Assembly (NCBI GenBank): GCA_030681615.1
Contig: JAUXSA010000196.1
Coordinates: 1-34,807, forward strand
From: Bacteroidota bacterium
GTDB taxonomy: Bacteria; Bacteroidota; Bacteroidia; B-17B0; Aurantibacillaceae
Reading direction: 5' to 3'
DNA: 34,807 bases
The notes under the pieces are model-generated. The model had not been told where the DNA came from. It saw only the letters and a list, made by a program, of their open reading frames with translations, and made no database searches. Position numbers and translations under genes: made by a program. Of the stretch, positions 1 to 34,807 are shown one piece after another (the stretch's first letter is position 1; each line of letters opens with the position of its first letter).

Positions 1-927
1 AGTTAATACAGCCCCAGAATTATCAATAGATATTGAGCGCCCTTGTTCAGTACCAATTCCGCCCATGCTTTTTGCCCAATTAAAAACACCTCCGTCCAAG
101 CGTATAACAAAAGCATCCCAAGAGCCGCCTGAAGTTAAAGTTGTAGTTCCAACACCCGGATCAAAATCAGCTGTATTTTGAAATGTACCGGTAATAAACA
201 AAGTCATACTTGCATAGGTTGCTATAGCATTTCCATAATCTGTGCCCGTTCCGCCAATACTTTTGACCATAACAAAATTGCCATTATTATCTAGTTGGGA
301 AATAAAAATATCATCTAAACCATTTGAAGTAACAGTAGCTGTTCCTACCCCGGGATCAAAATCAGCTGTGCCACGAAAGCTACCTGTTGTAACTACATTT
401 CCATTTCCATCAATTGCTATTCCTACCGCACCATCAAAATCTGTACCACCCATAGTTTTTGCCCATACATAATTTCCGGCAGCATCGAGCTTTAATATAA
501 ATACATCTGTTTGACCAGCTGAGAAAGCGTTATTGAGAGTTGGTCCCGGATCCATATCGCAAGTACCATTAAAATTTCCACTTACAAACACATTCCCAGA
601 GTTGTCAAGAGCAATTCCCCAACTGTTATCATTTCCACTACCTCCAATTTTTTTCGCCCATACAAAATTTCCGGCAGCGTCAACTTTAGAAATATAAACA
701 TCAAACGCACCTGCACTACTCAAATTAAAAATTGCTGCACTAGGGTCAAAGTCTACACTTCCTGTAAAAACACCAGTGCTATACACATTACCTGTAGCAT
801 CAGTAACAATTGATCTACCCTCATCTCCACCGCTTCCGCCAAATGGTTTTGCCCAATTATAGTTTGGCAATTGCGCAAAAATTGTGCTGCTAAAGACCAC
901 TCCTAACGATAATAATAATTTTTTCAT
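1..927 (-). CDS. Secreted SBBP beta-propeller repeat protein (partial, 5' part)
   Basis: The frame runs from an ATG at 927 off the left edge, giving about 309 residues without a stop. The first 18 residues form a signal peptide ending in FAQ, so the product is exported. The rest is a tandem repeat with a unit of 65 residues (195 bases): WAK at 855, 660 and 465, then MVK at 270 and WAK again at 78. Each unit carries GNV..TG.F..T.DFDPG and ends D.FI.KLD..GNF. This is the SBBP (seven-bladed beta-propeller) pattern common in Bacteroidota surface proteins. Such proteins often end in a type IX sorting domain, but the C-terminus is outside the window. Its function is unknown, probably an extracellular adhesin or scaffold. 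A TATGTTTG box lies at 944-951 just upstream, suggesting its own promoter. Confidence 0.88.
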   Translation of the reverse strand, partial: MKKLLLSLGVVFSSTIFAQLPNYNWAKPFGGSGGDEGRSIVTDATGNVYSTGVFTGSVDFDPSAAIFNLSSAGAFDVYISKVDAAGNFVWAKKIGGSGNDNSWGIALDNSGNVFVSGNFNGTCDMDPGPTLNNAFSAGQTDVFILKLDAAGNYVWAKTMGGTDFDGAVGIAIDGNGNVVTTGSFRGTADFDPGVGTATVTSNGLDDIFISQLDNNGNFVMVKSIGGTGTDYGNAIATYASMTLFITGTFQNTADFDPGVGTTTLTSGGSWDAFVIRLDGGVFNWAKSMGGIGTEQGRSISIDNSGAVLT

Positions 928-943
928 GCTAATTTAGTTTATA

Positions 944-951
944 CAAACATA
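944..951 (-). promoter_or_regulatory. Putative -7 box (TATGTTTG) for the SBBP gene
   Basis: On the minus strand this reads TATGTTTG, an exact match to the Bacteroidota TAnnTTTG -7 element, 16 bases before the ATG at 927. I see no good TTG -33 element at the usual distance, so this is moderate support only. Confidence 0.45.
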
Positions 952-1018
952 TCGCATCAAAACCAAAGCTTTTTTAATTCTTCAGCAACAGACAAAATAC
1001 TTTAGGAATGGACGGATT

Positions 1019-1762
1019 TTAAGAAGAAATAGCTGCTTCGAATTCCGCTTTTTTGTATTTAGAAAGTTTGGTTAACAAACCATTTGAAAGTTGTATGGAA
1101 AGGTCGGATTTGGAATAATTTTTAATATGTTCTTTATTTACCATCCACGATTTGTGTACTCGTATAAATTGCGGTAAACCCTCAAGAACTGTTTCAAAAT
1201 GTTTAAGATTTTTGCTGGCAACGATCTTTTTTTCGGTTGTATGAATAATACAATAGGATTCCTGCGCTTCTATGGCAATTATACTTTCAATAGGTATAAT
1301 GTTTTGCTGACCTTTATCGCTAACTACAATGTTTTTAAGCTGTTTGCTTTCTAATGTATTGCTTAATAAGTTTAACCGCTGTGATTGTTGCTGAATGTTG
1401 CGTTGCTGCAGCGCTCTTGCAACGGCAAGTTTTAAACGTTCAATATCAATTGGTTTTAGTAAATAATCAATAGCTGCAATTTCAAAAGCTCGAATTGCAT
1501 ATTGATCGTAGGCAGTTACAAAAATAATTTCGAAATTTATTTCTTTAAAAAAATTTACAATTTCGTAGCCTGCATAGTTAGGCATTTCGATATCTAAAAA
1601 AACCAGGTCGGGCTTTTCTCTATTAATAACCTCAACAGCTTTAGTAACATTTTCGCATTTGGCAATCAATTCAACCTCGGGGCAAAAACGCAATAAAAGA
1701 TTTTGAAGCACATCCCTTGCTCCTTCTTCATCATCTACTAATATAGCCCTGAGTTTATTCAT
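1019..1762 (-). CDS. LytTR-family response regulator
   Basis: A 247-residue DNA-binding response regulator. The N-terminal receiver (about 1-120) has the acidic pair DDEE near residue 10, the phospho-acceptor Asp in LVFLDIEMP, the conserved Thr in FVTAYD and the Lys in LLKPID. A LytTR domain (about 145-245) follows, with the typical IEAQESYCIIHT segment, FIRVHKSWMVN and a C-terminal KLSKYKK. It follows the sensor kinase at 1840-4782 on the same strand by 77 bases, so it is almost certainly that kinase's partner, taking phosphate at the receiver Asp and binding promoter DNA through LytTR. Start is ATG. The targets are unknown; the SBBP gene next downstream is a candidate by position only. Confidence 0.95.
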   Translation of the reverse strand: MNKLRAILVDDEEGARDVLQNLLLRFCPEVELIAKCENVTKAVEVINREKPDLVFLDIEMPNYAGYEIVNFFKEINFEIIFVTAYDQYAIRAFEIAAIDYLLKPIDIERLKLAVARALQQRNIQQQSQRLNLLSNTLESKQLKNIVVSDKGQQNIIPIESIIAIEAQESYCIIHTTEKKIVASKNLKHFETVLEGLPQFIRVHKSWMVNKEHIKNYSKSDLSIQLSNGLLTKLSKYKKAEFEAAISS

Positions 1763-1839
1763 TTTATTGCAAACTTAGCCCACGACTTGAAGTTAAAAAA
1801 TTTAATTTTATTAATCATCCTGTTTACTTTAGCAATGGA

Positions 1840-4782
1840 TCAAAATTTACGTTTTATAGGAATATGCAAAGTAACTTTTGTTCCGGTCGCTTCCTCATTC
1901 TGATATAGATCTTCATAAACATAACCGAATTTGCCCTCAAATACATTGCTCAAAATCTCAAAACGTTTATGAATTGCCTTTCCTGAAAAAGATTCGTGCT
2001 CGGAACGTTGACGTAGTTTAATAGCTTTTGCTTTTTCACGCCCTATACCATTATCTTCAATTGTGCAAACTAACATTTCTTTCAACTCAAAAGTTATTCT
2101 TAAATTCTTTTCTCCTCCTTTATGAAGTAAACCATGTATCAACGCATTCTCTATAAATGGTTGAATCAAAAGAGGGGGAAGCATAATATCTTCAACATTT
2201 TTAAAATCGATACTGTAGTTTAATTCCTTTTTAAATCTTAATTTTTCTAATGATAAATATAATTCCAGCAATTTAATTTCCTGATCAAAATCAATAAAAT
2301 CTTTTTCCGAGTAATTTAATGTTCGTCTTACAAGATTCGAAAATGTAGTGATGTAAGAGTACGAATGTTCCACATCACCCTTCAATACAAGATCCTGGAT
2401 AGAGTTGAGCGCGTTAAAAATAAAATGAGGATTCATTTGCGATTGAATAGCAATAAGTTTTGAAGCGTTCAGCTCGTTTATCTGCTCTGATTTTTTACGC
2501 TGAACATTTAACTGCCAGCGATAAATAAATAACACCAATACTACAAATAATGACACCACGCATACAATAAACCACCAGCGGTTATAAAATGGTTCGGAAA
2601 TGTTAAACGAATAAGATACAGGATCGCTAAAAACATTCTGATTCTCGAGTTTAACAAAAAAAGTATAACTGCCTGGGGCAAGTGCATTGTAGGTAATTTG
2701 ATTAGATAGATAATCATTAATGTTCCAACGTTCATCATTTCCTTCCAGTTTATAGTGATAGCGTATATTTTCCCTGCTTCGAAGTGTAGGAGCGGAGAGA
2801 ATAAACTGTATTTTTCGCTCACTGCTTGAGAAGTTTGTCCTATTAATTGCATTTACTTCAGAGTCGTTGATCTTAATTTCAGAAAGCCGAATGTTAGCCG
2901 GTGTAATTTTTTGTTGTAGCCTGTTAAGGTTAATCTGCTGAACACCGTTTGTATGACTTACCCATAGCTGATCGTCCTGAATTGTAAAATCAACAACGCG
3001 GTTCGAAGAAAATCCCTGAGAGGTGCTTAAAGCATTCATTAGTTTGCCACTCATATCAAATTGAAATAAACCTTTTGAGGATTTGGCAATTATACTATTA
3101 TTATGAATGATTAATTTTGTTATTACTTCCGGTTGTTCGTTTACAGACGGAGCAATGACTGCAGTAACAGAACTTTCTTCAATTATTAAAACGCCTCCTT
3201 TTTTATCGGCAGCATAAATTTTACCATTATTATAATATAAAGTGTTTGGAAAAATAGCCTCTTTATTATAAGTAATTTCCGTTCCTGTTCCATCAGGCAG
3301 AATTTTAAATAATCCATTGGAGGTAGAGGCGTACAAATTACCACTAATAGTATTTAACGCCAAGGTGTAAATTCTAAATGCAAATTGTTTTAAAAATTGG
3401 CAATCAAATGTTGATCCTCCATCCCAATTGCATTTAATAATGCCTCTGTTGGTGCCTAAATAAAATTGCTTTTCTGATACAATTACTGCGTCTTTTAATG
3501 AAGCTTCGTAAACAACATTAATGCTCTTGCTTTCTTTGTTATATGCCCTGATGTGACCGTCATCAAACAACACTAAAGGAAATTCAGACCTATTATACAG
3601 TCGCTCAATTGGCCTATTACCTTTATCGTTTATAAGTTCAAGCGTTTCGTTTTTGTAACTCATGAGCTTGCCTTTTGATGAACCAAGCAATAAACCCAAT
3701 TCCGCATCATACTGTATCGCCGTAACCGGATCGTCTTTACATGAATGGATCACATCGGGTATTTGCATATCCTGAATAACTAACACTCCTTTATCGAACG
3801 TACTTAGTAAAATATTTCCTTCGCGATCTTTGTAAATATTTGAAATAAAGTAATCCTGGTAGAATAAAGTATTTTTTTTAGATACTAATTGTTCGCTTAA
3901 AAGAATTGTCCCCGGCAAAGTTCCTGCTATCCAAAGCAGGTCGCCAGTTGAATAGAGGCGAATTGATTCGCTGCGTTCAAAGGCTTCGTTTTTTGGCAAT
4001 TCATTCAACTCAAAGGTTTCGGTATTAAATTTGTAAAGTGTTTTTGTTTTGAGATTAATAGCGTAGTTAACCTCCTTAACTCTGAAAAATTTTAATACAT
4101 CGCTTTTTTGAATGGATCCCGATAACAGAATTATTTTACGTGTGCTAATTTTATTTTTGGAGAATATCAATACAGAATCGCAGCCCGCCAAATGATAAAT
4201 TGTATTTTGGTTTTTATCTGTATAAGCCTGACTTAAATAGTGCCCCTTTATTGAAATACGGTTTATTACTGAACCTTGTTGAGTTAATTCAATTATTTTT
4301 TTTGCGCCGATCAACACGTTGTTATTTGCTGTTATGGCAAGGCTAATATCCGAATTTGCCTCGTCTGTTTGTAGTTCATAAAAAAGTGAACATGTTTTAT
4401 TCTTAATTTGAAATATCTGGTTATTGAGGTTGTTGCAGTAAATAATTCCATTACTATCCATCACGAAATTAAAGATCGAGTTGCTTTTAGCCTTATCACA
4501 TTCTATTTTTTCATAGGTGTAGTGATTAAAAAAATAAAGTCCTTCATTAGTAGCAAACCAATAATTTAGATCATTATCCTGTATAACATTGTAAATTTGT
4601 ACACCTTTAAATTGGTTTTCGCCAAGAATAAAATAAGCGGGCTGCTGCGCAAATAAATTACCAAAAAAAAGAAAAGAAAATACTACGGCAATTGTTTTTA
4701 CTAATTGGACTGGTAGCGTTAAAAAATTTATTTTTCCGAGGTTGCTGATAGGCTTTACTAAAATATATTTATAAAAATACAA
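1840..4782 (-). CDS. LytS-like sensor histidine kinase with propeller and Y_Y_Y domain
   Basis: A 980-residue membrane sensor. After a hydrophobic signal-like segment ending in LFAQQ (about 30-46) comes a long periplasmic region (about 50-630) of weak two-component-regulator propeller repeats (LNYWFATNEGLYFF, DREGNILLSTFDKGV, DDQLWVSHTNGV). A Y_Y_Y domain follows (about 645-730, with YHYKLEG and SYTFFVKLEN). One membrane helix lies at about 735-755. The cytoplasmic part is a LytS/YehU-type kinase: QMNPHFIFNALNSI (780-793) holds the likely phospho-accepting His, PFIENALIHG (about 871-882) is the N box and EDNGIGREKAK (about 907) the ATP-binding G box. The start is TTG; there is no in-frame ATG near, and a stop lies five codons upstream. 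The exact N-terminus is therefore uncertain. It forms a pair with the LytTR regulator just downstream. The ligand is unknown. Confidence 0.9.
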   Translation of the reverse strand: MYFYKYILVKPISNLGKINFLTLPVQLVKTIAVVFSFLFFGNLFAQQPAYFILGENQFKGVQIYNVIQDNDLNYWFATNEGLYFFNHYTYEKIECDKAKSNSIFNFVMDSNGIIYCNNLNNQIFQIKNKTCSLFYELQTDEANSDISLAITANNNVLIGAKKIIELTQQGSVINRISIKGHYLSQAYTDKNQNTIYHLAGCDSVLIFSKNKISTRKIILLSGSIQKSDVLKFFRVKEVNYAINLKTKTLYKFNTETFELNELPKNEAFERSESIRLYSTGDLLWIAGTLPGTILLSEQLVSKKNTLFYQDYFISNIYKDREGNILLSTFDKGVLVIQDMQIPDVIHSCKDDPVTAIQYDAELGLLLGSSKGKLMSYKNETLELINDKGNRPIERLYNRSEFPLVLFDDGHIRAYNKESKSINVVYEASLKDAVIVSEKQFYLGTNRGIIKCNWDGGSTFDCQFLKQFAFRIYTLALNTISGNLYASTSNGLFKILPDGTGTEITYNKEAIFPNTLYYNNGKIYAADKKGGVLIIEESSVTAVIAPSVNEQPEVITKLIIHNNSIIAKSSKGLFQFDMSGKLMNALSTSQGFSSNRVVDFTIQDDQLWVSHTNGVQQINLNRLQQKITPANIRLSEIKINDSEVNAINRTNFSSSERKIQFILSAPTLRSRENIRYHYKLEGNDERWNINDYLSNQITYNALAPGSYTFFVKLENQNVFSDPVSYSFNISEPFYNRWWFIVCVVSLFVVLVLFIYRWQLNVQRKKSEQINELNASKLIAIQSQMNPHFIFNALNSIQDLVLKGDVEHSYSYITTFSNLVRRTLNYSEKDFIDFDQEIKLLELYLSLEKLRFKKELNYSIDFKNVEDIMLPPLLIQPFIENALIHGLLHKGGEKNLRITFELKEMLVCTIEDNGIGREKAKAIKLRQRSEHESFSGKAIHKRFEILSNVFEGKFGYVYEDLYQNEEATGTKVTLHIPIKRKF

Positions 4783-4802
4783 ATTAGAGTTGTATTAAAA
4801 TA

Positions 4803-4826
4803 AAAAAGCCTCTTTTCAGAGGCTCT
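4803..4826 (-). terminator. Rho-independent terminator of rng
   Basis: A 6-bp perfect stem (GCCTCT 4808-4813 with AGAGGC 4818-4823, loop of four bases) is extended by A/T pairs and followed on the minus strand by TTTTTTATTTT. It sits about 15 bases after the rng stop codon and only about 20 bases before the start of the kinase gene. Confidence 0.8.
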
Positions 4827-4840
4827 TAAAAATTTTTTGG

Positions 4841-6397
4841 CTAAACTACGATCTCATCGCCGTCTTTATTAAAGAATTTGAATTCCATAAAACTTTGGCT
4901 TGCCATGCCTTGAACTTTTATCCACTGCTTGTGTTCAAAATACCATTTCCATTGCTTGCTTCGAAATAAACCACCTTGTTTAATAAACGCCTCAATATAT
5001 GGATGGATGTTTAACGTAATATTTTTTTGATTTTGTTCCTTTAAAATAAAACGCAACGTATTCTCAATTTGGTCAACAAACAAAATGCTTGGTTGTACTT
5101 TACCTGTACCATTACAACTTGGGCAAGTTTCTAAAACTTCAATATTAACCTCGGGGCGTAAACGCTGACGTGTAATTTGAATTAAACCAAATTTACTTGG
5201 CGGCAAAATATTATGTTTTGCACGGTCACTTTTCATCTCCTCTTTCAACTTGTCAAAAAGCAACTTACGGTTGTCGGCATTGTGCATGTCAATAAAATCA
5301 ACCACAATAATACCGCCCATATCACGTAAACGTAGTTGACGCGCAACCTCAACAGCAGATTCTAAATTTACTTCTAAAGCATTTTCTTCCTGGCTGCTAT
5401 CACTTTTTGCACGGTTACCGCTGTTCACATCAAATACGTGTAAAGCTTCAGTATGTTCAACCACTAAATAAGCGCCGCTTTTCATGTGCACAGTTTTGCC
5501 AAACAAAGACTTTATTTGTTTCTCAATTCCGAAAGCATCAAAAATTGGAAGTTTACCAGAGTATAATTTTAAAATATCTAATTTATCGGGAGAAATAGTT
5601 TTTATATAAACCTTAAGGTCTTCAAAAACTTTTGTATCGTTAACATGAATAGCGTTAAACGAAGCATTTAAAAAATCGCGAAGAATAGAGTTTGTTCTAT
5701 CCACCTCTCCTAAAACACGCAATGGTGGCTGGCCATCTTTAAGCATATTAAAAGCATCATCCCAACGTTTTACAAGATCGTTTAGATCGGCTTCAAGATC
5801 GGCCACTGGTTTATTTTCGGCAACAGTGCGAACGATAACCCCAAAATTCTTTGGCTTTATAGTTTGCATCAGATCTTTTAAACGTTTCTTCTCATCAAAA
5901 TTGCGGATCTTGGATGAAACAGAAATTTTATCAGAGAAGGGAATTAAAACAAGGTAACGGCCGGCTAAAGAAATTTCGGTAGTAATACGAGGTCCTTTTG
6001 CGCTAATAGGTTCTTTGGCAACTTGTACCAAAACATTTTGACCAGATTTTATGACCTCATTAATTTTGCCGTCTTTTTTTATCTCGGGCTCATTTTTAAA
6101 GTACATAAGGTTGCTCACGTTTTGTTTACCGTTTTGCGATGTGTTAACGTATTTTATTAGTGAGTTGGCCTGTGGCCCCAGGTCGAGGTAATGCAAAAAG
6201 GCATCTTTTTCATATCCTACATCCACAAAAGCAGCATTAAGGCCTGTCATAACCTTTTTAGCTTTGCCTAAGTAAATATCGCCTACCGAAAATTTTGAGT
6301 TGTTTTTTTCGCGGTGTAACTCTACTAAACGTTTATCGTGAAGTAGAGCTATAACAACTTCGTTAGGCGTGGAATTAATTATTAATTCTTGGTTCAC
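4841..6397 (-). CDS. rng: Ribonuclease G (RNase E/G family)
   Basis: A 518-residue endoribonuclease of the RNase E/G family, involved in rRNA 5' maturation and mRNA decay. An S1 RNA-binding domain is at about 36-120 (SVGDIYLGKAKKVMTGLNAAFVDVG). The catalytic core carries HVFDVNSGN (about 322-330) and IIVVDFIDMHN (about 363-372), whose Asp residues match the Mg-binding pair of E. coli RNase E. The zinc-link is CPSCNGTGKV (about 421-430). There is no long disordered C-terminus, so it is G-type rather than a degradosome-type RNase E. Start is GTG, and the following residues fit the family N-terminus. It lies downstream of HU, the TPR gene and the mS38-like gene, but a strong terminator (6583-6614) separates it from them. 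Its leader contains a hairpin (6460-6485) that may matter for regulation. Confidence 0.95.
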   Translation of the reverse strand: MNQELIINSTPNEVVIALLHDKRLVELHREKNNSKFSVGDIYLGKAKKVMTGLNAAFVDVGYEKDAFLHYLDLGPQANSLIKYVNTSQNGKQNVSNLMYFKNEPEIKKDGKINEVIKSGQNVLVQVAKEPISAKGPRITTEISLAGRYLVLIPFSDKISVSSKIRNFDEKKRLKDLMQTIKPKNFGVIVRTVAENKPVADLEADLNDLVKRWDDAFNMLKDGQPPLRVLGEVDRTNSILRDFLNASFNAIHVNDTKVFEDLKVYIKTISPDKLDILKLYSGKLPIFDAFGIEKQIKSLFGKTVHMKSGAYLVVEHTEALHVFDVNSGNRAKSDSSQEENALEVNLESAVEVARQLRLRDMGGIIVVDFIDMHNADNRKLLFDKLKEEMKSDRAKHNILPPSKFGLIQITRQRLRPEVNIEVLETCPSCNGTGKVQPSILFVDQIENTLRFILKEQNQKNITLNIHPYIEAFIKQGGLFRSKQWKWYFEHKQWIKVQGMASQSFMEFKFFNKDGDEIVV

Positions 6398-6459
6398 GCG
6401 CGTAATATTTTAAATTATTAATAGTATGTGGCTACAATAAATATTGAATACCCTCAAAC

Positions 6460-6485
6460 AGGTCGTTCAAAAAAACTTACGACCT
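6460..6485 (-). promoter_or_regulatory. Hairpin in the 5' leader of rng
   Basis: AGGTCGT (6460-6466) pairs perfectly with ACGACCT (6479-6485) across a 12-base loop that is a T-run on the minus strand. It lies 62 bases before the GTG start. It is not followed by a T-run, so it is not an obvious terminator. E. coli RNase E controls its own mRNA through a leader hairpin; a similar role here is inference. Confidence 0.45.
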
Positions 6486-6582
6486 ATATGCTGCCTTAAA
6501 TAATAAAGCGCATTATTTATTATATTATTAAAACAACTAAAACGGAAAAGCAAAATGCCTTCCGTTAAAGTAATTTTTTACT

Positions 6583-6614
6583 AAAAAATAATCAGCTTAG
6601 GCTGATTATTTTTT
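6583..6614 (-). terminator. 14-bp stem terminator overlapping the mS38-like stop codon
   Basis: Positions 6583-6596 and 6601-6614 are perfect reverse complements (14 bp) around a TTAG tetraloop, with A/T ends that supply a T-tract in either direction. The arm at 6601-6614 includes the stop codon (6606-6608) and the last lysine codons of the 29-residue gene. It should end the HU / TPR / mS38-like transcript before rng. Confidence 0.88.
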
Positions 6615-6695
6615 CTTATGACGATTCTTCCTCAAACGTTTTTTGCGTTTGTGTGTCGCCATTTTATGTCTTTTTCTTTTCTTTCCGCTTGGCAT
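6606..6695 (-). CDS. Small basic ribosomal protein, AURKAIP1/COX24 (mS38-like) family
   Basis: A 29-residue protein starting MPSGKKRKRHKMATHK and ending RLRKNRHKKK, almost entirely Lys, Arg and His. The KKRKRHKMATHKRKKR core is the signature of the AURKAIP1/COX24 family, the mitochondrial small-subunit protein mS38 and its short bacterial relatives, which bind near the decoding region of the small subunit. It is easily missed because of its length. It starts with ATG 18 bases after the TPR gene's stop and ends inside a strong terminator hairpin, so it is likely the last gene of the HU / TPR transcript. The family call rests on motif recognition; the ribosomal role is known for the family and inferred here. 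Confidence 0.82.
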   Translation of the reverse strand: MPSGKKRKRHKMATHKRKKRLRKNRHKKK

Positions 6696-6713
6696 AATTT
6701 TATTTTTAAGTTG

Positions 6714-7538
6714 TTAATTTTTACTTTTTAATTGGTCAATATATTTATTAATCTCTAGTCGTGCTGTTATATCATTTGTTTTGGATGCATATTTTTGTAG
6801 CATCTCAATTGTTTTTGTAGTGTTGCCTTGTTGCTCATACGCATCTGCCAAATGCAAATAGGCTTCAATATAATTACTGTCTATTCTTGTTACAGTATTA
6901 AACCTACTTATTGCCTTATCTAACTGTCCGCTTTTAACCGAGAAAAAAGCAAAGGTCAATTGCAGTTTTATGTTACTGCTGTCAGTCTTTTCAATTTCCT
7001 TCAGGCGTTTTATCCCTTCCATCGGATCTTCTGATCCTTCTACATAACATGAGGCTAACATAATTTTAGCATCGGTATTATTAGGTTCCAACTCAAGGCC
7101 TTTGGCAAAACAACGGCTTGCAGATTGATACAGTACCGGAATTGCACTTTTATCCTGAGTAAACTGGATGGCATAATAATAACGGTTTCCGGCTTTAAGC
7201 CAGGCGGCAGCATTATTTTGCTTTTTTGCCAGTTGCTCGGTATAATGAGCAGCAAGATCGGGTCTTTTTGATCTGTCCCAAAATACAACAACACTATCTA
7301 ACTGCTGCGCAGCAAGCAGCTTGTCGTGTTGCGTTTTTTTAGAAGGTTCAAGGCTTTTAAGGGCCATGTTCAAATAAACCCCCAAATTGGCGTCATTCGA
7401 GGCAAGATTTGCCTTTTCAGAATGATCGTGCCCATCATCATCGCTGTGTTTTGGGGCAATTTTTGGTGCAATAAATAAAAGAACGAATAAACCTAAAGCG
7501 CTAATAATTAAAACTAACTGTGTGTTTTTAACGCTCAT
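6714..7538 (-). CDS. Membrane-anchored TPR-repeat protein
   Basis: A 274-residue protein with one N-terminal hydrophobic helix (about 7-27, LVLIISALGLFVLLFIAPKI), then a short His/Asp-rich linker (HSDDDGHDHSEK) and TPR-like helical repeats over about 95-270 (for example AAWLKAGNRYYYAI, ASRCFAKGLELEPNN, AISRFNTVTRIDSNYIEAYLHLADAYEQQG). With no cleavage site evident, it is probably held in the inner membrane with the repeats outside. It starts 7 bases after the HU gene, so the two are co-transcribed. TPRs mediate protein binding; no enzymatic domain is visible and the partner is unknown. The His-rich linker could bind metal, which is speculation. Confidence 0.85.
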   Translation of the reverse strand: MSVKNTQLVLIISALGLFVLLFIAPKIAPKHSDDDGHDHSEKANLASNDANLGVYLNMALKSLEPSKKTQHDKLLAAQQLDSVVVFWDRSKRPDLAAHYTEQLAKKQNNAAAWLKAGNRYYYAIQFTQDKSAIPVLYQSASRCFAKGLELEPNNTDAKIMLASCYVEGSEDPMEGIKRLKEIEKTDSSNIKLQLTFAFFSVKSGQLDKAISRFNTVTRIDSNYIEAYLHLADAYEQQGNTTKTIEMLQKYASKTNDITARLEINKYIDQLKSKN

Positions 7539-7545
7539 TGTTTAT

Positions 7546-7860
7546 CTAATCCATGTTTTTTTGTATTGGTTCTGCCGTTTTTACATTGCGTTTAACCCTA
7601 TCAGCAAAAGTTTTTGAGGCTTTAAATGCGGGAATATAGTGCGCCGGAATAACAACGGTTGTATTTTTTGAAATGTTACGCCCAATCTTTTCGGCGCGTT
7701 TTTTTACCACAAAGGTTCCAAACCCTCGTAAATAAACATTTTTACCTTCTACCATGGAGTTGCGTATGGTCTTCATAAACGCTTCTACCGTGGCCTGTAC
7801 AGCCATTTTTTCGATGCCTGTTTTCTCTGAAATTTCGTTAACAATATCTGCTTTGGTCAT
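7546..7860 (-). CDS. HU/IHF-family DNA-binding protein
   Basis: A 104-residue nucleoid protein of the HU/IHF type. It starts MTKADIVNEISEKTG, has the EAFMKTIRNSMVEGKNVYLRGFGTFVVKKRAEKIGRNI core, and a beta-arm with VVIPAHYIPAFKASKTFADRV. The Pro in VIPAHYIP is the conserved arm residue used to intercalate into DNA. It carries a short charged tail past the usual 90-residue length. It is the first gene of the unit HU, TPR, mS38-like. The mutY / HU / rng neighbourhood is familiar in Bacteroidota. Start is ATG, with a TATCTTTG box about 45 bases upstream. Confidence 0.94.
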   Translation of the reverse strand: MTKADIVNEISEKTGIEKMAVQATVEAFMKTIRNSMVEGKNVYLRGFGTFVVKKRAEKIGRNISKNTTVVIPAHYIPAFKASKTFADRVKRNVKTAEPIQKNMD

Positions 7861-7906
7861 TTTACAAACTATTTAAAATCAATTAATTGTATTTTAAAAC
7901 GGGCAG

Positions 7907-7914
7907 CAAAGATA
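7907..7914 (-). promoter_or_regulatory. Putative -7 box (TATCTTTG) for the HU gene
   Basis: Minus strand TATCTTTG matches TAnnTTTG exactly and would give a leader of about 40 bases. The -33 region is only T-rich (no TTG). It lies in the 139-base divergent region shared with mutY. Confidence 0.5.
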
Positions 7915-7999
7915 GTATTATTATTAATAATTGAAAATTTTTTGAGAATTTCTTTTTTTAAGTGTTAATAAGGGTTTAAGCCTTAATTTTACCCAAATT

Positions 8000-9061
8000 A
8001 TGGAAAATTGGTTTAGCCGGGGGCTTATTATATGGTATAAAAAGAACAAACGCGACTTACCCTGGCGCCATGAAACAGATGCTTACAAGATCTGGCTTTC
8101 TGAGATAATTCTGCAACAAACACAGGTGATTCAGGGCACCAGCTACTACTTAAAATTCACGCAAAAGTATCCTAAAATAGGTCTGTTGGCTGCGGCTAAC
8201 GAAGACGAGGTGTTAAAATTATGGCAGGGTTTGGGTTATTATTCGCGTGCGCGGAACCTGCACGCAACGGCAAAAGTGATTAATGATCAATTTAAAGGAG
8301 AATTCCCTTCAAATTACGAAGACATTAAGGCTTTAAAGGGCGTTGGCGACTATACAGCAGCGGCAATTAGCAGTTTTGCTTATAATTTGCCATTTGCCGT
8401 GGTAGATGGTAATGTTTACAGAGTGTTAAGCCGGTTGTTTGGGGTAGAAACACCAATAGATTCGGGGCAAGGTAAAAAAGAATTTCAGGCTCTGGCAACC
8501 GAATTACTGGATAAAAAGAATCCGGCCCTTTATAATCAGGCCATTATGGAGTTTGGCTCACAATTGTGTAAACCGGTAAATCCCAACTGTAGTAATTGTA
8601 TGTTCAATACAAAATGTTTTGCTTTAAAAACAGCCCGCATTGGCGAGTTGCCGGTTAAAGCAAAAAAAACAAAGGTCACCGATCGCTTTTTAAACTATGT
8701 AGTTTTAATTGATAAGAACAATAATATTTATATAAATAAAAGAGCTGCAAATGACATTTGGAAAGGTCTTTACGAGTTCCTGTTAATTGAAAGTGATAAA
8801 GAAATTACTACTCAACAATTACTTAAGCATACTAAATTACAACAAATGGCCGGACAAAAATTCGACCTGATATATACATCCAAATTGTATAAACATGTTT
8901 TAAGCCACCAGCATTTATATGCTAAATTTTATGTTATAAAAACCAAAATAATTTTTGCTAAAACCCAAACAAAAACCCCTTTTAAAAATTTAACAGATTT
9001 TGCTTTTGCCAGGCTTAGCGAAAAATTCTTAAATGATTGCGATTTGAAAGAAATAGTTTAA
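8000..9061 (+). CDS. mutY: A/G-specific adenine DNA glycosylase
   Basis: A 353-residue base-excision repair enzyme that removes adenine mispaired with 8-oxoguanine. The N-terminal catalytic domain has WLSEIILQQTQV with the catalytic Glu35, a helix-hairpin-helix LKGVGDYTAAAI (112-123) and the catalytic Asp136 in AVVDGNVYRV. The [4Fe-4S] loop is C190-X6-C197-X2-C200-X5-C206. A C-terminal NUDIX-like domain (about 225-350) recognises oxoguanine. Start is ATG, with no better alternative. It is the first of five same-strand genes spaced 3 to 20 bases apart (mutY, YceI-like, DUF5777, DUF4271, hemD), divergent from HU. Confidence 0.97.
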   Translation: MENWFSRGLIIWYKKNKRDLPWRHETDAYKIWLSEIILQQTQVIQGTSYYLKFTQKYPKIGLLAAANEDEVLKLWQGLGYYSRARNLHATAKVINDQFKGEFPSNYEDIKALKGVGDYTAAAISSFAYNLPFAVVDGNVYRVLSRLFGVETPIDSGQGKKEFQALATELLDKKNPALYNQAIMEFGSQLCKPVNPNCSNCMFNTKCFALKTARIGELPVKAKKTKVTDRFLNYVVLIDKNNNIYINKRAANDIWKGLYEFLLIESDKEITTQQLLKHTKLQQMAGQKFDLIYTSKLYKHVLSHQHLYAKFYVIKTKIIFAKTQTKTPFKNLTDFAFARLSEKFLNDCDLKEIV

Positions 9062-9081
9062 ATTTGATTAAAATTCAACCT

Positions 9082-9636
9082 ATGAAAAAATTAGTATTCG
9101 CTACACTTTTATTTTTTTGCTTAACGGGGCTTTACTCGCAAATATATAAAGCAAAAGATGGTACCACTTTAATACATTTTTATTCTAAATCGCCCTTAGA
9201 GGATATTGATGCGGCTAACAAAGGGGCTGTAATTGTTTTAAATACAAACAGCAGCGATCTGCAGGTAAGGGTTACCATTCAGAATTTTAAGTTTAAAAAT
9301 GCGTTAATGGAAGAACATTTTAATGAGAATTATTTAGAGTCTACCAAATACCCAAACTGTGTTTTTAAAGGCAAGATCAACGAAAAGATCGATTATACTG
9401 TTGACGGTGAACATAAAGTTACTGTAACCGGTAAAATGGAATTACATGGGGTTACTAAAGATGTAACATTAGACGGTACTATTACAAAAAAAGGGGCAGA
9501 TATTTTATTAGATACTAAATTCAAAATTAAAGTGGCCGATTATAATATCCAGGTTCCATCCTTATATGTAAAAAATATTGCAGAAGTTGTTGATGTAACA
9601 TTAGTAAGCACTTTAGAACCATTTGTAAAAAAATAA
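9082..9636 (+). CDS. YceI-family lipocalin-like secreted protein
   Basis: A 184-residue protein with signal peptide MKKLVFATLLFFCLTGLYSQ and one YceI domain. Seen in the domain: TTLIHFYSKSPLEDIDAANKGA, HFNENYLESTKYPNCVFKGKI and the typical VTVTGKMELHGVTKDVTLDGTI. YceI proteins form a small extended lipocalin-like barrel that binds isoprenoid or fatty-amide molecules in the periplasm; the ligand here is unknown. The frame stays open upstream to a TTG at 9037 inside mutY, but the ATG at 9082 gives a clean signal peptide and is preferred. It is followed after 13 bases by a DUF5777 barrel gene. Confidence 0.9.
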   Translation: MKKLVFATLLFFCLTGLYSQIYKAKDGTTLIHFYSKSPLEDIDAANKGAVIVLNTNSSDLQVRVTIQNFKFKNALMEEHFNENYLESTKYPNCVFKGKINEKIDYTVDGEHKVTVTGKMELHGVTKDVTLDGTITKKGADILLDTKFKIKVADYNIQVPSLYVKNIAEVVDVTLVSTLEPFVKK

Positions 9637-9649
9637 CCCGTTATTTACT

Positions 9650-10597
9650 ATGAGCATTTTTAAAAAATCATTTTTTATTTTTTCGCTTGCGCTATCCTCT
9701 AATGTAATGTTCTCGCAAGACGACCTTTTAGATCTGGTAACAGATAAAAAAGATGAGAAACCACAAAAAGTATATGCTACATTTAAGACCGTACGCATTG
9801 GTAATGCTCAAACTATAGAAACTGTAAAGAAAAAACATTTGGATTTCAGAACCAGTCACCGTTTTGGAAATATCTATAACTCCGATCTTCCTAACCCAAT
9901 TAATACAACCGGCCAAACCTTTGTGGGTTTTGAAGGTGCCAGCGATATCCGTTTTAGTTTTGATTATGGTCTTACCGACGATATTACCATTGGTATTGGC
10001 CGCAGCAGAATGAACCATATTGTTGATGGAAGTATAAAATGGAAGCTTTTAAAACAAACTGCAAATTTTAGCATGCCAATTTCTCTTGCTTTCTTTTCTA
10101 GCACAGGTTACACACACGATCTGCCATCAACTATTTATGGTGGTATTATAAAAGATTTCGAAACAAATGAATTGCACCGTTTTAATTATTTCAACCAAAT
10201 AATTATTGCCAGCAAAATTACTAACTGGTTGTCGTTAGAATTATTACCAAGTTATATGCACCGTAATTTTATTAAAGAACGTGTAAACAATAAAGGGGAA
10301 GCCGATGTAAACGGGTTTTTTAGTATTGGTTTTGGCGGCAGGATAAAATTAAACAAACGCACCAGCTTTATTGGCGATTATTTTTATAATGTATCTCCTT
10401 TCTATGCTAATAATGATAATGCTTTCAACCCATTATCCTTAGGCTTTGAAGTTGAAACAGGTGGTCATGTGTTCAGTTTATTCTTTACCAACGCCGGCGG
10501 CTTAATAGAGAATAATTTTATTCCGTATACAAACGAAACATGGACCAAAGGGCAAGTAAAATTTGGTTTCTGCATCTCGCGTACCTTTGCTCTTTAA
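9650..10597 (+). CDS. DUF5777-family outer-membrane beta-barrel protein
   Basis: A 315-residue protein with a signal peptide (about 1-22, ending MFSQ) followed by DDLLDLVTDKKDEKPQKVYATFKTVRIGNAQTIE in short, the N-terminal pattern of DUF5777 barrels. The body alternates beta strands (LDFRTSHRFGNIYN, FSFDYGLTDDITIGIGRSR, SIGFGGRIKLNKRTSFIGDYFYN) and ends in aromatic VKFGFCISRTFAL, consistent with an outer-membrane barrel. The family's function is not established; it is often found beside YceI-like proteins, as here, which suggests a shared envelope or redox-related role. The start ATG at 9650 is 13 bases after the YceI stop. Confidence 0.82.
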   Translation: MSIFKKSFFIFSLALSSNVMFSQDDLLDLVTDKKDEKPQKVYATFKTVRIGNAQTIETVKKKHLDFRTSHRFGNIYNSDLPNPINTTGQTFVGFEGASDIRFSFDYGLTDDITIGIGRSRMNHIVDGSIKWKLLKQTANFSMPISLAFFSSTGYTHDLPSTIYGGIIKDFETNELHRFNYFNQIIIASKITNWLSLELLPSYMHRNFIKERVNNKGEADVNGFFSIGFGGRIKLNKRTSFIGDYFYNVSPFYANNDNAFNPLSLGFEVETGGHVFSLFFTNAGGLIENNFIPYTNETWTKGQVKFGFCISRTFAL

Positions 10598-10600
10598 AAT

Positions 10601-11326
10601 TTGTATAAAGTGATCAGTAATCATATTTTTAGCGATCATCTATTACAAAAACAACATTTATCACCCTTATTAAAGAACCATACAGATGTGATATGGACAT
10701 CGGTGTTTTTTTTACTTTGCCTTGGCTTATTAGTGTTCATAAAGGTTACCTCCTATTCAAAAGTATTAAAGATCATTCAATCCACTTTTAATTCTAACGC
10801 GTTACACGAGTTAGAAAGAGAAGAAAGCAAAAGTTTTAAACTGTACTCCGTTTTACTTTCGTTGTTTTTTATACTGAATGTTTCGTTTCTTTTATACAAG
10901 GTAAATAGCTTTTATAATCTTGTTTTTACCGAAAGCGCTTTGTTTGTTCAATTTACATTTATACTTCTTATTGTTTTACTTTTTATAGCTTTTAAATCTG
11001 CACTAAATCAATTTATATGTTTTTTGTCTAACGATTGGAAAACAATTTCTGATTACGCATATAACTCTATAAAGATCAACCAAACCTTTGGTATCTTTTT
11101 ATTCCCCTGGCTTGTATTGGCAGAATTGACACGGTTTAACGCGTTTATTTTTATTTCGGGTGCATTTGTTGTGCTGGCCGCATCGCTTGTTTACAGGTGG
11201 TATAGGGGCGTTATTATAGGGCTTATAGAGGAAAGAGTAGGATTATTACAAACTTTTACCTACTTTTGCGGCTTAGAAATTTTACCGGTTATTGTGTTGG
11301 TAAAATATATTATTGAAACATTTTAA
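10601..11326 (+). CDS. DUF4271 integral membrane protein
   Basis: A 241-residue membrane protein with about six hydrophobic segments (VIWTSVFFLLCLGLLVFI, LYSVLLSLFFILNVSFLLY, LFVQFTFILLIVLLFIAF, FGIFLFPWLVLAEL, FIFISGAFVVLAASLVY, YFCGLEILPVIVLVKYI). The layout, together with a hemD gene directly downstream, is that of DUF4271, which in Bacteroidota commonly sits beside uroporphyrinogen-III synthase. Its function is unknown. No ATG start is available: the choice is TTG at 10601, 3 bases after the previous stop, or GTG at 10610; I chose the longer. Confidence 0.8.
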   Translation: MYKVISNHIFSDHLLQKQHLSPLLKNHTDVIWTSVFFLLCLGLLVFIKVTSYSKVLKIIQSTFNSNALHELEREESKSFKLYSVLLSLFFILNVSFLLYKVNSFYNLVFTESALFVQFTFILLIVLLFIAFKSALNQFICFLSNDWKTISDYAYNSIKINQTFGIFLFPWLVLAELTRFNAFIFISGAFVVLAASLVYRWYRGVIIGLIEERVGLLQTFTYFCGLEILPVIVLVKYIIETF

Positions 11327-11339
11327 TAAGGCTTAATTA

Positions 11340-12473
11340 ATGTCAGCGAAAAAAAAGTTAGTTAAAAAAAAGTTAGTTAAAAAGCTCATTAAAAAATCTA
11401 AAGCGCCTCTTAAAAAAGCTTCTACAACTAAAAAGAAAAATACAGCCCAGCCGGTTTCAAAAAAGGCAAAGCCTCTCGCTAAGAAAGTCCCGGCAAAAAA
11501 AATAATCAAAAAGCAGGTTAAAGCAATTGCTAAACCCGTTGTTAAACCTATTGCAGTTGAAAAAGTAAAACCTGTTAAAGAAAAAAAGGTTTTAGTAAGC
11601 AAAACCGAAAAAGAAAATATTGAAAAAGCGGTAACCGTTAAACGTCCCCGCAAATCATCCAAAAAACCAATAATTACCCTGCCTCCTCCTCCAAAAATAG
11701 AGGTAAGTAGTTATCCAAAAAATAAAGTAAAGAGTCTTTTGATCTCTCAGCCAAAACCGGCCGAAGGTGACAAGAACCCTTACATTGATCTTGCGAAAAA
11801 ATATAATTTAAATCCAACTTTCCGTCAATTCATTAAAATTGAAGGCTTAAATTCACAGGATTTTAGAACACAACGTGTTGATATTTTAGAGCATGGCGCC
11901 GTAATTTTAACAAGCCGTCTTTCGGTTGATCATTATTTTCGTCTTTGTAACGAGATGCGCATTACCGTGCCTGAAAGCATGAAGTATTTTTGCATTAACG
12001 AACAAACCGCATATTATTTGCAAAAATATATTCAGTACCGTAAGCGTAAAATATTTTTTGGACACGGCACTATTCTCGATCTTGTAGATGTTATCCGCAA
12101 AAATAAAGATGAGAAATTTTTATTGCCTGCAAGTGATGTTACCAAAGAACAAATTGTTGATTTTTTAGATGAATTAAAGATCACTTATACCAAAGCTACT
12201 TTTTACAGAACGGTAAGTGCTAACTTAACGGATATTAAATCTTTAAATGAGTTTGATATGCTAGTGTTCTTTACACCAGCGGGTATTAAGTCATTAAAAC
12301 AGAATTTCCCCAACTTCAAACAAGGCACAACACGTATTGCCGCATTTGGTCACGTAGCTGCACAAACTGTTAAAGACCTGGGTTACCGTTTGGATATATT
12401 TGCGCCAAACCCTCAAAACCCAAGCATGTCGGGCGCTTTAGACGCTTATTTGAAAGAGGCGAACAAACGCTAA
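11340..12473 (+). CDS. hemD: Uroporphyrinogen-III synthase with lysine-rich N-terminal extension
   Basis: A 377-residue protein. Residues about 129-377 form a full HemD: it begins KVKSLLISQPKP, has GAVILTSRLSVDHYFRL, FLLPASDVTKEQIVDFL, VFFTPAGIKSLKQNFPNF and TRIAAFGHVAAQTVKDLGY, and closes linear hydroxymethylbilane to uroporphyrinogen III in haem synthesis. Residues 1-110 are a low-complexity tail with about 40 lysines, plus Ala, Pro and Val, beginning with an imperfect KKKLV repeat; 111-128 is a proline-rich linker (LPPPPKIEV). This resembles histone-H1 or ribosome-associated tails and is not part of the usual enzyme of about 250 residues. The reading frame is continuous and starts with ATG 13 bases after DUF4271, so the extension appears real. 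It ends 9 bases from convergent rnpA. Confidence 0.92.
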   Translation: MSAKKKLVKKKLVKKLIKKSKAPLKKASTTKKKNTAQPVSKKAKPLAKKVPAKKIIKKQVKAIAKPVVKPIAVEKVKPVKEKKVLVSKTEKENIEKAVTVKRPRKSSKKPIITLPPPPKIEVSSYPKNKVKSLLISQPKPAEGDKNPYIDLAKKYNLNPTFRQFIKIEGLNSQDFRTQRVDILEHGAVILTSRLSVDHYFRLCNEMRITVPESMKYFCINEQTAYYLQKYIQYRKRKIFFGHGTILDLVDVIRKNKDEKFLLPASDVTKEQIVDFLDELKITYTKATFYRTVSANLTDIKSLNEFDMLVFFTPAGIKSLKQNFPNFKQGTTRIAAFGHVAAQTVKDLGYRLDIFAPNPQNPSMSGALDAYLKEANKR

Positions 12474-12482
12474 ACGATCTTT

Positions 12483-12914
12483 TTATTTTTTAAAAACCGC
12501 TTCTATTTTTTTAAGGTGTGTTAAAACAGCCGCCTCTATTTCCTTATACTCCTCTATTTTTTTTCCAATGAATAAAAAAGATAAAATTATTTTTTTGTTC
12601 TGCGAAAGCACCATTTCATAGAAAGGGGCTTTATTTAAACGGTATGCTTCGCGCATACGGCGTTTTAATTTATTACGATCGTGCGCTTTTTTAAAACTGC
12701 GCTTTGGAACTACAAACATGGCCTGGCAAGGATTTACGTATGCAAGCTCTGTTTCCATATAAATGAGTTTTAATGGAAATGCAACATATGAGCGGCCTTT
12801 TAGAAAAAGCAGATCTATTTGTTTTTTGCTGCATAAGCGCTCTTGTTTATTAAATTTAGCCTGCAATTGCTTCAATAGTTTTTTTGGTAAAGATAATTTT
12901 TTACTTTTACACAC
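12483..12914 (-). CDS. rnpA: Ribonuclease P protein component
   Basis: A 143-residue basic protein that assists the RNase P RNA in trimming tRNA 5' ends. The conserved core starts at FNKQERLCSKKQIDLLFLKG and includes MFVVPKRSFKKAHDRNKLKRRMREAYR, the family RNR signature. The C-terminus is lysine-rich. The start used is GTG at 12914, giving a 20-residue basic N-terminal extension; an internal TTG at codon LQAKF would give a more usual length, so the N-terminus is uncertain. It is divergent from bTHX with only 19 bases between the starts, and convergent with hemD. No rpmH, the usual partner in many bacteria, is adjacent. Confidence 0.93.
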   Translation of the reverse strand: MCKSKKLSLPKKLLKQLQAKFNKQERLCSKKQIDLLFLKGRSYVAFPLKLIYMETELAYVNPCQAMFVVPKRSFKKAHDRNKLKRRMREAYRLNKAPFYEMVLSQNKKIILSFLFIGKKIEEYKEIEAAVLTHLKKIEAVFKK

Positions 12915-12933
12915 ATAAACAAATAAATTAATT

Positions 12934-13104
12934 ATGGGAAAAGGCGATAAAAGAACTAAACGTGGTAAAATACATATCGGATCAACTGGTGTAAAACGCC
13001 AAAAAAAGAAAAAAGCAGCTAAAAAAGCGGCGTCTAAGGCGGCACCAAAAAAAGCAGCAGCAAAAAAAGCAGCGCCAAAAAAGGCCGCTAAAAAAGCTGA
13101 CTAA
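12934..13104 (+). CDS. Small-subunit ribosomal protein bTHX with Lys/Ala-rich tail
   Basis: A 56-residue protein starting MGKGDKRTKRGKIHIGSTGVKR, which matches the Thermus THX / bTHX family (small subunit, head region). Residues 24-56 are a repetitive KKAA and PKKAA tail ending in Asp, similar to histone H1 C-terminal tails and longer than the Thermus protein. It is short enough to be missed by length-filtered callers. A strong terminator (13117-13146) follows 12 bases after the stop. The promoter must lie within or just before the start of divergent rnpA; a near-match TACTTTTA is at 12902-12909. Confidence 0.88.
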   Translation: MGKGDKRTKRGKIHIGSTGVKRQKKKKAAKKAASKAAPKKAAAKKAAPKKAAKKAD

Positions 13105-13116
13105 AAAAATTACAAC

Positions 13117-13146
13117 AAAAAAGCTGCCATGTGAGGCAGCTTTTTT
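13117..13146 (+). terminator. Rho-independent terminator of the bTHX gene
   Basis: A 12-bp perfect stem (13117-13128 with 13135-13146, core AGCTGCC/GGCAGCT) around the loop ATGTGA, ending in six T. It lies 12 bases after the bTHX stop and its T-run ends only 5 bases before the ATG of the next gene. Confidence 0.9.
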
Positions 13147-13151
13147 ATTTT

Positions 13152-13640
13152 ATGGACCTCCCTGATTTCAATAAAAAAGCACAAAGGCTTAAAAAAGAAA
13201 ATCAAAATTTCTTTAGGCGACTCATTAATCGTCCACCAAAGAACCTTGATGAGATCTTTCACAGCACCCACGACGAAGTATTTGAAAAAACAGACTGTTT
13301 AAGCTGCGCTAACTGCTGTAAAACAACCTCGCCTATATTTTACCAGCGCGATATTGAACGGGCCTCAAAAGCCCTTAAATTAAAGCCGGGTGCCTTTATC
13401 GAAAAATACCTGCGCATGGATGAGGATCAGGATTTTGTATTGCAACAAGCCCCCTGCCCCTTTTTAAATACAGACAATTATTGTTCTATTTATAATGAGC
13501 GGCCAAATGCCTGCCGCGAATACCCACACACCAACCGCAAAAAAATGCAACAGATCTTAGATCTTACTTTTAAGAACACTTTGGTGTGCCCTGCAGTTTT
13601 AAAAATTACCGAAGAGATACGAAAGAAATTGGATGTTTAA
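13152..13640 (+). CDS. YkgJ-family cysteine-cluster protein
   Basis: A 162-residue protein with the zinc/iron-chelating CxxCxxCC domain: CLSCANCCKTTSPIFYQRDI, then APCPFLN, CSIYNERPNACREYPH and a late Cys in NTLVCPAV. This is the YkgJ (UPF0153) pattern. The family is thought to bind metal or a cluster, but its reaction is not known. The frame is open to a GTG at 13131, but that codon lies inside the terminator loop; the ATG at 13152 is the sensible start. The start directly abuts the upstream terminator, so transcription must come from read-through or a very short leader. A lipoprotein gene follows after 16 bases. Confidence 0.87.
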   Translation: MDLPDFNKKAQRLKKENQNFFRRLINRPPKNLDEIFHSTHDEVFEKTDCLSCANCCKTTSPIFYQRDIERASKALKLKPGAFIEKYLRMDEDQDFVLQQAPCPFLNTDNYCSIYNERPNACREYPHTNRKKMQQILDLTFKNTLVCPAVLKITEEIRKKLDV

Positions 13641-13656
13641 TTTGTACCTTTAATGT

Positions 13657-14085
13657 ATGCGGAACTTTTCCATTATACTTATTCTTTTGTTGCTTGTTGC
13701 CTGCTCTGAAAATAATAAAGAGAACCGGAAAACAAGCGCTTCTTTTAGTAAAGAGATCGGTGACCGGATAAAATTGTTGAATAAAGACTCCGTGCAAACA
13801 GATCCTTTAAAAGTAAATCCTAACGAAATTGACAGCATTGTAAATACACTGATCCTGCTCTCGAAAGACATTGAGAACATCAACGCTTCGGTGAATAAGT
13901 CCAACAAATACTTTAGTGCGCTTGCAATAAAACACAGTTTAAGTGATCACGACTTTATTAAGCTGAAGAATGGTATGCATGTAGATGCTATTGCAACCAT
14001 TTTAAAAGATAACGAATTAAAATTCTTCAACCTTATTTTATTAAAGAACAACAGGGCTGATGCACTTTTGCACTCGGCGCAATAG
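13657..14085 (+). CDS. Small hypothetical lipoprotein
   Basis: A 142-residue protein I do not recognise. It begins with a lipoprotein signal (MRNFSIILILLLLVAC), with Cys16 as the likely lipidated residue, followed by a charged linker (SENNKENRKTSAS). The rest is predicted mostly helical (IDSIVNTLILLSKDIENINASVNKSNKYFSALAIKH, quoted in part) with no known catalytic motif. The gene starts 16 bases after the YkgJ-type gene and is probably co-transcribed. It converges on the DUF6567-like lipoprotein with 35 bases between. The cellular location, probably the outer-membrane inner leaflet, is inferred from the lipobox only. Confidence 0.72.
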   Translation: MRNFSIILILLLLVACSENNKENRKTSASFSKEIGDRIKLLNKDSVQTDPLKVNPNEIDSIVNTLILLSKDIENINASVNKSNKYFSALAIKHSLSDHDFIKLKNGMHVDAIATILKDNELKFFNLILLKNNRADALLHSAQ

Positions 14086-14120
14086 TTCAGATTCTTGTTA
14101 AGATCGTTTTACAAACTATC

Positions 14121-14840
14121 CTATTTTTTTAAGCCGGAAATAGGTCGAATGTAATATTCTCCTTCTACTTTAAAAAGAGCCTCTGTGGTGCTTAAGGCGG
14201 TAATTATATATTTATCTGTCGATAAAAATAATTTTGCTTTCACCTCATCGCCAGCTTTAAAACCATTAACCTCTTTTTTAGTTGAAAATAAATTTTCAGA
14301 TGTATTAACTTCTACATTCCTTTTTCCATTCTCACTTGTTAAATAAAGTATAGAACCATTTATACTTGAAATTATATATTTTCCTAAGGAACTCTTTTTA
14401 GGTTCATAATAAATTTCGTCTCCAACAGCGTAACCATTCGTTAAGTCAATGTTTTCGCTAGTGCTTACCGGCCTATTCTCCAACACATTTATGTTGTTTT
14501 GAACATTTCCCACTCTTAAAACATCAGCGCTCACACTAATCTTATTTACAAAAACCAATCCAAAATAATATTTATGCGATATATCGGAAGTAAAGTTCGA
14601 ATAATATTCATTGTTCTTAAGCGGATAGTTAACATACATATCGTTTTTCGCATCTTCAAACAAGTGATCTCTATCAGAGCTGCCAAACCCTAAAATAAAC
14701 ATGTTTTTGGCCTCTCCCTTAGCAAGCGTAACTCGCTTATCGGATACATTTAATAGAGGGCCGCCGCTAGTACTTCCAGAATTAATTACCAAACAAGAAT
14801 TCAATGTTATTGCTACAATACTAAGTAATATATATTTCAT
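14121..14840 (-). CDS. DUF6567-like lipoprotein
   Basis: A 239-residue protein with a lipobox (ITLNSC, Cys16). Residues about 38-112 resemble DUF6567/TRL-like lipoproteins: AKGEAKNMFILGFG, HLFEDAKNDMYVNYPLKNNE and ISVSADVLRV. The C-terminal half (about 130-230) holds two related units of the form GY/F..GDE followed by KYII and a short beta strand, suggesting a pair of SH3-like barrels. Its function is unknown. It is the last of nine closely spaced minus-strand genes, 3 bases after ribE, so it is probably expressed with metabolic genes to which it has no visible link. The family assignment is moderate. Confidence 0.68.
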   Translation of the reverse strand: MKYILLSIVAITLNSCLVINSGSTSGGPLLNVSDKRVTLAKGEAKNMFILGFGSSDRDHLFEDAKNDMYVNYPLKNNEYYSNFTSDISHKYYFGLVFVNKISVSADVLRVGNVQNNINVLENRPVSTSENIDLTNGYAVGDEIYYEPKKSSLGKYIISSINGSILYLTSENGKRNVEVNTSENLFSTKKEVNGFKAGDEVKAKLFLSTDKYIITALSTTEALFKVEGEYYIRPISGLKK

Positions 14841-14843
14841 GGT

Positions 14844-15431
14844 TTATTTTTGATTCATAATGCGTGAAACATATTTCCCAACAATATCAAATTCTAAATT
14901 AACGCTGCTGCCAGATTTAATTTCTTTAAAGTTGGTATTCTCAAATGTATAAGGAATAATATGAACAGAAAAAGTTGTTTCTGTTGAGTTAACTACTGTT
15001 AAGCTTACACCGTTAATGGTAATGCTCCCTTTTTCAACTGTGATATTGCTTTTGCTTTTTGCATGTTCAAATATAAATTCCCAACTGCCGTTAAGATCTT
15101 TTACTTCTATACATTTTGCGGTTGCATCAACATGGCCTTGCACAATATGTCCATCAAAACGTCCATTTGCAGGCATACAGCGTTCTAAATTAACCAGGCT
15201 GCCGGTTTTTAATTCTCCTAGATTGGTGCGTTTTAATGTTTCGTCAATTGCCGTTACAGTATAATTATTCCCATCTATTTTAACCACTGTTAAACAAATG
15301 CCATTGTGCGCCACGCTTTGATCAATCTTTAATTCGTGTGTAACAGAACTTGAAAAAGTAAAATGCACATTGCTGCCTTCTTTCGCGATCCTTTCAACTT
15401 TGGCCAGCGTTTCTATAATTCCTGTAAACAT
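14844..15431 (-). CDS. ribE: Riboflavin synthase, alpha chain
   Basis: A 195-residue enzyme that converts two molecules of 6,7-dimethyl-8-ribityllumazine into riboflavin. It starts with the family signature MFTGIIETLAKV, and has two lumazine-binding domains with paired motifs: NGICLTVVKIDGNNYTV / GRFDGHIVQGHVD in the first half and INGVSLTVVNSTETTFSV / VGKYVSRIM in the second. The length is typical. It lies between the TlpA-like gene (16 bases upstream) and the DUF6567-like lipoprotein (3 bases downstream). No FMN riboswitch is visible, and the gene appears to be transcribed inside a longer unit. Confidence 0.97.
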   Translation of the reverse strand: MFTGIIETLAKVERIAKEGSNVHFTFSSSVTHELKIDQSVAHNGICLTVVKIDGNNYTVTAIDETLKRTNLGELKTGSLVNLERCMPANGRFDGHIVQGHVDATAKCIEVKDLNGSWEFIFEHAKSKSNITVEKGSITINGVSLTVVNSTETTFSVHIIPYTFENTNFKEIKSGSSVNLEFDIVGKYVSRIMNQK

Positions 15432-15447
15432 CTTTTAAATTTAATAC

Positions 15448-16680
15448 TTATTCTTTTAATAGTTGCTTAATAAAACTCTCGGTACTTTGTTTAAACTCTT
15501 CATAGTCTTTCCCGGTAGCCGGGCCGCTAAAACCTGTATGAATTTTTACAACCTGGTGTTGTTTGTTTAAAAAAATTGTTGTTGGAAAAGCAGTTATTTT
15601 ATTTAAGGCAGACAATACTTCACTTGCTTTTTCTTTCCCGGTTTGCTGCGTTATTAAAATATCGTAGTCCATATTGAATTTCTTTTTTAAACGCAACAAC
15701 TGATTCTTTGCTTTTTCAAAATCATTTGTTTTTTCAAAAGCCAAAGCAACAATTTCGAGTCCCTCATTTTTGTATTGTTTGTAAACGTCTGCCAAATAAG
15801 CGCTTTCGTCCATACAATTTGGACACCAGGAACCCATCACCTGTATAATAACAGGTTTGTTCTCAAACTTTTTATCGTTTAACGAAACCGTTTTTTTATT
15901 AAGGTCAGGAAATGAAAAATTTATTTTAGCCTCTTTATCCTTTACAAACGTTATTTCTTCGGCATTGGCCAGTTTAAATTTATCGTTCAGTTTTGCCGTC
16001 CATGGTTCCTGCCAACTAGCACCACTATAAAAAGTTCCGGTAAATTTATCTTCTTTGTACTCTGCAATAAATAAAAAAGCGTGGCTGCCATCAAAACAGG
16101 AAAGATATAATTTATTCATCACCTTCATGCCTTCCAAATACCTGTAGTCACCGGTCTCCGTTAAAAAAGTGGCGCTCATATAATCGGTTTGTTCTTCATG
16201 ATGAAAGATCCCGATCGCTTTAGAACTGTCTTTTGTGTTGGGAGAAAATGTAGTTTCCCACCTGCCTTCAAAATACGGATTGGCTTTACCCGGTACAAAT
16301 GGAAAACGATTGGATTGGCCGTAAGTGGCTTTAAATTTTATTTTGTTCTTGGTTGTTTTGTAATTATTTATCCAAAGGCCTTCTAAATTATCGCCAACAA
16401 AAACTGTTTTGAATTCCGTATCAAACACAGGCATTTTAAAATTCACAGAATCCCCTTTTATAGTTATTTCATCAACCACAATGCGTTCATCGGCATTTCT
16501 AATAGTTATGGTTGGTTTTTTGCCTTTGTATTTTACTTCAAATGTAAAGGGTAGTTCAATATTATTTTCTTCATTTAAAATTAATACGCCACGGTAATAA
16601 CCTTCTTTCAACTTTTTTGAAAATAACGATGAGCTCACAAGAAATAAAATTAAAAGATATGTGATCTTTGATACACGCAT
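15448..16680 (-). CDS. Secreted TlpA-like thioredoxin-fold protein
   Basis: A 410-residue exported protein. The signal peptide spans about 1-21 (MRVSKITYLLILFLVSSSLFS). The N-terminal 250 residues form a beta-rich region with units like LPFTFEVKYKGKKPTITIRN and NPYFEGRWETTF. The C-terminal third is a TlpA/ResA-type thioredoxin fold with the redox pair Cys-Pro-Asn-Cys in GSWCPNCMDES (about 281-291) and the cis-Pro in ITAFPTTIFLN. It probably reduces disulfides in the periplasm; its partner is unknown. The same architecture recurs in Bacteroidota. It sits 2 bases after the agmatinase-family gene and ahead of ribE. Start is ATG. Confidence 0.9.
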   Translation of the reverse strand: MRVSKITYLLILFLVSSSLFSKKLKEGYYRGVLILNEENNIELPFTFEVKYKGKKPTITIRNADERIVVDEITIKGDSVNFKMPVFDTEFKTVFVGDNLEGLWINNYKTTKNKIKFKATYGQSNRFPFVPGKANPYFEGRWETTFSPNTKDSSKAIGIFHHEEQTDYMSATFLTETGDYRYLEGMKVMNKLYLSCFDGSHAFLFIAEYKEDKFTGTFYSGASWQEPWTAKLNDKFKLANAEEITFVKDKEAKINFSFPDLNKKTVSLNDKKFENKPVIIQVMGSWCPNCMDESAYLADVYKQYKNEGLEIVALAFEKTNDFEKAKNQLLRLKKKFNMDYDILITQQTGKEKASEVLSALNKITAFPTTIFLNKQHQVVKIHTGFSGPATGKDYEEFKQSTESFIKQLLKE

Positions 16681-16682
16681 TT

Positions 16683-17738
16683 TTATTTACCATTGCTCAT
16701 GGCAGCTAAATTAGCAATACGATACAATAAACGCGCCGCAACGTTAGCATCCCATTCATCTCCCTGTGGGCCAGGAGTAACTTCATTAATATCAAAAGCA
16801 ATTATTTTACGTCCGCTTTTTACAACTTTCTCTAATAAAAATAAGATCTGCTCTGTTTCAAAACCTCCCGCTACAGGTGTGCCTGTGTGCGGACATAATT
16901 TTGGATCCAGGCCGTCAATATCAAAACTTAAATAAATGTTTTGTGGTAATTCTTTTATGATCCTGTCACAAATTCTGTTCCAGCTATCGCCATTGTATTG
17001 GGCGTATTTAATGTCGCGGTCGAAAAAAGTTTTTATGCGCCCGTTACTATTATTGATTAGATCTAATTCTTCTTCGCAATAATCGCGAATGCCTACCTGC
17101 ACTAATTTTTCGACCTGTTTGATTTTTAAAGCGTTGTACATGATAGATGCGTGCGAGAATTCAAAACCTTCGTACGCATTTCTTAAGTCAGCATGCGCAT
17201 CAATTTGCAAAACACAAAATTTTTCGAACTTAGTGGCCAAAGCTTCCATCATACCAAGAGGTGTTGAATGATCGCCGCCAATTAAACCAACATATTTATT
17301 TTTATTTAAAAAATGTAAAACACGGTTCTTTACCCAATTATTTAACCACAAACATTCTTGTTTGATTTGTGCGGAAACTTTTTTCAAGCTTTCGCTTTTT
17401 TCATCTCCCCCTTGTGCTAAAGCATCAATATACTCTTCGGCAGATTGGCGAAGCGCTAAACTTTTTTCTTTTACCTCAGCGCTTATTTCATCCATGCCAA
17501 TACCTTTTTGCCAGGCGTCTTTTACAATTGGGTCATAAAGATCAACCTGGTAACTGGCATTCAATATTGCTTGTGGACCCTCTGCAGTGCCTCCTCCGTA
17601 ACTTACAGTAACTTCCCATGGCACAGGAATTAAAACCGTTTCGCATTCATCTAAAGTAAAAGGCAAGCCAAACATACCATCGTTAAGCTGGCCAATTCCG
17701 TTCGCGTCAAAATTTTTAATTTTTTCTTCTTTTGTCAT
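16683..17738 (-). CDS. Agmatinase/arginase-family ureohydrolase
   Basis: A 351-residue ureohydrolase. The binuclear manganese ligands are all visible: His in IGGDHSTPLG, the DAHADLRNAYEG block, and the two Asp in LSFDIDGLDP; EVTPGPQGDEWD completes the active site. The N-terminus (GLPFTLDECETVLIPVPWEVTVSYGGGTAEGP in part) is typical of the Bacteroidota agmatinase group. It would hydrolyse agmatine or a related guanidino compound to an amine plus urea. The substrate cannot be settled from sequence; arginase or another guanidino hydrolase is possible. A long inserted helical region (about 95-150) separates it from shorter agmatinases. It lies 6 bases after pdxH. Confidence 0.88.
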   Translation of the reverse strand: MTKEEKIKNFDANGIGQLNDGMFGLPFTLDECETVLIPVPWEVTVSYGGGTAEGPQAILNASYQVDLYDPIVKDAWQKGIGMDEISAEVKEKSLALRQSAEEYIDALAQGGDEKSESLKKVSAQIKQECLWLNNWVKNRVLHFLNKNKYVGLIGGDHSTPLGMMEALATKFEKFCVLQIDAHADLRNAYEGFEFSHASIMYNALKIKQVEKLVQVGIRDYCEEELDLINNSNGRIKTFFDRDIKYAQYNGDSWNRICDRIIKELPQNIYLSFDIDGLDPKLCPHTGTPVAGGFETEQILFLLEKVVKSGRKIIAFDINEVTPGPQGDEWDANVAARLLYRIANLAAMSNGK

Positions 17739-17744
17739 AATTCT

Positions 17745-18395
17745 TTAAGGTGCAAGCCTGCTAATTTTCCAACTACCTGCTTTTAGTTCGTAACAAATTC
17801 TATCGTGCAGGCGACTTTTACGGCCTTGCCAGAATTCGTAATAATTTACTTTTAATATTAAGCCGCCCCAACATTCAGGTCGTTTAATAGTTTCGGGTGT
17901 ATATTGTTTTTTTAATTCTTCAACTTTCTTTTCAAGTTCTTCGCGCGATGCCAATAAATGACTTTGCTCGCTCGCCCATGCACCAATTTTTGATTCGTAC
18001 GGCCGTTGGTTAAAGTAGGAATCGCTTTGCGCTGCACTTGCTTTTACAACAATGCCTTCCATACGCACTTGTCTTTCAAGATCGGGCCAAAAAAAAGTAA
18101 ATGCTGCGTTAGGATTCTTAAAAAGTTGTTGTGCTTTTTTAGAATTATAATTTGTGTAGAACAAATAATTATTATTTTGAAATTCTCTTAAATAAACGAT
18201 GCGAGATGAAGGTTTACCGTCTAAAGAAACTGAACTTAAATGAACTGCTTGTACTTCATTAATTTTTGATTCAACGGCCTGTTGCAACCACAATTCAAAT
18301 TGAAGTGCGGGATCTTTATTTACGCCGTCTTCGTTTAAAGTGCCTTTTGTAAAATCCTCACGTAAATTATTTATATGGTCTCTAAAGTCATCCAT
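17745..18395 (-). CDS. pdxH: Pyridoxamine/pyridoxine 5'-phosphate oxidase
   Basis: A 216-residue FMN enzyme making pyridoxal 5'-phosphate. It has the FMN-binding SSRIVYLREF and NYLFYTNYNSKKAQQL regions, YFNQRPYESKIGAWASEQS, and the C-terminal family signature EFWQGRKSRLHDRICYE. The length is standard. The start ATG at 18395 gives the usual N-terminus. It lies 43 bases after the IPExxxVDY gene and 6 bases before the agmatinase-family gene. A near-match to a -7 box (TATCTTTA) just upstream could give separate transcription, but it is weak. Confidence 0.96.
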   Translation of the reverse strand: MDDFRDHINNLREDFTKGTLNEDGVNKDPALQFELWLQQAVESKINEVQAVHLSSVSLDGKPSSRIVYLREFQNNNYLFYTNYNSKKAQQLFKNPNAAFTFFWPDLERQVRMEGIVVKASAAQSDSYFNQRPYESKIGAWASEQSHLLASREELEKKVEELKKQYTPETIKRPECWGGLILKVNYYEFWQGRKSRLHDRICYELKAGSWKISRLAP

Positions 18396-18438
18396 TATGT
18401 AAAGATAGAGAAAATTTGAAAAGCTGTAATTATTATAA

Positions 18439-18924
18439 CTAAAAGATAAGGTTACGCTTGCTTCCCAATTCTTTTGCTTCTATAGATTGTACCTGTATCA
18501 TTTCGGGAATAGTCTTTAATTTATCTATGATCTTAAATTGGTAATTATGCAGGTCTTCGCCTTTAAGTAAAATAAAATAATCTGTTTTGGGTAATTCTTT
18601 TATCAGCTTCACGCTTTCATCCACATCAACACTTGCAAAGAGGTCTTCGGTTCTATTGCCGTTCAGGTCGGGCTCGTCAAAATTGCTGGTGTTTGGTATT
18701 AGATGATATTCGACGCCTAATTCCTCATCAACAAAACTATAAAGCGAGAATTTAAAAAGTTTGCCATCCTTTAAATTAAAAGGCAAAAAATCTGCAAGGC
18801 AAAGGTTTATTTTTAACGCATCGTTTACCGCGTTTATTATGTGATATTGATTTTCGAGACAAACAAGCCCTATGAGTACAAAATCAAAATCATCCTCGCT
18901 TGTATGTAAAACATGTTTAGCCAA
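18439..18924 (-). CDS. IPExxxVDY-family protein
   Basis: A 161-residue protein. FDFVLIGLVCLENQYHIINAVN near the N-terminus, LVDEELGVEYHLIPN in the middle and YFILLKGED...IPEMIQVQSI near the C-terminus match the IPExxxVDY family, found in Bacteroidota near rnc; the final VDY is VQS here. Its function is unknown. It starts with TTG and overlaps the end of rnc by 8 bases, so the two are translationally coupled, which may point to a role linked to RNA processing. No ATG is available in frame near the start. Confidence 0.83.
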   Translation of the reverse strand: MAKHVLHTSEDDFDFVLIGLVCLENQYHIINAVNDALKINLCLADFLPFNLKDGKLFKFSLYSFVDEELGVEYHLIPNTSNFDEPDLNGNRTEDLFASVDVDESVKLIKELPKTDYFILLKGEDLHNYQFKIIDKLKTIPEMIQVQSIEAKELGSKRNLIF

Positions 18925-19657
18925 TTTCTTTTTGCAATTCCTCTAAGGTAAGTTGTGCGGCCTTTTGTTCGGCTACACGTTTGCTAAAGTTTTCAAATTT
19001 TATGTACGGTTTGTCATTAATAAAAACCTGGATCGCATAAATTTTATTGGCACCTTGTTTTTCCTCACTTATTAATTTGTATTCAAGGTTAAGTTTATTT
19101 TTCTGGCAGTATATCTGTAGTTGGCTTTTAAAATCGCTATCTGTATTTACTAGTTCAGTAATATCCACATGAAATTTTATGATCTTGGAGGCAACGAATT
19201 TTTTTGTTTTATCATACCCAAGGTCAAGATAGACCGCTCCAATAAAGGCTTCAAAGGCATCGCCAAAAGCACTCGACTTTATTTTCTCATCCTTTGTTAG
19301 GTTAGCTTTTAATTGATTGTTAAATCCAAATTTTAAAGAAAGTTCTTTTAAATTCTGGCCGTTAACGATTTTACTTCTTAACTGGGTTAAAAAACCTTCG
19401 TCTTTGTAAGGATAAATTTTAAATAAATGCTCGGCTATAATGGCGCCGAGCACTGCATCACCTAAAAACTCAAGGCGCTCGTTACTAATAGGTGTATTGT
19501 GTCTTTTAGCCGCAGCGCTGCTGTGCAGGAAAGCCTGTTGATATAATACTAGATTTTTGGGGCTATAACCAGTAGTGGTTTTTATCCAATTTTTAAACTC
19601 CTTATCGCCTTTAGTTTTTTTAAAATTAAATTGCGATAAAAAAACTTTAATTGCCAA
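18917..19657 (-). CDS. rnc: Ribonuclease III
   Basis: A 246-residue double-strand RNA endonuclease for rRNA and mRNA processing. The signature SNERLEFLGDAVLG gives Glu60, Glu63 and Asp67, and SAFGDAFEAFIGAVYLD gives Asp133 and Glu136, the catalytic metal ligands. A dsRNA-binding domain occupies about 172-245 (DFKSQLQIYCQKNKL...EQKAAQLTLEEL). The start is TTG at 19657, 4 bases after the fabF stop; there is no ATG nearby. The order acpP, fabF, rnc is conserved widely. Downstream it overlaps the IPExxxVDY gene. Confidence 0.96.
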   Translation of the reverse strand: MAIKVFLSQFNFKKTKGDKEFKNWIKTTTGYSPKNLVLYQQAFLHSSAAAKRHNTPISNERLEFLGDAVLGAIIAEHLFKIYPYKDEGFLTQLRSKIVNGQNLKELSLKFGFNNQLKANLTKDEKIKSSAFGDAFEAFIGAVYLDLGYDKTKKFVASKIIKFHVDITELVNTDSDFKSQLQIYCQKNKLNLEYKLISEEKQGANKIYAIQVFINDKPYIKFENFSKRVAEQKAAQLTLEELQKEIG

Positions 19658-19661
19658 AACT

Positions 19662-20915
19662 TTACGCTTTAAATTTTTTGATCACAACTGCCGCGTTATG
19701 TCCGCCAAAACCAAACGTATTGCTAATTGCCGCATTAACTACGCGTTTTTGCGATTTGTTGAATGTAAGGTTTAGTTTAGGATCAACTTCCGGGTCGGTA
19801 GTTGTGTGATTTATTGTTGGAGGGATAATATCATTCTTAACGGCTAAAATAGTGGCAATGCCTTCTATAGCCCCGGCCGCGCCTAATAAGTGGCCAGTCA
19901 TACTTTTTGTTGAGCTAATGTTTATTTTGTAAGCGTGTTCGCCAAAAATATTTACAATAGCTTTTAATTCGGCAGTATCGCCTAATGGCGTACTTGTACC
20001 GTGTGTATTAATATAATCTATTTCGGTAGCATTAATTTCTGCATCTTTTAAAGCGCGGGCCATTACTAAAGTAGCTCCTAACCCTTCCGGGTGTGGTGCA
20101 GTAATGTGATGAGCATCTGCGCTCATACCGCCTCCAATAATTTCAGCATAAATTTTTGCGCCACGTTTTAAAGCGTGTTCTAATTCTTCTAACACAATTG
20201 CACCGCCACCTTCGCCTAAAACAAATCCATCTCTTTCTTTGTCGTAAGGACGAGATGCTCCTGCAGGATCATCATTACGCTGACTCATGGCCTGGCAAGC
20301 GTTAAAACCACCAATACCACTTTCGTTAATTGCTGCTTCGCTTCCACCACTAATAATGGCGTTAGCTTTTCCTAAACGTATGTAGTTAAAAGCGTCAATT
20401 AATGCATTAGTAGATGATGCACAAGCCGAAACCGTTGTAAAGTTTGGGCCGCGTAAACCAAAACGAATAGAAATGTGACCGCTACAAATATCGGCGATCA
20501 TTTTAGGGATAAAGAAAGGATTGAAACGTGGTGTACCATCACCCTTTGCAAATGCAAAAGTTTCAGTTTGAAACGTATCTAAACCGCCAATACCACTTCC
20601 CCAAATAACACCGATCTCATTCTTATCAATGCCTTCAGCATCAAGGCCGCTGTCTTTAAAAGCCTGTTCGCTGGCGGCAATGCCGTACCATGAATAAGCA
20701 TCAAGTTTGCGGGCCTCTTTTTTATCAAAATAATCTTCGGGGTTAAAGCCTTTTACTTCGCAGGCAAAGCGCGTTTTAAATTTTGATGCATCAAAACGTG
20801 TAATAGGCGCTGCTCCGCTAACCCCGTTTATTAGGTTATTCCAATAATCATTAACATTATTGCCAAGCGGCGTTATGGCCCCAAGGCCAGTAACAACTAC
20901 ACGTTTTAATTGCAT
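19662..20915 (-). CDS. fabF: Beta-ketoacyl-ACP synthase II
   Basis: A 417-residue condensing enzyme of fatty acid elongation that joins malonyl-ACP to acyl-ACP. The thiolase-fold active site is complete: Cys165 in TVSACASSTN, His305 in NTHGTSTPLGD and His342 in MTGHLLGAAGAIEG, with Lys337. VVVTGLGAITPLG is the usual N-terminus, and the FGFGGHNA C-terminal motif is present. It starts with ATG 9 bases after acpP and is followed 4 bases later by rnc. Confidence 0.98.
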   Translation of the reverse strand: MQLKRVVVTGLGAITPLGNNVNDYWNNLINGVSGAAPITRFDASKFKTRFACEVKGFNPEDYFDKKEARKLDAYSWYGIAASEQAFKDSGLDAEGIDKNEIGVIWGSGIGGLDTFQTETFAFAKGDGTPRFNPFFIPKMIADICSGHISIRFGLRGPNFTTVSACASSTNALIDAFNYIRLGKANAIISGGSEAAINESGIGGFNACQAMSQRNDDPAGASRPYDKERDGFVLGEGGGAIVLEELEHALKRGAKIYAEIIGGGMSADAHHITAPHPEGLGATLVMARALKDAEINATEIDYINTHGTSTPLGDTAELKAIVNIFGEHAYKINISSTKSMTGHLLGAAGAIEGIATILAVKNDIIPPTINHTTTDPEVDPKLNLTFNKSQKRVVNAAISNTFGFGGHNAAVVIKKFKA

Positions 20916-20924
20916 AAAATAAAA

Positions 20925-21164
20925 TTAGTTTTTTGCGTTTGCTTCAATGTAAGCAATTGCATCACCAACTGTACCGATCTTTTCTGCTTGTTCATCAGGA
21001 ATTGCGATGTTAAATTCTTTTTCAAATTCCATGATCAATTCAACTGTATCTAACGAGTCAGCTCCTAAATCATTAGTAAAGCTTGCTGTTGGTGTTACTT
21101 CTTTTTCGTCAACTCCTAATTTGTCAACGATGATCGATTTTACTTTGTTTGCAATGTCTGACAT
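20925..21164 (-). CDS. acpP: Acyl carrier protein
   Basis: A 79-residue acidic carrier protein. Ser37 in [12 protein letters not shown] is the 4'-phosphopantetheine attachment site. The sequence matches the family over its whole length ([42 protein letters not shown]). It is the first gene of the run acpP, fabF, rnc and onward, with a good promoter at 21189-21219. Start is ATG. Confidence 0.98.
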
Positions 21165-21188
21165 TATAATTTCTTTTTAAATTTTGCA

Positions 21189-21219
21189 CAAAAATAATTA
21201 TATCGCAGCTAAAACAAAA
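21189..21219 (-). promoter_or_regulatory. Promoter of the acpP-fabF-rnc unit
   Basis: On the minus strand: TTTTG (21219-21215), 18 bases, then TATTTTTG (21196-21189). This is a full match to the Bacteroidota TTG-N17/19-TAnnTTTG promoter. It would give a leader of about 20 bases to the acpP ATG at 21164. It is the best promoter in the window. Confidence 0.75.
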
Positions 21220-21234
21220 TTTAAACTTAAAAAT

Positions 21235-21314
21235 AAGGCTGTTTTTTTGATAATTTATCAGACACTAACGTTAAAAATACGTTAACTTACTGAAAACTAG
21301 CAATAAACAGCCTT
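21235..21314 (-). terminator. Branched terminator-like fold after the His-rich gene
   Basis: AAGGCTGTTT (21235-21244) and AAACAGCCTT (21305-21314) are perfect 10-base inverted repeats. The 60 bases between contain two more hairpins: TAACGT/ACGTTA (21266-21271 with 21279-21284) and TGATAA/TTATCA (21248-21260). On the minus strand the last arm is followed by ATTTTT. The fold starts 6 bases after the stop of the His-rich gene and ends before the acpP promoter, so an unusually large terminator or 3' stabilising structure is likely. Confidence 0.5.
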
Positions 21315-21320
21315 CAATGC

Positions 21321-21635
21321 CTAAGAAGTTTTTTTCACGATGTGGCGTGTGTGATGGTGTCTGTGATGATTGTGTCGGCTAATGTTGCTATTTTGCCCCA
21401 AATGACCAACGGTTTCCTCATCTTTATCTTTAATTAAATGGTTTGAAACGATGTAAATGAGCAAACCTGCGCCCACAATACCACCAATTACCAATAAACC
21501 CTGCATATTAAAGTTAGACATCTGGTCTCCGGCAAATTTCTTTACATCATCAATAGTACCGGCACTCATGCTTTGGATGTTCATAAGCACAGATCCCACC
21601 AGGATCAGAAATGCTTTAAATTTAGTTGTTTTCAT
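21321..21635 (-). CDS. Small membrane protein with histidine-rich C-terminal tail
   Basis: A 104-residue protein I do not recognise. Residues 1-25 look like a signal peptide (LILVGSVLMNIQSMSA), 26-45 a short helical linker, about 46-68 a glycine-rich membrane helix (GLLVIGGIVGAGLLIYIVS), then a charged segment (KDKDEETVG) and a tail with seven histidines in 13 residues (SRHNHHRHHHTRH) ending in KKTS. The tail could bind a metal ion or nucleic acid or sense pH; none of this is shown. The glycine-rich helix resembles those of small self-associating membrane proteins. Start is ATG. It is separate from acpP, with a structured region between, and divergent from rimP. Codon use looks like its neighbours. 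Confidence 0.75.
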   Translation of the reverse strand: MKTTKFKAFLILVGSVLMNIQSMSAGTIDDVKKFAGDQMSNFNMQGLLVIGGIVGAGLLIYIVSNHLIKDKDEETVGHLGQNSNISRHNHHRHHHTRHIVKKTS

Positions 21636-21748
21636 ATCGATCTTTTTTATTGTTTTCTACTTATATAAACGCTTTTAGCTATCTATTGGTTGGCAAAACC
21701 TGTGCCTATTTAACGGTTTTTTTGTTTTTTTATTAAATATTTTATACT

Positions 21749-21756
21749 TATATTTG
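21749..21756 (+). promoter_or_regulatory. -7 box (TATATTTG) of the rimP-nusA-infB operon
   Basis: TATATTTG matches TAnnTTTG exactly. The -33 region is T-rich (TTT at 18 bases) without a clear TTG. It predicts a leader of about 60 bases that contains the hairpin at 21784-21803. Confidence 0.6.
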
Positions 21757-21783
21757 TATCCGCAAAAATAACTAAGGAAAACA

Positions 21784-21807
21784 GAGGGGACAGCAGTCCC
21801 CTCTTTT
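21784..21807 (+). promoter_or_regulatory. Terminator-like hairpin in the rimP leader
   Basis: GAGGGGAC (21784-21791) pairs perfectly with GTCCCCTC (21796-21803) around the loop AGCA, followed by TTTTATT. It is a GC-rich intrinsic-terminator shape that ends 16 bases before the rimP start and has no upstream same-strand gene to terminate. This placement suggests attenuation of the operon, which is inference. Confidence 0.7.
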
Positions 21808-21819
21808 ATTGTTAAAAAT

Positions 21820-22284
21820 TTGATATCAAAAGAACATATTTTAGCGCTGATAACAGAGCATTTGGGTAACGGGCCTATTTTTGCAACAGGAGTAAAAATT
21901 GGATCGGACAACCAGATAAATGTTTTTTTAGACGGTGATGATGGCGTGACAATTAAAGATTGTGTTGGCTTAAGCCGGCACCTTGAAAAAAGTTTAGACG
22001 AGAAAGGACTTGATTTTGCTTTAGACGTTAGTTCGCATGGCGCCACAACGCCACTGATACTGCCGCGACAATACAAAAAGCATATTGGACGCGAATTGGA
22101 GATCAAACTGGAAGACGGAACAAAAACAGAGGGCTGTTTAGTTGAATTTAATGGCGATGAGATAGTTTTAGAGAACAGTGTGAGAGAGAATAAGCCAATA
22201 GGAAAAGGAAAAGTTACAGTAGTAAAAAAACAAATAATAAAATATAATCAAATCAAAGAATCAAAAGTTAAACTCAAATTTTAA
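21820..22284 (+). CDS. rimP: Ribosome maturation factor RimP
   Basis: A 154-residue protein needed for assembly of the small ribosomal subunit. The N-terminal domain has NQINVFLDGDDGVTIKDCVGLSRHLEKSLDE and the family's LDVSSHGATTPLILPRQYKKHIGRELEIKL junction; the C-terminal domain is a small SH3-like barrel (GCLVEFNGDEIVLE). Start is TTG at 21820, with no in-frame ATG or GTG upstream that makes sense. It is first in the rimP, nusA, infB operon, 12 bases before nusA, behind a structured leader. Confidence 0.94.
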   Translation: MISKEHILALITEHLGNGPIFATGVKIGSDNQINVFLDGDDGVTIKDCVGLSRHLEKSLDEKGLDFALDVSSHGATTPLILPRQYKKHIGRELEIKLEDGTKTEGCLVEFNGDEIVLENSVRENKPIGKGKVTVVKKQIIKYNQIKESKVKLKF

Positions 22285-22296
22285 AAAAGAAAAGCC

Positions 22297-23556
22297 ATGG
22301 AAGCTGTTAACCTAATTGAATCGTTTTCAGAATTTAAAGACAATAAGAACATTGATCGTGCTACGTTAATGAGCATTATTGAAGATGTTTTTAGAAGTAT
22401 GTTGATTAAGAAATACGGAAGCGATAAAAATTTTGACATCATCGTTAACCCTGATAAAGGCGACGTAGAGATATATAAGAACCGCAAGATCGTTGATGAT
22501 GAATTTGCAGAAGATTCTTTTGATTATGATGAAAACAAACACATCAGCTTTTCGGCAGCTCAAAAAATTGAACCGGATTTTGAAATTGGCGAAGACCTTT
22601 CAGAAAAAGTGAAGTTAGAAGATTTTGGTCGTCGTGCTGTGTTGTCAGTGCGTCAGAACTTAGTTCAAAAAATTCTTGAGTTAGAGAAAAGCGAAATTTA
22701 TAACAAATACAAAGAAAAAGTTGGCGATATTATTACTGCCGAAGTTTACCAGGTTTGGAAAAAAGAAATCATGTTAATGGATGATGAGGGCAACGAGCTT
22801 TTATTGCCAAAAACAGAACAAATTCCTTCTGATTTTTTCAAAAAAGGAGATACTGTTAAAGCGGTTGTTTCTAAAGTTGATCTAAAGAATGGAACACCAT
22901 CTATTGTTGTTTCAAGAACATCGCCTGTTTTCTTAGAGCGTTTGTTTGAGAACGAGGTTCCTGAAATTTTTGATGGTTTAATCACTATCAAGAAGATTGT
23001 TCGTGAGCCTGGTGAACGTGCTAAAGTAGCGGTAGAGTCTTATGACGACAGGATTGATCCGGTGGGCGCTTGTGTAGGTATGAAAGGTTCCCGTATCCAC
23101 GGTATTGTTCGCGAATTAAAAAATGAGAATATTGACGTGATCAATTTCACTAACAACGCTCAATTATTAATTCAACGTACCTTAAGTCCTGCAAAAATAA
23201 CTTCTATAAAAATTGATGAAGAAACTAAACGTGCGGAAGTATTCTTAAAGCCTGATCAAATTAGCTTAGCTATTGGTAAAGGTGGTTTCAATATTAAATT
23301 AGCAGGTAAATTAACAGGTTACGAAATTGACGTGTTCCGTGATACAGATATTGATGTTGAAACAGAAGACGTTGACTTAGAAGAATTCTCAGACGAAATT
23401 GAAGCAGATATTATTGAGCAATTAAAAACAATTGGTTGTGATACTGCTAAAGCTGTGTTAGAATTAAGTACAGAAGAATTAGTGCGTCGTACCGGAATTG
23501 CTGAAGAAACAATTCAAAGCGTACGCGATGTATTAGCTTCTGAGTTTGAAGAGTAA
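22297..23556 (+). CDS. nusA: Transcription termination/antitermination factor NusA
   Basis: A 419-residue RNA polymerase-associated factor. The N-terminal domain (1-125) binds polymerase; an S1 domain follows (about 133-200, VGDIITAEVYQVWKKEIMLMD), then two KH domains with EPGERAKVAVESYDDRIDPVGACVGMKGSRI and FLKPDQISLAIGKGGFNIKLA. A short acidic C-terminal helix-hairpin-helix region (about 365-419) ends ELSTEELVRRTGIAEETIQSV. The length is normal for Bacteroidota. It lies 12 bases after rimP; a 102-base gap with a long hairpin separates it from infB. Confidence 0.97.
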   Translation: MEAVNLIESFSEFKDNKNIDRATLMSIIEDVFRSMLIKKYGSDKNFDIIVNPDKGDVEIYKNRKIVDDEFAEDSFDYDENKHISFSAAQKIEPDFEIGEDLSEKVKLEDFGRRAVLSVRQNLVQKILELEKSEIYNKYKEKVGDIITAEVYQVWKKEIMLMDDEGNELLLPKTEQIPSDFFKKGDTVKAVVSKVDLKNGTPSIVVSRTSPVFLERLFENEVPEIFDGLITIKKIVREPGERAKVAVESYDDRIDPVGACVGMKGSRIHGIVRELKNENIDVINFTNNAQLLIQRTLSPAKITSIKIDEETKRAEVFLKPDQISLAIGKGGFNIKLAGKLTGYEIDVFRDTDIDVETEDVDLEEFSDEIEADIIEQLKTIGCDTAKAVLELSTEELVRRTGIAEETIQSVRDVLASEFEE

Positions 23557-23602
23557 TAAGGAGTTGTGCCTTTGATCTTCACAAATAAAAATTAAATAAC
23601 AG

Positions 23603-23635
23603 TGAAGCGGTCTCGATAGCTATCGGGGCCCTTCA
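23603..23635 (+). repeat. Palindromic hairpin between nusA and infB
   Basis: A 33-base imperfect palindrome centred on CGATAGCTATCG. The arms pair over about 16 positions with one bulge and two G-T wobbles (TGAAG/CTTCA outside, GGTCTCGATAG/CTATCGGGGCC inside). No T-run follows, so it is not a standard terminator. Similar CGATAGCTATCGGG hairpins occur, to my recollection, as dispersed repeats in flavobacterial genomes; I cannot check this here. It could be a REP-like element or an mRNA processing site. Confidence 0.65.
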
Positions 23636-23658
23636 TCAATAAAAGGATAAAATAAAAT

Positions 23659-26448
23659 ATGTCAGAAGGAGCTAAAACACTTCGATTAAGTAAAGTGGCC
23701 AAAGAGTTTAATTTGTCTTTAGGAAAGATAGTTGAATTTCTTGGGTCTAAAGGTCACAAAGTAGAGAGTAATCCTAACGCTAAAATTGGCGATGTGGAAT
23801 ACAATCTGTTACTGAAAGAATTCTCAAGCGATAAATCGGCCAGGGAAGAGGCAGAGAACGTTGCGCAAAACATTACAAAAGTTAAGCGCGAAACTATTAT
23901 TTTATCCGATATCAAAAGCAAAAGGCAAAAAGAAGAAGAGGATTCAGATGAGTTCATGATCAAGGATCTTACACAAAAATCAAAGATCGTTTCTCCTGAA
24001 AAAACCGAAATTATAAAAGAAACGCCAAAAACAACAGATATTGAAGTTGTAAAAAAAGAAACAACTGAAGGTCCTAAGGTTTTAGGTAAACTCGACCTCG
24101 ATTCGATGAACCTTAAAACAAAGCCTGAAAAGAAAACGAAAAAAGAAGCAGAGAAAAAAGATACTAAAGGCAAGAAAGATATCAAAGAAGAGGTTGAAGT
24201 TACACCTGAAGTTGAACAAACAACTACTAGCGAAGAAGTAGTTGTTAAAGAAGAACAAAAGGAAGAGTTCTTAGAAACAAAATACGAGAAACTTGAAGGG
24301 CCTAAAATTTTAAGGAGTATTGAACTACCTGTTATTAAAGAAACACCAAAAAAACAAATTAACGATCCAAACGCCGATAAGAAAAAGCGTAAACGTATTC
24401 GTAAAGGTGGGCTTTCGCAAGAAGAAATTAAAAAGGTTGGTAAAGAGCAATCTGCTATTGCCCGCGAAAAAGCCAAAGAAAAATATGGCGACCCTCGTGC
24501 AAAAAAACTAGTAAATACGCCCGGTAAACCTCGTCATGAATTAACTGAAGAAGAGATCCAGGCACAAATTAAAGAAACATTAGCGCGCTTAAGTGCTAAA
24601 GGAACAAAATCAAAAACATCAAAATACCGTCGTGAAAAACGTGATGATGTACGAGAGAAAATGGCCGAAAAAGCGGTTATTGATGAGGCAGATAGAAAAA
24701 TATTAAAGGTTGCCGAGTTTGTTAGCGCCAATCAGTTAGCACAAATGATGAATGTGCAGGTAACACAAATTATTTCAACCTGTATGTCGCTTGGTTTATT
24801 TGTGTCTATCAATCAACGTTTGGATGCAGAAACAATTTCAATTGTTGCTGAAGAATTTGGTTACAAAGTAGAATTTGCAAGTGCAGAGGATATTGAAACG
24901 ATCAAGGAAGAAGATAAAGATGCGCCAGAAGATCTTATCGCACGCCCACCAATTGTTACAGTTATGGGTCACGTAGATCATGGTAAAACATCGTTACTTG
25001 ACTTTGTGCGTAAAGCCAACGTGGTTGCCGGTGAAGCCGGAGGTATCACACAACATATTGGTGCATACAACGTAAAAATGGCCAATGGCCGTAGTATGAC
25101 GTTCCTTGATACTCCCGGTCACGAAGCCTTTACCGCTATGCGTGCCCGTGGTGCTAAAGTAACCGATATTGCCATTATTGTTATTGCGGCTGATGACAGC
25201 ATCATGCCTCAAACAAAAGAAGCCATTAACCACGCGCAAGCTGCGGGTGTTCCAATGATCTTCGCCATAAATAAAATTGATAAGCCAGGGGCTAATCCTG
25301 ATAAGATCCGCGAAGCGTTATCTGTAATGAATATTTTAGTTGAAGAATGGGGTGGTAAATACCAGTGCCAGGAAGTATCGGCTAAAATGGGAAAAAACAT
25401 TGACCTGCTTTTAGAAAAAGTAATTCTTGAAGCAGACATGATGGATTTGAAAGCAAATCCAAATAAAAATGCTGCTGGTTCTGTTATTGAGGCTAGTATG
25501 GAAGAGGGTCGCGGTTACGTTGCAACAATTTTGGTTCAGAACGGAACTTTAAAAGTGGGCGATGTAATGTTAGCTGGTTCTTTTAGCGGACGTGTGCGTG
25601 CTATGTTTAACGAGCGCGGACAAAAAGTTGATCATGCAGGCCCATCACATCCTGTTAAAGTATTAGGATTAAGTGGTGCGCCAACAGCGGGTGATAAATT
25701 TAATGTGATGAGCGATGAGCGCGAAGCGCGTGAGATAGCTAACAAACGTTTACAATTACAACGCGAACAAGGGATCCGTACTCACAAACATATTACATTA
25801 GATGAGATCGGCCGTCGTTTAGCGATAGGTGATTTTAAAGAATTAAATGTGATCGTTAAAGGTGATGTGGATGGATCTATTGAAGCTTTATCTGATTCGT
25901 TATTAAAATTATCAACTGAAAAAGTTGCTGTAAATATTATTCATAAATCAGTTGGTGCAATTAGCGAAAGTGATGTTCTATTAGCATCTGCCTCTAATGC
26001 CATCATTATTGGTTTCCAGGTAAGGCCAAGTACAAGTGCAAGAAAATTAGCCGAGGTTGAAGAAATTGATATTCGTTTATATTCTATTATTTACGATGCT
26101 ATCAACGAAATTAAAGCGGCTATGGAAGGTATGTTAGCGCCTGAGTTTGAAGAGAAGATCGTTTGTAACATTGAGATACGTGATGTATTTAATATTACAC
26201 GTGTTGGTACAATTGCCGGTTGTTATGTGTTAGATGGAAAAGTAACACGTAATACAAAAGTGCGTGTGATCCGCGATGGCATTGTTGTTCACACGGGATC
26301 ACTAGGTTCGTTAAAGCGTTTTAAAGATGATGTAAAAGAAGTTACATCAGGTTATGAATGCGGTTTGAACATTGATAATTTTGATGATATTAAAGTAGGC
26401 GACATTATTGAAGGCTACGATATGATCGAGATCAAAGCAAAACTTTAA
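23659..26448 (+). CDS. infB: Translation initiation factor IF-2
   Basis: A 929-residue GTPase that places initiator tRNA on the ribosome. The N-terminal IF2_N domain (1-60, [29 protein letters not shown] in part) is followed by a long Lys/Glu-rich linker (about 75-330), a second IF2_N unit (about 350-405), then the GTPase: G1 [12 protein letters not shown] (about 437), G3 DTPGHEAF (about 483) and G4 NKID (about 537). Domains II to IV follow and end in [17 protein letters not shown]. Start is ATG. It is last in the operon, with a strong terminator directly after it. Confidence 0.98.
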
Positions 26449-26468
26449 AATTTATTCATTTATATTCT

Positions 26469-26498
26469 AAAAAGTCCGCCTAAATAGCGGACTTTTTT
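26469..26498 (+). terminator. Rho-independent terminator of the rimP-nusA-infB operon
   Basis: AAAAAGTCCGC (26469-26479) pairs perfectly with GCGGACTTTTT (26487-26497) around a 7-base loop and ends in six T. It begins 20 bases after the infB stop. Confidence 0.92.
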
Positions 26499-26854
26499 AT
26501 TTTCCAAAGATTTTGGCTTCATTACATCTATTTTAAGCCTGTATTTTTTTGAAGGCTGTCATTATCAAATCAAAGCCTAAAACAGCCTTAAAACCAGCCT
26601 AAATTTGTTTATAACCACATTTTTTTGTTAATAATGCAAGGCCTATTATTCGAATAATAAGCAATATATTAACCTTTATAACTGATTGATTTACAAATAT
26701 TTATTATTCAATTGTTTGGTTTAATGTCGTTTTATACAACTTTTAAACAATATTTATACACTATCAATTAGTCATCGATAGGAGACCTCACACGTAACTT
26801 TTTCTTTAAATGCACGTTTAAGGCTATTATATACAACAATTTTGCACTAAAATT
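26499..26854. other. Gene-free region with palindromes upstream of an unknown gene
   Basis: The only stretch here above 300 bases without a gene. After the infB terminator it holds four AGCCT motifs (about 26535, 26575, 26585, 26596), an AAGGCTGT/ACAGCCTT inverted repeat (26552-26559 with 26582-26589), and a perfect 16-base palindrome TATTATTCGAATAATA (26644-26659). A near-match -7 box CAATTTTG lies close to the ATG at 26855. I see no RNA gene or reading frame of substance. The palindrome could be an operator for the following gene; this is unproven. Confidence 0.45.
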
Positions 26855-27427
26855 ATGAGAATTCTTAAGGAAGAAGAGTTTAACCGCCTAGCACTTAAAG
26901 GTAAAGGCAGAAGTTCGCCGGTTTTTAATTCAATTGTCAACCTTAACGTGGGAGAGGCTATTCTTATTGAGAAAAAGGACTGGAATCGTAAGGCAAGCCC
27001 GAGCACGTTAGTAAAATATATTGAAAGAACACATCAATTAAAATTTACATGCGGCGAATTACTGAACGGACAAGGGTGGGCTGTAAAGCGCATAGATTCT
27101 GGCATTCAGGCCAATCATAAAACTGTTGAAACATTAAAACCTCATAAAGAAGTTCTTCTGAAAACAAAAGTTACCGAAGAAGAGCTTCATACAGATGACG
27201 GGCAATTAAAATTAAAATCAGAATTAGTTATTTTTTATTTGGGAAGAATTGCTTCTTGTAAAATAGAAAAAATAGAAGACTCGCTGAAAGCCGTTATGGA
27301 CCAGTTCTGGGAACAAGACCGGGCATTACTTAAAAAATTATTTATGGAAGCGATTGAAGTTTTATCTGCATCTAATCACATTGTTATTGAGAATGGGAAA
27401 ACATACATTCCCCTTAAGCAGAATTAA
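26855..27427 (+). CDS. Conserved hypothetical protein, unknown function
   Basis: A 190-residue soluble protein without signal or membrane segment. The N-terminal half (about 1-82) has FNRLALKGKGRSSPVFNSI, VGEAILIEKKDWNRK and a closing LNGQGWAVKRID. I recall similar short basic proteins of unknown function in many Bacteroidota. The C-terminal half (about 90-190) is a separate charged, partly helical region (LKLKSELVIFYLGRIASCKIEK, AVMDQFWEQDRALLKKLF) that I do not recognise. The gene stands alone after a long gene-free region with a palindrome, and is followed by the inverted-repeat element. Nucleic acid binding is possible from its basic N-terminus but not shown. Confidence 0.75.
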   Translation: MRILKEEEFNRLALKGKGRSSPVFNSIVNLNVGEAILIEKKDWNRKASPSTLVKYIERTHQLKFTCGELLNGQGWAVKRIDSGIQANHKTVETLKPHKEVLLKTKVTEEELHTDDGQLKLKSELVIFYLGRIASCKIEKIEDSLKAVMDQFWEQDRALLKKLFMEAIEVLSASNHIVIENGKTYIPLKQN

Positions 27428-27436
27428 ACGGACATA

Positions 27437-27582
27437 AATATTTCGTCCCTACGGGACTTTTCGGAAAACCAAATGTTTTTGTTTAGCTAATTTCTTATAT
27501 TTTATTGAAGACTCCGTTAGGAGTCAAATATTGGTAGAAACGGAAAAAACAGAGAAACAAAGTCCCAAAGGGACGATATATT
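27437..27582. repeat. 146-bp element with 24-bp terminal inverted repeats (MITE-like)
   Basis: The ends 27437-27460 and 27559-27582 are reverse complements at 21 of 24 positions. Each end is itself a small hairpin (GTCCC-TAC-GGGAC and GTCCC-AAA-GGGAC). The middle has a third perfect hairpin, GACTCC-GTTA-GGAGTC (27510-27525), followed by AAATATTGGTAGAAA. No coding frame is present. It lies between two convergent genes and its hairpins, followed by short T-runs, could also end both transcripts. I recall related intergenic repeats of the form CTCCGTAGGAGC...TAGAAA in Bacteroidota genomes, but cannot confirm copy number here. Confidence 0.72.
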
Positions 27583-27594
27583 AACACACCATTC

Positions 27595-28086
27595 TTATGA
27601 TATAATTCTCTTAATAAGATTGGTTGTAGAAAAGCCTTCTAAAAAAGGAATGGTAATTACTGTGCCGCCATTAGCGGTTACAATATCGTAACCAACAATT
27701 TCTTCTGCTTTATAATCGTTGCCCTTTACCAAAACATTTGGTTGTAAATAGTTTATCAGGTCGTATGGCGTTTCTTCGTCAAACAAAACAATTGCATCTA
27801 TACAACCTAAAGCCGCTAAAACCATGGCGCGTTCCTGTTCCTTATTAATGGGTCTGTTGGGAGCTTTATTCAACCGCTTAACAGAGTTATCAGTATTCAA
27901 TCCTAAAATTAGAAAGTCGCCCAGATCGCGGGCCTGACACAAATAATCAACATGGCCGGGATGCAGTATGTCAAAACAACCATTTGTAAAAACAATTTTT
28001 TTGCCTTTTTGCTTCACCAAATTTATGGTTTGCAAAGCTGTTTCTTTCGATACTATTTTATTTTTCAGCTGTTGGTGAAACGACAT
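27595..28086 (-). CDS. rfaE2: D-glycero-beta-D-manno-heptose 1-phosphate adenylyltransferase
   Basis: A 163-residue nucleotidyltransferase that makes ADP-heptose for lipopolysaccharide inner core. The fold is clear: KKIVFTNGCFDILHPGHVDYL carries the HxGH ATP site, LGLNTDNSVKRL and RAMVLAALGCIDAIVLFDEETP follow, then VLVKGNDYKAEEIVG and the C-terminal FSTTNLIKRI with the ISTT-like motif. It matches the adenylyltransferase half of HldE; the kinase half (rfaE1) is not in the window. I prefer the ATG at 28086; a TTG at 28116 would extend it by ten residues. It overlaps the upstream flippase-like gene by 29 bases, so it is translationally coupled. Confidence 0.92.
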   Translation of the reverse strand: MSFHQQLKNKIVSKETALQTINLVKQKGKKIVFTNGCFDILHPGHVDYLCQARDLGDFLILGLNTDNSVKRLNKAPNRPINKEQERAMVLAALGCIDAIVLFDEETPYDLINYLQPNVLVKGNDYKAEEIVGYDIVTANGGTVITIPFLEGFSTTNLIKRIIS

Positions 28087-29095
28087 TTTTATTGCGATTA
28101 TACAACGGTAAAACAATTAAACTTGCTAACCCTAAAACTAAGATCAAAACAAACTGACTGGTCCAGGATAACCACGGCAACGCAAAAGAAGAAACTTCAT
28201 CTACATGATAAGTAACTAATAATATTCCTCCAACAATTGCAGGATAGGCGCCAAGTCCTCCCGGAGAAAAAATAACCCCAAATGTGCCAAAAATGAGCAA
28301 GGCCAGGCATTCTTTTTGTCCCAAGTGCGATGTCCCGTTTAAAGCAAAGAAACAAACGTATAATGAATAAAAATAACAAGCCCAGATCATAAAACTAAGC
28401 ACTATAAATTGAAACGGCTTATCCATTTTTGCAATAGAACTAAGCCCCTGCCCCATTCCTTTTAATATTCCACCTAATTTTCCTTTTAAAATTAAAGAGA
28501 ATTTTTTTCTCAGAATAAAAAAGGCCGCGATCATTACTAAAAGTATTACGCTAAGCACAATTATTTTTGTTGGGCTCTGGCTTATACCTGTTAACCGTAA
28601 CCTGACAGGATCAAATATATATTGATTAGCCAGGCCAATGAGTTCGTTAAATTGAACCAAAAATGTAAATGCAAAGATCAGTAGGAACAAAATAAAATCT
28701 ATAACCCTTTCGGTTATTACGGTTCCAAGGGCAACTTCAAAAGGTACGTTATCATACTTTGTGGACATAGTACAACGTGAGATCTCTCCCATACGCGGGA
28801 TACCATAATTAGCCAAATAACCTATCAATACATGGCAATTGGCATTCACTAAATTTATTTTATAGCCGGCAGGTTTTAATAAATAATTCCAACGGTAAGC
28901 TCTTAAAAAATGACTGAAAAAAGAAATAACAAGCGAAATAGCCACCCAAAAATAATCAGCCTCTTTAAATGCGTCAATTATTTTTATTTTTTGCTCGGGT
29001 GTAATTGCTCTTACAGATAGCCATATAAACAAAACACCAATGCCAAGTAAAACAATAAATTGTATTATGGATTTTGTGCTTTTTGCTTTAGCCAC
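28058..29095 (-). CDS. UPF0104-type (LPG synthase TM-like) integral membrane protein
   Basis: A 345-residue protein with about eight membrane helices, of the lysylphosphatidylglycerol synthase transmembrane / UPF0104 (AglD-like) family. Seen: HFLRAYRWNYLLKP, GYLANYGIPRMGEISRC, ITERVIDFILFLL and FGVIFSPGGLGAYPAIVGGI. The family includes membrane proteins linked to lipid or glycolipid handling; there is no catalytic LPG-synthase C-terminal domain. Being between panD and rfaE2, and overlapping rfaE2, it may act in cell-envelope glycolipid synthesis, which is inference. Start is GTG at 29095, one base after the panD stop. Confidence 0.88.
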   Translation of the reverse strand: MAKAKSTKSIIQFIVLLGIGVLFIWLSVRAITPEQKIKIIDAFKEADYFWVAISLVISFFSHFLRAYRWNYLLKPAGYKINLVNANCHVLIGYLANYGIPRMGEISRCTMSTKYDNVPFEVALGTVITERVIDFILFLLIFAFTFLVQFNELIGLANQYIFDPVRLRLTGISQSPTKIIVLSVILLVMIAAFFILRKKFSLILKGKLGGILKGMGQGLSSIAKMDKPFQFIVLSFMIWACYFYSLYVCFFALNGTSHLGQKECLALLIFGTFGVIFSPGGLGAYPAIVGGILLVTYHVDEVSSFALPWLSWTSQFVLILVLGLASLIVLPLYNRNKNVVSPTAEK

Positions 29096-29096
29096 T

Positions 29097-29447
29097 TTAT
29101 TTTAATTTATTGGTTTTTGTATCAGGGAAAACAACCCAGGGACGAAAGCTTTTTGCTTTTTCAAAATCCATATTGGCATAAGAAATTACAATAACTATAT
29201 CCCCCAATTTTACTTTTAATGCAGCAGGGCCATTCAAACAAATCACTCCGGAACCACGTTCGCCTTTTATAACGTAAGTAATTATTCTTTCGCCATTATT
29301 TTTATTTAGAACGTGAACCTGTTCGTTCTCAATTAAATTTGCAGCCTCCATCAACTCCTCATCAATTGTAATACTGCCAATATAATCCAGCTCTGCCTGT
29401 GTAACAGTTACACAATGCAATTTAGATTTAATAACCTGAATTTCCAT
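29097..29447 (-). CDS. panD: Aspartate 1-decarboxylase
   Basis: A 116-residue pyruvoyl enzyme that makes beta-alanine for pantothenate. The self-cleavage site is Gly24-Ser25 in [10 protein letters not shown]; Lys9, Tyr57 and the [22 protein letters not shown] segment (quoted in short: [14 protein letters not shown]) are conserved. It starts with ATG. It is first of the unit panD, flippase-like, rfaE2. A TAAATTTG box is 7 bases before the ATG, which implies a very short or absent leader. Confidence 0.97.
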
Positions 29448-29454
29448 AACGGCT

Positions 29455-29462
29455 CAAATTTA
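29455..29462 (-). promoter_or_regulatory. Putative -7 box (TAAATTTG) for panD
   Basis: Minus strand TAAATTTG is an exact TAnnTTTG match, 7 bases from the ATG. No clear -33 TTG is seen. If used, the mRNA would be nearly leaderless. Confidence 0.45.
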
Positions 29463-29549
29463 GGATTTTTTATTCGTATTAAGCGTTATAAAACCCAACT
29501 AAATCAATAACTTTACACAATTTTTGCATTTAAAAAACGTTATATAATT

Positions 29550-30308
29550 CTGAAAAGACTCGCCACCATAATCATTGCAATTTTAATTTCTTTTAACTCT
29601 TTTTCACAAGAAAATGACGGTTATGGCGTGCATTTACCCAAATTTTATAAACAAAAATTACATTTTGGTTTTACTATTGCCGGAAACTCAACCGATTTTA
29701 GATTAAATCCAAAACCCAACTCGCAATTTCCGGATACGGTAATTGGCACAACACGTTACCGCATAAAAACAGTTTACTCTCAACCGGCTCCCGGTTTTGC
29801 TATTGGCATTGTAAGCGATGCGCGTTTGCACGATTATTTGCGTATTCGTTTTACACCAAGTATTAGTTTCGCCTCACGTAAAATAGAATACCGTTTATCT
29901 AATGAAACGCGCGATAGTTCTAAAGTATTCCAGAAGTTAGTTGAATCGGCTTTTTTATTTTTTCCTCTAGAAGCAAAGATCCAATCTAAACGTTTGGGCA
30001 ATTTTAGCGCTTATGTTATTGGCGGCGGCGGTTACTCTTTAGATCTTGCCTCACGAAAAAAAGCGGCAGGCGTAAGCAGCGGCGGGCCAAACCAGTTAGA
30101 TGATAACGTAAAATTAAAACGCGACGATATTTTTTATAGTGCCGGAGCGGGAACTGATTTTTATCTTGAGTTCTTTAAACTTGGCATAGAACTGAAATTA
30201 TTAATAGGCACAAAAAATTTATTGCGCCCCGAAAATAGTATCTTTACTAATAGTTTAGATAAGGTGCGCTCACGCATGGTGGTTTTTACCGTTACGTTTG
30301 AGGGTTAA
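29550..30308 (+). CDS. porT: PorT-family outer-membrane protein (type IX secretion)
   Basis: An outer-membrane barrel of the PorT family, required for type IX secretion in gliding and pathogenic Bacteroidota. It matches in LHFGFTIAGNSTDFRLNP, PGFAIGIVSDARLHDYLRIRFTP, FLFFPLEAKIQSKRLGNFSAYVIGG in short stretches, and SLDKVRSRMVVFTVTFEG at the C-terminus. The first standard start, GTG at 29628, would leave no signal peptide. Reading upstream in frame gives a good one, KRLATIIIAILISFNSFSQ, directly after CTG (29550) or ATT (29547); no ATG, GTG or TTG precedes it. I use CTG 29550 (252 residues). A non-standard start or a base change is implied. It is divergent from panD, and the FAD oxidoreductase gene follows. 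Confidence 0.82.
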   Translation: MKRLATIIIAILISFNSFSQENDGYGVHLPKFYKQKLHFGFTIAGNSTDFRLNPKPNSQFPDTVIGTTRYRIKTVYSQPAPGFAIGIVSDARLHDYLRIRFTPSISFASRKIEYRLSNETRDSSKVFQKLVESAFLFFPLEAKIQSKRLGNFSAYVIGGGGYSLDLASRKKAAGVSSGGPNQLDDNVKLKRDDIFYSAGAGTDFYLEFFKLGIELKLLIGTKNLLRPENSIFTNSLDKVRSRMVVFTVTFEG

Positions 30309-30322
30309 TACATTTAAAATTT

Positions 30323-30339
30323 GAAGGATAAAATCCTTC
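30323..30339 (+). promoter_or_regulatory. Hairpin just upstream of the FAD oxidoreductase start
   Basis: GAAGGAT (30323-30329) and ATCCTTC (30333-30339) pair perfectly across three A, ending 8 bases before the ATG at 30348. No T-run follows. It places the AGGA motif in a stem and could affect initiation; there is no direct support. Confidence 0.4.
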
Positions 30340-30347
30340 CACTCGTT

Positions 30348-31922
30348 ATGCAAACAAAATTACAACTTAAGGTTAGTCCGCAGATTGCTGTTAACGAACA
30401 GCTTTTAAAAGAAGAAGTAAAACAACAGCTTCAACTCAAAAACACTTCAAATTTATTTATAAAAGTCCTTAAACGCAGTATTGATGCTCGTTCACGTAGC
30501 ATCGAGATCAATCTAACGGTTTTGGCTGTTGTGGATGAAGAATTCCAGGAAGAAAAAATTGAGGTCAATTATCTGGATGTAACTTCCTCAAAAAAAACCT
30601 GCCATATTATTGGCAGCGGCCCTGCGGGTTTATTTGCAGCATTGCGTTGTTTAGAATTAGGAATTAAACCCATCATTTTTGAGCGGGGGAAAAATATAAA
30701 AGACCGCAGAAGGGATCTTGCCGCAATTAATAAAGAACATATTGTAAATCCCGAAAGCAACTACTGTTTTGGCGAAGGTGGTGCCGGTACTTACAGTGAT
30801 GGCAAGCTTTACACGCGCTCGAGTAAACGCGGCGATATCGATAAGATATTACGAACATTTGTATCGCATGGCGCAAGCAGAGAAATTTTAGTAGATGCGC
30901 ATCCGCATATTGGTACTAATAAATTACCTCAGCTTATTGAACAAATAAGAGGAACCATTTTAAGCTTTGGTGGCGAGATACATTTTAATTCCAAACTCAC
31001 GGACCTTACTGTGGAGAAAGAAAACATTTCATCCATCACTATTTTAAGCGAAAAAGGAGAACAGGAAATTCCGGTTCAAAAATTAATATTGGCTACAGGC
31101 CACTCTGCACGTGACATTTATGAGTTATTAAATATAAAAAATATTTTAATTGAAGCTAAACCTTTTGCTTTAGGAATAAGGGTGGAGCATCCACAGCAGC
31201 TCATAGACAAGATCCAATACCATTGCGGCAGCATGGAAGAGGTTATTACCAAACGCGAATTTTTACCGGCGGCAAGTTATAGTTTGGTGCACCAGGTTAA
31301 AGGCCGTGGCGTTTATTCGTTTTGTATGTGTCCGGGTGGTATTATTGCGCCTTGCGCTACAGCCCAGCAAGAAGTTGTTACCAATGGCTGGAGCCCCAGC
31401 AAGCGAAATAATCCCTACGCAAATAGCGGTATTGTAGTTGGTTTAGAGTTATTGGATTTTGAGCCTTTTAAAGCTCTTGGTCCATTAGCCGGTTTAGAAT
31501 TTCAGAAACAATTAGAAAAAAAGGCGTGGACCTTTGGTGGCAAAACACAAACTGCGCCCGCGCAACGTTTACAGGATTTTATAAACGGAAAATTTAGTTC
31601 GGCCCTACCCGATTGCAGTTACCAACCTGGCTTAAAAAGCGTGGATATGCAACAGGTCTTAGGAAAATTAATTGGTCCAACTTTAAAAGAAGGTTTAAAA
31701 GCATTTGGTGGCAAAATGCGGGGTTATTTAACTAACGAGGCGGTTGTGGTTGGTGTTGAGTCGAGAACCTCAACGCCCGTGCGTATTCCAAGAGATAAAG
31801 ATCTTTTAAGTCATCCGCAGTTAAAAAATCTCTTCCCTTGTGGCGAAGGCGCGGGCTATGCCGGAGGTATTGTGAGTGCCGCTATGGATGGCGAGCGTTG
31901 TGCCGATAAACTTTTTGCCTAA
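30348..31922 (+). CDS. FAD-dependent oxidoreductase (COG2509-like)
   Basis: A 524-residue flavoprotein. After an alpha/beta N-terminal region (1-80) comes the dinucleotide motif IIGSGPAGLFAALRCLELG with E in FERG, then CFGEGGAGTYSDGKLYTRS, LILATGHSARDIYELL and a C-terminal FAD-binding PCGEGAGYAGGIVSAAMDG. This is the pattern of the COG2509 uncharacterised FAD-dependent dehydrogenases; the substrate is unknown. The frame is open to a TTG at 30321, but the ATG at 30348 avoids the hairpin and is preferred. It follows porT by 39 bases and may share its transcript. Confidence 0.88.
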   Translation: MQTKLQLKVSPQIAVNEQLLKEEVKQQLQLKNTSNLFIKVLKRSIDARSRSIEINLTVLAVVDEEFQEEKIEVNYLDVTSSKKTCHIIGSGPAGLFAALRCLELGIKPIIFERGKNIKDRRRDLAAINKEHIVNPESNYCFGEGGAGTYSDGKLYTRSSKRGDIDKILRTFVSHGASREILVDAHPHIGTNKLPQLIEQIRGTILSFGGEIHFNSKLTDLTVEKENISSITILSEKGEQEIPVQKLILATGHSARDIYELLNIKNILIEAKPFALGIRVEHPQQLIDKIQYHCGSMEEVITKREFLPAASYSLVHQVKGRGVYSFCMCPGGIIAPCATAQQEVVTNGWSPSKRNNPYANSGIVVGLELLDFEPFKALGPLAGLEFQKQLEKKAWTFGGKTQTAPAQRLQDFINGKFSSALPDCSYQPGLKSVDMQQVLGKLIGPTLKEGLKAFGGKMRGYLTNEAVVVGVESRTSTPVRIPRDKDLLSHPQLKNLFPCGEGAGYAGGIVSAAMDGERCADKLFA

Positions 31923-31977
31923 ATTTTCTGTTACATTGTTGGTTGTTATTTAAATTTTTAAGCCCTTTATATTTTAT

Positions 31978-31985
31978 TAAGTTTG
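31978..31985 (+). promoter_or_regulatory. Putative -7 box (TAAGTTTG) for the SpoIIE-TPR gene
   Basis: An exact TAnnTTTG match, 9 bases before the ATG at 31995, with a T-rich -33 region. It would give a leader of about 5 bases. Confidence 0.42.
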
Positions 31986-31994
31986 TATTACAAA

Positions 31995-34109
31995 ATGAAA
32001 CGCCTTTTATTTATAACGTTTTTATTTACCACCTCTTTTGCCTGGTGCCAGGTGCTCCCAAAAAATATACAAAAGTTAATTGCCGGTCTTGAAGTAAAAA
32101 GCCAATTATCAATTTTAGATTCAGTAGCAAAAATTTATAAAAAAGATAACCCGACTTTATTTATACAGATCAATAAAGCTGCTTTACATATTGCTAAAGC
32201 AAACGATAAAAAAAACGGAACACTTCATTTTTACGTGACGCTTAACCGCTTCTATCGGGCAGAAGGTGTTTTTGATAGCGCCCTTCTATATATTGATAGT
32301 GCCATAAAATTTGCTATCGCGCATAAATTAGAAGATGCGTACGGCGAAATGTACGACTACCAGGGCCTCACTTATATGCGGATGGGTAGTTACGAAAAAG
32401 CTACTGAAGATTTTTTTACAAGTATAAAATATTCAGAAAAAATAAAAGATTCAGCTGGTATCAGGGATGCTTTTGATCACCTTGGCTCAGTTAATTTTTA
32501 TCGCCGAGACCATAAAAGTGCTGTAAAGTTTTATAAAAAAGCTTTAAGCTATTGCTCCTCTAAAAACGTTACACAATATGTTTCAACGTTAGATAATATT
32601 GGTCTTGGTTTTTCAAATCTAACCATGTTTGACTCGGCGTTGTTCTATCAAAAAAGAGCAGTAACAATAATTGAACAGCTAAATGATTCCAGTTTTTTAG
32701 CAGAAAGTTATATAAATATTGGTTCTACGCTTCTAAACCTGAAGCGCTTTAAAGAGGCCGAACTTTATTTTACCAAAGCATATGATATAAACAGCAAACT
32801 AAATAATGAATATGCTTTTCAATTATCCAATTTATACATGGGCAAATTATTTCTTAAAACAGGGAAATTTAATAAGGCAATGCCTTATCTTGAAAAATCG
32901 TTTGCTATCTCTGAAAAATTAAAAATCCCATCGCAAATAAAAGAAGCCGCATTAACATTAACTAATTTATACGACACCATCGGTGATTATAAAAAATCTG
33001 CGCACTATTTCGAAATAGTTGTAAATACTATGGAAGAAACAATGACAGAAGAAAATACCAGGGCTATTAATGAACTTGCGGCCAAATACGAAACTGAAAA
33101 AAAACAACAGCAAATTCAGTTTTTAACTCAGGATAAATTACTTAAAGAAAACAAAATAGAAAAAGACCGGTATATAAAATTATTTATAGGTATTGTTGCG
33201 GGTTTGCTTCTGTTGTTAAGTATTATTTTTATTTATCGTTTCAGAGAAAAGAAAAAAGATAATAATTTATTACAGGAAAAGAATGAAGCGATTGCTTCGC
33301 AAAAAAACGAGATAGAAGAACAAAAGGAAGAACTTCAACATAAAAATAAAGAGATCACCGATAGTATCAATTACGCCAAGCGGATCCAGGCCTCTGTTTT
33401 ACCATCGGTAAACCTTATAAAAAATTTATTTCCTCAATCGTTCATCTATTTTCAACCAAAAGATATTGTAAGTGGCGATTTTTACTGGATAGCACAAAAT
33501 AGTAATTATATTTATTACGCTGTGGCTGATTGTACAGGCCACGGAGTTCCCGGCGCTATGATGAGTATGCTGGGCAACAGCTTGTTAAATCAAATTGTTT
33601 TAAATACTAAAATAATTTCGCCCGATGCCATTTTAAAAGAGCTACATTTTCATGTTGTAAAAACATTAAATGAAAATATGCAACAGCGCGATTCGAAAGA
33701 CGGAATGGACATTGCACTAATAAGAATCGATCTAAAAAACAAACTTGTAGTATATGCAGGTGCCGGAAGACCTTTATATGTGATCAAAAACAATGAACTT
33801 GTAATATATAAGGCCGACAAATATTCAATTGGTGGCATATATGATACACAAGAAGTTTCTTATGCCCTTCACGAAATTAAAATAGATGCGCTTACCCAGC
33901 TGTATATGTTTACAGATGGTGTGCCCGACCAGTTTGGCGGTCCGAAGGGAAAAAAATTCATGACCAAACAATTGCAGGAAATTTTGAAAGAAACCTCTTC
34001 CCTGTCTGTAAATGAGCAAGAGCAACAATTTAAAAACGCTTTTGAATCCTGGAAAAGCCAAGTAGAACAAACCGATGATGTAACGTTGGTATCTGTCCGG
34101 TTATCTTAA
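31995..34109 (+). CDS. TPR-repeat protein with SpoIIE/PP2C phosphatase domain
   Basis: A 704-residue membrane signalling protein. The signal peptide (1-19, FAWCQ) is followed by tetratricopeptide repeats over about 45-345 (for example AYGEMYDYQGLTYMRMGSYEKA, AESYINIGSTLLNLKRFKEAELYF), a membrane helix at about 398-413 (LFIGIVAGLLLLLSIIFIY), a charged coiled coil (about 420-460), and a C-terminal SpoIIE-type phosphatase with YYAVADCTGHGVPGAMMSML (about 503-522), FTDGVPDQFGG (about 638) and DDVTLV (about 693), which carry the metal-binding Asp residues. It probably dephosphorylates a serine-phosphorylated regulator in response to a periplasmic signal. No anti-sigma factor or kinase gene is adjacent. 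Start is ATG; a TTG four codons earlier is less likely. Confidence 0.92.
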   Translation: MKRLLFITFLFTTSFAWCQVLPKNIQKLIAGLEVKSQLSILDSVAKIYKKDNPTLFIQINKAALHIAKANDKKNGTLHFYVTLNRFYRAEGVFDSALLYIDSAIKFAIAHKLEDAYGEMYDYQGLTYMRMGSYEKATEDFFTSIKYSEKIKDSAGIRDAFDHLGSVNFYRRDHKSAVKFYKKALSYCSSKNVTQYVSTLDNIGLGFSNLTMFDSALFYQKRAVTIIEQLNDSSFLAESYINIGSTLLNLKRFKEAELYFTKAYDINSKLNNEYAFQLSNLYMGKLFLKTGKFNKAMPYLEKSFAISEKLKIPSQIKEAALTLTNLYDTIGDYKKSAHYFEIVVNTMEETMTEENTRAINELAAKYETEKKQQQIQFLTQDKLLKENKIEKDRYIKLFIGIVAGLLLLLSIIFIYRFREKKKDNNLLQEKNEAIASQKNEIEEQKEELQHKNKEITDSINYAKRIQASVLPSVNLIKNLFPQSFIYFQPKDIVSGDFYWIAQNSNYIYYAVADCTGHGVPGAMMSMLGNSLLNQIVLNTKIISPDAILKELHFHVVKTLNENMQQRDSKDGMDIALIRIDLKNKLVVYAGAGRPLYVIKNNELVIYKADKYSIGGIYDTQEVSYALHEIKIDALTQLYMFTDGVPDQFGGPKGKKFMTKQLQEILKETSSLSVNEQEQQFKNAFESWKSQVEQTDDVTLVSVRLS

Positions 34110-34143
34110 AACAATAAAATCTCTTTTCAACCATTAAAAATAT

Positions 34144-34151
34144 TACATTTG
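34144..34151 (+). promoter_or_regulatory. Putative -7 box (TACATTTG) for trpS
   Basis: An exact TAnnTTTG match, 10 bases before the trpS ATG at 34162, with TTT at about 17 bases upstream in place of TTG. It predicts a leader of about 6 bases. Confidence 0.5.
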
Positions 34152-34161
34152 CAATACAACT

Positions 34162-34807
34162 ATGACACGTATTTTAACCGGCATCCAAAGCACAAACGTT
34201 CCGCACTTAGGTAATATACTTGGTGCTATTTTACCTGCCATTGAGTTAAGTAAAAAGCCAAACAGCGAAAGTTTATTGTTTATTGCAGATATGCACACGC
34301 TTACCTCGGTTAAAGATGCAGCGTTTATTAAACAAAGCACCAATGCTGTTGCGGCAACCTGGTTAGCGTTTGGTATTGATACGAATAAAACTATTTTTTA
34401 TCGCCAAAGCCGTGTGCCGCAGGTTACAGAATTAACCTGGTATTTAAATTGTTTTACGCCCTATCCAATGTTGGCTAATGCACATTCATTTAAAGATAAA
34501 AGCGATCGTTTAAGCGATGTGAATGCAGGCTTATTTATTTATCCGGTATTAATGGCTGCCGATATTTTATTGTACGATGCGCATAAAGTACCCGTTGGTA
34601 AAGACCAGGTACAACATTTAGAAATTACAGCAGACATTGCGCGTTCCTTCAATCATAAAGTGGGAAAAGAAATTTTTGTGATACCTGAAGCCTTAACCGA
34701 TGACCGTGTTATGATAGTGCCGGGCATTGACGGACAAAAAATGAGTAAGTCGTATAACAATTTTATTAATCTTTTTTTACCTGAAAAGGAATTAAAAAAA
34801 GTAGTGA
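34162..34807 (+). CDS. trpS: Tryptophan-tRNA ligase (partial, 5' part)
   Basis: The first 215 residues of a class I aminoacyl-tRNA synthetase that charges tRNA-Trp, cut by the right edge. It begins MTRILTGIQSTNVPHLGN, with HLGN as the HIGH-type ATP motif; FIADMHTLTSVKD, YPVLMAADILLYDAHKVPVG and VPGIDGQKMSKSYNN with the KMSKS loop follow (about 191-195). All match bacterial TrpRS. Start is ATG. The missing part is the anticodon-binding helical domain. Confidence 0.96.
   Translation, partial: MTRILTGIQSTNVPHLGNILGAILPAIELSKKPNSESLLFIADMHTLTSVKDAAFIKQSTNAVAATWLAFGIDTNKTIFYRQSRVPQVTELTWYLNCFTPYPMLANAHSFKDKSDRLSDVNAGLFIYPVLMAADILLYDAHKVPVGKDQVQHLEITADIARSFNHKVGKEIFVIPEALTDDRVMIVPGIDGQKMSKSYNNFINLFLPEKELKKVV

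Follow-up and report, generated by a model that had tools for sequence, protein, structure and literature searches.

The porT gene of the window, as we call the whole 34,807 nt stretch of Bacteroidota DNA that was analysed, is predicted to begin at a CTG codon, and none of the whole copies of this gene found in the genus has ATG at the corresponding place. Six bases upstream ends a conserved, promoter-like element that the first-pass annotation of this DNA had missed. The reading that we prefer, with a probability of about 0.65, is that of a true CUG start that would be kept weak by selection, under the kind of ECF sigma factor control associated with type IX secretion system (T9SS) genes. The features concerned are listed in Table 1.

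The porT frame is open from 29511 to 30308 of the window and reads ...RYIILKRLATIIIAILISFNSFSQENDGYGVHLP..., with KRLATIIIAILISFNSFSQENDGYG directly after the CTG at 29550. Three in-frame, near-cognate codons lie just 5' of the signal peptide (ATA 29544, ATT 29547 and CTG 29550). The signal peptide follows the CTG (29550-29552) directly, and no in-frame ATG, GTG or TTG precedes this codon. The first of the three conventional start codons to occur in frame is the GTG at 29628, and the product from there is 226 aa long and lacks the signal peptide. Translated from 29511, the frame matches the porT/sprT family NF052311 at 178.6 bits (profile positions 2-239 of 239, cut-off 125), compared with 170.8 bits without the upstream residues, and the barrel domain is matched by Pfam family PF13568 (OMP_b-brl_2). 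PorT has the features of an outer-membrane barrel with a signal peptide, the hydrophobic stretch having been recognized by eye, and its export is predicted. The first-pass annotation had described a signal peptide in frame with the barrel but without ATG, GTG or TTG in front of it, and this is borne out by the translation and by the stop-free frame in 40 of 40 whole copies of the genus. It had also expected that gene callers limited to these three codons would lose the signal peptide, as the mechanical list of open reading frames indeed does here, starting from GTG 29628. Genes for an LPG-synthase-like membrane protein and an FAD-dependent protein flank the porT region, one on each side. Elsewhere in the window (21772-22284, plus strand), rimP probably starts at TTG 21820, its frame having no ATG nearby.

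Table 1. Features of the porT region, in coordinates of the window.
Feature	Position	Strand	Evidence
porT/sprT CDS, 252 aa, type IX secretion / gliding outer-membrane barrel	29550-30308	+	NF052311, PF13568
Predicted start codon CTG of porT	29550-29552	+	CTG in 26/40 whole copies; others TTG, GTG, ATT; ATG in 0
Signal peptide, about 19 residues (LKRLATIIIAILISFNSFS)	29550-29606	+	Translation; stop-free frame in 40/40 whole copies; cleavage site by eye
panD, aspartate decarboxylase, divergent neighbour of porT (context only)	29097-29447	-	PF02261, 161.4 bits
AAT, -35-like element of putative ECF-type promoter (inside ACACAAT)	29519-29521	+	AAT 16/17 nt before CGTT in family
CGTTAT, -10-like element of putative ECF-type promoter	29538-29543	+	CGTT in 85/87 family upstream regions
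TAACTTTA, resembles sigma-A -7 box TAnnTTTG; possible second promoter, leader about 30 nt	29508-29515	+	Direct reading; role inferred

All 40 genomes sampled from the genus carry porT, in 42 copies. Two of these were left out of the counts, one that is cut by a contig end (G016) and one that is split into two frames and has an ATG (G005), leaving 40 whole copies. A comparison of the first porT codons in close relatives, which had been proposed as a check, gave CTG as the commonest start (26 copies in 24 genomes), followed by TTG (7-8), GTG (5-6) and ATT (1), with ATG in none. Counted back from the glycine of DGYG, the start codon is exactly 23 codons away in 38 of the whole copies and 24 codons away in the other two; a rule based on this distance, trying 23 codons first, gives CTG 26, TTG 8, GTG 5 and ATT 1. 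A second rule, taking the first in-frame NTG past the promoter box described below, picks out the identical CTG copies wherever it is applicable, which it is not in one G002 copy without CGTT. Within the genus, the starts that depend on the rule are those of G020 (TTG becoming GTG) and G027 (TTG one codon before its GTG). Between start and DGYG, the 40 copies contain no stop in frame, as against 113 and 50 in the other two frames, so the open upstream frame is not due to chance. Since G003 and both tandem copies of G014 read TAA TTT CTG, with an in-frame stop one codon upstream, CTG is the sole plausible start there, while G017 lacks any NTG from the stop to the signal peptide and has ATT in the start place. 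A non-AUG start that keeps both its place and its codon in independent genomes points to a true CTG start for porT in this genus, with initiation at this codon predicted from the alignment of the copies. Tandem porT duplicates occur at G014:C14:482287-483915 and G002:C1:2429224-2430858, all four copies having CTG, and G082 carries two copies on separate contigs. The split copy (G005:C20:24161-24894), whose two frames overlap and whose genome, also of the genus, measures 2.3 Mb, is either a pseudogene or an assembly frameshift, and is the only copy in the genus with an ATG start.

Ten other genes of the window were compared with up to 20 relative stretches. Among the 102 comparisons there were 75 with ATG in place, 14 with ATG within four codons, 8 with GTG, 3 that were not aligned and 2 with another codon, the reference positions having been taken from the starts in the window itself, a choice that favours ATG. 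None had CTG, which argues that the CTG of porT is not a habit of the genome; in the same relative stretches, porT has CTG in 13 of 20. The family sample comprised 87 porT copies in 84 of 87 genomes. Outside the genus the start codons depend on the rule used: TTG is found in genera g7 (6 of 8 copies) and g10 (15 of 21), and ATG starts include those of G057, G059, G067, G073, G074, G078, G086 and the three g3 copies, which, like the ATG of the split copy G005 within the genus, count against the preferred reading. For the class, the 90 best-scoring porT genes were taken (a few higher-scoring ones being skipped) from a draw of 149 genomes, of which 140 had a match. Seventeen of the 90 lack an ATG anywhere in the interval from the upstream stop to the mature protein.

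Other accounts of the start can be weighed against these data. A base error in the assembly had been offered by the first-pass annotation as the other option, and the genome of the window is in draft form, with 199 contigs. The same CTG is nevertheless found in 26 of 40 whole copies from 24 genomes, among them the single-contig genome G001 and the two-contig genome G002 (in both tandem copies), and an error of this kind can be practically dismissed. Besides CTG, the upstream codons ATT 29547 and ATA 29544 had been put forward as candidates, both being in frame and open in the window, with ATT as the codon preceding the start in 7 of 40 whole copies. At these positions, however, the relatives have, among others, TTT, TCT, AAG CAT or a stop, the start is not at a constant distance from CGTT (see below), and ATT is the sole choice in G017 alone. 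Given the TAA TTT CTG of G003 and of both G014 copies, CTG is the member of the original list that stands, and a start at ATT or ATA is improbable. Translation might instead begin at GTG 29628, the first ATG, GTG or TTG in frame, and yield a protein without a signal peptide; yet this codon lies inside the conserved protein, its site is GTG in 9 of 40 whole copies, and the frame upstream of it is open in all 40 and encodes what appears by eye to be a hydrophobic signal peptide, making such a start even less probable than one at ATT or ATA.

Upstream of the predicted CUG start, the window has CAAT at 29518-29521, then 16 bases, then CGTTAT at 29538-29543. In the searched stretch 5' of porT, CGTT is present in 85 of 87 family members (20.9 expected from shuffles) and in 53 of 90 class members (24.4 expected). 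AAT-CGTT pairs with a spacing of 16 or 17 nt number 54 and 13 in the 87 family regions (67 in total), and 27 and 5 in the 90 class regions (32 in total), compared with about one in shuffles for any given spacing. Pairs 12 nt apart also exceed the shuffles (about 1), with 11 in the family, where this is the next commonest spacing, and 9 in the class. Within the genus, AAT lies 15-17 nt before CGTT in 38 of 42 porT copies, and in 36 of these 38 the CGTT is 12-16 nt from the start. A spacing that is fixed between AAT and CGTT and variable between CGTT and the start codon looks like that of a DNA element rather than a translation signal. CGTTAT was considered as a general ribosome-binding signal and rejected, both because it keeps a constant distance to the upstream AAT and not to the start codon and because the 50 nt ahead of 303 crude open reading frames contain only seven examples, of which four belong to porT. 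Given the CGT box and the fixed spacing, the conserved AAT-N16/17-CGTT before porT is a putative promoter of the ECF-sigma type (SM6/SigP-type). At 9639-9652 of the window (plus strand), CGTTATTTACT is found directly before an ATG start, with no AAT at the right spacing as judged by eye.

ECF start sites lie about 10 nt after the C of CGT, a distance that would put the 5' end of the porT mRNA 2-6 nt before the start codon. The message may then be nearly leaderless, the position of the box being the guide to its 5' end. A box like TAACTTTA is also present in many relatives. By the -12 to -5 placing given for the sigma-A box in PMC9723704, where TAnnTTTG is described as the -7 box, it could produce a leader of about 30 nt, which speaks against a nearly leaderless mRNA. 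Almost no structure was found by RNA folding near the porT start. Among class members with a short distance from promoter to start, 15 of 18 have ATG, so a weak start is not required by a short leader, and the idea that the one forces the other is unsupported in the class.

In the whole genome, the exact motif CAAT-N16-CGTTAT is not enriched, with 15 matches compared with 20 for a reversed control; four of the 15 lie 9-22 nt before a reading frame with a signal peptide recognizable by eye, porT among them. Both genes for PorU-like T9SS sortases (L297 and L298, more than 1,229 bits each) are preceded by AAT-N16-CGTT, so that the putative promoter motif appears to be common to porT and other T9SS genes of the genome, and AAT-N16/17-CGTT also stands before three other exported-protein genes. 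The porU genes have ATG starts 32-38 nt after CGTT, as counted from the sequence, which does not fit a weak start that goes with the motif. In the only other T9SS gene examined, sprA, there is no motif directly before the gene and one 134 nt before the open frame. Among the loci scanned, no convincing case of the motif was seen before a sigma-factor gene. Matches to TIGR02937 above the cut-off number 26 in the window genome, some of which may not be ECF factors, and with this many candidates the acting sigma factor cannot be named.

Two of the exported-protein genes were followed in 30 loci each, among the matches listed. The first encodes a protein of 1,169 residues (L230 1530-3026, L237-L266) that has matches in 39 of 40 genus genomes and no Pfam match in its first 499 residues. 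The promoter motif is present in 28 of its 30 loci, and in these 28, again among the matches listed, GTG is found at +12 in 24, GTG at +14 in one and ATG at +12 or +13 in three. An ATG at +9 also occurs (21 of the 28), and three loci that lack it keep the GTG at +12; where present, the ATG at +9 rather than the GTG may be the start. The second gene encodes a barrel protein (L227 1534-2154, L267-L275) with TTG 13 nt after CGTT in nine of nine close orthologues, eight of which have the full promoter motif. A paralogue group with about 45% identity to it mostly has ATG at +12 (8 of 11 loci), which is evidence against a weak start as the rule. An exported protein of 217 residues (L223 834-1484, minus strand), without a Pfam or NCBIfam match, has ATG at +22 after the same motif. 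One can tentatively imagine a small regulon, governed by an ECF sigma factor and made up of genes for the outer membrane and for secretion, in which nearly leaderless mRNAs with deliberately weak starts, kept gene by gene (CUG in porT, GUG in the 1,169-residue protein, UUG in the barrel protein), would couple one alternative sigma factor to low translation; we regard this wider scheme as doubtful.

For porT itself, the steps could be as follows. The gene would be transcribed from AAT-N16-CGTT, a promoter of the ECF-sigma type such as drives T9SS genes in other Bacteroidota, and the position of this promoter would set the 5' end of the mRNA some 2-6 nt ahead of the start codon. An mRNA that lacks a Shine-Dalgarno site, has hardly any leader and starts with CUG, UUG or GUG would give rise to little PorT, as the ribosomes of this phylum would initiate poorly at CUG. 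A CUG start is read as fMet by the initiator tRNA. Initiation at the CTG would include the signal peptide, and PorT would be exported in small amounts. Selection would then keep the start weak, and with it PorT output low and dependent on the activity of the ECF sigma factor. The suggestion of the first-pass annotation that a rare start could limit PorT synthesis holds as far as the rare start is concerned, which is real (CTG in 26 of 40 whole copies); the limit is plausible, and we infer the low output from the type of start. In summary, porT is probably held at low output by a weak start, in a genus that avoids ATG at this place.

Whether the weak start is selected or merely tolerated bears directly on this reading. 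If little PorT were needed, selection for ATG would be relaxed and CTG could simply have been inherited from the ancestor of the genus. In line with this, CTG is common to most of one large clade, so that many copies represent a single event, and inheritance from one CTG-bearing ancestor accounts for much of the CTG count; GTG and TTG starts, moreover, are not rare in crude calls of open reading frames in the same stretches as the control genes (55 of 303). A PorT tree was built from 74 mature sequences of the 87 family copies, leaving out G005, G016 and 11 copies of g2, g4, g6 and g9 with uncertain starts. It requires at least 20 changes of start codon overall and at least 11 among the genus sequences, and six between ATG and non-ATG, with no ATG in 40 genus sequences; the tree was made by a quick method, has many open forks and hand-read codon labels, and does not show the genus as one clade. 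In a published reconstruction, as reported in passages of PMC5622118, 202 of 241 GUG switches and 43 of 79 UUG switches were to AUG, and AUG changed to CUG in 2 of 61,358 AUG starts; CUG starts are among the rarest in bacteria. If the UUG-to-AUG share (54%) applied to porT, the chance of seeing none of 11 changes lead to ATG would be about 0.0002 (some 2 in 10,000), a hand estimate that takes its 11 changes from the quick tree with its hand-read codons, and uses the UUG share because a CUG-to-AUG share is not given in those passages. GTG is also only one transition (G-to-A) away from ATG. With at least 11 changes in the genus and none of them to ATG, the weak porT starts are probably held by selection and not only tolerated, and we consider mere tolerance rather unlikely.

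CUG is retained across much of the genus, and relatives in the family often have TTG or GTG, so that selection and tolerance can be told apart by a single-base change, and this test case sits in a phylum without Shine-Dalgarno sites. For annotation, gene callers limited to ATG, GTG and TTG would strip the signal peptide from porT in such genomes, and existing gene models are likely to be too short.

Promoters resembling the one before porT have been described in two other members of the phylum. In Flavobacterium psychrophilum, according to the parts of PMC9723704 that deal with this motif, porU, gldN and further T9SS-related genes lie downstream of a motif with a CGT box at -10, which is ascribed to ECF sigma factors and is induced when nutrients are low; the SM6 table, which as printed gives a selection, does not include porT. 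In Porphyromonas gingivalis, passages of three papers report that the ECF factor SigP binds the porT promoter (PMC4800418), that RNA polymerase with SigP transcribes porT in vitro (PMC8265659), and that the porT transcription start maps 44 nt before the gene (PMC8050853), which argues against a simple transfer to the present case; the starts obtained in vitro (PMC8265659) differ from the mapped one. The likeness thus consists in a CGT box at -10 with T9SS genes downstream, porU being shared with F. psychrophilum and porT with P. gingivalis. There, ECF factors have been assigned; here the candidates number up to 26 TIGR02937 matches.

The infC gene has an AUU start that serves autoregulation by IF3. 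The resemblance to porT lies in a rare start that is kept in evolution and limits synthesis, as it would in porT. PorT is an outer-membrane barrel and not a translation initiation factor, the codons are CTG, TTG or GTG, with ATT in 1 of 40 whole copies, and there is no known feedback route. The infC-like autoregulation invoked in the first-pass annotation accordingly finds no support, since an AUU start on the gene for IF3 is replaced here by CTG on the gene for PorT, and what the porT copies have in common is a start that is not ATG, rather than ATT. A search of the literature for the infC start turned up only a chloroplast study, and in the open-licence literature CTG start codons combined with Bacteroidetes gave only phage work, and type IX secretion combined with non-canonical start codons gave nothing.

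The mRNAs of the phylum Bacteroidota are without Shine-Dalgarno sites, as stated in a passage of PMC6847099. Leaderless mRNAs resemble that of porT in having the start codon within a few bases of the 5' end, a position that is predicted in the present case. They differ in that elsewhere, according to the same source, it is AUG that stands at or near the 5' end, whereas here it would be CUG. Within the PorT/SprT family, of which the protein is a member by its score against NF052311 (178.6 bits, cut-off 125), the 90 relatives from the class have, by a crude signal-peptide rule, ATG in 52, TTG in 26, GTG in 3, CTG in 2 and none of these in 7, while in the genus examined here it is CTG that is conserved.
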